A stretch of DNA of 50,025 nucleotides from an uncultured Spartobacteria bacterium (GTDB taxonomy: Bacteria; Verrucomicrobiota; Verrucomicrobiia; Chthoniobacterales; UBA6821): NCBI GenBank assembly GCA_903858595.1, contig CAIOJL010000026.1:1-50025 (forward strand), written 5' to 3'. Position 1 is the stretch's first letter; every line of letters starts with the position of its first letter. The position numbers were made by a program, and so were the translations under genes. This document shows, piece by piece, positions 1 to 50,025 of the stretch. The notes below the pieces were generated by a model that was not told the origin of the DNA, did not search any database, and saw only the letters and a program-made list of their open reading frames with translations.

Positions 1-39
1 ACCTGAAGGTCGTAGGTTCAAATCCTACCCCCGCCACCA
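1..39 (+). tRNA. 3' end of a tRNA (5' part outside the window)
   Basis: A T arm (GTAGG, TTCAAAT loop, CCTAC) is followed by a seven-base acceptor strand CCCCGCC, discriminator A and an encoded CCA. The 5' half and the anticodon lie outside the window, so identity cannot be read. The bases before the T arm form a small hairpin (ACCT-GA-AGGT). This could be the long variable arm of a class II tRNA (Tyr, Ser or Leu), but it could also be an anticodon-stem remnant plus a normal short variable loop. Confidence 0.85.
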
Positions 40-64
40 CTTTTTGGGATCTTAGAGAGTTTTG

Positions 65-220
65 ATATGGAACTTAGGAAGGCAGGAAAGAAGCGAGCCT
101 AATCTCCTCCCCCTTAGCTCAAGGAATAAAGTATCAATATTACGAGTTATGTCCTCCTGCTGGATATAGAGACTCACTCCATCCATTCTTCTTTGCTTCC
201 TGAGTTCCTGAGTTACATAT
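65..220. repeat. Palindromic MITE-like intergenic element, copy A
   Basis: The ends are imperfect inverted repeats: ATATGGAACTTAGGAAGGCA on the left, and on the right the reverse complement of ATATGTAACTCAGGAACTCA. The same terminal sequence occurs as a cleaner inverted pair at 34384-34529. The interiors of the two copies do not resemble each other. The right end stops about 20 bp before the exbD start, and the left end lies just after a tRNA gene. No coding capacity is visible. It could be a non-autonomous transposon remnant or a structured leader. Confidence 0.6.
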
Positions 221-240
221 TAATTTTTAGCTAACTTCCT

Positions 241-657
241 ATGAGATTTTACACCAAGCGTCGAAAGATGCCCTCGATCACAGTTGTCTCTCTGATCGAC
301 ATTCTCGCGATTCTGCTGATTTTCTTCATCGTCACTACGACCTTCAAGGAGCGCCTCCCGCAGTTGCAAATCAACCTTCCCGAGTCCAAGGCCGCGGCGA
401 CTGCGACTAGCGAACCCAAGAAAGCTATCCTCCTTCAGATCAAGGGGCCGAATCAGATCTCTTTCGATAACAAGCCCATCACGGCTTCCGCTCTTCCTGC
501 TGCGATCCATGAAGCACAGCAAGCAAACCCCGGTTGTTCAATAACGATGCAGGCTGACAAAGAGGCACCTTTTGGCACTGTGGTGACTGTACTTGATGCC
601 CTGCAGATAGCGGGAATCAAGAATATACCCGCTATTGCAAAACCTCTGAACAAGTAA
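241..657 (+). CDS. exbD: Biopolymer transport protein ExbD/TolR family
   Basis: The 138-residue protein has the ExbD layout: a short basic cytoplasmic N-terminus, one transmembrane helix at about residues 15-33, and a periplasmic domain of about 100 residues. The helix carries the family's essential aspartate (D20, in SLIDILAILL), which takes part in proton flow through the ExbB-ExbD channel. ExbD works with ExbB and TonB to pass inner-membrane proton-motive force to outer-membrane receptors. Unusually, exbB is not beside it. The only ExbB and TonB genes here lie about 28 kb away (28116-29849). The start is preceded by CTAACTTCCT rather than a Shine-Dalgarno sequence. A palindromic repeat sits directly upstream and def follows 21 bp downstream, so the two may be co-transcribed. 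Confidence 0.88.
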   Translation: MRFYTKRRKMPSITVVSLIDILAILLIFFIVTTTFKERLPQLQINLPESKAAATATSEPKKAILLQIKGPNQISFDNKPITASALPAAIHEAQQANPGCSITMQADKEAPFGTVVTVLDALQIAGIKNIPAIAKPLNK

Positions 658-678
658 GCACCGCCCCAACCCATCGGC

Positions 679-1275
679 ATGGCTCGTCCGCGTAAAGTCA
701 CATCACTCCCGATCAAGCCACTCGAAGTGGTGCAATACGGTCATCCTGCGCTGCGCAGCAAGGGAAAGAAGATCGAGAAAATCGATGACTCCATAGTGAC
801 GCTTGCCAATGAAATGATCCTCACGATGTACGAGGAGGATGGCTGCGGTCTGGCCGCCCAGCAGGTCGGACGAGCCCTTCAACTCGCCGTAATTGATGTG
901 ATGCCCGCCTTTGAAGATCGTCCCAGCAGAGCGTGGATCGACGGGAGGGAACTGAAACTCGAGTCGCTGATGCCGCTCGTGATGATTAACCCGGAGATTC
1001 ATCCGGTTGGGGAAGAGCGATCCACAGAAGTCGAGGGATGCCTGAGCATGCCCGGACTCCATGACGAGATTGAGAGGCCCACCCGGATCCGCGTGATCTG
1101 CCAGGATCTCGACGGATCGATCTTGGACTTCGAGGCCGAGGGGCTTCTCTCAAGGGCAGCCCAACATGAAGTCGACCACCTCCACGGCATCCTCTTCATC
1201 GATCACCTACCATCGGAATCGCTCAAAGAGCATCAGCCGTTGCTCCGGAAGTTTCAGTCGCAAGCCTCTTTTTGA
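679..1275 (+). CDS. def: Peptide deformylase
   Basis: This is a metallo-hydrolase that removes the formyl group from the N-terminal methionine of new proteins in the cytoplasm. All three family motifs are present: GCGLAAQ (residues 55-61), EGCLS (119-123, with metal ligand Cys121) and QHEVDH (162-167, with ligands His163 and His167 and catalytic Glu164). The 198-residue length is slightly above the usual 165-190, with a basic N-terminal extension of about 12 residues before the family start around PLEVVQYGHP. It follows exbD closely on the same strand and ends convergently with the helicase gene. No formyltransferase gene (fmt), its frequent partner, is seen next to it. Confidence 0.95.
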   Translation: MARPRKVTSLPIKPLEVVQYGHPALRSKGKKIEKIDDSIVTLANEMILTMYEEDGCGLAAQQVGRALQLAVIDVMPAFEDRPSRAWIDGRELKLESLMPLVMINPEIHPVGEERSTEVEGCLSMPGLHDEIERPTRIRVICQDLDGSILDFEAEGLLSRAAQHEVDHLHGILFIDHLPSESLKEHQPLLRKFQSQASF

Positions 1276-1314
1276 GATAACAGATCAGCCCTGAGGTCAG
1301 GTAGGAAAAACGGG

Positions 1315-2538
1315 CTAGCGCCGGCGCTTCGCACCGTAGCTGTAACCCTTCAGTGTGCGAGCCCCACGGATGTTCTTGAGAACTCTTGCTGCCTCATCCT
1401 CCTGAAAGAGCATAGTGAAAAGGTAAGGGAAGTTTTCCAGTTTTTCACGGGGCACCTTCTGTGCAATGAAGGTTTCGATTGCCTTCACATGGGGAAGTTC
1501 CTCGGCCGTCATGATGGTGAAGGCATCCCCCTCACTCTGGGCCCGGCCAGTCCGTCCGATGCGATGGACATAATCCTCGGGATGCTGGGGCACATCATAA
1601 TTAATGACGTGGCTGACTCCTGCGATATCAATACCGCGAGCAGCGATATCGGTGGCAATCATCACCTCGTAACGTCCAGTCTTGAATCCCTCAAGTGCAT
1701 CAACACGCTCCTGCTGGGAACGATTCGAATGCATCACTGCGACTTTATGTTTTTCGTTCTCAAGCTGACGAGCGATGCGGTCAGCGCCATCCTTCGTGCG
1801 GCAGAAAACGATAACGCTGTGGTATTCCGTACGGTCCAGCATGGCCTTCAGCAGATCGAATTTCTGATCAGCGGCCACGGGGTAGAAGGCGTGCTTCACG
1901 GTTTCGGCAGCCGAGCGTCTGGCACCGATGGAAATCTTTTCAGGTTTGCGTAGGCACCAGGAGGAGAGACGCTCTATCTCCTCGGGGATCGTGGCCGAGA
2001 AAAAGAGTGTCTGGCGCTCCTTGGGACACTTCTCGACAATCCTGCGGACATCAGGAAGGAATCCCATGTCGAGCATCCGGTCAACCTCGTCGAGAACAAG
2101 AATCTCAAGGTCGGCGAAATTAATCTCCCCCTGCTGCATGAAGTCAAGCAGACGGCCTGGGGTTGCAACAATGACGTCAACCCCACGGGCCAATGCCTCG
2201 CGCTGCGCCGCGTAACCAACACCTCCGAAGATAACGACCGTCTCCAAATCGGTGAAAGCGGAGAATTCCTTGAAGGCTTCCTCGACCTGAAGTGCAAGTT
2301 CACGCGTCGGCTCTAGGATCAGGCACCGCGTCTTGCCATTCGACCTCTTGAGCTTGCTAAGAATGGGCAACCCAAAGGCCGCCGTTTTTCCGGTTCCGGT
2401 CTGCGCTGAGGCGATAAGATCGCCTCCTCTCATCGCGATGGGAATCGCTTGTTCCTGAATCGGAGACGGTTCCACATACCCCATCCGCTGAGCGCCGTGG
2501 ACAACGGCTTCTAAGAGTCCAAGATCCTGAAATGACAT
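1315..2538 (-). CDS. DEAD-box ATP-dependent RNA helicase (RhlE-like)
   Basis: The 407-residue two-RecA-domain helicase shows the motif series in order: a Q motif around EPSPIQEQAIP (23-33), motif I SAQTGTGKT (44-52), Ia PTRELA (78-83), Ib TPGRL (126-130), motif II, motif III SAT, motif V ARGIDI and motif VI HRIGRTGR. Such proteins unwind short RNA duplexes during ribosome assembly or RNA decay. Motif II reads DEVD (150-153) instead of DEAD, which keeps both acidic ATPase residues. The C-terminus is short and basic (GYSYGAKRRR), which fits the RhlE group without a long RNA-binding tail. The start is preceded by CAGCTTC, not a Shine-Dalgarno sequence. The phosphopantetheinyl transferase gene ends 20 bp upstream on the same strand. 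Confidence 0.93.
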   Translation of the reverse strand: MSFQDLGLLEAVVHGAQRMGYVEPSPIQEQAIPIAMRGGDLIASAQTGTGKTAAFGLPILSKLKRSNGKTRCLILEPTRELALQVEEAFKEFSAFTDLETVVIFGGVGYAAQREALARGVDVIVATPGRLLDFMQQGEINFADLEILVLDEVDRMLDMGFLPDVRRIVEKCPKERQTLFFSATIPEEIERLSSWCLRKPEKISIGARRSAAETVKHAFYPVAADQKFDLLKAMLDRTEYHSVIVFCRTKDGADRIARQLENEKHKVAVMHSNRSQQERVDALEGFKTGRYEVMIATDIAARGIDIAGVSHVINYDVPQHPEDYVHRIGRTGRAQSEGDAFTIMTAEELPHVKAIETFIAQKVPREKLENFPYLFTMLFQEDEAARVLKNIRGARTLKGYSYGAKRRR

Positions 2539-2558
2539 GAAGCTGACGAAAGTAGCAG

Positions 2559-3278
2559 TTACCGGAGATCACACCAGCGAATAAGAGAAGGCCTGATCTT
2601 AGTGGCCAACGCTACATGGTAACGCTGATCCAATATCCCCATCATCCCAATGGTCCAGTGGGCAACTGACCAGCTATTGCTTCCGATCTCTACATTCATC
2701 CTCCCCCCTTCGTTTTTCTCTGGAGCGTCCTTAAACTTAGTCTGGGCAAGAAGCTTTCCCATACCACGACCATCAGCCTTGATCGCTGCCTCACGACATG
2801 TCCAGAGCCTGAAAAAAGGCGCATGGCTTTTCTCATCAGTCACCAAACGAGATTCCTTATCTGAAAAGAAACGAGAAGCAATGGCAACACTATGAAGCTG
2901 TCTCTCCAACTCCAGGTCAGCCCCAATTTCCTCTTCGGAGAAAGCAACCATCATCAGATCGCCGCTGTGAGTGATGCTAAAGAAGGGAACGGAATCCCCA
3001 ACCAGATAAGGTTTTCCCTCAGATGATAGGAGAATTTGCAACTCCACAGGATCCACAGAAAGCCAGCTGGAGAGGATATTCCGGACGAGACGTCGTCCGG
3101 CAAGAAAGGCTTGCCTTGATGCAGTTGATGACATTGATTCTCCGCGCTTTCGTTCCTCGTCACTCACGGGTGTTTTAGAGAAAACATCGAAATGTGCAAG
3201 GAACAGGGCCGCCTCTTTCCCCTTTGGAATGACTCCGGGAAATGGACTATTTATTAGGAATTCCTGAATATTTCGCAT
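2559..3278 (-). CDS. 4'-phosphopantetheinyl transferase superfamily protein (Sfp type)
   Basis: The enzyme moves the phosphopantetheine arm of CoA onto a carrier-protein serine. The family signature is clear: IGADLE (118-123, magnesium ligands Asp121 and Glu123), and RLWTCREAAIKADGRGM (157-173) containing the catalytic Glu163 and Lys167. At 239 residues it has the two-half Sfp/EntD length rather than the short AcpS length. No polyketide, peptide synthetase or acyl-carrier gene is in the window, so its carrier may be the fatty-acid ACP or lie elsewhere. It precedes the helicase gene on the same strand and is divergent from the AT-hook protein gene, with which it shares a 47-bp AT-rich gap. Confidence 0.88.
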   Translation of the reverse strand: MRNIQEFLINSPFPGVIPKGKEAALFLAHFDVFSKTPVSDEERKRGESMSSTASRQAFLAGRRLVRNILSSWLSVDPVELQILLSSEGKPYLVGDSVPFFSITHSGDLMMVAFSEEEIGADLELERQLHSVAIASRFFSDKESRLVTDEKSHAPFFRLWTCREAAIKADGRGMGKLLAQTKFKDAPEKNEGGRMNVEIGSNSWSVAHWTIGMMGILDQRYHVALATKIRPSLIRWCDLR

Positions 3279-3325
3279 TTAAATACTTGCAATCATGAAG
3301 GGCTTATCAAATAACAAGTTTTGAT

Positions 3326-3745
3326 ATGACACTCACAAACATTAGTTCGGTTGCTTTGCGCAACCTTATAAAACTCACGGAGCGCAAGGAATCGCTCCTC
3401 AAACAAATCGAAACCATCGAGAGACAACTTGCCTCCCTGATATCGGGAAAGCCGGTTCGCGCCACAGGCAAACGCCGTGGACGCCCTGCCAAGAAAGGCC
3501 CCAAGGCCGCAGGCAAGAAAATCACAGGAGCCACCAAGCGCGCGCCTCGTGGAGCCATCAAAAAGAAGATCCTGGCCGCCCTCAAGGCAGCCGGTGAAGC
3601 GGGCATGAAAGTCACCGATCTCTCCAAAAAGATCGGCGTGAAGAATGCCAACGTGCATGTCTGGTTCAGCAGCACCGGATCGAAACTTCCTGAAATCAAA
3701 AAAGTAGGAAAAGCTCATTACAGGATTCAGGAGAAAAAAGCCTGA
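3326..3745 (+). CDS. Small basic AT-hook and winged-helix-like DNA-binding protein (function unknown)
   Basis: The 139-residue protein is very rich in Lys, Arg and Ala. Residues 8-40 are predicted to form a coiled coil. A linker with an AT-hook core (KRRGRPAKK, 49-57) and further basic repeats follows. Residues 77-136 look like a small winged helix-turn-helix: KKKILAALKAAGEAGMKVTDL, then a second helix pair, then a wing ending in GKAHYRI. I do not recognise a characterised family. The layout suggests a nucleoid-associated or regulatory DNA-binding protein that dimerises through its N-terminus. It is divergent from the phosphopantetheinyl transferase gene and convergent with the HAD gene. Gene reality is well supported by composition and its clean start, but the function is inferred. 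Confidence 0.8.
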   Translation: MTLTNISSVALRNLIKLTERKESLLKQIETIERQLASLISGKPVRATGKRRGRPAKKGPKAAGKKITGATKRAPRGAIKKKILAALKAAGEAGMKVTDLSKKIGVKNANVHVWFSSTGSKLPEIKKVGKAHYRIQEKKA

Positions 3746-3758
3746 TTATTTCCTAAGC

Positions 3759-4607
3759 TTAGTATCTTAACCGGGAAGTTTGTCCTTGAGAAAAATCAGG
3801 GGCAGCGTCCCGGTTTCTTTTTTCCGAGGGGAACTTTTTCCCTGTTCGGTAAAGATGAATAGCCTCGGCTGTCCCCTCACCTGCGGGGAGTTCGGAAACA
3901 TGGCCTCCCGCCTTGGAAACCGCATCCTTGACACTCGGATGAGAGTTGGAGGGGCAGGCTACCATCTCGGCCACTTCACCAAAAAGCATCGACAGGTCGT
4001 TCTGATGGTCCCCAATTGCCAGAATTTCCGATGCAGGCATGTCGATCAGTCGGCTCAATTCGGCAAGCGCGCTCCCCTTGTCATAACGACGATGGCAGAA
4101 CCTCAGGTAAATATTGCTGCGCTGGTAGTGAAAATTCTCCGGCCTACCCGGCAATGCCTCTAGCTCACTGATGATCTGATCGAGCTCTTCCTCACTGGCA
4201 GCGACGAGTCCCTCGGGAATCCCGTTGTACAGTTGTTGGAAACTAACGCCTTCGTGGAGAGCTACCAGAACAGCGATGCGATCAAAAAACGATCCACTCT
4301 CCTTGAAAAGCAGGTCGTGGTGTGCTCTACAGATTTCATTCCAGTCACCATAGTCGAGCCATCCACCCTTTCCGTCAGGCTTATGGATGTGGCGTTCATT
4401 TGTGAGTATGTAATCCGGGACAACGGAGGCACCAAGCCTACTCAGTCCATCGAGCGCACTCTCCAGCGATCGACCGGTGTTCACGGCCCAGATCGCACCT
4501 TCACGTACCGCTGCTATAAGCTCACGATCCAGGGAGTTGACGCAGTGCTTTGGATAAATCGTATCGGCAAGAGTGCCGTCAAAGTCAGTGCTCAATAAGC
4601 GGATCAT
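3759..4607 (-). CDS. HAD-superfamily hydrolase (Cof/SPP-type phosphatase)
   Basis: HAD motif I is STDFDGTLAD (nucleophile Asp8 and Asp10 in the chosen frame), motif II is VNTGRS, motif III is the lysine in RRYDKGSAL and motif IV is AIGDHQND. The cap between motifs II and III is of the C2 type, as in Cof-like sugar-phosphate or nucleotide phosphatases. The substrate cannot be named. I chose the ATG at 4607, which has GGAAG nine bases upstream and starts right at motif I. A TTG 42 bp upstream would add 14 residues. The last 25 or so residues after the final helix are low-complexity and family-untypical. It is convergent with the AT-hook gene, with 13 bp between stops. Confidence 0.87.
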   Translation of the reverse strand: MIRLLSTDFDGTLADTIYPKHCVNSLDRELIAAVREGAIWAVNTGRSLESALDGLSRLGASVVPDYILTNERHIHKPDGKGGWLDYGDWNEICRAHHDLLFKESGSFFDRIAVLVALHEGVSFQQLYNGIPEGLVAASEEELDQIISELEALPGRPENFHYQRSNIYLRFCHRRYDKGSALAELSRLIDMPASEILAIGDHQNDLSMLFGEVAEMVACPSNSHPSVKDAVSKAGGHVSELPAGEGTAEAIHLYRTGKKFPSEKRNRDAAPDFSQGQTSRLRY

Positions 4608-4690
4608 CAGGAAACTCTTCCCGTGACGCTTCCGGTGTGCAATCCACAAATTACGTTCTTCTTCCGAATCTGGGATGATAGGATCGATTC

Positions 4691-4960
4691 ATGAAATCAG
4701 CTTACGAACTGGCGATGAGTCGCCTAGAAAAGACCATCCCGTCCCTTGAACTGACCACTGATCAGAAAAGGATGTTGGCGGAAATCGACTCGGAGTACGA
4801 GGCACGCATCGCCGAGCAACGGATCTTTATTAATGGAGAGATCGCCAAGGCCTTTGCTGATGAAGCACGAGTCTCCGAACTTCGAAAGCAATTTGCCAGT
4901 GAGATAGCCTCACTTGAGGAAAACCGTGAACGGAAGAAGGGCCGAATCAGGAACGGATAG
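4691..4960 (+). CDS. Small helical protein of unknown function
   Basis: The 89-residue, highly charged protein is almost entirely helix-forming, with heptad-like spacing from residue 25 on (IDSEYEARIAEQ and later SEIASLEENRERKK). It has no cysteines, signal peptide or membrane segment. The start has AGGA about eight bases upstream. It lies in a divergent gap beside the HAD gene and runs toward the PilT gene. I do not recognise a named family. A coiled-coil adaptor or RNA/protein-binding role is possible, but nothing in the sequence decides it. Confidence 0.7.
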   Translation: MKSAYELAMSRLEKTIPSLELTTDQKRMLAEIDSEYEARIAEQRIFINGEIAKAFADEARVSELRKQFASEIASLEENRERKKGRIRNG

Positions 4961-4992
4961 AAAAGTAATCCGTTGCCCTAATGCCCCAGCGC

Positions 4993-6075
4993 TTACGATT
5001 TCTGAGCAGGTTTACGCCTCAACCCCTCCATATGGGCGGGATCCCTAGCACCCGCCACGACCTCCTCCTTGCTGATGTAACCGGAGAGATAAAGCTCCTC
5101 CAGCATGTCGTCAAAGGTATGCATACCATCCTTGCGTCCTATTTCCATGAGTCCGACGATCTGTTCGAAACGGTGCTCGCGGATACAGGCACTCACAGCG
5201 CTGTTATTCATCAATAGCTCACTGACCATGATGCGCCGCAGAGCATCCTCGGAAGGAATAAAACGTTGAGCCAGAACTCCGGCCAAGGTGTTCGCCAACT
5301 GACCGAGGACTTGTGCCTGCTCGTCACCAGGAAAATAATCGACAATCCGGTCCAGTGCCTGTGGTGCATCGTTAGTATGAAGCGTCGCCAGCACGAGATA
5401 GCCCGTTTCCGCAGCAGTCAGGGCGGCGCGAACTGTCTCAGCGTCCCTCATCTCACCGACCATAACGACATCAGGATCCTGGCGCAGCACGTGGCGCAGC
5501 GCCTCGTCAAAGGATCTCGTGTCGGTACCCAGTTCACGCTGCTTGATAATGGACCGGTTGTTTGGGAGGTAAAACTCGATGGGATCCTCGATAGTCACGA
5601 TAACAGCATCACGATTTTCGCTGATCCAGCGGATCATGGAGGCAAGCGTGGTGGTTTTTCCAGAGCCGGTCATTCCGGAGACAAGGATCAGACCATCAAT
5701 GCGATTGCAGAGTTGCATGATGGATGGACGGTGGCCCAGTTCCATGATAGAGGGAATCTCATCGGGAATATGTCTGAAGACCGCCTCCAACGCCCCCCTG
5801 CTGAAATGGGCATTCCCGCGGAAGCGTCCTGTTCTCTCTACCTGCAAGCCGAAATCGAGTTCCAAATCACGTTCCAATCGGGCTCGTTGCGACTCAGTGA
5901 GGATTCCCAAGATAATCTCACGGCACTCCTGGCGCGAAATCGCACGCCCGTGGCATGGGCGTATATCGCCACGCACCCTCATCGCGGGTGCCAATCCCGC
6001 ACAGAGATGGATATCGGATGCGCCGTTCCGGACGGCTTCCCGGAGAATATCGACGATGTCAGGAAGGTCATGCAT
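4993..6075 (-). CDS. pilT: PilT-type type IV pilus retraction ATPase
   Basis: The 360-residue hexameric ATPase of the secretion-ATPase family powers pilus retraction from the cytoplasmic face of the inner membrane. It shows Walker A GMTGSGKT (134-141), the Asp box TIEDPIEF (161-168), Walker B VVMVGEMRD (203-211) and the His box TLHTND (231-236). The N-terminal PAS-like half (DIHLCAGLAPAMRVRGDI) is typical of PilT. The length is close to the usual 345-370 residues. It lies 14 bp downstream of a second PilT-like gene in one operon. The structural pilus-like genes are 4.4 kb further on, on the other strand. No PilB extension ATPase is present in the window. Confidence 0.92.
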   Translation of the reverse strand: MHDLPDIVDILREAVRNGASDIHLCAGLAPAMRVRGDIRPCHGRAISRQECREIILGILTESQRARLERDLELDFGLQVERTGRFRGNAHFSRGALEAVFRHIPDEIPSIMELGHRPSIMQLCNRIDGLILVSGMTGSGKTTTLASMIRWISENRDAVIVTIEDPIEFYLPNNRSIIKQRELGTDTRSFDEALRHVLRQDPDVVMVGEMRDAETVRAALTAAETGYLVLATLHTNDAPQALDRIVDYFPGDEQAQVLGQLANTLAGVLAQRFIPSEDALRRIMVSELLMNNSAVSACIREHRFEQIVGLMEIGRKDGMHTFDDMLEELYLSGYISKEEVVAGARDPAHMEGLRRKPAQKS

Positions 6076-6089
6076 GGCTAAGGAAAAAG

Positions 6090-7160
6090 TTAGGAGGAGC
6101 TACTGGTGATTCCCCTCAATCGGCGCTTCAGTTCAGCAGGATTAGGAACAGCAAGGAGTGCCGTATCCTCGGCAATCCTACGTGTCGTCACCAGATCCAG
6201 AAAGGAGCTCAGGAAATCGTATGATTCAGAAGGGTCCGACTGACTGATGAAATTTCTCAAGGCGGGGAGATTGGCCTCACGGATACATTGGCGGGAGAGT
6301 CCTATATTCGTCAGGAATTCAGTTGCCAGGACCATTCCACCAGCAGTGCTAGGCAGCAGCTTCTGGCAGAGAATTCCGAGCAACTGTCCGGCAAGAACTT
6401 GCAGATGCCCCTTTCTCTCTCCATCTGGAAAGAAAGCCATGAGGCGCTCCACCACCTCCCCGGCATCAGATGCGTGGAGCGTGCTGAGGACAAGATGACC
6501 TGTTTCGGCAGCCTGAAGAGCTACCATTGCGGTATCGGCATCACGGATCTCACCGAGCAGGATGATATCGGGTGCCTGCCGCAGGGAGCGACGCAGGCCC
6601 TGGGCAAAGCTGGGAGTGTCCAGACCCACAGCACGCTGAGTGAAAAGCGACATGTCACGCTCGAAAACATATTCGACGGGGTCCTCGATAGTCACAATAT
6701 GGCGCTCCAGATTCGTGTTCACCCATTGAATTAGAGCTGCAAGAGTGGTAGATTTACCGGAACCAGTGGGACCAGAGACAACCAATAGGCCCGACTTCCG
6801 CGCAGCCATCGACTTGAGCATGGCCGAGGGTACTCCCAACCCATCGATATCTGGGGGCGTGTTGCTGATCCTTCTCAGCACAGCAGCCTCTTGTCCAAGT
6901 TGTTTGTGAAAGTTCACACGAAAACGGTTGCCCTCTCTCGAAACAAAACTCGCGTCATGATCCGTTGCTTCCGAAGGAACCCCGCAATAGGCACGGAAGG
7001 CCATCAGGTCATCCAGACTCAGTGGCGGTGCCTCCATCGGCGTGATACTTCCGGATACCCTGACGATTGGGGGTTCCCCGACGTGAAGAATGAGATCGGA
7101 CGCCTTGTATTCATGGGCAGCCCTGCAATAGAGCTCAATCGATTCTGGGGTGGCATCCAT
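6090..7160 (-). CDS. PilT/PilU-type twitching motility ATPase, second copy
   Basis: This is a 356-residue paralogue of the neighbouring PilT. It has Walker A GPTGSGKS (130-137), the Asp box TIEDPVEY (157-164), Walker B IILLGEIRD (199-207) and the His box TLHASDA (227-233). The N-terminal part (SDLILHVGEPPIVRVSGSI) matches the PilT PAS-like domain. It differs enough from its neighbour to be an old duplication, not a recent copy. By analogy with PilT/PilU pairs it may be an accessory retraction ATPase, but the sequence does not decide which of the two is the main motor. It is the first gene of a two-gene operon, just after tRNA-Glu on the same strand. Confidence 0.9.
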   Translation of the reverse strand: MDATPESIELYCRAAHEYKASDLILHVGEPPIVRVSGSITPMEAPPLSLDDLMAFRAYCGVPSEATDHDASFVSREGNRFRVNFHKQLGQEAAVLRRISNTPPDIDGLGVPSAMLKSMAARKSGLLVVSGPTGSGKSTTLAALIQWVNTNLERHIVTIEDPVEYVFERDMSLFTQRAVGLDTPSFAQGLRRSLRQAPDIILLGEIRDADTAMVALQAAETGHLVLSTLHASDAGEVVERLMAFFPDGERKGHLQVLAGQLLGILCQKLLPSTAGGMVLATEFLTNIGLSRQCIREANLPALRNFISQSDPSESYDFLSSFLDLVTTRRIAEDTALLAVPNPAELKRRLRGITSSSS

Positions 7161-7217
7161 AGAAGCAAATGTATAGGACGAATACCCGAAACCGTCCAGC
7201 CGGCTGTGTCAATAAAC

Positions 7218-7293
7218 TGGTAGCGCGTACGGGATTCGAACCCGTGCGCCAGCCTTGAGAGGGCTGTGTCCTAACCGACTAGACGAACGCGCC
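7218..7293 (-). tRNA. tRNA-Glu (anticodon CUC)
   Basis: A complete 76-nt cloverleaf can be folded. It has an acceptor GGCGCGT paired with ACGCGCT, a D arm with GTCGGTTAGGAC, an anticodon stem CAGCC/GGCTG around loop CTCTCAA (anticodon CTC, reading GAG), T arm CGGG-TTCGAAT-CCCG and an encoded ACCA end. The first acceptor pair is G-U rather than G-C, which is unusual for this tRNA. It lies just upstream of the two PilT genes on the same strand. Confidence 0.95.
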
Positions 7294-7353
7294 GTGAGAA
7301 TAGGGAATTCTGAGCCATGATCTGGATGCTGGCAAGAAGAGAGATTATCCAGC

Positions 7354-7593
7354 ATGATGAATGGAATGAAACTCTACATCAAAGGAGGATGCCCCTGGTG
7401 TGTAATGGCTGAATCATGGCTTCGCCAACGGGGCGTTGCTTACGATGCGATCGACGTGATCTCTGAACCAACCGCTTTTGCGGAGATGAAGAAACTTTCA
7501 GGGCAGTCTAAAGCTCCGGTTCTTGTGACTGCAGAGGGAAGAATTCTCTCTGATTTCGGACCCGAAGAACTAACGGGATTTTTGGAAATCTGA
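7354..7593 (+). CDS. Glutaredoxin-like thiol-disulfide protein
   Basis: The 79-residue protein has a single thioredoxin fold of glutaredoxin size. The redox motif CPWC lies at residues 13-16, just after the first strand (MKLYIKGG). The cis-proline strand is visible as KAPVLVT, followed by the final helix (FGPEELTGFLEI). It probably reduces disulfides or glutathione-mixed disulfides in the cytoplasm. A role in a specific pathway cannot be deduced. Two ATGs lie close together (MMNGMK), and the third Met aligns best with the family start, so translation may begin up to four codons later. It stands alone, convergent with trpD (6-bp gap). Confidence 0.87.
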   Translation: MMNGMKLYIKGGCPWCVMAESWLRQRGVAYDAIDVISEPTAFAEMKKLSGQSKAPVLVTAEGRILSDFGPEELTGFLEI

Positions 7594-7599
7594 TCAGAT

Positions 7600-8673
7600 T
7601 TAACTGATAGCGTGCAATTTTGAGCTCTTCCTGAGCCGATCCAGCGAACGGGAAGCTTTTCCCGATGCGATACTCTCAATGGCTAGCGACAGGGATTCCT
7701 GAAGAGATTTCCCGATCCCCGCAAGATGCAGGGCTGCCGATGCATTCAGCACGATCATGTCGCGGGCCGGCCCAACTTCCTGACCGGAAAGAATGGATTG
7801 GATACGACGGGCATTGGACTGGGCATCGCCGCCAAGTAGCAATTCCGGGGATTCAATCGCTGAAAATCCAAGCTCCTGAGGGTTGATGACGAATTCCCGA
7901 AGGGTCTGCCCCTTATCATTCCCCTTGCGGAACTCCACTACCCTGGAAGGTCCCGTGATGGAGAGTTCGTCGACTCCGCCGTCACTCTGCAGACCCTCCC
8001 CATGGACAGCCCATGCGGCATGCCTTCCCAGCATACCAAGCGCCTCGGCATAGAAGAACAACTGCTCGGGATTGAAAATGCCGGTGAGTTGAGCCTCGGG
8101 AAAGGCCGGGTTCAGAAGCGGTCCTAGAAGATTAAAAATTGTCATTTGCCCTTTCTCCGCCAGGGATCTCCTGAGCGCAGCCAACGTTGCGATCATGGGA
8201 TGAAAATCTGAGGCGAGCAGAAAGACGCATCCGGCACCCTCCAATACCGAGGCAACCGAAGCCGGATTGATGTGGAGTGTTACTCCGAGAGCCTCCAACA
8301 CATCGGCACTCCCGCAACGCGAACTGACTCCACGGTTCCCATGTTTCACGACTCGGGCACCCGCTCCTGCAGCCACAAACATTGCTGCTGTGGAGATATT
8401 AAGGAATCCGGCACGGTCACCTCCCGTGCCGCAGAGTTCCAGCAGGGGAAAACTGACGTCACGCCTAATGTCCACCTTTACACCTCGATTCAGGATGGCA
8501 CGGGCAAATCCTGCCAACTCCGCGGCTGTTTCTCCTCGTCGATGAAGCATCGATAAAAAAGCCTCCTTTGACTCGTCGTTGATTTCATCCATCATCAGGA
8601 GATCAAGCGAAGAGACGATTTCGGAATCGGAAAGCTGAGCACTAGAAAAAGGATCTGAAAAGAATTTGCTCAT
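7600..8673 (-). CDS. trpD: Anthranilate phosphoribosyltransferase
   Basis: This is the second committed step of tryptophan synthesis: anthranilate plus PRPP gives phosphoribosyl-anthranilate. The glycine-rich PRPP loop GTGGD (82-86), KHGNR (110-114) and the CGSADVLEALG segment (120-130, usually SGSAD) are all present, as is the metal-binding GVDELS later on. At 357 residues it is of normal length. It is the last gene of the minus-strand group aroD-transporter-trpD, so two aromatic amino-acid genes flank the transporter. The other trp genes are not in the window, and no leader peptide or attenuator is visible before aroD. Confidence 0.95.
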   Translation of the reverse strand: MSKFFSDPFSSAQLSDSEIVSSLDLLMMDEINDESKEAFLSMLHRRGETAAELAGFARAILNRGVKVDIRRDVSFPLLELCGTGGDRAGFLNISTAAMFVAAGAGARVVKHGNRGVSSRCGSADVLEALGVTLHINPASVASVLEGAGCVFLLASDFHPMIATLAALRRSLAEKGQMTIFNLLGPLLNPAFPEAQLTGIFNPEQLFFYAEALGMLGRHAAWAVHGEGLQSDGGVDELSITGPSRVVEFRKGNDKGQTLREFVINPQELGFSAIESPELLLGGDAQSNARRIQSILSGQEVGPARDMIVLNASAALHLAGIGKSLQESLSLAIESIASGKASRSLDRLRKSSKLHAIS

Positions 8674-8688
8674 TTCCGTACTTGCGTA

Positions 8689-9621
8689 TCAAAAGTGCTC
8701 TTCCAACACGAGCGCCATCGCAACGAAGAGAAGCAACGCCCCCATCAGACGACGGAACATCACTCCCCGAGGATGCCTGTCTGGGGAGAAATTCCCAGCC
8801 ATCGCCCCCAGGCCCCAGACCAGCAATACACTCCAAAGACACCGCGATCCGTACAGGATATTGCTCATGGTGGCGCTTCCGAAGAGGCCGATTGACGAAA
8901 AAATTGCCAGGGCCTGAACCGCCAGCAGCAGGGCCCCGAAGAGTAGCCAGGGAAGAGACGTGAAAAACGAGCTCCCCGCAACAAGGAAACTGAGGGTACC
9001 GCCTCCACTAAAACTGGCCCTCGAACTCATCAGTCTGGGGACATACACCAAGGAAAACAGACCGACGGAGCCGAACATGAGCGGGGCAAACCTGCTGTAT
9101 CCTACCAAAGGAACCCATCGTTGTAACAAGACGTCGGTAAGTGCAAAAACGGCAGCAGCAGCTAGGGACCAAGCAACGGCCTCAAGCAGCCTCGCGTGAT
9201 TTCCGGCAGGAGAATAGGAGATCAGGGCAATGCCAAGGCTGGCCATTAATGAGGCGAGCCAGATTGCATGCGGAAGATTTTTTCCAATCAGGAAAAAGGA
9301 GAAGAGCGCCACCAGCAGAACTTTAGATCCCAAGAGCGGCGTGGCGACGGAGACATCGCCAGTGTAGATAGCCCTAAAGGTGAAGATCTGTCCCAAAAAA
9401 AACAACACCCCGCACACAACCGGCGGCAAAATTATCCCAAGTGCCAGGGGATGACCCGGTAACAGCCATAGAGCTTGGAACAACACGGCCATGACCGTGT
9501 TGCACAAGAGATTAACCCAAGCACCCGATGCCCCGGCACTGAGGGCGCGCTTGATTGCGATCGCTCCGAAGGCATAGCCGAAGCCCGCCCCGAGCGGCAG
9601 GATCAGGGCAACGGGACTCAC
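8689..9621 (-). CDS. DMT-superfamily (EamA-like) membrane transporter
   Basis: The 310-residue protein is very hydrophobic, with about ten predicted membrane helices in two halves, the usual EamA/DMT arrangement. The first half begins at PVALILPLGAGFGYAFGAIA, and the repeat begins near residue 150 (LLEAVAWSLAAAAVFALTDV). The family exports or exchanges small metabolites across the inner membrane. The substrate is unknown, but its place between aroD and trpD makes an aromatic compound or intermediate a reasonable guess. The start is GTG and overlaps the aroD stop as GTGA, which implies translational coupling. Confidence 0.82.
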   Translation of the reverse strand: MSPVALILPLGAGFGYAFGAIAIKRALSAGASGAWVNLLCNTVMAVLFQALWLLPGHPLALGIILPPVVCGVLFFLGQIFTFRAIYTGDVSVATPLLGSKVLLVALFSFFLIGKNLPHAIWLASLMASLGIALISYSPAGNHARLLEAVAWSLAAAAVFALTDVLLQRWVPLVGYSRFAPLMFGSVGLFSLVYVPRLMSSRASFSGGGTLSFLVAGSSFFTSLPWLLFGALLLAVQALAIFSSIGLFGSATMSNILYGSRCLWSVLLVWGLGAMAGNFSPDRHPRGVMFRRLMGALLLFVAMALVLEEHF

Positions 9622-10343
9622 ACTGGAAGAACCTCATCCAGGATTCCTCGGAGCTTCAGCGCCGGCCACTGGCCGGGAACCTGAGGGCTTCCCAACCATC
9701 CGTAGCAAAGCGGCGTTCCAAACCCTGCAAGAACGATCCTGGAAAACCGCCCGGCATCCCCCATGCCCATCGCAATGACAGGGATTTCAGTACGACTCAG
9801 TTGGAGATCGACCAGACGCTGCAAGTCATGGCGATCCCGAAGCGTCGTCGCCACCTTGAAGAGATCGGCCCCATGATCGGCGGCTTTGGAGGCTAATTTT
9901 TTCAACATGGGGAGCGTCGGAGTCGCCGTAAAATCATGATGCGATAGAATAAGCGTCCTTCCATTCTGATGGACTTGGGCGATTACGGGGGCCAGTGCAC
10001 GGGCTGATCGAAGCTCGATATCCAGAGCCGAAGCCCAGGGTAGGGAGGACTCCAGGTAGGCCTGACGGCTTAATTTGGAAAGATTCCCTGCGCCACCCTC
10101 GCCAGGATGGCGGGCCGTCGCGATCACAGGACGAGGCCAGATTGGCGGTAATCCAGCCAGAGACAGCGCGTCCAGCCTGACTTCCAAGAGATCCACCCCC
10201 TGAAGCAATGAATCTCTGGTAACGGCACTATGAACAAACCTCAAACCCGACGGGTCATGAATTGTTCCCACGACGCGTGGAGCTGCCTCCCGAAGGAGGG
10301 ACTGAATGCTCAGAATTTGACGGCCGTTGATACTCACACTCAT
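9618..10343 (-). CDS. aroD: Type I 3-dehydroquinate dehydratase
   Basis: The enzyme makes 3-dehydroshikimate in the shikimate pathway through a Schiff base. Type I features are visible: EVRLDAL early on, SHHDF containing the catalytic histidine, and the Schiff-base lysine in ADLFKVA. From the chosen ATG the protein is 241 residues, the normal size. This ATG has AAAAGGG eight bases upstream. Reading from the next start upstream would add 35 residues with no family match. It is the first gene of the aroD-transporter-trpD operon and is divergent from the pilus-like locus, with about 120 bp between the two starts. Confidence 0.9.
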   Translation of the reverse strand: MSVSINGRQILSIQSLLREAAPRVVGTIHDPSGLRFVHSAVTRDSLLQGVDLLEVRLDALSLAGLPPIWPRPVIATARHPGEGGAGNLSKLSRQAYLESSLPWASALDIELRSARALAPVIAQVHQNGRTLILSHHDFTATPTLPMLKKLASKAADHGADLFKVATTLRDRHDLQRLVDLQLSRTEIPVIAMGMGDAGRFSRIVLAGFGTPLCYGWLGSPQVPGQWPALKLRGILDEVLPV

Positions 10344-10463
10344 AATGTATGCCCTTTTGTTCTTCTCATCTCCATGCTGAACCGCAAGATGGTAATCTCC
10401 AAGGATCCTCAAGAATGGTTCTGGATTTTGCAACTGGTTTAAGATCAAATTAATGGTTACTTC

Positions 10464-11096
10464 ATGAATATCCCCCTGTTTTCAAAATATTCGTTCACGG
10501 CCTTCTTCACAGCCGCCATCCTGATTCTTTCACCGGGATTGCTCCGCGCACAGCAGGTCGCTGAGGAATTTTCGATTTCAAAAATTGAGCCTGCGATTAT
10601 CTCCTCCCCAGTGATCTCTTACTCGGGAGCTAACCAAAAGCCTTCCCGGCCAAAGAATTGGATGGAAATTGAGGTGACGTTCAGCTGGCTTCCCCGCAAC
10701 CCTGCTGACAAATACTCAGACGATATCGTTCTTGATTACTATGTATTGCTTGCCAACAAAAGCGTGACCTCCCCCCAGGGAACGCTGCTAGCTGGTCAAG
10801 TAACCCACACTTCCGTACCTGCCAAGCAGAACGACCTGAAATCGGTGATCTATATCAGCCCTAGGACACTCGAACGGTTTTTCGACGGCAAGCCTCCTGC
10901 CAGTGTGTCATCAGCGATCATCGACATCGGGGTAACGATCTCACGCCAAGGTCAGTTGGTCGCCCAGAAAAGCCTGAAGGGCTCTGGTGCATGGTGGCCT
11001 CAATACCAGAAGACCAGTGGGTACCTCCTTAACAAGAATGAAACGCCCTTTGCGCCGCTGAACACCGACTACTACGAAGCAGTAAAGAGGCAGTAA
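10464..11096 (+). CDS. Secreted Amuc_1102-like protein of the pilus-like locus
   Basis: The 210-residue protein has an N-terminal signal peptide (hydrophobic residues 11-28, likely cleavage after LLRA or LRAQQ). The rest is predominantly beta-strand. By position and general sequence it corresponds to Amuc_1102 of Akkermansia, which I recall as an Ig-like fold protein encoded beside pilM. The match is from memory of that locus, not from alignment. It probably acts in the periplasm or at the cell surface as part of the pilus-like apparatus. It begins the five-gene cluster that ends with two secretins. pilM starts 30 bp downstream. No Shine-Dalgarno sequence precedes the ATG (ATGGTTACTTC). Confidence 0.78.
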   Translation: MNIPLFSKYSFTAFFTAAILILSPGLLRAQQVAEEFSISKIEPAIISSPVISYSGANQKPSRPKNWMEIEVTFSWLPRNPADKYSDDIVLDYYVLLANKSVTSPQGTLLAGQVTHTSVPAKQNDLKSVIYISPRTLERFFDGKPPASVSSAIIDIGVTISRQGQLVAQKSLKGSGAWWPQYQKTSGYLLNKNETPFAPLNTDYYEAVKRQ

Positions 11097-11126
11097 GGAT
11101 TCCCCTCAAGTCAATACTCCGTCCCA

Positions 11127-12842
11127 ATGGCAACGCAAAAAAAAACCTTGGTCATTGACCTCGGTATGCAGTCACTGAGGATTGCCGAGTTTTCGGCCTC
11201 TACCAACGGTCAACTCACATTGCATCGAGGGGCACGCAGGGAACTCTTGATCGACCCTGCACAGGACACCACTCGACCCGAGCAAATCCGCCACGCGCTT
11301 CAGGATATCCTGAAGGATTGGAAGATCAAGCGGTCGGACGTTGTCTGCGTTCTCCCCGCTCACTCGGTCTTCACTCGTGTCATTCAGCTCGAAGTTCCGG
11401 GAGGTCTCTCTAGCAAGGTCGATGACATCGTGAAATTCGAAGCGCAGCAAAACATTCCCTTCCCCCTGAAAGAGGTTGTCTGGGACTATGTGTTGATGGG
11501 TACAACTCCCTCGGGAGCGCTCAAGGTGGCCTTTGTTGCTGTCAAAACCGATCTGTTGGAATCCCTCTGTGAGGCCGTCTCCTCGACAGGTCTTAAGATC
11601 ACCTCCATTACGATCGCCCCCATGGCCCTGCATGATGCTTTCCGTTACTCGGTGGCCGATTCCTTAATCACAACCACGCTTCTTCTGGATATAGGCTCCC
11701 GAACGACCAACATGGTGATCGCCTCATCGGGCAATTACTTCTCCAGAAGCATTCCCTCCGGCGGTCTCTCCGTCACCATGGCGATCGCCAAAGAAATTCA
11801 TGTCGAATTGGAAGAGGCTGAACTTCTCAAAATATCCCGGGGAAGCGTGGGGCTCGGAGCGGGATTTGAACAACCAATCGACCCCGTTGAGGCCAACATA
11901 GCCCGTATTGCAAGACAATCATTGCTCAAGACTCAGGCCGACATCAGCAGATCACTGAGCTACTACAGGTCCAATCTGGGCGGAGAGGATCCCGCAGGAA
12001 TCTTGATCACCGGGGGAATGGCTTCCATGCCATATTTGGCGGAGTTTATTCAGGAGAAGTTACAGAAACCGGTCGGTTTTTGGAATGTGACCTTGGAGGC
12101 CGACAGGAAGAAGAAAGGATTAGCTGTGGAAGCCGCCGAATTTGTCAGCGCCAATCCGAACAACTGCGGCGAACTTATTGGCGGAGCCTTGGCTCTGACT
12201 TCGGCTCCGCGCACCAAGATTAATCTGTTGCCGCCTTCGATTTTCAAAAAGAGGGCTTTCTCCAAACGCCTTCCCTGCCTTATCGCTTCACTCGTTCTCT
12301 TTCTGACATCGCTCGCCGGATGGTACGGATACGCCCTTCAGGCATCTGCCGTGACCCGCGAGGAGACCACCAAGGTTTCCTCATCCATTTCCGAGGCGAC
12401 AAGGATCTCGGCCCGGATTCAGAACCTCATCTTACGTCATGCAGCGATTGAACAGACCGGCAGCGATCTTCTCTCGGTCATCCGCCTGCGAGAGGCATAC
12501 CCGATGATCCTTGCGGAACTGGGAGCCAAAGTTCCAGCGCGGTTTCTATGGATCACCGAGATTCAGCCGGCGGTCGATTCTCCCCAGAGGGGCGTTTCGC
12601 CCAAGAGTAATGATGGCTCCGTCAAGGCCATCCTAGTCAAAGGGCTGTACCTTGACAATCCCAAGCAGGCCTCAGTGATCGACGATTTTGTCACTTCCCT
12701 TCAGTCCTCGGATGTCTTTGTCGTCGAGGAAAAGGAAAAATCCAAGATTATCATTCAGCGTGGCAGTCCCAATGGGGAATCCTGGGCCTATCCTTTTTCA
12801 CTCAGGATTCCTCTTCGCAATCCCGTTACTCCCCTTCCCTGA
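11127..12842 (+). CDS. pilM: PilM-PilN fusion, type IV pilus-like assembly protein (Amuc_1101-like)
   Basis: Residues 5-360 form an actin-like PilM domain. The first phosphate loop is VIDLGMQSLRIA, the second is LLDIGSRTTNMVIA (186-199) and the adenosine motif is ILITGGMASMP (292-302). It then continues with KINLLPPS (364-371), the signature that normally opens a separate PilN protein, a membrane helix (383-404) and a periplasmic coiled-coil/ferredoxin-like part to residue 571. In most bacteria PilM (about 350 residues) binds the short cytoplasmic tail of PilN. Here the two are one chain. It is the platform that links the cytoplasmic motors to the PilO-like and secretin proteins encoded next. 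The ATG follows CCGTCCCA, not a Shine-Dalgarno sequence. Confidence 0.9.
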   Translation: MATQKKTLVIDLGMQSLRIAEFSASTNGQLTLHRGARRELLIDPAQDTTRPEQIRHALQDILKDWKIKRSDVVCVLPAHSVFTRVIQLEVPGGLSSKVDDIVKFEAQQNIPFPLKEVVWDYVLMGTTPSGALKVAFVAVKTDLLESLCEAVSSTGLKITSITIAPMALHDAFRYSVADSLITTTLLLDIGSRTTNMVIASSGNYFSRSIPSGGLSVTMAIAKEIHVELEEAELLKISRGSVGLGAGFEQPIDPVEANIARIARQSLLKTQADISRSLSYYRSNLGGEDPAGILITGGMASMPYLAEFIQEKLQKPVGFWNVTLEADRKKKGLAVEAAEFVSANPNNCGELIGGALALTSAPRTKINLLPPSIFKKRAFSKRLPCLIASLVLFLTSLAGWYGYALQASAVTREETTKVSSSISEATRISARIQNLILRHAAIEQTGSDLLSVIRLREAYPMILAELGAKVPARFLWITEIQPAVDSPQRGVSPKSNDGSVKAILVKGLYLDNPKQASVIDDFVTSLQSSDVFVVEEKEKSKIIIQRGSPNGESWAYPFSLRIPLRNPVTPLP

Positions 12843-12846
12843 ACTG

Positions 12847-13809
12847 ATGAACACAATCACCAAATGGTTTGTGGACAACAAGCTGGCAGCCTGTCTTTTA
12901 GCATCCCTGATCCTTGGAACACTAATCCTTGGATTTCTTGCATATCAGGCATGGGATGATTATGGAACGGCTTCTGCGGATTATACATCCAAGGCTTCCC
13001 AACTACTGAAGCTCTCACAACCACCAAAACCTTTCCCTTTCCCCAGTCAGGATAACCTTTCCAAGCTTGAAGCAACCATAACCACCGAGCAGTCGCAGCT
13101 GGATGCCCTCATCAAGTATCTTCAGAAGTACCAAGTGCCCACCTTTGCCGAGATCGACAATGCAAAACCCCAAGATCGCCCTCAACGCTTTCAGGATGCA
13201 CTGCGTAACGAGGTGACTAAGATCAAATCACTTGCCACAAATACTGGTGCCTCACTACCACCGGGATTCTATCTCGGCCTTGATGACTACGAAAATCGGC
13301 TTCCATCCCAAGATGATGTCCAACTTCTTTCAAAACAACTCACCGTCCTGAGCTGGCTAGGCGAATTGTTTGCCACACACAAAGATCTGATTCTTTCCGA
13401 ATTCTCAAGATCCACTGCAGAAACGTTGCCAAAAAAAACATCCCCAGCAGTTCCCGTGAAAGTTTCCACCCCCTACAAGTACGCCTGCGGCATGAAAGTG
13501 AACTTTCGATGTAGCCAAGGTTCGTTCCGAGAAATCGTCAATGCGGTTTCAATGGCTCCCTATTTCCTGATCATTGATCAGCTTCTTGTTCAAAACACCT
13601 CAAGCGAGCCCCCCAGACGCGATACGCCGCCTACCACTCTAGCTCCCGCACTAGACGGAAGCACCCCGATTCAGAGACTCCCGATCATTGTGGGAAGAGA
13701 ACTTCTCGACATCTCGCTGAAACTCCGCGGACTCGAATTCTCTGATCAGGAATCCCCTGCCGTAAAATATTTGCAACACAAACCCGCTGACGAAGGAAAG
13801 GGCCTATGA
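12847..13809 (+). CDS. Amuc_1100-like inner-membrane-anchored pilus-locus protein (PilO-like)
   Basis: From the ATG four bases after the pilM stop the protein has 320 residues, close to the 317 I recall for Amuc_1100, and starts with the similar NKLAACLL segment. One membrane helix spans about residues 13-33, followed by a long helical region (40-190) and a C-terminal alpha/beta domain. That domain carries segments resembling Amuc_1100: MKVNFRCSQGSFREIVNAV, YFLIIDQLLVQN and VGRELLDISLKL. Amuc_1100 is the Akkermansia surface protein reported to signal through TLR2, and its place beside PilM/N suggests a PilO-type role. Longer readings starting inside pilM are not credible. It overlaps the next gene by ATGA. 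Confidence 0.82.
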   Translation: MNTITKWFVDNKLAACLLASLILGTLILGFLAYQAWDDYGTASADYTSKASQLLKLSQPPKPFPFPSQDNLSKLEATITTEQSQLDALIKYLQKYQVPTFAEIDNAKPQDRPQRFQDALRNEVTKIKSLATNTGASLPPGFYLGLDDYENRLPSQDDVQLLSKQLTVLSWLGELFATHKDLILSEFSRSTAETLPKKTSPAVPVKVSTPYKYACGMKVNFRCSQGSFREIVNAVSMAPYFLIIDQLLVQNTSSEPPRRDTPPTTLAPALDGSTPIQRLPIIVGRELLDISLKLRGLEFSDQESPAVKYLQHKPADEGKGL

Positions 13810-14891
13810 AGAATCTGATCATTCGCCACTACCATCTGGGGCTCTTGGGAATCGCTTCGCTGATTGTTATTGGCATTGCCGTGTTTCTGATCACCCAGTC
13901 GCTCGGATTTCAAGACTCCCTGAAAGGGGCCGATTCAATTTCAAAACAGGAAAAAAGCCCATCGCCAACGGCTTCTTCCAATGCCGTTGTTGCTATCGAG
14001 CATTTGAAAAAGCCCGGGCTTTGGAAGCCGAGTGACAATGGCTCATCGCCGCTGGTCTCGCGTCCCTATCTCCTCAAGGAGGGTAAACTCATTGATCCGA
14101 TGGTGGGTAACGACGAGCCACTCTACCCGCCCGTTCCGAACCAGTGGCTGATCAATCACCAACTCGACTACACGGACGTTAACATCCTAGACCGTGATCC
14201 AAAGAGTAAGGGTTTTACCGTACGCGAGGAATACCTGGCAGGAACCGATCCTAATAACGCGGCGGAGTTCCCCCCTCTTTGCACGAAGCTCAGCTACGGT
14301 GAGAGTGATATCCGCAAGAGTACCACTGTCCTGGAATTCGTGGGTATTGAAACAAACGAGGTCACCGACTCCAACGGAGTCACCGACACAAACAAAATCT
14401 CCGTCGAATATCAATTGCGGCCCGCCCAACCGCTTCCCAATCCGGCAAAAGGAAACCGTCCCGATACCTCGATGCGGTCCGTGCAAAAAGGAGAAACCAT
14501 TCCCGGGGCCTCCTTCCTGAGAGTGGTCGATTACAACGATAAGAAAAAGACAATCAATGACACCGAGTACGACTTCGGCGAACTGGTCTTGGAAAACACC
14601 CTCACCGGCGAACGTCACCTCCTTGCGAAAAAGAATACCTCCAGGGATTACAGGAAGACACCCATTGAACTTGTCGAGAGCGTAACATTCCATTACAAAC
14701 TCGCCGGAGCCTCAGTTCAGGATATCACCGTGGAGCGCGGCAAAACCTTCGACTTAGGCAGCTTGGACAAAAAACATGTGGAAATTTACAAGCTCGTCGA
14801 TTTTTTAAAGGATGGGATCCTGCTGAACAAGGATGGTAAAAATTTCACCATTAAGGCATCTTCCTCAACGACTCGAAGCCCCTCCCCGTAA
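13806..14891 (+). CDS. Amuc_1099-like membrane-anchored protein of the pilus-like locus
   Basis: The 361-residue protein has one N-terminal membrane helix (about 11-31), a low-complexity Ser/Pro-rich linker, then a mostly beta periplasmic part of about 300 residues. The order after the Amuc_1100-type gene matches Amuc_1099 in Akkermansia. The position between a PilO-like protein and a secretin is that of PilP, which bridges the inner-membrane platform and the secretin, but no PilP sequence motif is visible, so the role is inferred. One segment repeats asparagine/threonine-rich text (NEVTDSNGVTDTNKIS). It is coupled to the upstream gene by an ATGA overlap and lies 39 bp before the first secretin. 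Confidence 0.78.
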   Translation: MKNLIIRHYHLGLLGIASLIVIGIAVFLITQSLGFQDSLKGADSISKQEKSPSPTASSNAVVAIEHLKKPGLWKPSDNGSSPLVSRPYLLKEGKLIDPMVGNDEPLYPPVPNQWLINHQLDYTDVNILDRDPKSKGFTVREEYLAGTDPNNAAEFPPLCTKLSYGESDIRKSTTVLEFVGIETNEVTDSNGVTDTNKISVEYQLRPAQPLPNPAKGNRPDTSMRSVQKGETIPGASFLRVVDYNDKKKTINDTEYDFGELVLENTLTGERHLLAKKNTSRDYRKTPIELVESVTFHYKLAGASVQDITVERGKTFDLGSLDKKHVEIYKLVDFLKDGILLNKDGKNFTIKASSSTTRSPSP

Positions 14892-14930
14892 ACAGCCTTC
14901 ACTCCCCCCCCCTTTTTTCCTTCATTGACA

Positions 14931-17498
14931 ATGATTCCTCCCCGCACCATCTCCAGGATCAGAACGCCCATGCAGGCGCTTTCCCTAGCGGCGATCAGGT
15001 TAATTGTTGGAATGGTTATCGCATCTTCGTTTGCCTATGCCCAGCAGAGCGGCGTGGTAGGGCAAACAGAGCGTGAAATCCGGATTCTTCAGGAGAGAAG
15101 CAAGTGGGCCCAGGCTCAGACTCAAAAGGCCTTAACTGCCATGGCGGACAAAGATTACGAGTCTGCTTTTGCTTTTTCCAAGAGCGCTGTCGATGCATTG
15201 CCAGCAGGAGGAGAGTCCTCGGCAGGTTTGCGATCACTGGCTCTTGAGAGCTTTTCCAAGGCTGCTTTTGCATTGGCCACACAACGCGTGAGCGAAGGTT
15301 ACTACGACGATGCGGAGTTAGTGGTGAAAACAGTTGCCGATAAGCCTTACTCATCCTCCTACCCACCCTTGCTGGATCTTCGGAAATCTCTTCGTGACCC
15401 GAACCATTTCAACAGAACCATCACACCAGGATTCGTCGGCAAGGTGACTCAGGTTGAACAGTTGATGAACGAGGCAGAGGGACTCTACGCATCAGGCCGC
15501 TTCGATGCAGCGTTCAATAAATATCAAATGGTTCTCAATCTTGATCCTGAGAATAAATCCGCACGTCTCGGGATGGAAAAAATCAATAAACAACGGTCCC
15601 ATTATGCGGAAACAGCCACCTCCGAGAGGAGAAGCCAGATGATTTCCGACGTTGCAAGAGCATGGGAACTGCCCGTGCCGAAAATTAATACCGGCACCAC
15701 CACGATCATCGAGCAGAGCCCCATCGACATGCAGGGCACCAGTGCCGCCATCAGCCGAAAACTCGAGAAGATCAGACTCCCTGAACTCATTCTTACCGGC
15801 GAGACCGTGCGAGAGGCTGTGGAAAAGCTACAGAAAAAATCCCGCACGCTAGACACGACAGAAACGGATCCTGCAAAAAAAGGTGTTAATATCGTTCTCA
15901 AGCTGGATCCGGCAAAAGAAGCTGTTGACGGCGGCACCAAGCTCAACCTCCAGCTCAACGACCTTCCACTTGGAGAGGCCCTGAAATACATTGCCTCGGC
16001 TGCAAATCTTAAGGTCAAGATCGAACCGTATGCCGTCGCGTTGGTTCCTCTCTCCGAACCAACAGAAACCCTGATCTCAAAAGAATACAAGGTTCCCCCC
16101 TCGTTCATCTCCAGCTCTGCCAGCTCCACCCCTGCAACCGGAGGGCTTTCAGCGGCCGGCGGCCCGGGTTCATTAGGTACCGTGGGAAAATCCGGCGCTA
16201 AGCAGATTCTGGAATCCCAGGGGGTCACCTTCCCAGCTGGAGCTAGCGCGACCTACCTCGCCTCAAGCAGCAAGCTGCTTGTCAAGAATACCCAGGCGAA
16301 CCTCGACCTAATCGACTCCCTGGTGGAGGTCCAGCTCGCCACCCCTCCCAGCCAGGTGGAAATCGAAGCCCGCTTTCTGGAAATCAAACAGTCTAATCTC
16401 CAGGAACTTGGCTTTGATTGGCTGATGGGAGCCTTCCAGCTTCCGGGAGGTAGCGGAGTCAATGCCGGGGGTGGCACAGTTGGCAATCGACAAGGACAGG
16501 CCAATGCCGGGAATTATCCCTTTGTCAGCCCGGCGGGTGTCCCTGCCGGAGCAATGAATGTGGACTCCGCTGGTAATGTCACGGCGGGAAATATCACTGC
16601 GGGAAACCGGACGGGTTCAGCCGCTATTACTGCGAATGCGCTGGATGGCCTTCTCTTCGGCTCACCAGCAGGGCCGGCAGCGGGTATTCTTGCTCTTGCG
16701 GGAGTTTTCACGAACCCCCAGTTCCAAGTTGTGCTACGCGCGATCAATCAACAGAAGGGAATAGATCTGGTCTCAGCCCCCAAAGTCACAGTGACCAGCG
16801 GGAGGAAGGCCACGATCAACATTATTCAGAAATTTCCTTATCCGCGCGACTATTCTCCTCCGGCTGCTGTTACGGCGTCAGCAGGACAATCGCAACCGGC
16901 AACTCCAGCCACCCCAACCTCTTTTGAGACTCGAAATTGTGGCGTGCAACTCGAGGTCGAACCAACGGTTGGACCCGATGGATACACAATTGAGCTGAGC
17001 CTCTCTCCACAGATCACGGAATTCGAGGGTTTTGTCAATTACGGATCCCCTATCAGCACATTTGCAACAGTTTACGTGCCAAATCCGGCAGCACCAAACA
17101 ACCCAATTCCTGTCGGCACTCAAAAAGTTCTTCTGACACCAAACACTATCAATCAACCCGTCTTTAGTGTGCGCCAGGTAGACACTCAGGTGACGGTCTA
17201 TGATGGCCAGACAGTTGTCTTGGGTGGACTTATGCGAGAGGATGTCCAAAAGGTCCAGGATAAGACACCCATTGCGGGTGATCTTCCTCTGGTGGGATCC
17301 CTCTTTCGAAGCTCGAGTAACCAGCGGATCAAGAAAAACCTCATTATCTTTGTCTCGGCAGGGTTGTTGGATCCCGCAGGGCAACCCCTGATTAAAACGG
17401 TGGAAAATGGAGAAGAAATATCCTCTCCCGACGCCAAGGCAGTCGCCTCTGAAGCAGTCCCGGGTGATCCCTCGACAGCCTCCAAATCCAGCCGATGA
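14931..17498 (+). CDS. Type II/III secretion-type secretin, first copy (Amuc_1098-like)
   Basis: The 855-residue outer-membrane channel protein has a signal peptide ending near SFAYAQQ, a helical TPR-like region (to about 260) with one clear repeat (GRFDAAFNKYQMVLNLDPEN), then N-domains (SSKLLVKNTQANLDLIDSLV). The secretin core includes VFSVRQVDTQVTVYDGQTVV and the hallmark GDLPLVGSLFRS near the C-terminus. Gly/Ala-rich inserts (residues about 500-570) fall in the core. It should form the outer-membrane ring through which a pilus or substrate leaves. The chosen ATG lies six bases after a possible TTG and follows a C/T run. The stop overlaps the start of a second secretin (ATGA). Confidence 0.9.
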   Translation: MIPPRTISRIRTPMQALSLAAIRLIVGMVIASSFAYAQQSGVVGQTEREIRILQERSKWAQAQTQKALTAMADKDYESAFAFSKSAVDALPAGGESSAGLRSLALESFSKAAFALATQRVSEGYYDDAELVVKTVADKPYSSSYPPLLDLRKSLRDPNHFNRTITPGFVGKVTQVEQLMNEAEGLYASGRFDAAFNKYQMVLNLDPENKSARLGMEKINKQRSHYAETATSERRSQMISDVARAWELPVPKINTGTTTIIEQSPIDMQGTSAAISRKLEKIRLPELILTGETVREAVEKLQKKSRTLDTTETDPAKKGVNIVLKLDPAKEAVDGGTKLNLQLNDLPLGEALKYIASAANLKVKIEPYAVALVPLSEPTETLISKEYKVPPSFISSSASSTPATGGLSAAGGPGSLGTVGKSGAKQILESQGVTFPAGASATYLASSSKLLVKNTQANLDLIDSLVEVQLATPPSQVEIEARFLEIKQSNLQELGFDWLMGAFQLPGGSGVNAGGGTVGNRQGQANAGNYPFVSPAGVPAGAMNVDSAGNVTAGNITAGNRTGSAAITANALDGLLFGSPAGPAAGILALAGVFTNPQFQVVLRAINQQKGIDLVSAPKVTVTSGRKATINIIQKFPYPRDYSPPAAVTASAGQSQPATPATPTSFETRNCGVQLEVEPTVGPDGYTIELSLSPQITEFEGFVNYGSPISTFATVYVPNPAAPNNPIPVGTQKVLLTPNTINQPVFSVRQVDTQVTVYDGQTVVLGGLMREDVQKVQDKTPIAGDLPLVGSLFRSSSNQRIKKNLIIFVSAGLLDPAGQPLIKTVENGEEISSPDAKAVASEAVPGDPSTASKSSR

Positions 17499-20146
17499 AC
17501 AAGCTGCTCTCCATGGTCATGCACAGCTGCAAATCTCCGTTCCCTTTCCCTGTTAGTTTTCACTCTACCTTGTTCCTTGCGATCATCCTAACGGCACACC
17601 TCGGTTCCTCGGAACTATCGGCGCAGGCCCCATCAATTGCAGCAGATGCAGAACGAGCCATTGTCCGTAGTCAAGAAAATCTTGTTCAGGCACAATCCCT
17701 GATGCGCTCTGCCATAGAGAAGTACTCCCAACACGAGCTGAAGGAGGCTTATGGCCTAGCCGTGGAAGCCATGACCCTGGTCCCTTCCGGAGTTTCCGTG
17801 AATTCCATGAGAAACGCCCTTCTCTCTAACTACACGACCATTGCTTTAGCCTTTGCCCATGAGTTGGCAGAACAAGGTGATTTCACCGATAGTATCGCTA
17901 AAAAATCCGGCATCATCGATGCCAATGGACTCCCCCTCTCTGCGGAGAGCGTTGCCAAATCAATCCTGGATCCCTCGATGAATCCCGGTTGCCAAGCCGC
18001 AGTGAAGTTCCTCTCCGATCTGGAACAGCCAGGCATCTTTAATAAGACCGTCACTCCGGCCTTCGCCGCCAAACGCGCAGAGGTGATCAAACTGCTCAGG
18101 GAAGCTTCCGACCTTGTAAGATCAGGTCGCAATGAAGCTGCTCTCAAAAAATACGAGGAGATCCTCCAAATCGACCCTTACAACAAAGCCGCCCGCAAGG
18201 GAATGGAGGAAATTCATCATTCCACGATCAAGTACGCCGACGAGGCCTATAATGAGACGCGGAGCAGAATGCTCTGGCAGGCGGAAAAAGCTTGGGAGCG
18301 TCCACCACGCAAGTCCAAGCAGGGACGTACGACCGAATCAACAGGTCGTTCACAGGATGTCAGGGGAACAGATCAAATCACAGCAAAGCTCAACTCCATC
18401 ATCATTACCAAGCTCGATCTGACCGATTCGCCCATCAGTGAGGCGATCGAGTACCTCAAGCAGAAAAGCGTCGAGCAGGATCCAGTCCACAAGGGTGTGA
18501 ATATATTCCTGAAACTGGGCTCACAGTCCCCTGCATTACCCCCCACGGGAGCCTCTACCACCAATGCATCCACCAGCAACATATCATCAACCCAGGCAAC
18601 CTCTGGAGGAACCGAGCCCCATGTCACGCTGGCACTCTCCCATGTGCCCCTCTATGTGGCCCTCGACTACATCAGCAAGCTCAGCTCCATGAAGCTCAAA
18701 ATAGATACCTACGCCGTCTCGATCGTACCCCTTTCTGAACCGACAGATATCATGATCCAAAAGGAATATCAGGTTCCACCCACATTCATCCCACCCAAGT
18801 CACTTGACTCAGGAAGCATGCTTCCCCAGGCCGGGCCAGCAACCAGCACTGCAAATCTGCCCCGCGTTGCTGATCGTTACAATGCACAGGATTATTTGCT
18901 CTCCCAGGGAGTCGAGTTCCCTGGTGGCGCGAGTGCCAACTACCTCCCCTCGGGCAGTAAACTCGTGGTGCGTAACACACGGGATAACATCGATCAGATC
19001 GATGCCCTCGTGGATGCGGCCATGGGAGTTGCCCCGTCTCAGGTTGATATCCAGACGAAATTCATAGAAATCAATCAGAATAACATTCAGGAACTCGGAT
19101 TCGACTGGTTGCTCGGGCCATTCAGCATCGGGGGCGGTGTCTATGGCAGCGGAGGCGGCGGAGCCAACTCCCTGAATAGTGCGAATTATCCCTTCAATTC
19201 GTCAGGAATGAATACAGTGGGCAGCCTTAGAACGGGTGACCAAGCCATCACTGGAAACTCCATTGACGCATTGCTAGCTGGCACGACGGGCGTCTCTGGG
19301 GCGCCATCTCCCGGAATTTTCAGCGTGTCAGGGGTCTTCACCGATCCCCAATTCCAGATGGTCATTCACGCACTGAATCAAAAAAAGGGGGTGGATTTAA
19401 TGGCCGCCCCCAAGGTCACGACCAAGAGCGGTGTCTCAGCCACGATTAAGATCATCGATGAGTTTATCTACCCACGCCAGTACGATCCTCCAACATTTTC
19501 CCAAACAACTGGTAATGGCGTTGGCACAACCGTAGTAAATCCATTAACGCTACCCCCCCCAACAGTTACACCCTCTTTTCCTAGAGATTTCACAATGCAG
19601 CCTCTAGGGGTTATCCTGGAGGCCAAGCCGACAATTGGCCCAGATGGTTACACCATTGATCTGGATTTAAAACCCAAGGTCACGGATTTTGATGGCTTCA
19701 TCAACTATGGATCACCCATTAGTAGCGTTGGATATCAAGCGGGACTCTACCGTAATACAATACCCGCTTTACTACCCGTCCCGTCGATCATCACGACTAA
19801 TACAATCAATCAACCGGTCTTCTCTGTTCGCGAAGTCAACACTTTCGTGACAGTCTGGGATGGGCAGACAGTCGCCCTTGGCGGACTCATCCGTGAGAAT
19901 GTCCAAAAAGTCCAGGACAAGGTGCCGATCTTGGGAGACATCCCGATGGCTGGCCGCCTCTTCCGCTCCGATGCCGACCATAAAATCAAGAAAAACCTGG
20001 TGATCTTTGTCACGCCGCGCATTCTCGATGCCGAGGGGCAACCTCGGCGCGGGGATAATGAGGAACAGGAGATCGTTACGCCGCTGGGTATTCCCCACGA
20101 TCTGCCCCAGCCGTCCATGGCATCTGAAGCGGTCAGGGGAAAATAA
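17495..20146 (+). CDS. Type II/III secretion-type secretin, second tandem copy
   Basis: The 883-residue protein has the same architecture as the secretin before it. A signal peptide ends around ELSAQA, then comes the TPR-like segment NEAALKKYEEILQIDPYNK. N-domains (SGSKLVVRNTRDNIDQIDAL) precede a secretin core ending with GDIPMAGRLFRS and KKNLVIFVTPRILD. Its middle carries a Thr/Ser/Asn-rich insert (residues about 350-375) not found in the first copy. The two share recognisable but well-diverged sequence along their whole length, so this is an old tandem duplication with both copies kept intact. The second could replace the first under some conditions or form a mixed ring. It is translationally coupled to the first copy. 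Confidence 0.9.
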   Translation: MNKLLSMVMHSCKSPFPFPVSFHSTLFLAIILTAHLGSSELSAQAPSIAADAERAIVRSQENLVQAQSLMRSAIEKYSQHELKEAYGLAVEAMTLVPSGVSVNSMRNALLSNYTTIALAFAHELAEQGDFTDSIAKKSGIIDANGLPLSAESVAKSILDPSMNPGCQAAVKFLSDLEQPGIFNKTVTPAFAAKRAEVIKLLREASDLVRSGRNEAALKKYEEILQIDPYNKAARKGMEEIHHSTIKYADEAYNETRSRMLWQAEKAWERPPRKSKQGRTTESTGRSQDVRGTDQITAKLNSIIITKLDLTDSPISEAIEYLKQKSVEQDPVHKGVNIFLKLGSQSPALPPTGASTTNASTSNISSTQATSGGTEPHVTLALSHVPLYVALDYISKLSSMKLKIDTYAVSIVPLSEPTDIMIQKEYQVPPTFIPPKSLDSGSMLPQAGPATSTANLPRVADRYNAQDYLLSQGVEFPGGASANYLPSGSKLVVRNTRDNIDQIDALVDAAMGVAPSQVDIQTKFIEINQNNIQELGFDWLLGPFSIGGGVYGSGGGGANSLNSANYPFNSSGMNTVGSLRTGDQAITGNSIDALLAGTTGVSGAPSPGIFSVSGVFTDPQFQMVIHALNQKKGVDLMAAPKVTTKSGVSATIKIIDEFIYPRQYDPPTFSQTTGNGVGTTVVNPLTLPPPTVTPSFPRDFTMQPLGVILEAKPTIGPDGYTIDLDLKPKVTDFDGFINYGSPISSVGYQAGLYRNTIPALLPVPSIITTNTINQPVFSVREVNTFVTVWDGQTVALGGLIRENVQKVQDKVPILGDIPMAGRLFRSDADHKIKKNLVIFVTPRILDAEGQPRRGDNEEQEIVTPLGIPHDLPQPSMASEAVRGK

Positions 20147-20199
20147 TCATCTGGCAGATCGTGGGAAGGAACCCCCTCGTCCTCTGCTAAGACCATCCG

Positions 20200-20799
20200 A
20201 TGCCATCGATAGCGATCACGGGAACGATCGGGAGCGGCAAATCCCAAGCACTCAGCCTGCTGTCGCAGCATCTCCCGGCGACAATCTATCATGCTGATCT
20301 GGAAAATCGCAAATTGCTGGATCAGGATCAAGAGATCCAGGAACTTATCAGAAAGGCATTCGGTGAGGCCTGTGTTGACAGCATGGGTCACCCGGACAGA
20401 AAACGCCTTTTCGAGCTTATTACCTCGGATCCATCCGCAAAAACCCTTCTTGAGGGGATTCTCCATCCGCGACTGGAGAAAGTGTGGAAACCGCTTGCTC
20501 TGAAATCCAAGGGACCTAAAAGTGATTTTTTCATCGCGGAAATCCCTCTTCTTTACGAGAAAGGTCTGGAACGTTTCTTCGACAGGACCATTCTTGTCGC
20601 CTGTTCGGACTCTGTCAGGAAGGAACGGCTAACCGTGAATCGCCAACTCTCTCACAAAGAAACTTCAGCCTGGTTAAAACACCAAATTGCCCAGGATCAA
20701 AAAATCTTGCTGGCCGATCACCTCCTTTGGAATGACGCCTCAACATACGCGCTTGAACTCCAGATCCGGCAACTTCTACCAATTTTGACAAACCTATGA
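20200..20799 (+). CDS. coaE: Dephospho-CoA kinase
   Basis: This is the last step of CoA synthesis: ATP-dependent 3'-phosphorylation of dephospho-CoA. The P-loop is GTIGSGKS at residues 8-15, right after the first strand (SIAIT). The lid/CoA region with LFELI and HPR (HPRLEKVWKPL), and the late strand AEIPLLYEKG with its following DRTILV, are typical. At 199 residues it has normal length. It lies 53 bp after the second secretin, and its stop overlaps the rho start by ATGA, so the two are translationally coupled. The ATG follows GACCATCCG, without a Shine-Dalgarno sequence. Confidence 0.93.
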   Translation: MPSIAITGTIGSGKSQALSLLSQHLPATIYHADLENRKLLDQDQEIQELIRKAFGEACVDSMGHPDRKRLFELITSDPSAKTLLEGILHPRLEKVWKPLALKSKGPKSDFFIAEIPLLYEKGLERFFDRTILVACSDSVRKERLTVNRQLSHKETSAWLKHQIAQDQKILLADHLLWNDASTYALELQIRQLLPILTNL

Positions 20800-22148
20800 A
20801 CTCCGGCCCCATCACTCATGAAGCCGACCCGGAACTCCCCTTGATTGACCGAACTCCTCAGAACGCCGTGAAGGTGCTGCCGAATGAGATTCCTCCTCCG
20901 CTCGATATGGAGGCACTTCATGACTCAAGCCATAAAATCCTTCTGGAGATGATAGCTTCCAGAAATCTTCCCCTGCACCGAGATTCCTCAAGACATCATC
21001 TGGCACTCGATCTGGCAAGGGATCAGCTGAAGAGGGGCGGAACTCTCACTGCGGAGGGGATCCTGGAGTTTGCTCCCGATGCACCGATGATCCGCTGGCC
21101 TCAGTTTAATTTTCAACTGACTCCCTGCGACATCAACCTTCCCATCCCCCTGCTGCGCCAGTACGACCTGCGCCCCGGTCTGAGAATCAGAGGATCGGTC
21201 ACGATGCAGTCCGAAAGGAAACTGGCTCTCCATACGATTACGGAAATCGAAGGGATCCCGACGGAAGAATGGAAGAGCCCGATGGAGTTCGACAAGCTCA
21301 CGGCAATGTTCCCCAACAGGCGGATCTATCTCGAACAACCGGGCAAAAACAATCCAACGGCCCGTGCCGTTGATCTGATCGCCCCGCTGGGAATGGGTCA
21401 ACGTGGTTTGATCGTGGCACCCCCGCGTGTCGGAAAAACGATGATGCTCAAGAGTCTGGCCCTTGCAATCCGGGCAAATCATCCCGATGTCCATCTCATG
21501 CTCTTACTCGTGGATGAGCGACCCGAGGAAGTCACCGACCTGCGGAGGGCCCTGGACTGCGATATTTTCAGTTCCACCTTCGATGAACCGACTGCACGTC
21601 ATGTGCAGGTTTCAGAGATGGTCTCGGAACGCTCCAAGCGACTTGTGGAACTGAAAAAGGATGTAGTTATCCTTGTGGACAGCATCACACGCCTGTCGCG
21701 TGGCTATAACAATAATATCCAGGGTAAAGGCCGCACCATGAGCGGCGGAGTGGACTCGGCTGCCTTGGCTCGTCCCAAGAAATTCTTCGGCTCAGCTCGC
21801 AATGTCGAGGAGGGGGGAAGCCTTACCATCCTAGCCACCGCGCTTGTGGAAACACACAGCCGGATGGATGACTTGATCTTCGAGGAATATAAGGGGACGG
21901 GAAATATGGAAATCTACCTTGATCGCTCCATCATGGAACAACGTGTCTTCCCGGCCATCCACATCACCAAATCTGGAACCCGTCGCGAGGAACTCCTCTA
22001 TCATCCGGACGAATACGAGAGGATCCTGAAGTTACGGAAGCAACTCATGGAAATCCCTGCCGCCGAAGCCATGCAGATCCTCTGCCTGAACATGGAAACC
22101 ACCAAGAGTAACGCAGAACTCCTTCTTGGTGGGATCAAGGGACTCTAA
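20796..22148 (+). CDS. rho: Transcription termination factor Rho
   Basis: Rho is a hexameric RNA-dependent ATPase that ends transcription. The ATPase core is complete: P-loop APPRVGKT (208-215), Walker B-like [16 protein letters not shown], the Q-loop/R-loop region [12 protein letters not shown] and [16 protein letters not shown], then the conserved [14 protein letters not shown]. The 450-residue length is ordinary. The N-terminal RNA-binding domain is recognisable (GILEFAPD onward), but the RNP1 motif that normally reads GFGFLR is replaced by APMIRW, so the usual aromatic residues are missing at that spot. It is coupled to coaE upstream by ATGA. The next gene starts about 55 bp later. Confidence 0.95.
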
Positions 22149-22203
22149 GGATGCTATGAGCCTTCCCCCAAAGACCAGAGGAGAAAAACTCTTCTGACTC
22201 GAC

Positions 22204-24834
22204 TTGGAGAACTCCCTCCATAAACATCTCCCAGTGACTGAGCGTGTAATTGTCCGATCAAAGTTCTTCTTCGAGGGGGAAAAGAAATTCTTTGTTAAAG
22301 GAGTCACCTATGCACCATTCGCCCCCGATCATGAGGGATTCCAGTTTGGCTCGAAAGAACAGGTTGCCCGCGATCTCGCCGTCATCAGGGAAACAGGTGC
22401 CAACCTGATCCGCATCTACACTACTCCGCCGCGTTGGTTCCTGGATCTCTGCCTAGAGAACGGCCTTCGGGTTCTTTTCAGCATTGCCTGGATGGAACAT
22501 GTCGAGTTTCTGAACGATCGGAAGGTCAGCGCCTCCGTGGAGAAAGCCGTTCTGGATGCTGTACGCGAGAACAAAGGCCACCATGCGATCTTCGGTTACC
22601 TGCTGGGAAATGAGATTCCCTCCTCGATGGTTCGCTGGCTGGGTGCAAAGAGGGTGACCGAATTCCTGGAGCATCTGGTCAACATCGCCCGACACGAGGA
22701 TCCGCGGGCGCTCTACTCCTATGCAAGCTATCCTCCCACGGAATATCTGCTTCCGCAAAATGTCGACTTCCTGACGTTTAATGTCTACCTGCATCGCAGG
22801 GAGGATTTTGAGCGCTATCTGGCCCGTCTCCAGAATCTGGCGGAGGACAAACCCCTCATGATGGGTGAGTTCGGGATGGACACGATCCGGCACACCGAAG
22901 AGGAACAGGCAGAAATGATCGGCTGGCATCTCGATGCGGTCGTGCGGGGAGGGCTTGCAGGAACCATTCTCTACGCCTGGACCGATGAGTGGCATCGGGG
23001 CGGAATGGAAATCCTAGACTGGGCCTTCGGTCTTGTGAAACGCGACCGCACACCCAAAAAGGCACTTTCGACGGTCAGGGAGTTTTTTGATAATCGCCAA
23101 TCCATCACACATCGGGCTCCCCTGCCTCGTGTCCCCAAAGTCTCGGTGATCGTCTGCAGCTACAATGGAGGCCAGACCCTGGAAGCATGCCTTCGCTCCC
23201 TCAAAAAGATCGATTATCCCGATTACGAAGTTGTCGTTGTCGATGATGGATCCACGGACCACACAAAAGAGATTCTCTCCCATCACCCCTGGGTGCATGC
23301 CATTTACCAGACGAATCACGGCCTCAGCGTCGCGCGCAATGTCGGAGCATCGGCGGCCACGGGCGAGATCATTGCCTACACCGACAGCGACTGCATGGCT
23401 GATCCTGACTGGCTTTACTATCTTGTCGGAACTCTTCTCTCAGGCAACTATGCCGGCGTCGGGGGACCGAACGTCTCCCCTCCCGCGCAGAACTGGCATC
23501 AGGCATGCGTGGCTGCGGCACCGGGAGGCCCGAGCCATGTTCTTCTCACGGATGTCGTTGCAGAACATATTCCCGGCTGCAACATGGCCTTTTATCGATG
23601 GGCCTTTGAAAAGATCGGGGGCTTCGATCCGGAGTACCGAAAAGCAGGCGACGACGTCGACTTCTGTTGGCGTCTTCAACAGGAGGGTGAGGTGATCGCC
23701 TTCAGTCCTTCGGCCATCGTGTGGCACTATCGCCGCTTCACTCTGAAGGCTTTCCGTAAGCAGCAGGAGGGCTATGGAGAGGCCGAATCCCTCCTTCGCT
23801 TCAAGCACCTGGTTTTCTTCGGTCCTACGGGTACCGCCAAGTGGAAGGGCCAAGTCTACGGAGCTCCGCGGTTCACTTGGCTCATCAACCAACCCGTAAT
23901 CTATCATGGCGTCTTTGGCGAAGGTCTCTTCCAGTGCATCTACCCCACACCGCAGTCCGAGCTGGTCGCCTATCTGAGCAGCATCGAATGGGTTACTCTC
24001 ACCGCGTTTCTTTTCCTGCTGTCCATCCCCTTTCCCGTCCTGAGGATCATTGCCTACCTGATGTTCGGTGGAACCTTCCTGGTCGCTCTTTCCTACATGA
24101 TTCATGCCAAGCTGGAGCCACGGTTCGATACGATCAGGGCACGTCTGTTAGTTGCATTTCTCGCCCTTTCCCAGCCTCTGGTCAGGGGATGGGCCCGATA
24201 TTTCACCTGGCTCAAGTTCAAGCGCACACCGGAATCTGTCATCGCCGCCAAGGAGAAAGACTTCAAACCCAGCAAGATCCGCGGACTCTCAAAGCTTGTT
24301 TTGTGGAATGAGGAGGGAAAGGGGCGCGAACTTCTGATCACGTCGATCATCGAGGCTTTGGAAAACGAAGGCTGGAGCTACTCCACCGACACAGGCTGGA
24401 AGAATTGGGATGTCCAGATTTATGGAAGTTTCTGGTGGGGAGTCACCTTGAGAAGCGTTACCGAATACCATGGAGGCCCGAAATGCCTTACTCGCGTCGG
24501 CCTTGCCACCCAGATGGTAGCAACTACATTCTTGGCAAATTTTCTCATGATCAGCCTGCTGATCTATCTTGCAGCTACCGAGCATTCCATGCTTCTTCCC
24601 ATAGGCCTTTACGCGGCGGCAATGTTTGTTATCTGGACTCGAGGATATGGTTTCAAGAAGCGGGTTGCCGTACTGGTGGAGGCAACCGGCCAGAGAATCG
24701 GACTCAATAGGGTCGACCCCCGGAAAAGAAATATCTACGCGAAGGAGGCCATTGAGGAGAACAAGGAATTACCTGTAGAAAACCAGATTTCTCCTCAGTT
24801 CCCCTCGGAGGTCTCCCCTCAAACTGGCAGTTAA
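22204..24834 (+). CDS. Fusion of a clan GH-A glycoside hydrolase domain and a GT2 glycosyltransferase, membrane-bound
   Basis: Residues about 20-300 form a TIM-barrel hydrolase with both clan GH-A glutamates in place: acid/base in GNE (Glu137) and nucleophile in MGEFGMD (Glu222). Residues 313 to about 530 are a GT2 transferase with VVVVDDGS (Asp347/348), the DXD motif TDSDC (394-396) and GDDVDFCWR (catalytic Asp area 483-486). Two membrane helices follow (about 597-634) and one or two more near 770-815, so the chain is probably anchored in the inner membrane. It may build and trim an extracellular polysaccharide, but the substrate is unknown. The start is uncertain: TTG as given, or a GTG ten codons later. 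Neither has a Shine-Dalgarno sequence. Confidence 0.85.
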   Translation: MENSLHKHLPVTERVIVRSKFFFEGEKKFFVKGVTYAPFAPDHEGFQFGSKEQVARDLAVIRETGANLIRIYTTPPRWFLDLCLENGLRVLFSIAWMEHVEFLNDRKVSASVEKAVLDAVRENKGHHAIFGYLLGNEIPSSMVRWLGAKRVTEFLEHLVNIARHEDPRALYSYASYPPTEYLLPQNVDFLTFNVYLHRREDFERYLARLQNLAEDKPLMMGEFGMDTIRHTEEEQAEMIGWHLDAVVRGGLAGTILYAWTDEWHRGGMEILDWAFGLVKRDRTPKKALSTVREFFDNRQSITHRAPLPRVPKVSVIVCSYNGGQTLEACLRSLKKIDYPDYEVVVVDDGSTDHTKEILSHHPWVHAIYQTNHGLSVARNVGASAATGEIIAYTDSDCMADPDWLYYLVGTLLSGNYAGVGGPNVSPPAQNWHQACVAAAPGGPSHVLLTDVVAEHIPGCNMAFYRWAFEKIGGFDPEYRKAGDDVDFCWRLQQEGEVIAFSPSAIVWHYRRFTLKAFRKQQEGYGEAESLLRFKHLVFFGPTGTAKWKGQVYGAPRFTWLINQPVIYHGVFGEGLFQCIYPTPQSELVAYLSSIEWVTLTAFLFLLSIPFPVLRIIAYLMFGGTFLVALSYMIHAKLEPRFDTIRARLLVAFLALSQPLVRGWARYFTWLKFKRTPESVIAAKEKDFKPSKIRGLSKLVLWNEEGKGRELLITSIIEALENEGWSYSTDTGWKNWDVQIYGSFWWGVTLRSVTEYHGGPKCLTRVGLATQMVATTFLANFLMISLLIYLAATEHSMLLPIGLYAAAMFVIWTRGYGFKKRVAVLVEATGQRIGLNRVDPRKRNIYAKEAIEENKELPVENQISPQFPSEVSPQTGS

Positions 24835-24837
24835 ACC

Positions 24838-25019
24838 CGAACTCCGAAGTTGAACCTGGCCCCACCGAGCGCGAGCGAGGCAATACCGGAGCATGGGGAT
24901 ACTCGGGATAGCCTACGTTCAGCGTAGCCCAGAGGGAGCTACTCGCGGGAGCGAGAGCTGCAATACTTTTTTGCGGTCAGTTGATTGTGTCAAATCGCTC
25001 GGCTCAACTTCGGAGTTCG
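24838..25019. mobile_element. 182-bp MITE-like element with 19-bp terminal inverted repeats
   Basis: The ends CGAACTCCGAAGTTGAACC and GGCTCAACTTCGGAGTTCG are inverted copies with one mismatch in 19. TTAA occurs just outside both ends, possibly a target-site trace. Inside are a small perfect hairpin (CTACG-TTCAG-CGTAG) and two related segments, GCGAGCGAGGCAATAC and AGCGAGAGCTGCAATAC. There is no open reading frame, so it would be non-autonomous. It follows the hydrolase-transferase stop by three bases and ends about 20 bp before the likely miaB promoter. It is unrelated in sequence to the elements at 65 and 34384. Confidence 0.6.
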
Positions 25020-25039
25020 TATTAAAAGGTTTCAGAGGT

Positions 25040-25062
25040 TATAATGGCAGATAGTGACTATC
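25040..25062 (+). promoter_or_regulatory. Candidate -10 box followed by a 13-bp palindrome, upstream of miaB
   Basis: A perfect TATAAT (25040-25045) is followed five bases later by GATAGTGACTATC, a 6+1+6 palindrome that would overlap the transcription start. The -35 region (TTCGTA, 18-bp spacer) is weak and comes from the edge of the inverted-repeat element. The palindrome could be an operator. It does not resemble the Rex consensus (TTGTGAA...TTCACAA), so autoregulation by the downstream rex gene is not supported. Confidence 0.4.
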
Positions 25063-25124
25063 GTAGGTTAGTCAAGGTTCCGCTCTAATTTAACACTTCA
25101 CTCTTTAACTTTTTTACTCGTCCC

Positions 25125-26528
25125 ATGCCCAGCGTCTTTATCAAGACCTACGGTTGCCAGATGAACGAACGCGACTCCGAGCAGGTGGCGCGTGACCTTC
25201 AAAATCGCGGCCATAAACTTGTCTCTCACGAGAGGGATGCCGACGTGATCTTGCTAAACACATGCAGTGTTCGCGAGATGGCGGAACAGAAGGCCATTGG
25301 CAAGATGGGCATGCTTCGGAAGCTCCGCCGGGAGAAACCGAAACTCGTGTTGGGATACATGGGATGCATGGCTCAAAGACTGGGCGAAGACCTCCAGAAA
25401 AGCTCCCCGCATGTCGATCTCGTGATCGGCACCCAGAAATTCCACCGTGTTGCGGACTATGTGGAGGAGGCATTAAAAAAACGCGAAGAGGCTTTCATTC
25501 ACGATGATATGCGGGATCTCGGCTCTGCAATCCTCCCGATCATTGACACTGCGTCTGAAGCGGGATCCCAGAACTCCATTCGGGATCACCTCCCCGAGCA
25601 AAAAAAAGAGGCCACGGCGTTCATCTCCATCATGCAGGGGTGCAACATGCACTGCACCTTCTGCATTGTCCCGACAACCCGGGGAGAGGAACGCGGCAGG
25701 CCGATCGGTGAGATTGTGGGAGAGGCCCGCAATCTCGTGGAGAGAGGGATCCGTGAAGTAACCCTCCTTGGACAGATCGTGAATCTTTACGGTCGGCATG
25801 AATTTCCCAAGGTCGGCGAAAAAAGCCCCTTTGTGCAGCTCATCGAAGCGCTTCACCAGGTCGAGGGACTGGAACGCATCCGGTTCACCTCCCCCCACCC
25901 GATGGGCTTCCGCAAGGATTTAGTGGAATGCTTTGGGCGACTCCCTAAGCTCATGGAACACGTCCATCTCCCGCTTCAGTCAGGGTCCGACAAGATCCTG
26001 AAGGCAATGCACCGCCCCTACACGGCGGCATCGTACCGGAGGCTCGTCGCCGACCTACGCTCAAGCCGTCCCGGTATTGCGCTCACTACAGACATTATCG
26101 TCGGCTTCCCGGGAGAGACAGAAAGTGATTACCAAGCGTCCCGGGATCTGGCTGAGGAACTGGAATTCGACGGGGCATTTATTTTCCGTTACTCGAAACG
26201 CGGGGACACCCCGGCCGCCCTGATGGAGGAACAGCTAAGCGAGGAGGAAAAAGAGGGACGCAACCAGGATCTTCTCTCCGTGGTGAATGCCTCAGCTTCC
26301 AGAAAGCTCGAAGCCTGTGTCGGCACGCGTCAGGAAATACTCTGTGAGGGCCCAAGCAGGAATGATCCCTCGCGTCTGTCAGGTAGAACCCGTACGAACA
26401 AGATCGTGATCTTCGATGGGGGGAGCAGATTTCACGGAAGCATCTTCGACGTGAGGATCACCTCGGCAAGCTCCTCAACCCTCTACGGCGATCCCGCGAT
26501 CCTTGATAACATGTCACCACACACATGA
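25125..26528 (+). CDS. miaB: tRNA-2-methylthio-N6-dimethylallyladenosine synthase
   Basis: This radical-SAM enzyme adds the methylthio group to i6A37 of tRNAs reading U-starting codons. The N-terminal UPF0004 domain has its three cluster cysteines: Cys11 (TYGCQMN), Cys47 (LNTCSVRE) and Cys81 (MGCMAQ). The radical-SAM cluster motif is CNMHCTFC, followed by IVPTTRGEERGRP, and a C-terminal TRAM domain (about 400-460) binds tRNA. GCQMN at the start marks MiaB rather than RimO. At 467 residues it has normal length. The ATG follows ACTCGTCCC, a pyrimidine run. The stop overlaps rex by ATGA. Confidence 0.95.
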   Translation: MPSVFIKTYGCQMNERDSEQVARDLQNRGHKLVSHERDADVILLNTCSVREMAEQKAIGKMGMLRKLRREKPKLVLGYMGCMAQRLGEDLQKSSPHVDLVIGTQKFHRVADYVEEALKKREEAFIHDDMRDLGSAILPIIDTASEAGSQNSIRDHLPEQKKEATAFISIMQGCNMHCTFCIVPTTRGEERGRPIGEIVGEARNLVERGIREVTLLGQIVNLYGRHEFPKVGEKSPFVQLIEALHQVEGLERIRFTSPHPMGFRKDLVECFGRLPKLMEHVHLPLQSGSDKILKAMHRPYTAASYRRLVADLRSSRPGIALTTDIIVGFPGETESDYQASRDLAEELEFDGAFIFRYSKRGDTPAALMEEQLSEEEKEGRNQDLLSVVNASASRKLEACVGTRQEILCEGPSRNDPSRLSGRTRTNKIVIFDGGSRFHGSIFDVRITSASSSTLYGDPAILDNMSPHT

Positions 26529-27175
26529 ATCGAGCGCTCAAGCCCTCCCCTGAGGAAAAACATCAGCATGCTGATATTCCGCGCAAAACCGTCTATCGTC
26601 TCTCGCTCTATCTGCGCTGCCTGGAACTCATCGTGGCCAACAGCGGCAAGATCGTTTCCTCTGCTGCCCTAGCAAGCGTTGCCTGTGTTCAGCCTGCTCA
26701 ACTGCGCAGAGACCTCGCCTATTGCGGGCCACTGGGGAAGCGCGGTACTGGATACGACGTGCTTTTTCTTCGTAACCGTCTCGAAGAGATCCTTGGACGC
26801 GCAAGCCTGCAACCCGTGATTCTTGTGGGGGCGGGGAATCTCGGTCAGGCGCTCCTGAGCTATAAGGGATTTGCCAAGGAAGGCTTCGAGATCGTTGCGG
26901 CATTCGACCTGCGACCTCAAAGAATCAAGGCCGGAAAGATTCCCGTCTGTGACATGCACGCCCTGCAACCAATCGTCCGGAAACAGGCGATCAGAATGGC
27001 CATACTCTGCGTCCCGGGCAGCGCCGCCCAGCAGGTCGCTGAACAGCTCTTCAAAGCAGGCATCCACGCCATTCTGAACTTTTCCACCGCCGTGCTTCAT
27101 CTCCCGGAGACCATTGCTGTCAACAACGTGAACCTCGCCATAGAGCTCGAAAATCTGAGTTACTTCACCCGATGA
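26525..27175 (+). CDS. rex: Redox-sensing transcriptional repressor Rex
   Basis: Rex binds DNA when NADH is low and releases it when NADH rises, so it controls fermentation and respiration genes. The N-terminal winged helix is typical: KTVYRLSLYLRCLELI (21-36), VSSAALA, PAQLRRDLAYCGPLGKRG. The Rossmann NAD(H) domain starts at VILVGAGNLGQAL (98-110), and AAFDLRPQRI closes the second strand. At 216 residues it is of normal length. It sits between miaB and a DNA glycosylase with ATGA overlaps on both sides. I saw no clear Rex operator in the window, so its targets are probably elsewhere. Confidence 0.93.
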   Translation: MNRALKPSPEEKHQHADIPRKTVYRLSLYLRCLELIVANSGKIVSSAALASVACVQPAQLRRDLAYCGPLGKRGTGYDVLFLRNRLEEILGRASLQPVILVGAGNLGQALLSYKGFAKEGFEIVAAFDLRPQRIKAGKIPVCDMHALQPIVRKQAIRMAILCVPGSAAQQVAEQLFKAGIHAILNFSTAVLHLPETIAVNNVNLAIELENLSYFTR

Positions 27176-28119
27176 ATCACTTGGGGAATCTTCCGGTATC
27201 GGTTCCTTCAGGCACGCTCGAGTGTTCCGAGTTTGATCTCGCGATGACGCTGGGAAGCGGTCAAACATTCCACTGGACCGAAATGTCGGGTGGATTTACC
27301 GGATGCATCGGCGAAGTGCCGGTTTTTCTTCGTCAGGAAGGGCGTTTTCTCCACTACAGCGGGACGGATCCGGAAATGCTGCGATACTACTTTTCTATGG
27401 ATCACGATCTTGAGGCCGTCAGGGCATCCTGTGAGGATCATCCTGCATCGCGCGCGGCATCGAGAGCCTGCAAGGGACTCCGCATCATGCGCCAACCGCA
27501 TTGGGAATGCTTGGCCACATTCATACTCTCCCCCATGAAGCAGGTCGCACATATAAGGCAGATGAGCCTTGCTCTAAGAAAAAACTACGGAAAAAAGCTA
27601 AAGGGGACCCCCGTGAACTCTTTCCCCACGGCATCTATTCTGGCGATGGCTACCGAGGAGGATCTCCGAAAATGCGGTCTTGGATTCAGGGCCAAAGGCT
27701 TGCTTGAGACGTCGCGCCGCATCGCTTCCGGAGACTTCAGCCCAGAGGCTCTTGTAATGATGGAAACCGGCGCGGCGCGCGATGCTCTCTGCAGCCTCCC
27801 GGGCATTGGTCGCAAGGTTGCCAACTGCATCCTGCTCTTCTCCTACGAGCGCCTGGAGACCGTTCCCGTGGATGTCTGGATCGCCAGAATCCTCGCCTCG
27901 TTCCGCTCCTCCGGATCAAAACCACTCAGCCCACCACGCCTTGAGGCTTATGGGGAAAAGCTCCTCGGACCCTATGCGGGATACATCCAGCAATATCTTT
28001 TCCATCAGGCCCGCACGGGTCATCTCAAATTGCCGTTCCAGGGAAAGCTGTCTGTCGCGACACATTCCATAAAGAAGGCTTCCAGAAACCAAACTTCACT
28101 CAAAGACGATCAGGCATGA
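27172..28119 (+). CDS. 8-oxoguanine DNA glycosylase / AP lyase (OGG1 type)
   Basis: This base-excision repair enzyme probably removes 8-oxoguanine and nicks the abasic site. The helix-hairpin-helix-GPD motif LPGIGRKVANCI carries the catalytic lysine (Lys215), and VPVD supplies the catalytic aspartate (Asp234). The 19-residue spacing between them equals that of human OGG1 (Lys249, Asp268). The N-terminal part (ECSEFDLAMTLGSGQTFHW) matches the OGG N-domain, so this is the OGG1 branch, not MutY, Nth or AlkA. At 315 residues it is of normal length. It is coupled by ATGA overlaps to rex before it and the TonB-like gene after it. Confidence 0.92.
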   Translation: MNHLGNLPVSVPSGTLECSEFDLAMTLGSGQTFHWTEMSGGFTGCIGEVPVFLRQEGRFLHYSGTDPEMLRYYFSMDHDLEAVRASCEDHPASRAASRACKGLRIMRQPHWECLATFILSPMKQVAHIRQMSLALRKNYGKKLKGTPVNSFPTASILAMATEEDLRKCGLGFRAKGLLETSRRIASGDFSPEALVMMETGAARDALCSLPGIGRKVANCILLFSYERLETVPVDVWIARILASFRSSGSKPLSPPRLEAYGEKLLGPYAGYIQQYLFHQARTGHLKLPFQGKLSVATHSIKKASRNQTSLKDDQA

Positions 28120-29204
28120 CCGTGCTTCAGACCAGTCATCGCTTAACCAAGGAGGGAAATGGGCAAAAAAAAGGGAATGGATTCTCCTTTTTTCTGATTC
28201 TTTCCTGCCTCATCCATGCGCTGCTGATTCTCTTTCTCGCCATCATTTTTGCAAAACACTTACTGCAGGGAACAAAGAATTCACCCGATAAAGAGCCGCC
28301 TCCCCCGGAGGTTATCCTAGAGATCACCCCACCCTCCAAAAACGAGCGACCGTTTGTGGAGGCTAAGGAGCTCGTGGACAAGGCACCTGAGAACTCCCCC
28401 TTTCAGTCTGATCAGAACACAAAGGCAGCGAGTGAACTTGCTCCGAGTGGCTCCATACCCCTTCCCTCGCAAGAGGGCCTCCAACAGTCCGCCCTTGAAC
28501 TTCAGAACCAGCGTCACACCCAAGGCGAGAAAGCAGCCCTCAATGCCGGTAATCCGACACCTGCCCAGCCTCCCTCCGCTCCCCCCACTGCATCGCAGCA
28601 ATTGCTCCCCCTGAAATCGGCACCAATGCCGCAGCCTACCGCGACGCCCTTCACCAGTTCCACTCCCCAAAGCACTCCAACCCCCTCTCCCAGCGACATC
28701 AAGCTCTCGCAGCCCCAAAAGCAGTCTCCTCCACAGACCTCAACCACGACTCAGACAGCCGCGCCACAATCCCAGCAGCTCCCCCCCCGTCAAACCTCTG
28801 CTTCAGGATCTTCGGGAGCGACGAAAGGGTACCAACCCGAGACACATCAGACGGTCATCAGAGGAAACATTTCTAACAGGGGACGATCTTCCGTCGCCGC
28901 GCAAGCGACGCCTCTGGGACGGTACCGCAAGGCCGTAGCTGACGCCATTGGATCGAGGTGGTACTACTATGTGGAAGAGCGTATGGGCTTTCTCAGCATC
29001 GGTAATGTGGATGTCTCTTTCAAGGTGAACTCCAATGGTAAAGTCAGTGGTCTTCACATCATTTCGGTGAACGGCAATCAATCTTTGACGGAATGCAGCC
29101 TACGCTCGATCATGGACGCCAAGTTACCGCCGATTCCTTCCGATGTCGTTGCAACCTTGCAGGATGGAGTCCTTGAAATCGACTACAGCTTCACCATTTA
29201 CTAA
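28116..29204 (+). CDS. TonB/TolA-type energy transducer
   Basis: The 362-residue protein has a TonB layout. A short cytoplasmic tail precedes one membrane helix (about 24-47). A long Pro/Gln/Ser/Thr-rich periplasmic spacer (50-260) follows. A C-terminal domain of about 95 residues (GRYRKAVADAIGSRWYYYVE, then VDVSFKVNSNGKVSGLHI) fits the TonB/TolA fold. It would carry energy from an ExbB-ExbD motor to outer-membrane receptors, or act like TolA in envelope constriction. The C-terminus alone does not separate the two. ExbB follows nine bases later. The partner ExbD is absent here and may be the gene at 241-657. Confidence 0.85.
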   Translation: MTVLQTSHRLTKEGNGQKKGNGFSFFLILSCLIHALLILFLAIIFAKHLLQGTKNSPDKEPPPPEVILEITPPSKNERPFVEAKELVDKAPENSPFQSDQNTKAASELAPSGSIPLPSQEGLQQSALELQNQRHTQGEKAALNAGNPTPAQPPSAPPTASQQLLPLKSAPMPQPTATPFTSSTPQSTPTPSPSDIKLSQPQKQSPPQTSTTTQTAAPQSQQLPPRQTSASGSSGATKGYQPETHQTVIRGNISNRGRSSVAAQATPLGRYRKAVADAIGSRWYYYVEERMGFLSIGNVDVSFKVNSNGKVSGLHIISVNGNQSLTECSLRSIMDAKLPPIPSDVVATLQDGVLEIDYSFTIY

Positions 29205-29213
29205 AATTTCTCC

Positions 29214-29849
29214 ATGACTCTTCATCTCTTCCTCGCCGTGATGCCTGGCTTCATCCAGTTCTTCGTCAAGGGAGGTTTCTTCATGGCGGTCCTTGTCATT
29301 CTGTCGATCTTCTCACTCGCAGTCATTCTCCAACGGGCGCTCATTATCAAGGTGGATCGCACCCTACCCCCGAATGTGATCAAAGCACTAGATGCCTACA
29401 AAGCGGGCTCTCCTGCCGATTCCTTCCAGACGTTTCTTATCAGGGAGCCCTCGCTTCTCTCACGCGTTCTGCTATGCCTGCTACAGCATAGGGACTGGTC
29501 GAGGGTAGAGGCGCTGGACGCCGTCCAGACTCGCGCCCGGCATGAGATCTCCCGCCTCGAGTCGGGGCTCGTCTTCCTTGAGATCACAACCGGCATCTCC
29601 CCCCTCCTTGGATTGCTCGGGACCCTCTCTGGCCTTGTGGGAATTTTCGGGAATATCGGCAACCACGGGGATCCCCAGCTGGTTGCCAATGGAATTTCCG
29701 AGGCCCTGAACTGCACGATCGTGGGTCTTGGGGTAGCCGTGCCGAATCTCATTGCCTACAACTATTTCACCCGCCGGGTCGAAGTGCTTTCGATTGAACT
29801 CGAATCACTCACCACAGACCTCATGGCCAAGCTTGCCATCGGTCGGTAG
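29214..29849 (+). CDS. exbB: MotA/TolQ/ExbB proton channel family protein
   Basis: The 211-residue protein has the three-helix ExbB pattern: a first helix at about 16-35 (FFMAVLVILSIFSLAVIL), a cytoplasmic loop with RHEISRLESGL, then paired helices in LEITTGISPLLGLLGTLSGL and LNCTIVGLGVAVPNLIAYNY. It forms the stator of the proton-driven TonB or Tol motor in the inner membrane. It directly follows the TonB-like gene, so the two should be co-expressed. The next gene is convergent, so no exbD lies in this operon. The start follows ACTAAAATTTCTCC, without a Shine-Dalgarno sequence. Confidence 0.92.
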   Translation: MTLHLFLAVMPGFIQFFVKGGFFMAVLVILSIFSLAVILQRALIIKVDRTLPPNVIKALDAYKAGSPADSFQTFLIREPSLLSRVLLCLLQHRDWSRVEALDAVQTRARHEISRLESGLVFLEITTGISPLLGLLGTLSGLVGIFGNIGNHGDPQLVANGISEALNCTIVGLGVAVPNLIAYNYFTRRVEVLSIELESLTTDLMAKLAIGR

Positions 29850-29907
29850 GCGAGGGTTGCCGGATAGAGGGTGTGGAAACGTCGGAGGATCAATTCCAGA
29901 TTTTCCC

Positions 29908-30345
29908 CTAGTAGCGGAGTGGATCGGGTAGCGTGAAGGCGCTTTCAATGACACGTATTTCCACGGGATCAGTCGCCAAGACCTCGATCACATCAAAGCG
30001 GAAGGTGAGGTCTGGCATATCAAGCAGGCGGAGCCAATGGATAGCCCCCTTGCGGATGAGTCGCTGCTTCTTCCGGTCCACGGCATCCAGAGCCCTTCCC
30101 ATCTCCTCGGAGCGACGGGTCTTCACCTCTGCAAAGACAAGGGTTTCCTGATCGCGGCAGACCAGATCGACTTCCCCTCCCCCCGGAGCGCGGAAGTTCC
30201 GGCGCAGGATTTTCCAACCCAAACGCTGCAGATGGCGCGCAGCCTGCTCCTCACCCCAGTGTCCGAGAACAAGGTGTCCCTTAGAACCCGAAGGTGGGCT
30301 GGTCGACCGGCGAAAAACCACGTCGATGATGCTGGCAAGGTCCAT
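29908..30345 (-). CDS. yraN: YraN family protein (UPF0102, predicted nuclease fold)
   Basis: The 145-residue protein belongs to the YraN family, which has a restriction-endonuclease-like fold and no settled function. The family pattern is clear: GHWGEEQAARHLQRLGWKIL, then RNFRAPGGGEVDLVCRD and LVFAEVKTR, where GEVDLV and EVK supply the D-ExK nuclease-type residues. From the chosen ATG the 5' end overlaps the rnhB 3' end by about 65 bp. Longer readings would lie wholly inside rnhB. No good Shine-Dalgarno sequence helps to fix the start. It follows rnhB, as YraN does in many genomes, and closes the rplS-rnhB-yraN group. Confidence 0.85.
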   Translation of the reverse strand: MDLASIIDVVFRRSTSPPSGSKGHLVLGHWGEEQAARHLQRLGWKILRRNFRAPGGGEVDLVCRDQETLVFAEVKTRRSEEMGRALDAVDRKKQRLIRKGAIHWLRLLDMPDLTFRFDVIEVLATDPVEIRVIESAFTLPDPLRY

Positions 30346-30976
30346 GCTCTCGCAATGTAGCCAGATGGTCAGCGGTCGCATAGCCCCGATGTCGGGAGAA
30401 GCCGTACTCGGGAAAATCCCGGTCCAGCTTATCCATGATCCGATCGCGCGTGACCTTGGCCAGGATGCTGGCGGCGGCAATGCTGAGGCTGATCCCGTCA
30501 CCACCGACCAGTGCTGTATGAGCGACGGGAAGTCCCTTGACTGGCAGCCCATCCACAAGAGCATGACTGCATTGATGTCCGCTCTCATGAAGGCCAGTCA
30601 AAGAGCGCGCCATGGCAAGATGGGTTGCCCTCAGGATGTTGAGTTGTCCGATTTCTTCTGAGCTTGCCTCGGCCACAAAGAAGCACACAGAGACATCTTC
30701 AGTCAATCGGACATATAGCGACTCGCGCTGCTGGTGATTCAGTTTTTTGGAGTCATCCAGTCCATCCAGAGAGAACCCATCAGGGAGGATCACCGCGGCA
30801 GCCACTACCGGTCCTGCCAGCGGACCGCGTCCGGCCTCATCGACTCCAGCCACAGGACGGATCCCCCGGGCATGGAGCTCGCTCTCGTGGAAGAGTGTGG
30901 GGCAAAGAGAAGGGCCCCGGGAGGAATTTCCTCTGGGGCCCTTATTAGAATTGGATCCGCGACGAGTGGTCGTCAT
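30281..30976 (-). CDS. rnhB: Ribonuclease HII
   Basis: RNase HII removes ribonucleotides from DNA and RNA primers. The signature VAGVDEAGRGPLAGP (about 42-56) holds the first catalytic Asp-Glu pair, DDSKKL follows, and later ALVDG and SILAKVTRDRIM carry the remaining acidic residues. At 231 residues it is slightly long because of an N-terminal stretch of about 35 residues rich in Gly, Arg, Ser and Asn. This stretch is encoded by a large GC-rich hairpin (30910-30943). No other ATG, GTG or TTG start fits the family better. It lies 21 bp after rplS. Confidence 0.93.
   Translation of the reverse strand: MTTTRRGSNSNKGPRGNSSRGPSLCPTLFHESELHARGIRPVAGVDEAGRGPLAGPVVAAAVILPDGFSLDGLDDSKKLNHQQRESLYVRLTEDVSVCFFVAEASSEEIGQLNILRATHLAMARSLTGLHESGHQCSHALVDGLPVKGLPVAHTALVGGDGISLSIAAASILAKVTRDRIMDKLDRDFPEYGFSRHRGYATADHLATLREHGPCQHHRRGFSPVDQPTFGF
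30910..30943 (-). terminator. Strong GC-rich hairpin at the rplS-rnhB junction (terminator or attenuator-like)
   Basis: AAGGGCCCC pairs perfectly with GGGGCCCTT, and GAGGA pairs with TCCTC inside it. This gives a long hairpin with a three-base loop, followed on the minus strand by TCTCTTT. It is about 55 bp after the rplS stop and inside the first codons of rnhB. It could end part of the rplS transcripts or slow rnhB translation. The T tract is short and interrupted, so full termination is doubtful. Confidence 0.45.
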
Positions 30977-30997
30977 CGGAGCTGAAAAAGTTAGAGT

Positions 30998-31354
30998 TTA
31001 GGCAACTTCCTGCGCCTTCTCCTTCACAGTGACGGCGGCCTTGCCCTTGCGATCACGGAGATAGTTCAGCTTGGAACGGCGTACCGATCCGCGCTTCTCG
31101 ATTTCGAGTTTGGCGATGCGGGGGGAATGAAGAGGGAAGACGCGCTCGACACCCTCGCCGAAGCTGACGCGACGGACGGTGAAGTTGGCGTTGATACCGG
31201 CTCCCTTGCGGCCGATCACGATACCGGAGTACTTCTGGATACGCTCCTTGTCACCTTCGATGACGCGCGTGTGGACGCAAACGGAATCACCGACCTCGAA
31301 CGGGACGAGGTCGGTCTTAAACTGCTCTTTTTCGATAGTGGCGATGATGCTCAT
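30998..31354 (-). CDS. rplS: 50S ribosomal protein L19
   Basis: L19 sits at the 30S-50S interface of the ribosome. The family sequence is visible throughout: FEVGDSVCVHTRVIEGDKER, IQKYSGIVIGRKGAGINANF, TVRRVSFGEGVERVFPLHSP and RRSKLNYLRDRKGKAA. From the ATG that opens MSIIATIEKEQ the protein has 118 residues, the normal size. A start further upstream would add 30 non-conserved residues. In many bacteria rplS is last in rpsP-rimM-trmD-rplS. Here none of those is next to it, and it leads into rnhB and yraN instead. No clear Shine-Dalgarno sequence is seen. Confidence 0.96.
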   Translation of the reverse strand: MSIIATIEKEQFKTDLVPFEVGDSVCVHTRVIEGDKERIQKYSGIVIGRKGAGINANFTVRRVSFGEGVERVFPLHSPRIAKLEIEKRGSVRRSKLNYLRDRKGKAAVTVKEKAQEVA

Positions 31355-31492
31355 GACTGTAAATGTGGCCGGAAATTGGTCTAAAGTGGTTGAACATAAT
31401 GCCCCCGAGTGTATTTCTTGGCAAGAAGTAATAGTAACCACCAATTCAGCAACTCCTGTTACCTATGTCCTGACCCGTGCCCCCCGGCCCGT

Positions 31493-31541
31493 CCCTTTTA
31501 GCCTTCAGTCTTCAGCCTTTAGCCTTTAGTCTTTCCGTCCC
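31493..31541 (+). repeat. Pyrimidine-rich short repeats directly before xylB
   Basis: The 49 bases before the xylB ATG consist of repeated units such as CCTTCAGT, CTTCAGC, CTTTAGC and CTTTAGT, ending in TTCCGTCCC. A similar, less regular tract precedes ubiX. They may be replication-slippage products, or a pyrimidine-rich translation leader. Confidence 0.45.
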
Positions 31542-33041
31542 ATGATCACCCTAGGCATCGATAGCGGAACCCAGAGCACGAAGAGCATCGCACTCGATCT
31601 GGAGACAGGAGAGATCCTGGCCAGCGCACAGCAATCTTACGGCTTCGTCGAGGCCCAGGGAGAGGGAGCTATGGAGCAGGACCCCGCGGTCTGGATCGCC
31701 GCCGTCGAGTCGACCATCACTGAGGTTCTTTCCAAAATCCCAGAGCGCCGTTCCGAAGTCATAGGAATCGGTGTGAGCGGCCAGCAACATGGACTTGTGC
31801 TTCTCGATGCGGCCAACAGTCTCGTCCGTCCAGCTAAGCTCTGGTGCGACACATCGACGACCGTACAGTGCGCAGAACTCACCAAGGCCCTCGGAGGCGA
31901 AGCCAAGGTGGTCGAACTTACCGGCAACGCGATGCTCACCGGCTACACGGCTCCTAAAATTCTCTGGGTGCGCCAGAACGAGCCCCAGAACTGGGCAGAG
32001 ACCGCCTCGGTGCTCCTGCCTCACGATTACATCAACTGGTGGCTCACCGGCGTGAAGTCGATGGAATATGGTGACGCCTCTGGAACAGCACTCTTGGATG
32101 TGAAGACACGCTCTTGGTCGCAGCCCGTCCTTGATGCAGTCGCACCAGGACTTGCCGAGAAGCTACCCTCACTTCGTCACTCCTCGGAGCCTGCAGGAAA
32201 CCTCAGAGAGGAACTCTCCACCAAGTGGCACCTCGCCTCATCCGTTACGGTCAGCTCCGGCGGTGGTGACAACATGATGGGCGCCATCGGCACCGGTAAC
32301 GTAAGCCCGGGCATCATGACCGCGAGCCTCGGCACCTCCGGCACGCTTTACGCCTTCAGCTCCTTGCCGGTGGTTGATCCCAAGGGGGAAGTCGCCGCAT
32401 TCTGCGATAGCACCGGTTCCTGGATGCCGCTTGCCTGCACCATGAATGTCACTCTCGTCACCGAGCTGACCCGCTCCCTCTTCGCTGGGTGGACCCATGA
32501 ACAATACGCCAGCGTGGCGGCAACGATCCCCGCCGGCAGCGACGGACTCCTCCTGCTCCCCTACCTCGCCGGCGAACGCACCCCAAACCTTCCCCACGGA
32601 AGCGGTGTGCTCCACGGCATTACAACCAAAAACTTCACTCCCGCTCACATCGCCCGCGCGTCTATGGAAGGCGTGACCCTTGGCCTGGCCTACGGCCTTG
32701 AGCGCTTCCGTTCACTCGGCGTCACCCCTACGGAAATCCGCATCACCGGAGGTGGAACCAAGAGCCATTTCTGGCGTCAACTCTGTGCCGATGTTTTCGG
32801 CGTACCGACTGTCTGCCTTAGCTCCAGCGAGGGGGCTGCTCTTGGCGGGGCTATCCAGGCTGCATGGGCGTCCGGCGAGGATCACTCTACTGCGGCCCTC
32901 CATGTTCTCTGCTCGCGTCTGGTGATTCTTGACGAGTCAACCCGCTGCACACCCGATCCCAAGAACACCGCCCTCTACAAAGTGTTACTGGAGCGCGCGA
33001 ACAAGCTCCGAACGGCCTTAACAGAAGCCTCCCTCCTTTAA
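31542..33041 (+). CDS. xylB: Xylulokinase (FGGY family)
   Basis: The enzyme phosphorylates D-xylulose, bringing xylose into the pentose phosphate pathway. The N-terminal ATPase fold opens with GIDSGTQSTKSIALDLETGE. GVSGQQHGLVLLD and KLWCDTST match the xylulokinase substrate region, and GGGDNMMGAIGTG (about 243-255) carries the catalytic aspartate. The FGGY C-terminal signature appears as RITGGGTKSHFWRQLCADVF and EGAALGGAIQAAW. At 499 residues it has family length. No xylose isomerase or sugar transporter is next to it, and it stands as a single gene between rplS (divergent) and ubiX. Confidence 0.93.
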   Translation: MITLGIDSGTQSTKSIALDLETGEILASAQQSYGFVEAQGEGAMEQDPAVWIAAVESTITEVLSKIPERRSEVIGIGVSGQQHGLVLLDAANSLVRPAKLWCDTSTTVQCAELTKALGGEAKVVELTGNAMLTGYTAPKILWVRQNEPQNWAETASVLLPHDYINWWLTGVKSMEYGDASGTALLDVKTRSWSQPVLDAVAPGLAEKLPSLRHSSEPAGNLREELSTKWHLASSVTVSSGGGDNMMGAIGTGNVSPGIMTASLGTSGTLYAFSSLPVVDPKGEVAAFCDSTGSWMPLACTMNVTLVTELTRSLFAGWTHEQYASVAATIPAGSDGLLLLPYLAGERTPNLPHGSGVLHGITTKNFTPAHIARASMEGVTLGLAYGLERFRSLGVTPTEIRITGGGTKSHFWRQLCADVFGVPTVCLSSSEGAALGGAIQAAWASGEDHSTAALHVLCSRLVILDESTRCTPDPKNTALYKVLLERANKLRTALTEASLL

Positions 33042-33073
33042 TTCTTTCTGGTTTATCTGGCGGTTCTGACTGA

Positions 33074-33118
33074 CTCCTTTTCAGCCTTCATAATTCATAC
33101 CTCATCCTTCATCCTTTT
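33074..33118 (+). repeat. Pyrimidine-rich repeat tract before ubiX
   Basis: The tract contains repeated CCTTCA, TTCATA and CATCCTT units (for example CTCATCCTTCATCC) that end three bases before the ubiX ATG. It resembles the tract before xylB in composition and placement, but is not a copy of it. Confidence 0.35.
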
Positions 33119-33121
33119 CTG

Positions 33122-33685
33122 ATGCGTCTTGTCCTAGCAGCCACCGGAGCTAGCGGATCGATCTATCTGCAGCGACTGCTCCATTATCTGGAGCCCGTCG
33201 ATCACGAGATCCATCTCGTCCTTTCTCCCTACGCGAAGCAGGTGATCCATGAGGAGATCGGCGCGCTGAAGCTTTCCTCCGGCGTGATCGAGCACAGCGA
33301 GAAGTCGATGAATGCTCCCTTCGCCAGCGGCAGCGCTCTCTTCGACGGGATGGTCGTGATGCCCTGCTCCATGGGGACTGTCGGGCGCATTGCCGCCGGC
33401 ACAAGCGAGAACCTGATCCTCCGGGCCGCCGATGTCTTCCTGAAGGAGCGCCGCAAGCTGATCCTCGTGCCTCGGGAAACCCCTTGGAACCTTATTCATG
33501 CTCGGAACATTGTCACCGTGACAGAGGCAGGCGGCATCATTCTCCCGGCATCACCTTCCTTCTACAGTCATCCGAAGAACTTTGATGAACTCGCCGACAC
33601 CGTCGTCTGGCGCGTCCTAGACATGCTTGGGATCCATGCTCCCAATGCCTGCCGCTGGCGCGAGGAATCACCGGCAAGCGAGTAG
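33122..33685 (+). CDS. ubiX: Flavin prenyltransferase UbiX
   Basis: UbiX joins dimethylallyl phosphate to FMN, giving the prenylated flavin used by UbiD-type decarboxylases. The Rossmann-like start LVLAATGASGSIYLQRLL (3-20), the VMPCSMGTVGRIAAG region and the KLILVPRETPWNLIHARNI segment are family hallmarks. SHPKNFDELADTVVWRVLDMLGI closes it. At 187 residues it has normal size. The stop is directly followed, with no gap, by the acyltransferase-like ATG. No ubiD gene is in the window, so its role in ubiquinone, menaquinone or aromatic degradation is undecided. Confidence 0.94.
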   Translation: MRLVLAATGASGSIYLQRLLHYLEPVDHEIHLVLSPYAKQVIHEEIGALKLSSGVIEHSEKSMNAPFASGSALFDGMVVMPCSMGTVGRIAAGTSENLILRAADVFLKERRKLILVPRETPWNLIHARNIVTVTEAGGIILPASPSFYSHPKNFDELADTVVWRVLDMLGIHAPNACRWREESPASE

Positions 33686-34360
33686 ATGTCTCCACGCAAA
33701 GTTCAGTTCAACAAGCAGGATTTCCTAGCGGCCGTCGCGGCTAATCTCGCCCGATTGATTTTCTCTACCATCCGGCTCCGGATGAACGATCGCTCCGGAT
33801 TCCTGACAAATCCCCCTGAGAGCCCTCGGATCCTGGTTTTCTGGCACAACCGAATCCCTGCGATCTCGATCGGATTCCTGCGCCACTACCCACGGAAGCA
33901 TCCCTCACGGAAAGGAGTATCCGTCCTCACAAGCCCCAGTAAGGATGGTGACATCCTAGCCGGGGTCATGGCCAATCTCGGAATGGGCTCGGTGCGGGGA
34001 TCCAGTTCCCGGCGCGGATCGACCGCGATCCGTGAACTGACAGCCCTGCTGGAATCAGGTGTCGATCTGGCTATCACCCCCGATGGTCCCCGTGGGCCGA
34101 AGTACTCTCTGGGTCCCGGTGCGGTCTTTCTATCCCAGAAGACCGGCATCCCTATCATGCTGCTGCACGCCCGCTATCACAGCGCCATCCGCCTCAAGAC
34201 CTGGGATAATTTCGCAATTCCTCTTCCCTTCTCACGGGTCGACATCACCATCGATCCCTATCTGACAATTGACCCGGAGGCCACCGATCTGGAATCCGAA
34301 CGTACCAAAATCGAAACTCTTCTGCGTGAGGAAGCAGAAAAAACCGACCTTCCCGCATAG
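33686..34360 (+). CDS. DUF374 / lysophospholipid acyltransferase-like protein
   Basis: The 224-residue protein fits the DUF374 branch of the LPLAT superfamily. It shows ILVFWHNRIPAI (a histidine where acyltransferases keep the catalytic His), VLTSPSKDGDILAG, RGSSSRRGSTAIRE and the family's best mark, DLAITPDGPRGPKYSLGPGA. Relatives are linked to lipid A or other envelope lipid assembly, but the reaction is not firmly known. There is no strong membrane helix. It begins on the base after the ubiX stop, so the two are probably co-translated. A palindromic repeat follows it, just before folD. Confidence 0.83.
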   Translation: MSPRKVQFNKQDFLAAVAANLARLIFSTIRLRMNDRSGFLTNPPESPRILVFWHNRIPAISIGFLRHYPRKHPSRKGVSVLTSPSKDGDILAGVMANLGMGSVRGSSSRRGSTAIRELTALLESGVDLAITPDGPRGPKYSLGPGAVFLSQKTGIPIMLLHARYHSAIRLKTWDNFAIPLPFSRVDITIDPYLTIDPEATDLESERTKIETLLREEAEKTDLPA

Positions 34361-34383
34361 AGAAAAATCAGTGCGACAGAATT

Positions 34384-34529
34384 AATATGGAACTCAGGAA
34401 CTCAAGAAAGGAGAAATGAAATAGAAGTTTTGATGATTCGGAACAGAATAGTTCCCCATGCTCCTTCCTTCATGATCCTCATGGTTCATCTTTCCCCGCA
34501 TTTTTTCCTGAGTTCCTGAGTTCCATATT
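34384..34529. repeat. Palindromic MITE-like intergenic element, copy B
   Basis: The ends are near-perfect inverted repeats of about 26 bp: AATATGGAACTCAGGAACTC on the left, continuing AAGAAAG, and its reverse complement on the right with AGGAAAA. Inside each arm GAACTCAG is itself repeated in tandem. The same arm sequence flanks copy A near the window start. The interior (about 90 bp) has no reading frame and no similarity to copy A. It ends 24 bp before the folD ATG, as copy A ends about 20 bp before exbD. Confidence 0.68.
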
Positions 34530-34553
34530 CAAAATCTTATCTCCCAAAATCCC

Positions 34554-35432
34554 ATGAAACTCATTGATGGCAAGGCGGTCGCCGCCAAAGTCGAACTCGA
34601 AACCCTCGCACGCATCGACGCACTCAAAAGCCGAGGTATCACCCCCGGACTCGCCGTCGTGCTGATCGGCGAGGATCCCGCCTCCCAATCCTATGTCCGG
34701 AACAAAGACCGCACCTGCGCCTCGCTCGGTATGCACTCTCGCAAGTTCGAGCTCCCCGTTACTGCCACCCAGGAAGAGGTTCTCGTCCTTGTCGCCGAAC
34801 TCAATGCCGATCCCGCCATCCATGGAATCCTTGTCCAGTCCCCTCCCCCGAAGCACATCGATGAGCATGCCGTGACGCTCGCGATCGATCCACGCAAGGA
34901 TGTGGACGGATTCCACCCGATCAACGTGGCAAAGCTCGCGATGGAAGATCCCACCGCTTTCGTCCCCTGCACGCCACTCGGTTGCCAGCGCCTCCTGATT
35001 GCCGCTGGGATCGAAACCTCTGGAGCCGAAGTCGTCGTTGTAGGACGCAGCCTCATTGTCGGCAAGCCAATGGCACTCCTTCTGATGGCCAAGGGAAAGG
35101 GTGGCGATGCCACGGTGACCATTGCTCACTCACGCACGAAGGATCTCGCCGCCATCACTCGCCGCGCCGATATCGTCATCGCCGCGATCGGGCGTCCCAA
35201 AGCCCTTGGCGCGGAACATATCAAGGAAGGCGCTGTCGTGATCGATGTTGGCATCAACCGCGTCGAGGATCTCTCCACGAAGAGCGGTTACCGGCTGGTC
35301 GGTGATGTCGACTTCGAGGCCGTCGCTCCGAAGTGCAGCGCAATCACGCCTGTGCCGGGAGGAGTCGGCCCGATGACCATCGCCATGCTCATGGCAAATA
35401 CTGTCACCGCCTGCGAACGCCTAAGGGCTTAG
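34554..35432 (+). CDS. folD: Bifunctional methylenetetrahydrofolate dehydrogenase / cyclohydrolase
   Basis: FolD interconverts methylene-, methenyl- and formyl-tetrahydrofolate and so supplies one-carbon units. The catalytic lysine lies in [10 protein letters not shown] (about residue 57), [13 protein letters not shown] and [13 protein letters not shown] shape the folate site, and [17 protein letters not shown] starts the NADP domain. The C-terminal [15 protein letters not shown] is intact. At 292 residues it is of normal length. The ATG follows CAAAATCCC, a pyrimidine-rich end without a Shine-Dalgarno sequence. A palindromic repeat sits directly upstream. The gene is convergent with the M16 peptidase gene, 22 bp between stops. 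Confidence 0.95.
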
Positions 35433-35454
35433 GCTATCACTATCCAAAGAGCTC

Positions 35455-36747
35455 CTAAGAGCTCCTGATGATCGAAAGGAGCTCTTCCTTTCCGGGACCC
35501 TGGCCGACCATGGCAAGGCAGAGTGTGCGATTCTGAAGGATCTTCTGAGCCACAGCCTGAATCTCTGCCGGGGAGACTTTCGCCAGCCGGTCATAGACCG
35601 ACTCCGGAGAAACCACTTTGCCGTAGTTCAGGAGCGAAGTACCCAGCCGGTAGTTTTGTGTGGCAGCGCGTTCGAGGGCCATCCGACTGGTGCCGATAGA
35701 GTAGTCGCAGGCCCGGCGTAGCTCTGCAATCGAGGGGGCTTTTCCAGCAATCCGAGCACACTCAGATAGAATGAGTTTCAGAGCTTTTACGACATTCTTG
35801 CCATCGAGTCCTAGGGCGATCTCGAAGGCCCCGCAGTCGGAATGAGTCGATAGGGAGGTGCCGATCGAATAACAGAGTCCCCGACGCTCACGCAGCTCCT
35901 GGAAGAGACGCGAGCTCATGTTCCCTCCCAAGATAACATGGAGCAAGCTGACCGCATAGCGCTTCGGATCGTGCGAACCAACTCCCCGGAAGGAGAGGGC
36001 TATCTGGGTCTGCTGATTCTCACGGGACTCGATCACAAGACGGGGAGCTGCCTGTCGGGGAGGTGCCGATACGGAGGAGCGTGAGGTATCTGTTGAATTA
36101 CCTGGGAGTTTCTTTAGGAAACCGGAGGAGACCAACTTCACGAACTCCTCGTGATCGACCGCCCCGGCAGCAGTGACAATGGTGTGGCCTGCATGGTAAT
36201 TACCGCGAAGGTGACTCATGAGATCCTGGCGCGAAATGGCTGATAGGCTCTTTTTCGTTCCTGTGATGGGACGGCTGAGCGAACTACCCTTCCAGGTCTC
36301 CGCAGTCAGCAGCTCCTGAACATGCTGGGCAGACTCGTCTCGGATCATCTCGATCTCCTCGACGATCACCCCTCTCTCCCTCTCCACTTCCTTCGGATCG
36401 ATTCGAGAGTTGCAATACATGTCGGAGAGGACCTCAGTCACCCTCGCGAGATGATCTGACGAGGCCGCTGCGTAGAAGCAGGTGCGTTCCTCGGCGGTAT
36501 AAGCGTTCAGGTCGCCGCCGACTCCCTCCACTTCCTCGCTGATCCGACGGGCACTCCGTGTCTTTGTTCCCTTGAAGAGCAGATGCTCCAGGAAATGGGA
36601 GATCCCTCCGATCCGGGCAGGCTCGTGACGCGCGCCGACACCGCACCAGATCCCGACCGCCACCGTCTGGGAGGAGGGCATGGCCTGGGTCGCCACCCGG
36701 AGACCGTTCGGAAGGGTGGTGATGTTCGGTGTGATGTTCTGTCTCAC
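35455..36747 (-). CDS. M16 family zinc peptidase (processing-peptidase-like)
   Basis: The zinc-binding inverted motif HFLEH (51-55, His51, Glu54, His55) lies in GGISHFLEHLLFKGT, with a third ligand glutamate about 76 residues on in ERGVIVEEIEM. The second, inactive half (from about 215) has the RGLCYSIG segment typical of the family. From the GTG start the protein has 430 residues, matching the YmxG/PqqL-like single-chain bacterial form, and no signal peptide is present, so it should be cytoplasmic. The GTG overlaps the ispD stop (GTGA), and longer readings would run inside ispD. The substrate is unknown. Confidence 0.9.
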   Translation of the reverse strand: MRQNITPNITTLPNGLRVATQAMPSSQTVAVGIWCGVGARHEPARIGGISHFLEHLLFKGTKTRSARRISEEVEGVGGDLNAYTAEERTCFYAAASSDHLARVTEVLSDMYCNSRIDPKEVERERGVIVEEIEMIRDESAQHVQELLTAETWKGSSLSRPITGTKKSLSAISRQDLMSHLRGNYHAGHTIVTAAGAVDHEEFVKLVSSGFLKKLPGNSTDTSRSSVSAPPRQAAPRLVIESRENQQTQIALSFRGVGSHDPKRYAVSLLHVILGGNMSSRLFQELRERRGLCYSIGTSLSTHSDCGAFEIALGLDGKNVVKALKLILSECARIAGKAPSIAELRRACDYSIGTSRMALERAATQNYRLGTSLLNYGKVVSPESVYDRLAKVSPAEIQAVAQKILQNRTLCLAMVGQGPGKEELLSIIRSS

Positions 36748-37454
36748 AGTGATGGCTTTCTGGACCGGAGCAATGCCTCGGCAACCATAAGATCGGCCGG
36801 CCAGGTGATCTTCAGATTCGGCTCCCGATTCTCCACGAACGGAATCCTCCATCCGGCGGCCAGCGCCACAGAGACCTCGTCGGTCGGCTTGCCGGGAGTC
36901 TTCTCTGTCAGGATCTTCAGCAGCTGCGCGGCGCGGAAGACCTGAGGAGTCTGCATGGCCCAGAGCCCGGTGCGATCGACGGTCTTCACGGCGCATCCTT
37001 CCTGATCAATCTGATGCAGGGTATCGGAGACAGGAACAGCCGCTGCGGAGGCTCCCGCTTCAGTCACTTGGGCTACCTCAAGACAACGCGTGATCAGGGA
37101 AGGCGTGACCAGAGGACGGGCCGCATCATGGATAGCAACCATATCGACACTCGGGGAGAGGGCTTGCAGACCTCTCTCGACGGACTCCTTGCGGTAAGAG
37201 CCTCCCGTCACCACGGAGGTCAGTTTTGAGATCCCAGTATCATGCGCAATCGTACGGAACTCCCCCTCACGTCCTACTGGGGCAACCAGCACGATACTGC
37301 TGATCAACGGGGTCTGCTCAAAGGCTAGGAGGGTCCAGGCCAGAACAGGTCTTCCGGCAACAAGAACCGCGAGCTTGTCACCGCCGAAGCGGCTCCCCGA
37401 GCCACCTCCGACAACGATGGCAGCGCATTCAGAAAAAGAGGTGCTACTCATCAT
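36744..37454 (-). CDS. ispD: 2-C-methyl-D-erythritol 4-phosphate cytidylyltransferase
   Basis: IspD is the third step of the MEP isoprenoid pathway: CTP plus MEP gives CDP-ME. The nucleotide-binding start reads IVVGGGSGSRFGGDKLAVLV, where the usual AAGxGxR is shifted to GGGSGSR, and DMVAIHDAARPLVTP is the IspD signature. TGLWAMQTPQVFRA and PTDEVSVALAAGW support the call against other cytidylyltransferases. At 236 residues it is of normal length. Two ATGs open the frame (MMSS). It is coupled by GTGA to the M16 peptidase and lies about 30 bp after the YqeY gene, all on one strand. ispH of the same pathway is 5 kb away. Confidence 0.93.
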   Translation of the reverse strand: MMSSTSFSECAAIVVGGGSGSRFGGDKLAVLVAGRPVLAWTLLAFEQTPLISSIVLVAPVGREGEFRTIAHDTGISKLTSVVTGGSYRKESVERGLQALSPSVDMVAIHDAARPLVTPSLITRCLEVAQVTEAGASAAAVPVSDTLHQIDQEGCAVKTVDRTGLWAMQTPQVFRAAQLLKILTEKTPGKPTDEVSVALAAGWRIPFVENREPNLKITWPADLMVAEALLRSRKPSL

Positions 37455-37483
37455 AGCAGAAAAAAAACCAGTGAAGGTAGAGG

Positions 37484-37957
37484 CTACGAGAGAAGTTTCT
37501 GGACCAAAGCGCTCAGAATTTTGCCATCGGCGCGTCCTTCCGCCTTGGCTTGAGCGGCCTTCATGACGGCTCCCATCTGGGCTTTGCCAACACCATCCGG
37601 AGTTCCCAAAGAGGCTCCGACTTCGGCAATCGCTTCTGTGACAATCTTCTCCAGCTCCTCAGGGGAAAGTGCGGCAGGCAAATAAGCGGAGAGCACAGTA
37701 ATCTCTGCACGCTCACTGGCGGCGGAGTCGGGTCGTCCCCCCTTCTCGAATCCTTCAGCGGCATCCTCCCGCTGCTTGATCTGCTTGCGCAGGACAGAGA
37801 CAGCCGTCTCGTCATCGATCACGGCATCGGCTCCGGACTTCTCGATGGCGGCGTACTTGAGAGCGCTCTTGACCATGCGGAGAGTCCCGAGGCGTGCGGC
37901 ATCACGGGCTTTCATGGCTTCCTTGAGGTCGTGATCGATTTGTTCTGCGAGTGTCAT
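37484..37957 (-). CDS. GatB/YqeY domain protein
   Basis: The 157-residue all-helical protein has the YqeY pattern: LAEQIDHDLKEAMKARDAAR, LGTLRMVKSALKYAAIEK, and a C-terminal helical part with SAYLPAALSPEELEKIV, ending in GRADGKILSALVQKLLS. The C-terminal portion equals the tRNA-binding tail of GatB and GatE. It may bind tRNA, though a precise function is not established. It is the first gene of yqeY-ispD-M16 peptidase. The ATG follows CCTATCCC, the pyrimidine-rich context seen at several other genes here. It is divergent from gltX (about 100 bp between starts). Confidence 0.92.
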   Translation of the reverse strand: MTLAEQIDHDLKEAMKARDAARLGTLRMVKSALKYAAIEKSGADAVIDDETAVSVLRKQIKQREDAAEGFEKGGRPDSAASERAEITVLSAYLPAALSPEELEKIVTEAIAEVGASLGTPDGVGKAQMGAVMKAAQAKAEGRADGKILSALVQKLLS

Positions 37958-38060
37958 GGGATAGGCGTGGTTGGGTTGATTGGCGTCGTAATTAGCGTCT
38001 TCGATGAACCTCTGACGCTACGCGCTTGAGTTGCCCCAGTAAATGAATTCTCATAGAGGC

Positions 38061-39395
38061 ATGTCTCAACGACCTGTCCGCACCCGATTCGCCCCCTCTC
38101 CCACCGGCCTTCTCCATGTCGGAGGAGCCCGCACCGCCCTCTTCAACTGGATCTATGCACGCAAGCACGCCGGCACCTTTGTCCTCCGCATCGAGGATAC
38201 CGACCACACGCGCAATACCGAGGAGGCCAAACAGGTGATCCTCGACGGACTTCACTGGCTCGGCCTCGACTGGGACGAGGGTCCGCAGAAGGGTGGCAAC
38301 CACGGCCCCTATTATCAGAGCGAGCGCGGGTCGATCTACGAGGAGTACCTCTCACGCCTCGAGAAGGCGGGTTGTCTCTATGAGGACAATGGAGCCACGC
38401 GCTTCCGCTCCCCCCGCGAGAAGGTCATCGTCGATGACGAGATCTGCGGAAAAATCGAGTTCGACCTCACCAATCCCGGCACCCATCCCGACCTCACGCT
38501 CCGCCGTCCCGACGGTTCATGGATCTTCCATTTCGTCAGCGTCGTCGATGATATCGAGATGAAGATCTCCCACGTGATTCGTGGTGAAGATCACCTCTCC
38601 AACACCCCCAAGCATGTCGAACTCTACAAGGCCCTCGGGGCAGAACCTCCCCGGTTCGCCCATATGCCACTCATCCTCAACCGCGACGGCAGCAAGATGA
38701 GCAAGCGGGACGAGGGTGCTGCTCTCGGCACCTATCCGGAGGCAGGGTATGCGCCGGAGGCAGTCCGCAACTACCTTAGCCTGCTCGGTTGGTCGCCAAA
38801 GGAGAACCGCGAGATCATCAGCACGGAAGAGGTTGTCGCTCTCTTTGAGCTCAATCAAGTGAATCGCCGTAACGCCGCCTTCGACCTCGATAAATGTTTC
38901 TGGATTAACGGCCAGTATCTTCTTTCGATGGATCTCGCCCGCTATGCGGAACTCGCGATTCCCTTCCTCCAGAAGGCCGGCATCACTTGGCCAACCTGGG
39001 AGGCTTTGGAAAAGGTCTTAACGATTGTGAAGCCCAAGGTGAAGCTTCTGAAGGATCTCCCCGAGTGGGTGGCTTACTTCTTCACGGAGGAGTTTCCGTA
39101 TGACGAAGCAGCGGTCGCAAAGTCGTTGCTAGGAGGTACTGCCGCCGAACGCCTCCAGGCGCTCTCAGAAGCCTACGCAGCACTTCCCACCTGGGATACC
39201 GTTTCACTGGAAGCCTCTCTCAAGGAGGCCACGGCAAAACTCGGCATCAAGACCGGCGAGATGGTTCACCCCGCCCGCGTTGCGGTCAGCGGCAGGGGCA
39301 TCGGCCCGGGTCTCTACGAGATGATCGAGATCCTTGGCAAGGAACGCACACTCGCTCGCTTTGCCAAGGGAATCACCAAAGCCGCTGCGGTATGA
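38061..39395 (+). CDS. gltX: Glutamate-tRNA ligase
   Basis: This class I aminoacyl-tRNA synthetase charges tRNA-Glu (one such tRNA lies at 7218). The HIGH motif appears as PSPTGLLHVGG, the KMSKS loop as GSKMSKRDEG, and the family segment LFNWIYARKHAGTFVLRIED follows the first. From the ATG opening MSQRPVRTRFAPSP the protein has 444 residues, a little shorter than the usual 465-480. An ATG 18 bp upstream would add six residues and cannot be excluded, since neither has a well-spaced Shine-Dalgarno sequence. It cannot be told from sequence alone whether it also charges tRNA-Gln. The stop overlaps aroE by ATGA. Confidence 0.94.
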   Translation: MSQRPVRTRFAPSPTGLLHVGGARTALFNWIYARKHAGTFVLRIEDTDHTRNTEEAKQVILDGLHWLGLDWDEGPQKGGNHGPYYQSERGSIYEEYLSRLEKAGCLYEDNGATRFRSPREKVIVDDEICGKIEFDLTNPGTHPDLTLRRPDGSWIFHFVSVVDDIEMKISHVIRGEDHLSNTPKHVELYKALGAEPPRFAHMPLILNRDGSKMSKRDEGAALGTYPEAGYAPEAVRNYLSLLGWSPKENREIISTEEVVALFELNQVNRRNAAFDLDKCFWINGQYLLSMDLARYAELAIPFLQKAGITWPTWEALEKVLTIVKPKVKLLKDLPEWVAYFFTEEFPYDEAAVAKSLLGGTAAERLQALSEAYAALPTWDTVSLEASLKEATAKLGIKTGEMVHPARVAVSGRGIGPGLYEMIEILGKERTLARFAKGITKAAAV

Positions 39396-40321
39396 GCGAG
39401 TCGCGGGAAGTCTTCGCTGCCCAGGATCTGAGCGAGGGTGGTGAGATCTTTCGCAGGTTGAATCCTCCGGCACGGCTTGCAATCTTCGGAGATCCGGTAG
39501 CCCACTCGGCCTCTCCGCCGATGCACAATGCTGCACTCAGGGAACAGCATCATAAGCTTCAGTACGTCCGGATCCTTGTAAAACCGGAGGAACTATCGGA
39601 GGCCCTGAGGAATCTTTCCTCGGCAGATTTTATCGGAACCAGCCTCACAATTCCTCACAAGCAGGCGGCACTTGCTCTCATCGACGAGATCACCCCTGAG
39701 GCAAAGCTTATGGGAGCCATCAATACCGTGGCCGTCCGTGATGGAAAGCTGCATGGGTACAATACCGATGGTCTGGGATTCGTGGCAGCATTCCACGAAG
39801 AGTTCTCAACGGGCTTGAGGGACAAGAATATCCTGATCCTCGGTGGCGCAGGTGGCGCAGGCAGAGCCATCGCAGTCCAATGCCTCATCGAGGGAGGCAT
39901 TCCAAGTATTGCCAATCGGAATAAGTCCAAAGGAGATCTACTCAAGGCATTGATCGATCAGGAATGGGATGATTACGCAGGCATCCTGAAGTCCCTTGAT
40001 ATGAGCCAGGAGACCTTGGCTGCTGCCCTTAAATCCACAGAAGTCATCATCAACGCCACCCCTCTCGGCATGAAGGCCGACGATTCCTCTCCTCTCCCCG
40101 ATGGCTTGCTCAATGCGGATCACATCGTCTACGACACCATCTACAGCGGAGGAGAGACTGCCCTGCTCCGGCAGGCGCTGTTTGCGGGCGCCAAATGTGC
40201 CAATGGGTTCTCGATGCTCCTGCATCAGGGAGTCTTGCAGAACGCCATCTGGTTTGGTGAACCAGCACCGCTTGAGACGATGAGAATCGCCCTCACGTCC
40301 CTAAAGGGGACCACTTCCTAG
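39392..40321 (+). CDS. aroE: Shikimate dehydrogenase (NADP+)
   Basis: AroE reduces 3-dehydroshikimate to shikimate. Family marks are FGDPVAHSASPPMHNAAL (substrate serines), SLTIPHKQAAL with the catalytic lysine, INTVAV, GYNTDGLGF with the catalytic aspartate, the Rossmann loop LGGAGGAGRAIA, and ANGFSMLLHQGVLQ at the end. At 309 residues it is about 30 longer than usual because of an N-terminal extension (MSESREVFAAQDLSEGGEIF) before the fold. The extension could be read only if the ATGA start coupled to gltX is used, and this start is the natural one. It pairs with aroD (9618-10343) in the same pathway. Confidence 0.94.
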   Translation: MSESREVFAAQDLSEGGEIFRRLNPPARLAIFGDPVAHSASPPMHNAALREQHHKLQYVRILVKPEELSEALRNLSSADFIGTSLTIPHKQAALALIDEITPEAKLMGAINTVAVRDGKLHGYNTDGLGFVAAFHEEFSTGLRDKNILILGGAGGAGRAIAVQCLIEGGIPSIANRNKSKGDLLKALIDQEWDDYAGILKSLDMSQETLAAALKSTEVIINATPLGMKADDSSPLPDGLLNADHIVYDTIYSGGETALLRQALFAGAKCANGFSMLLHQGVLQNAIWFGEPAPLETMRIALTSLKGTTS

Positions 40322-40420
40322 TCACAACATTCATGCCACGCATAAGAGCATTTATACCAACTCTCAGACATAGGTGGACTTGATAGCACAGAGATTTTGG
40401 CAAAGGCCGTCGGCACATTT

Positions 40421-41908
40421 TTACAAGACACTGGCGAAGCATGCTCCCTGTCTGAGAGAGCGGAATGCTTCTCCAAGGGTGGAGATCACTGAGGAGGCGG
40501 AGAGCGACTCCTGAGAATCAGTCCCGTTGAAGATGGCAATCTCACTGGCTCGTCCGCAGAGCCACGCGCCGAGCATGCCTGCATCACGGCAGGAATGGCC
40601 CGCCCCGATCAGTGCCGCGCAGACACCTGTCAGGACATCTCCCATCCCTCCGCTTCCCATTCCCGGGTTGCCGGTGCTGTTAAAAACGAGCGGGTTTCCC
40701 TCCTTCGCAATAATCGTCCTGGCACCCTTGAGTAGGAGTGTCACGGGATATTTCTGCGTAAAATCCGTTGCCCAATCCCTGCGTGTCCTTCCATCCTGCG
40801 GAAAGAGGCGCTCCATCTCACCTGGATGGGGGGTGAGAAGACGCGGACCGGCGCAATGGGAGAGCAGTGAGGGGGCGGCAGCGACTGCATTGAGTGCATC
40901 GGCATCGACCACGCAAGGGATCCGGCTGTCTCGGACAAGTCCCCGCAGTTCTTCGTGATGCTCTGCTCCAAGGCCAGGCCCGAGAGCCAGGACATCCAGT
41001 TTCTCCGTTGGAATATCGTTATAGGAGGCTATCGCCTGAACCATCACTTCCGGGATGCAGGAAGAAGCCAGCAGATCGTGGCAGTCCGGCAGGGCATAAA
41101 GAGTCACCAGTCCTCCGCCAGCATGGACCGCCGCCGCTGAACAAAGCCCTGCCGCACCCAGAAAGCCACTCGACCCGGCCAGGATCCCGATATGCCCGTA
41201 AGTCCCCTTGTAGGAGTCATAGTCACGGATAGGGAGAAGTGGCCGGAGCGCTAATGCCGTAGAAATACTGGAGGGATCACCACCTTCTATCGGAACTCCG
41301 GGCAACTCAACCAAGGCGAGACGACCCACAACAGACGTTGCAGCGTCAGCGAGAAGCCCCGTTTTCACGGCACCAAGAGTCACCGTCAGATCGGCCTGCA
41401 CGCACTCTCCAGGCATCTCTCCCGTCGTTGCATCCAGACCGGAAGGAAGATCCACAGCTACGGTAAAGCCTCCCGATTTTCTGCGCAGCTCGTTCATCTC
41501 ACGGATCAGCTCCTGAATAGCGCCGCGAGGCGCACCGGAGGCACCAATGCCAAGCAATCCGTCCAGCAGCAATAGAGGACCGGTAATCATGGGAGCAGAA
41601 TGGATGACTTCAGCACCATGAAGAGCCAGGAGATGCAACCTTGAGAGTTCAGCCATTTCAGACTCGGGCGCGGCCAGGCGGATCAGTATCTTCCACCCCT
41701 GATTGAGCAGATGCCGCACACAGACTAGGCCATCGCCTCCATTATGCCCCTTTCCGCAATAAAGCACGATGGTACCGGGATTAGGAAAGAACTGCCCGAT
41801 ACATCTTGCAATCCCCTCACCCGCAATTTGCATAAGCCCCTCGGGAGTGGCCCCGTTCCGAAAAGCCAGTTCCTCGGCTGCTTTCATCTCTTGGGCTCTC
41901 ACTAGCAT
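40421..41908 (-). CDS. nnr: Bifunctional NAD(P)H-hydrate epimerase / ADP-dependent NAD(P)H-hydrate dehydratase
   Basis: This repair enzyme restores hydrated NADH and NADPH. The N-terminal epimerase (YjeF_N) has LYCGKGHNGGDGLVCVRHL and later AVDLPSGLDATTGEMPG. The C-terminal dehydratase (YjeF_C, ribokinase-like, from about 225) has VLALGPGLGAE, LTPHPGEMERLF and NPGMGSGGMGDVLTG, where the GxGD aspartate is catalytic. The 495-residue length fits the fused bacterial form. It stands alone on the minus strand, convergent with aroE (about 100-bp gap) and about 110 bp downstream of ispH, from which it is separated by short tandem repeats. Confidence 0.94.
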   Translation of the reverse strand: MLVRAQEMKAAEELAFRNGATPEGLMQIAGEGIARCIGQFFPNPGTIVLYCGKGHNGGDGLVCVRHLLNQGWKILIRLAAPESEMAELSRLHLLALHGAEVIHSAPMITGPLLLLDGLLGIGASGAPRGAIQELIREMNELRRKSGGFTVAVDLPSGLDATTGEMPGECVQADLTVTLGAVKTGLLADAATSVVGRLALVELPGVPIEGGDPSSISTALALRPLLPIRDYDSYKGTYGHIGILAGSSGFLGAAGLCSAAAVHAGGGLVTLYALPDCHDLLASSCIPEVMVQAIASYNDIPTEKLDVLALGPGLGAEHHEELRGLVRDSRIPCVVDADALNAVAAAPSLLSHCAGPRLLTPHPGEMERLFPQDGRTRRDWATDFTQKYPVTLLLKGARTIIAKEGNPLVFNSTGNPGMGSGGMGDVLTGVCAALIGAGHSCRDAGMLGAWLCGRASEIAIFNGTDSQESLSASSVISTLGEAFRSLRQGACFASVL

Positions 41909-41917
41909 CGAAAATGG

Positions 41918-41940
41918 GGCTATTGGCTATTTGGGCTATT
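41918..41940. repeat. Three GGCTATT repeats upstream of nnr
   Basis: GGCTATT occurs three times within 23 bp, with spacers of zero and two bases. It lies about 10 bp before the nnr start on the minus strand, so on the message it is AATAGCC three times in the leader. It may be slippage-derived, or a binding site. Confidence 0.4.
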
Positions 41941-41995
41941 AGACTTTTAGGATAAGCTGAAAAGAATCCCAAAGAGACTATACCTTCCACCCCGC

Positions 41996-42019
41996 CAACA
42001 GTCCAACAGTCCAACAGTC
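41996..42019. repeat. Three perfect 8-bp tandem repeats (CAACAGTC) after ispH
   Basis: CAACAGTC is repeated three times head to tail, starting two bases past the ispH stop. There is no hairpin potential, so it is not a terminator. Together with the GGCTATT repeats it makes the ispH-nnr gap unusually repetitive. Confidence 0.5.
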
Positions 42020-42021
42020 CT

Positions 42022-43233
42022 TTAGATCATTGGGATCTTCTCTCCGCGAAGGCTCAGCACCCGTAGCATGACCTCCTCGATAAGATTGTTCGGACAGGAA
42101 GCACCCGCCGTGATTCCGATCCGTGCATTGATATCCGCTTGGGGAAGCCAGGAGACTTCCGAAGAGATCTCTTTCTTCTGATGCAGATCGAAGTGACGGA
42201 TCAGGTCGGCATTCTCCAGACACTCCTGGTTCTGGATAAAATAGGTCGGCACGCTCTGCTCACCCATCTCGGCCAGGTGGGTTGTGTTGGAGCTGTTATA
42301 GCCGCCGACGACGAGTAGAAGGTCGAGAGGTTGGATCAGGAGTTCTTTCAGAGCATCCTGACGCTCCTGGGTTGCCCCGCAGATCGTGTCGAAGAGTCGG
42401 AAGTTCTTATCGCTTCCATCCCGCAGAGCGATGGCCTCTTTGAGTTTTCTCTGCACTGCTTCGGTCTCCTCTCGAAGCATGGTTGTCTGATTTGCCACGC
42501 CGATACGTTGGAGATGAAGATCGGGGTCGAACCCCTCGGAGAACCTTCCGTCAAACTCACGCAAAAACTCCTCCCGGCTGACCCTACCCAAGATATAGTC
42601 GCAGACACGGTCGGTCTCTTCAAGATTCAGGACGATCAGGTAACGCCCGTTACCATTACCCAGAGCGCGCGAGGCCGTGGCGCGGGTCTCCTCGTGCGAG
42701 GCCTTGCCATGGATGATGGAGGTGACCTCCTCGATGGCATTCTGTCTGACCCTCTTCCAGACACTCATGACATCGCCACAGGTAGTATCGACGATCCGGC
42801 AGCCATGACGCTTGATTTCCTCAACAAGAGGAACGGTTGTCCCGAATGCAGGTACAATCACGACATCTTCCGGCCCCAGATCCTCCACATGGGGACGTCC
42901 TGACTCATCGAGAAGATTCCTGATCCCCAGGGCAGCGATCTGGGCATTCACCTCGGGATTGTGAATGATTTCGCCGATCAGAAAGAGACGGGCATCGGGA
43001 AAGACCTTCCGGGCAGCATAGGCCAGATCAATGGCCCTCTCGACGCCGTAGCAGAATCCAAACTGCTTCGCCAAGCGGAGTGTCGTCTTCCCGGCGATCA
43101 GGACGGAACCATCCGCGCGCACCCTCTCGACAAGGCTGCTGTAGTAATGATGCTCCACCTGCTCCTGCACCCGCGCCATCACCTCCGGAGTCCGGAGGTT
43201 AACTTTCGCAGAGGCTGCAGGAGGAATGCTCAA
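42022..43233 (-). CDS. ispH: 4-hydroxy-3-methylbut-2-enyl diphosphate reductase
   Basis: IspH is the last step of the MEP pathway: an iron-sulfur enzyme that makes IPP and DMAPP. Its three cluster cysteines are at Cys61 (FGFCYGVERA), Cys152 (VDTTCGDVMSVW) and Cys380 (GASCPNNLIEE). With 403 residues it is of the long form known from cyanobacteria and plants, not the 310-residue E. coli form, with an N-terminal extension of about 45 residues. The start is TTG, with GTAGGA seven bases upstream, one of the few clear Shine-Dalgarno sites here. That site includes the stop of the L,D-transpeptidase gene. Confidence 0.92.
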   Translation of the reverse strand: MSIPPAASAKVNLRTPEVMARVQEQVEHHYYSSLVERVRADGSVLIAGKTTLRLAKQFGFCYGVERAIDLAYAARKVFPDARLFLIGEIIHNPEVNAQIAALGIRNLLDESGRPHVEDLGPEDVVIVPAFGTTVPLVEEIKRHGCRIVDTTCGDVMSVWKRVRQNAIEEVTSIIHGKASHEETRATASRALGNGNGRYLIVLNLEETDRVCDYILGRVSREEFLREFDGRFSEGFDPDLHLQRIGVANQTTMLREETEAVQRKLKEAIALRDGSDKNFRLFDTICGATQERQDALKELLIQPLDLLLVVGGYNSSNTTHLAEMGEQSVPTYFIQNQECLENADLIRHFDLHQKKEISSEVSWLPQADINARIGITAGASCPNNLIEEVMLRVLSLRGEKIPMI

Positions 43234-43242
43234 ACGTTATTC

Positions 43243-43884
43243 CTACTGCAAGACCGCAGCCTTGATCTTTTGGAAATAACTAGGCGAAGTCATTTCCTCG
43301 TTAGGGAGGTCTGGGTCATTATAATCCTGTGGGCGGGGAGTCTTGGCGCCCAAAGTCGCATCCTCAGGCTGGGTGTTGGCAATCTTCACTGGTGTACCAA
43401 CACGGGTCAGTTCCCAGAAATCTCCAGCATCATTGGCATGGAGGCGAATGCAACCGTGCGTCTTGGGCGTCGGCCAGACCCATCCCTGGTGGAAACCATA
43501 ACCGGGAGCGAATTCAACCCAATAAGGCATCGGATAACCGACATACCGGCCCTTGGCGCTGCCTGCCTCACAAGGAACAATGGCATCCCTCAGTACGGCA
43601 AATCCATAGCTGCCTGAACGCTTATTTCGCTCCTTGCGGGTGACGCAGAAGTTTCCTTTGGGGGTGGACTTGGATGGCATGCCGACGCAGCAAGCCGTCA
43701 CCAGAAGAGGACGGTTGCCTTCCATCACATAGACCATTTGCTTGGAGAGGGAGACCTTCACCACGACTTTGGAGGGATCCTTCGGCTTGTAGGCGGGTTG
43801 ATCATAGACGGCCCGTTGATTCAGTTGGGCGCAGCCTCCGAGGAAAAGGAATGGGAGTAGTAGGATGGGAAGAAATTGCTTCAT
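43243..43884 (-). CDS. L,D-transpeptidase lipoprotein (YkuD family)
   Basis: The 213-residue protein starts with a lipoprotein signal peptide (lipobox LGGC, Cys18), so it is anchored to a membrane from the periplasmic side. The YkuD domain follows from about residue 40 (KVVVKVSLSKQMVYVMEGNR), with catalytic Cys145 in THGCIRLHAND and the upstream histidine in GYGFHQGW. It would form 3-3 cross-links in peptidoglycan or attach proteins to it. It lies directly before ispH on the same strand (9 bp). A second, apparently inactive relative is encoded at 44565. Confidence 0.92.
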   Translation of the reverse strand: MKQFLPILLLPFLFLGGCAQLNQRAVYDQPAYKPKDPSKVVVKVSLSKQMVYVMEGNRPLLVTACCVGMPSKSTPKGNFCVTRKERNKRSGSYGFAVLRDAIVPCEAGSAKGRYVGYPMPYWVEFAPGYGFHQGWVWPTPKTHGCIRLHANDAGDFWELTRVGTPVKIANTQPEDATLGAKTPRPQDYNDPDLPNEEMTSPSYFQKIKAAVLQ

Positions 43885-43983
43885 CCTCTTATGAAAACCC
43901 GAAAAGGGAAGTGTGTCAAACCGTGGACTGCTTGGCGTGGGAGATAGGCACCCTCCTCGGGGACACCGCAGAGCATCGTTCTT

Positions 43984-44012
43984 TTGACCTTTTTCCCAGG
44001 AAGCACTATGTT
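43984..44012 (+). promoter_or_regulatory. Candidate sigma70-type promoter for the 44027 gene
   Basis: TTGACC, a 17-bp spacer, then TATGTT match five of six and four of six consensus bases. The predicted transcript start (about 44019) is only about eight bases before the ATG. The message would therefore have almost no leader, which agrees with the missing Shine-Dalgarno sequence. Confidence 0.45.
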
Positions 44013-44026
44013 CTCTGCACAGATTG

Positions 44027-44548
44027 ATGATTAAGGCAGACGATTTTAATTACGCGATGGAGAACACGCGCGTTGTAGTGCCTCCTGGCACTGCGATCGA
44101 GACCTATGGGCAGACCAGTTTCCGATTCCGACTCGTCACCGAACCGATGGACGAGGTCGGCACGGTTCGTCTCCGTCAGGGCATGATCCATGCGGAACGT
44201 CCCCGGATTCTCGCGCCCCATTACGTCAGCAAGCTGATCCTGGAGGGATTCGGGGAAAAAGCCCGCGACTTCGCCGGGTGGATGGAGGAGCAGAAAGACC
44301 TCCATTTTCTTCGCTACGGTTTTTCCCTGCGCAAGACCGACTACTCCGAGAATATCCTCCGGGAATCCAAGGATGAGCTTCTCGACAGACTGACGCAGCA
44401 ACTCCGGCGCGATGACGATCCCATGGATACCCTCATCGAGGGGGTCGACGAGGGATGGGAGGTCTGCCTGATGAAATTCACCATGGACCTCATCCAGCGC
44501 TCTGCCGGTGGTAATCTTTCGGAATGGAAGCGTCGCGGGCTGCTCTGA
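44027..44548 (+). CDS. Conserved-looking protein of unknown function
   Basis: The 173-residue acidic soluble protein has no signal peptide or membrane helix. The first half has beta-strand character (TRVVVPPGTAIETYGQTSFR, then VGTVRLRQGMIHAERPRIL). The second half is helical (KLILEGFGEKARDFAGWMEE and the later DELLDRLTQQLRRDDDP). I do not recognise a characterised family. The start is the ATG; a TTG directly before it would add one residue. It is the first of three genes (this, a LysM protein, accA) and is preceded by a good candidate promoter. The next gene starts 16 bp after its stop. Confidence 0.78.
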   Translation: MIKADDFNYAMENTRVVVPPGTAIETYGQTSFRFRLVTEPMDEVGTVRLRQGMIHAERPRILAPHYVSKLILEGFGEKARDFAGWMEEQKDLHFLRYGFSLRKTDYSENILRESKDELLDRLTQQLRRDDDPMDTLIEGVDEGWEVCLMKFTMDLIQRSAGGNLSEWKRRGLL

Positions 44549-44564
44549 CGCCACCACTAATCTC

Positions 44565-45470
44565 ATGCGAACTTTTAAAACCCTGACCCTTTTTCTTCTA
44601 GGCCTGCTGATTTTCGGATCGGCTAGCTATTTCGGCTACCAACTCTTTATCAAACCGGGGCGCTTGGAGAAGAAAGAGGAGGCCGCAGCCGTCGCGGCCA
44701 CCCCGACTCCCACGCCTGATCCGGGAGCCCATGAACTCCAGCGGCTGAAATCACTCCGGGCCGGCGGTGACATCATCGGCGCGCGTGACGGGTTGAAGAC
44801 TTGGATCGACTCCCATCCCCAATCCCCACTCCTGAAGGAGGCACGCCAAGAGCTGGGCTCCGCAAACTTGAGCCTGCTTTTCCAACCCTCTGGGAATCCC
44901 GAGGTCATCACCTATACGGTTGTCAAAGGGGATTCGCTCGCCAAGATCGCCTCCAAGCAAAAGTCGAATGCCGAGTTGATCCAAAAAGCCAACAGCCTTA
45001 CTGGGATAGGCCTCCAGATCGGCCAGCAACTCGTCATCCCCTCCCTAAAGACGTTGTTGGAACTCGACCGCAAAGCCAAGAGCCTGACACTTCTTGATAA
45101 TGGAACCTTTGTGAAAGAATATTCCCTGCTCTCCTCTCCAGCGGCACCCTCGAAGACCGTGCCCGCAGTGAACACGAAGATCCTCGACAAGATCGCCACC
45201 GCAGGAAGCAAAAGGGTCGCATTCGGAGACAAGGCCTACCCCCAAAGCGAGCGGATCATTCTACTGGCGGGGAATTCCTCCATTGTCGGTGTTGAGACCC
45301 CGATGGCGAGCACCGAACCACCTTCTCCTACCGTTCAGACTGGGACCAATGCGGCGCCTTCACCGACCCCATCCCCACTCCCCCTGCCTGGAGGCTATGT
45401 ACTCTCCAAGTCGGACCTGCTTGAGATCTTTCCGCTCGTCTCACGCAACACTCCGATCATCATCCACTGA
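44565..45470 (+). CDS. Membrane-anchored LysM protein with a degenerate L,D-transpeptidase-like domain
   Basis: The 301-residue protein has an N-terminal membrane helix (4-27), an Ala/Thr/Pro linker, a short helical repeat and a LysM peptidoglycan-binding domain (about 115-159, YTVVKGDSLAKIASKQ). The rest resembles a YkuD domain: LTLLDNGTFVKEYSLLSS looks like its first strands, and LLEIFPLVSRNTPIII at the end matches the segment after the active site. Where active members read HGCIRLS this protein has GGYVLS (276-281), so the catalytic His and Cys are gone, and a Pro/Ser/Thr-rich insert lies before it. It is probably a non-catalytic cell-wall protein. The ATG starts in the 16-bp gap after the preceding gene. 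Confidence 0.82.
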   Translation: MRTFKTLTLFLLGLLIFGSASYFGYQLFIKPGRLEKKEEAAAVAATPTPTPDPGAHELQRLKSLRAGGDIIGARDGLKTWIDSHPQSPLLKEARQELGSANLSLLFQPSGNPEVITYTVVKGDSLAKIASKQKSNAELIQKANSLTGIGLQIGQQLVIPSLKTLLELDRKAKSLTLLDNGTFVKEYSLLSSPAAPSKTVPAVNTKILDKIATAGSKRVAFGDKAYPQSERIILLAGNSSIVGVETPMASTEPPSPTVQTGTNAAPSPTPSPLPLPGGYVLSKSDLLEIFPLVSRNTPIIIH

Positions 45471-45504
45471 ACCTTTTTTTCACAGACGACAACTCCTTCT
45501 TTTC

Positions 45505-46449
45505 ATGAACGTCCAACCCCTCGACTTTGAACTCCCGGTAGCCGATCTCGAACGCCGTGTGGCCGATCTTGCTGAGAAGCGCAGCTCCGAGGATCCCCTG
45601 CTGGTCGCCGCCCGTCAGGATCTCGAGAAGGAGCGCAAGGCCCTCTACAGCAACCTCACCCCTTGGCAGCGAGTCCAGATCGCCCGCCACGCCACACGTC
45701 CCTATTTTCTGGATTATGTCGATGCCTGCGTGTCCGACTTCGTGGAACTCCACGGTGATCGCTACTTCGGTGACGATAAGGCGATGCCCGCAGGCATCGG
45801 CCGTATCGGAGGCCACCGCTGCGTGATCATCGGCCAGCAGAAGGGTCGCGACGTGAAGGAGAATGTCCTCCGCAATTTCGGCAGCCCCCATCCGGAGGGA
45901 TACCGCAAAGCCCTTCGCCTCATGAGATTGGCGGAGAAGTTCTCACTGCCTGTCCTCTGTTTCATCGACACACCCGGCGCTTATCCAGGAGTCGGTGCCG
46001 AGGAGAGGCATATCGCCGAGGCGATCGCCGTCAATCTTAGGGAGATGATGACCCTCAAAACACAGATCATCTCCCTCGTGATCGGCGAGGGAGGCAGCGG
46101 CGGGGCCCTCGGCATCGGCGTTGCGGACCGGGTCCTCATGCTGGAAAACTCCTACTACTCAGTCATCTCCCCGGAGGGATGTGCCGCCATCCTCTGGAAG
46201 CATCGCAAGCACGCTCCGGAGGCTGCAGCCGCCCTGAAACTTACCGCTGGTGATCTTCAGGAGTTCGGCTTGGTCGACGGGGTTCTCCCGGAACCTTTGG
46301 GCGGAGCACATCGCGATCCTGCGCTCATCTATGCGACAGTTACCGAGACGATTTCAGCTGTCATCACGGCCCTGAAGGAGATCCCGATGAAAAAGCTGCT
46401 GGAACAGCGCTACGACAAGTTCCGCAGCATGGGCGTCTTCTCGGAATAG
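45505..46449 (+). CDS. accA: Acetyl-CoA carboxylase carboxyltransferase subunit alpha
   Basis: AccA with AccD transfers the carboxyl group from biotin to acetyl-CoA, giving malonyl-CoA for fatty acid synthesis. The family pattern is complete: a helical N-terminus (MNVQPLDFELPVADLERRV), LTPWQRVQIARHATRPY, the oxyanion region FIDTPGAYPGVGAEERHIAE, and VIGEGGSGGALGIGVADRVL. At 314 residues it has normal size. The ATG follows CTCCTTCTTTTC, a pyrimidine run with no Shine-Dalgarno sequence, and readings starting inside the LysM gene are not credible. Its last 40 bp overlap the convergent rsmI gene. accD is not in the window. Confidence 0.95.
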   Translation: MNVQPLDFELPVADLERRVADLAEKRSSEDPLLVAARQDLEKERKALYSNLTPWQRVQIARHATRPYFLDYVDACVSDFVELHGDRYFGDDKAMPAGIGRIGGHRCVIIGQQKGRDVKENVLRNFGSPHPEGYRKALRLMRLAEKFSLPVLCFIDTPGAYPGVGAEERHIAEAIAVNLREMMTLKTQIISLVIGEGGSGGALGIGVADRVLMLENSYYSVISPEGCAAILWKHRKHAPEAAAALKLTAGDLQEFGLVDGVLPEPLGGAHRDPALIYATVTETISAVITALKEIPMKKLLEQRYDKFRSMGVFSE

Positions 46450-47207
46450 TTTTTTTTACGCTTTCCTTCCCCGCCCTCACCGACGTTTGCCGCGGAGGGA
46501 GAGATCACCAGCGTGACCTCCCCGCGTGGCGGGTTTTCAGTATAGTGGGCCGCAAGTTCCGCAGGCGTGCCATGAGAATACTCCTCATGAATTTTGGTGA
46601 GCTCCCTGGAGACACAGAGACGACTTTCAGGAGCCAGGAGAACAAGATCCGTAAGGCAGGCAACTAAACGATGGGGTGATTCGAAATAGATTCCCGTCAT
46701 GCCGAGTCCGATGGCACGGCGGAGTTCCGATCTCCTTCCCGAACCCGACGAGGGAAGAAAGCCTCCGAAATGAAAGGGCACAGGGGGGAGGCCGCTTCCA
46801 ACAAGGGCTGTCGTGACCGCACTGGGGCCTGGAAGAACAGTGTATTCGACTTTTTCCTTGATGCATTCCCTGACCAGGCGGAAACCCGGATCGCTCACCG
46901 AGGGAGTCCCCGCATCGGTCACCAGGCACAGTTTTTCACCGCTCCCGAGACGTGCCATCAATTCAGGAAGGCGTCTCTCCTCATTATGTTCATGGAAACT
47001 GATGAGGGGCTTGCGAATCTCCAGATGGGCCAGAAGTTGGCCCGTCCGCCGCGTATCCTCGGCGATGACTCCATCACAGTAGCGCAATGCCTCGATCGCC
47101 CTCAACGTGAGGTCGCCGAGATTGCCGATCGGCGTAGCAACTAGCGTCAGGGGAGGCAATGACTTCTGGCTTGAATGTACCTCTTTTTGATCAGCTTGGT
47201 CGTTCAT
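46410..47207 (-). CDS. rsmI: 16S rRNA (cytidine1402-2'-O)-methyltransferase
   Basis: RsmI methylates C1402 in the ribosomal decoding centre. The SAM-binding fold shows LTLVATPIGNLGDLTLRAIE, VIAEDTRRTGQLL, CLVTDAGTPSVSDPG and LPGPSAVTTALVGSG, all typical. At 265 residues it is slightly short of the usual 280-290. The core ends with GEVTLVISP, and the last 25 or so residues (GEGGEGKRKKNYSEKTPMLR) are untypical and read into the antisense of accA. The stop therefore lies 40 bp inside accA, a tail-to-tail overlap. About 190 bp without genes separate it from lptE upstream. Confidence 0.93.
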   Translation of the reverse strand: MNDQADQKEVHSSQKSLPPLTLVATPIGNLGDLTLRAIEALRYCDGVIAEDTRRTGQLLAHLEIRKPLISFHEHNEERRLPELMARLGSGEKLCLVTDAGTPSVSDPGFRLVRECIKEKVEYTVLPGPSAVTTALVGSGLPPVPFHFGGFLPSSGSGRRSELRRAIGLGMTGIYFESPHRLVACLTDLVLLAPESRLCVSRELTKIHEEYSHGTPAELAAHYTENPPRGEVTLVISPSAANVGEGGEGKRKKNYSEKTPMLRNLS

Positions 47208-47284
47208 CCGTCCCGATTATTACCTCTACCCATCCTCTGTCTACTCCTCTCTTGGACGTTTCATCATTATCTGCCGATCCTCCC

Positions 47285-47313
47285 GGATCAGGCATCCTTG
47301 GATCACCTGATCC
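47285..47313. other. Inverted repeat in the lptE-rsmI gap
   Basis: GGATCAGG pairs with CCTGATCC across a 13-base loop that itself contains GGATC. There is no T run on either strand, so a terminator is unlikely. It could be a binding site or a leader structure for rsmI. The rest of the 187-bp gap holds only C/T-rich sequence resembling the tracts before xylB and ubiX. Confidence 0.3.
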
Positions 47314-47394
47314 CAGGACTTCTCGGCCGAAGCCTCGAATGATTAAGCCGCGTTCCCACGCGCCTTTTCATACTTCTGACTTCATCCTTTCAGA

Positions 47395-47922
47395 TCACCA
47401 TCCCTCCGAAACCTTGCTCACCAGACTCTCGGCCATGCGCTGGGCAGCGATCGGATAATTCATGTTCTGAGTGGTGACGAGGTCCGAGTTGACGAGATCG
47501 GATTCGGTGAAGAAGGGCGTGACCCCGATAGCGGTACCCTTCATCAGCTCGGCCCCGGAAACGCGGTCGATCACACGATAAGAAACCTTCAGCGTCAGTT
47601 CGAACTCCGAAGTCTGCAACACGTTGCTTGAGAAGACGCGCATCGGTTGCTTCTCCACACTCACAATCGTACCCTCGACGATGGCATCGGCTCTATCCGC
47701 GGACTCGATCTGATAGGTTCCATCCTTCTGGAACTGCTTCACGACAGCATCAGCCGTCTGCGCCTCGAGTCTGGGAATGAGCGTTGAGTTCTTAAAGGTG
47801 TTAACCGCTAGTGTCGAGACGCGGCGCATCGGTGTCGGCTTGATCTCTCCCAGATGATAGCCGCATCCGCCAAGAGCCAGGAAAAGCGGAAAAAGAAGTA
47901 GGATTCTGAGGTTCGTCATCAT
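47395..47922 (-). CDS. lptE: LptE-like outer-membrane lipoprotein
   Basis: The 175-residue protein has a lipoprotein signal peptide (lipobox ALGGC, Cys20), followed at once by GYHLGEIKPTPMRRVSTLAV, the opening typical of LptE/RlpB. It then has FKNSTLIPRLEAQTADAVVK, ADAIVEGTIVSVEKQP and a helical C-terminus. LptE plugs the LptD barrel that inserts lipopolysaccharide into the outer membrane. lptD is not in the window. Its start overlaps the stop of the BamD-like gene by ATGA, so two outer-membrane assembly functions are translationally coupled. Confidence 0.85.
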   Translation of the reverse strand: MMTNLRILLLFPLFLALGGCGYHLGEIKPTPMRRVSTLAVNTFKNSTLIPRLEAQTADAVVKQFQKDGTYQIESADRADAIVEGTIVSVEKQPMRVFSSNVLQTSEFELTLKVSYRVIDRVSGAELMKGTAIGVTPFFTESDLVNSDLVTTQNMNYPIAAQRMAESLVSKVSEGW

Positions 47923-49148
47923 GGTGCGAGAGGGGTTTTCTGCGCGGGTGTCTGCGCCGGAGGCTCCTGCAGGGGAATGGGCTGTGTATCACGCAGGTCC
48001 CCCTTCATCTTAGGCTGGCGCGCTGGCGCCTCCTCTGGGACGACATCCTTTTTCGGCGGGCCGTCATAATTCGCCAGTGCCGTCGACTCGACCTGGGCCT
48101 GAAGGCGGCGGCGCTCTGCAAGACGCTCCCCATTCTCCGGACGCTCCTGTCCCACTCGCAGCGTATCCTCCCCGTACAAGGCCTTCAGCTCATCCAGACG
48201 GCTCTTTGCAGCAGTCGCCTCCTCGCTCTGCGGGAAGCGGCGGATGACATCGTTGTAATAGATCGAGGAGGCCTTGAATTCCTTATTGAAGTCGTAGAAT
48301 CGGGCGACGCGCAACGTGTCGGCCGACTCCTTGGAGAACATCTTCTTCATGTTCTGTCCAGCCTGCTGGACCTTCTCGCTATTGGGGTATTGGAGAAGAA
48401 AATCCTGATAGTTGTTCTGAGCCTGCTTGAGGGCGGAAAGATCCTGGGACTTTCCGGTCATGCCGAGCAGCTGGTAGACATAGCCGACCTGATAGGCGGC
48501 GGAATCACAGGCGGCGCTGTTGGGGTACTTGTCGAGCACCCTCTGGTAGGCGGCAATCGCCTCCTGAGCCTTGCCCTGCTTTTGAAGGGCGAGACCGAGA
48601 TTGAACTGAGTGATCGCGGCATGCTTGCTGTAAGGGGAGACCTTGAGGATCGCCGTGTACATCTCCTCGGCCTTCTCCAGGGAGGGAGTCATTGGGATCC
48701 CGAGGAACTTCACCTTCATCCCCTTCAGGAAAGCATTCGCAATGTTGATCTGATCGGCCACCGACTCCTCGAAGTTCGGTGTCTGCGGATATTTCTTCAG
48801 CAGGGTTTCGTACTCCTTGAAGGCGGATTCGAAATTCCCCTTCTTGTTAAGCTGCTTGGCCAGCTTGAACTGAGCCTCGGGAGCCTCCTTGCTCTTGGGA
48901 TAGGTCTTGGCAATGAACCGGTAGGTGGCAATTGCCTTCTCCGTGTCACCCGAGGAGACGAGCGTGTCCCCCGCTGCAAGATGCTCGGCGGCCGTTCCGA
49001 AGGAAATCAGCGTGTTGGTGATCGCCTCCGACTTCACCAACCCCTCGGACTCGGCATGAAGCGAAGCAATCATCAGCGTCAGCAAAACGGCAGGCAACCT
49101 CTTGAAGAGTATCCCGAATCGGGCTGGCATGATTCCATTTTTTTTCAT
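47919..49148 (-). CDS. Tetratricopeptide protein, BamD/YbgF-like
   Basis: From the chosen ATG the protein has 409 residues. A signal peptide (about 1-32, ending SLHA) is followed by at least five TPR-like repeats, for example GDTEKAIATYRFIAKTYPKS, GNFESAFKEYETLLKKYPQT and GKAQEAIAAYQRVLDKYPNS. A Pro/Lys-rich tail ends it. The repeats resemble BamD and YbgF. No lipobox is visible, so it is probably periplasmic rather than a lipoprotein. A start 54 bp upstream would give an overlong signal peptide, and an ATG 18 bp downstream also fits. It is coupled to lptE, which supports a role in envelope biogenesis. Confidence 0.83.
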   Translation of the reverse strand: MKKNGIMPARFGILFKRLPAVLLTLMIASLHAESEGLVKSEAITNTLISFGTAAEHLAAGDTLVSSGDTEKAIATYRFIAKTYPKSKEAPEAQFKLAKQLNKKGNFESAFKEYETLLKKYPQTPNFEESVADQINIANAFLKGMKVKFLGIPMTPSLEKAEEMYTAILKVSPYSKHAAITQFNLGLALQKQGKAQEAIAAYQRVLDKYPNSAACDSAAYQVGYVYQLLGMTGKSQDLSALKQAQNNYQDFLLQYPNSEKVQQAGQNMKKMFSKESADTLRVARFYDFNKEFKASSIYYNDVIRRFPQSEEATAAKSRLDELKALYGEDTLRVGQERPENGERLAERRRLQAQVESTALANYDGPPKKDVVPEEAPARQPKMKGDLRDTQPIPLQEPPAQTPAQKTPLAP

Positions 49149-49211
49149 CCGAAGGGGAAACGCTAGAGAAGGATCCCCTCCATCGTCAAGGATGCCTGAC
49201 ATAAGACAGGA

Positions 49212-50025
49212 TCACTTTGCGTTGAAGATGATGGAAAACGGTGCTGGTTCAGAATTCAGAAAATCCATCTTGGGGTCGAACTTGTATTCGGGTAAGGGGA
49301 TCCCTGAACGGAATTGAACCAAGGGGTATGCGATTCTCTCTGGATGCATGGTCATCATTGGGTAGGGCTTTTTGGGTTTGCGTTCCTCAATGGTGAGAAT
49401 CATGCAAAAGATACCTACGTTGTCGCCGATCAGAATGTCGATGGGATAGGGCTGGCCACCTTTTAATGTGAACCATGGACTTCCTGCTACTGGTCTTGGT
49501 GTTGCAAAAACTTCTTTTCCGTCCAATCTCACCAGCATGATGTCGTCAGCGACGCCGTGGAAGCAGTACTCCCCGCTATCCTGAGCTACGAACTTCCCCT
49601 TGTAATGGACCACCCATCTCAGGTGCTTAAACTTCTTGGTCACACTGAAGGCTTCGCACACTCCTGAACTCAGTGCAGCCGGCATGAAAATTTGTACAGC
49701 GCGTACTGAATTAGTAGAGGAATAATACCTTTTTAGAACCTCATTGTCCCAATTCTTGGACCTAAATTCCGTGATGACACTTTGCCATTCTTCTTCGGGG
49801 CATTCACTTCCCTCGGCTCTCTCCGCAAGATTATAAAAATGACCCACGAGCCCGCCGCCCAGCTTTCCCTTGAACCCGAAGGCGGTGAGTCCGCCCAGCG
49901 GCAACGAGGCCATACCGGCCGCCCCACTGGAACCTCCCACCCCACTGGAACCGCTCCCCAGACCTGAGGCCCCCATACCGCTCATCACCGAGGCCATGAC
50001 ATCAGGTCCCGTTGCATTCATCTCC
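49212..50025 (-). CDS. Gly-rich PA14-like domain protein, 5' end outside the window
   Basis: About 270 residues can be read, and the frame runs into the window edge, so the true start is probably beyond it. The visible N-terminal part is Gly/Ser/Met-rich (ASGLGSGSSGVGGSSGAAG), followed by GFKGKLGGGLVGHFYNL. The next part resembles a PA14-like beta domain: YKGKFVAQDSGEYCFHGVAD, DDIMLVRLDGKEVF and YPIDILIGDN. Such domains usually bind carbohydrate on the cell surface. The C-terminal end is unlike anything I recognise. The BamD-like gene follows about 60 bp later. Coding is well supported, but the function is not. Confidence 0.75.
   Translation of the reverse strand, partial: EMNATGPDVMASVMSGMGASGLGSGSSGVGGSSGAAGMASLPLGGLTAFGFKGKLGGGLVGHFYNLAERAEGSECPEEEWQSVITEFRSKNWDNEVLKRYYSSTNSVRAVQIFMPAALSSGVCEAFSVTKKFKHLRWVVHYKGKFVAQDSGEYCFHGVADDIMLVRLDGKEVFATPRPVAGSPWFTLKGGQPYPIDILIGDNVGIFCMILTIEERKPKKPYPMMTMHPERIAYPLVQFRSGIPLPEYKFDPKMDFLNSEPAPFSIIFNAK

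Follow-up and report, generated by a model that had tools for sequence, protein, structure and literature searches.

An Amuc_1102–Amuc_1098 Locus in a Freshwater Chthoniobacterales Genome as a Probable Divergent pilMNOPQ Platform with a PilO-Like Amuc_1100

The locus found between positions 10464 and 20146 of the window (the whole stretch of DNA analysed, 50,025 nucleotides long) very probably codes for a type IVa pilus alignment platform that spans the envelope, pilM-N-O-P-Q in a divergent form. Within it, Amuc_1100 would most likely be an inner-membrane scaffold protein corresponding to PilO and not an invention of gut bacteria. Synteny of the locus beyond Akkermansia was already known; with the genomes sampled here, it now covers most of the phylum. 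What is added here is a protein-by-protein pilM-N-O-P-Q assignment, a natural gene fusion relevant to topology, and an old duplication of the secretin.

Gene Content and Organization of the Locus

An NCBIfam scan revealed six open reading frames on the plus strand of this region, corresponding in order to Amuc_1102, Amuc_1101, Amuc_1100, Amuc_1099, and two consecutive copies of Amuc_1098. The first one (10464–11096), encoding a protein with an N-terminal signal sequence, matched NF042424 above its cut-off (E 7e-30). The Amuc_1101-like gene (11127–12842) matched its family with E 8e-134, below the cut-off of 650 bits, and also PF11104 (E 6e-27). For the Amuc_1100-like gene (12847–13809), the match was to NF038287 (E 2e-34; 119 bits, below the cut-off of 180), and for the Amuc_1099-like gene (13806–14891), to NF042425 (4e-36, above cut-off). 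The two secretin genes (14931–17498 and 17495–20146) matched NF042912 with E 2e-231, above the cut-off, and E 2e-223, just below it, respectively. The reading frame of the first secretin opens with TTG at 14925, the ATG at 14931 being the likelier start.

The original prediction had described five genes in the Akkermansia order, joined by ATGA couplings. The order was borne out, with all five families present, but the genes are six, the secretin being duplicated. ATGA couplings were found at 13806 and 17495, as well as at the coaE/rho join (20796), but the remaining joins are gaps of 4 to ~39 bases. Scans for promoters and terminators gave no more than shuffled sequences did.

The operon is flanked upstream by a divergent aroD gene (9618–10448, minus strand; TIGR01093, E 2e-29), and downstream, on the plus strand, by the dephospho-CoA kinase gene coaE (20200–20799; TIGR00152, above cut-off) and by rho (20796–22148; NF006886, above cut-off). 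These flanks match those described in the Akkermansiaceae (PMC13174399), and they are common to many of the related loci. Further upstream, on the minus strand, two consecutive genes encode retraction ATPases of the PilT/PilU family (4993–6075 and 6090–7160), which matched TIGR01420 with E 1e-124 and E 1e-95, respectively, both above cut-off, the first one also matching PF00437.

Compared with the Amuc_1102–Amuc_1098 locus of Akkermansia muciniphila (mucin utilisation locus MUL2; PMC5332112, PMC13174399), the same five families appear here in the same order, with similar lengths and the same flanks. In contrast, there are two tandem secretins here and one there, and identity per protein to an Akkermansia-like locus (L187) is only 20–35%. 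The closest named loci belong to freshwater “Spartobacteria” and Chthoniobacterales assemblies, with 54–73% identity in the 1101 protein. A chance match is excluded by the profile E-values together with the same gene order in nearly all the related loci.

Distribution across the Verrucomicrobiota

The Amuc_1100-family profile found matches in 228 of the 289 Verrucomicrobiota genomes sampled (218/276 when only good genomes were counted) and in 30 of 38 close relatives, and the gene order was kept in nearly all the loci compared, other classes of the phylum included. Presence across the Verrucomicrobiales was published in 2026, where the locus was described as less conserved in Chthoniobacterales and as not found in Methylacidiphilales (PMC13174399). 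As the host examined here belongs to a freshwater Chthoniobacterales lineage, the Amuc_1100-like protein is not gut-specific. Both the general character of the machine within the phylum and this lack of gut specificity had been proposed from the sequence, and both were borne out; the latter had already been published for the Verrucomicrobiales (PMC13174399). Relatives of the 12847 protein were also searched for in viral contigs, and none were found.

Co-occurrence with PilT was modest, a point against the pilus reading: the family was present in 223 of the 277 genomes in which PilT was detected versus 5 of the 12 without it (Fisher p 0.004, kinship ignored), with the latter five keeping the locus while PilT went undetected.

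Alternatively, the machine (MUL2 in Akkermansia) could be mainly a device for glycan uptake or attachment, dedicated to polysaccharide foraging. Transposon work in Akkermansia, as cited in PMC13174399 and PMC12418764, links these genes to mucin uptake, and fucoidan uptake is described for particle-attached marine relatives (PMC13174399). However, attachment is among the uses of type IV pili, hence the two readings are not exclusive. Lineages whose diets differ widely have kept the locus, a pattern that favours a general machine whose uses vary with the lineage. We regard foraging as the main role as less likely than not, but as a possible use that is compatible with a pilus platform.

A PilM–PilN Protein in a Single Chain

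The profile of the 1101 family matched two different proteins of the Myxococcus pilus machine along the same chain: PilM (3jc8_Ma, E 8.7e-51) at profile positions 1–350, and PilN (3jc8_Na, E 1.9e-6) at positions 356–478. The layout of the 11127 product is consistent with this, with a PilM part at residues ~1–350, an INLLP-type motif at ~364–369, a membrane helix at 382–400, and a PilN-like, periplasmic part up to residue 571. INLLP is the PilN peptide that binds PilM; the IN-L-x-P motif of 1101, which resembles it, opens the PilN part and is followed by the membrane helix. The DLG and DIG motifs of the actin-like ATP site of PilM are kept. As judged from these profiles, Amuc_1101 is PilM joined to PilN. 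Full-length homologues of similar length were found in every class examined, so the fusion looks old.

The Pfam PilN profile did not match the 11127 product. More generally, Pfam PilN and PilO gave no match in this genome or its relatives, each of these profiles being detected in only 2 of 14 control genomes, which makes their absence weak evidence. Pfam PilP gave none in the same genomes, nor in any control, and its absence is thus uninformative. When single sequences of the E. coli Hof proteins were compared with the profiles, HofN alone stood out, weakly, against that of 1101.

A PilO-Like Fold in the Amuc_1100 Homologue

The product of the gene at 12847 is ~20% identical to an Akkermansia-like homologue, and a single-sequence phmmer search against the PDB gave no match. 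In contrast, a profile built from 47 homologues matched the crystal chains of Amuc_1100 (6lad, 6kny, 6laf) with E-values of 1e-67 to 1e-79, the best one being 7.5e-79. The homology to Amuc_1100 claimed in the original prediction was thereby confirmed, and the matches to the Amuc_1099 and Amuc_1102 families were likewise significant.

The AlphaFold2 model of this protein (pLDDT 83) consists of a membrane helix continuous into a coiled coil, plus a ferredoxin-like domain, and it matches the crystal fold of Amuc_1100, as had been anticipated. In Foldseek, ten Amuc_1100 chains came first (E 9e-9), directly followed by four PilO chains with probabilities of 0.98–1.00, all else among the matches listed being at or below 0.33. 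VIA-align gave Z-scores of 18 for Amuc_1100 (162–170 residues), 8.5 for PilO, and 5–6.3 for GspL/GspM domains. The protein is thus PilO-like by fold, with no match to Pfam PilO. According to hydropathy analysis, almost every 1100 and 1099 homologue has one membrane helix, at the N-terminus, and in the model of the 12847 product, this helix does not resemble a cleavable signal.

PilP Likeness of the 1099 Protein and the Accessory Protein 1102

The model of the 13806 product (pLDDT 84) contains a beta domain at residues 172–281 that resembles PilP. In VIA-align, PilP of Myxococcus and Pseudomonas took the first three places, with Z-scores of 6.8, 6.1, and 6.0, the next one being 4.3. In Foldseek, however, the model had no match at E ≤ 0.001, and PilP was absent from its best 50 matches, and no match to PilP was obtained with the sequence profile of the 1099 family. 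A conserved segment of the D-x-D-x-DG type in 1099 showed weak matches to calcium-binding proteins. We propose that 1099 may be PilP, membrane-anchored and not a lipoprotein, the structural likeness being moderate. The order of the genes had predicted a PilP at this slot before the structure search.

The 10464 product matched the PDB entry of Amuc_1102 (7dsz) in phmmer with E 1.3e-9. This protein has no counterpart in pilMNOPQ and is proposed to be a phylum-specific accessory part.

A Natural 1100–1099 Fusion and the Location of Amuc_1100

In two species of a sister genus (loci L049 and L050), the 1100 and 1099 genes form one open reading frame, of 572 and 570 aa, respectively. According to hydropathy, the fused protein has one membrane helix, at its N-terminus, and the helix that opens the free-standing 1099 has been lost. 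Such a single-anchor fusion fits both ectodomains being periplasmic on an inner-membrane anchor. In the same sister genus, 1102 was not detectable and the ATP-site motifs of PilM are lost, and in one of its genomes (G016) a PilT match at E 1e-60 was absent. Separately, a few genomes (L200 and L202) have long open frames of 702–937 aa at Amuc_1100, which were considered as fusions and rejected because they extend the frame into an overlap with the 1101 gene.

The fusion bears on whether the Amuc_1100-like proteins could instead be surface or pilus-fibre components, their PilO-like fold being merely a common one. Amuc_1100 has been described as an outer-membrane protein with a signal sequence, with surface labelling by immunofluorescence and presence in outer-membrane-enriched fractions (PMC5332112), and its location on pili has been reported as a personal communication (PMC10688800). 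However, all five gene products, the PilM-like cytoplasmic protein included, were enriched in one envelope fraction in that 2017 work (PMC5332112), which suits a whole envelope-spanning complex, so that such fractions may hold entire assemblies. Moreover, PilO follows Amuc_1100 directly in the fold search, the gene order is that of pilMNOPQ, the N-terminal helix is present in nearly all homologues and runs into the coiled coil in the model, and the fusion has one anchor for two ectodomains. A surface location is hence considered unlikely. As to the inner-membrane PilO-like part of the original prediction, the fold, the gene order, the uncleaved-looking anchor, and the natural fusion support it well; its location in the inner membrane is predicted, and the published surface labelling opposes it (PMC5332112).

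Tandem Secretins

Both secretins carry the PF00263 domain (E 4e-32 and 8e-33) and are assigned as PilQ and its paralogue. The two copies are 40% identical. In a tree of 98 secretins, the first and second copies of the tandem loci formed two clades, with support 1.0 each and with similar inner branching, which is best explained by one old duplication after which both copies were kept.

Pilus and Type II Secretion Genes Elsewhere in the Genome

The genome examined (2.35 Mb, 242 contigs) contains three PilB/GspE-like genes, four pilT genes (two of them near the locus), and two PilC/GspF-like genes, copies that may serve the pilus or a type II system, as well as 15 prepilin-type N-termini above the Pfam cut-off. 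One other secretin was found, on contig C113, near GspG, GspK, and GspM-like genes, forming a separate type II secretion cluster.

This is relevant because the locus could also be read as the platform of a type II-type system, in which the fusion would be GspL, 1100 would be GspM, the anchored 1099 would be GspC, and 1098 would be GspD. GspL consists of a cytoplasmic PilM-like part and a periplasmic PilN-like part, as in the 1101 fusion, and GspC is membrane-anchored, as 1099 is; the GspL/GspM domains also match the 12847 model, as indicated above, and the GspM family NF040576 gave a weak match to the 12847 product (E 0.007). Nevertheless, the 1101 profile matched PilM at E 9e-51, the match of the single protein to GspL being marginal (E 7e-4), and a search of the locus for the GspL, GspM, and GspC families gave marginal matches only, those to GspL and GspM. 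Likewise, PilO ranked above GspM for the 12847 model (Z 8.5 versus 6.1), PilP was the top family for 1099 in VIA-align, and a PilT pair lies near the locus. Finally, as the separate type II cluster has its own platform genes and its own secretin, the locus is not the platform of that system, and a type II nature is judged improbable.

Discussion

Our results support a divergent pilM-N-O-P-Q platform, with the same order and proposed roles as in the pilMNOPQ loci of Pseudomonas and Myxococcus. PilM and PilN are recognized by sequence, PilO by fold, and PilP, tentatively, by a moderate structural likeness. Unlike in those loci, PilM and PilN form here one chain, an extra protein (1102) is encoded upstream, and a membrane anchor replaces the lipobox in the PilP-like protein, which also has an added region with the calcium-type motif. 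In such a machine, the cytoplasmic PilM half would be covalently tied to the membrane helix of PilN, and in the periplasm, the ferredoxin-like domains of PilN and the Amuc_1100-like PilO would pair by way of coiled-coil and domain contacts. From there, 1099 would reach the secretin's periplasmic domains through its PilP-like domain, and the pilus, built by PilB/PilC and withdrawn by PilT, would pass through this outer-membrane gate. Any host signalling by Amuc_1100 would be secondary to its scaffold role.

With respect to previous work, 1099 and 1100 were termed uncharacterised in the recent survey (PMC13174399), and one review refers to a structural likeness between Amuc_1100 and proteins of the type IV pilus and of type II secretion (PMC13119276). 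In the literature searched, we did not find Amuc_1100 placed in the inner membrane or named PilO, although earlier statements may exist (Mou 2020, Davey 2023, Hughes 2025, Wang 2020). Neither did we find there Amuc_1101 described as a PilM–PilN fusion, or any assignment of Amuc_1099, and priority is not claimed.

A broader picture can be put forward tentatively, in which one inner-membrane platform, made of a PilM–PilN protein, Amuc_1100 as PilO, and Amuc_1099 as PilP, would serve the pilus across the phylum. The two secretin paralogues of the Chthoniobacterales branch to which the window belongs might form a mixed ring or two alternative gates on this one platform, and Amuc_1100 would be buried in the envelope, its host signalling perhaps a by-product of release.

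Current research treats Amuc_1100 as a next-generation probiotic factor, and descriptions of it speak of a protein of the outer membrane or of the pilus. The present assignment gives testable roles to its neighbours, PilM–PilN for Amuc_1101 and PilP for Amuc_1099. If Amuc_1100 is the PilO of an ordinary, phylum-wide platform, its natural job would lie inside the envelope, and claims on its gut adaptation, surface display, and dose would need re-examination.

Variants of the pilus locus and additional secretion genes

The pilus locus of the sister genus (L048, L049, and L050) is a reduced version, at which 1102 was not detectable and the PilM-like half lacks the ATP-site motifs; PilT gave no match in G016, one genome of that genus. 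In two of its species, a single minus-strand ORF joins the Amuc_1100-like protein with the Amuc_1099-like one (L049, 3506-5221; L050, 7270-8979), and the second membrane helix is gone from both fusions. The Amuc_1099 family conserves a calcium-binding-like segment with consensus RDPDxDGFTNLEEF, located at about residues 128-150 of the window protein (13806-14891).

Neither the Amuc_1100 family nor PilT was found in G028 and G092, 0.9 Mb genomes from the window's order, which may be Xiphinematobacter-like relatives of nematode endosymbionts.

Contig C113 of the window's genome holds a type II secretion cluster distinct from the pilus locus (G000:C113:17500-25200; loci L211 and L213), which has a secretin of its own in addition to GspG, GspK, and GspM-like genes. 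At locus L207, two tandem PilB/GspE-like ATPases on the minus strand (L207:12213-15594) have overlapping ORFs, with two further PilT-like genes about 6 kb away.

Three secretin ORFs were present in each of loci L122 and L204, and several Chthoniobacterales families retain both secretin copies; the tandem secretins of the window (14931-20146) derive from one old duplication.
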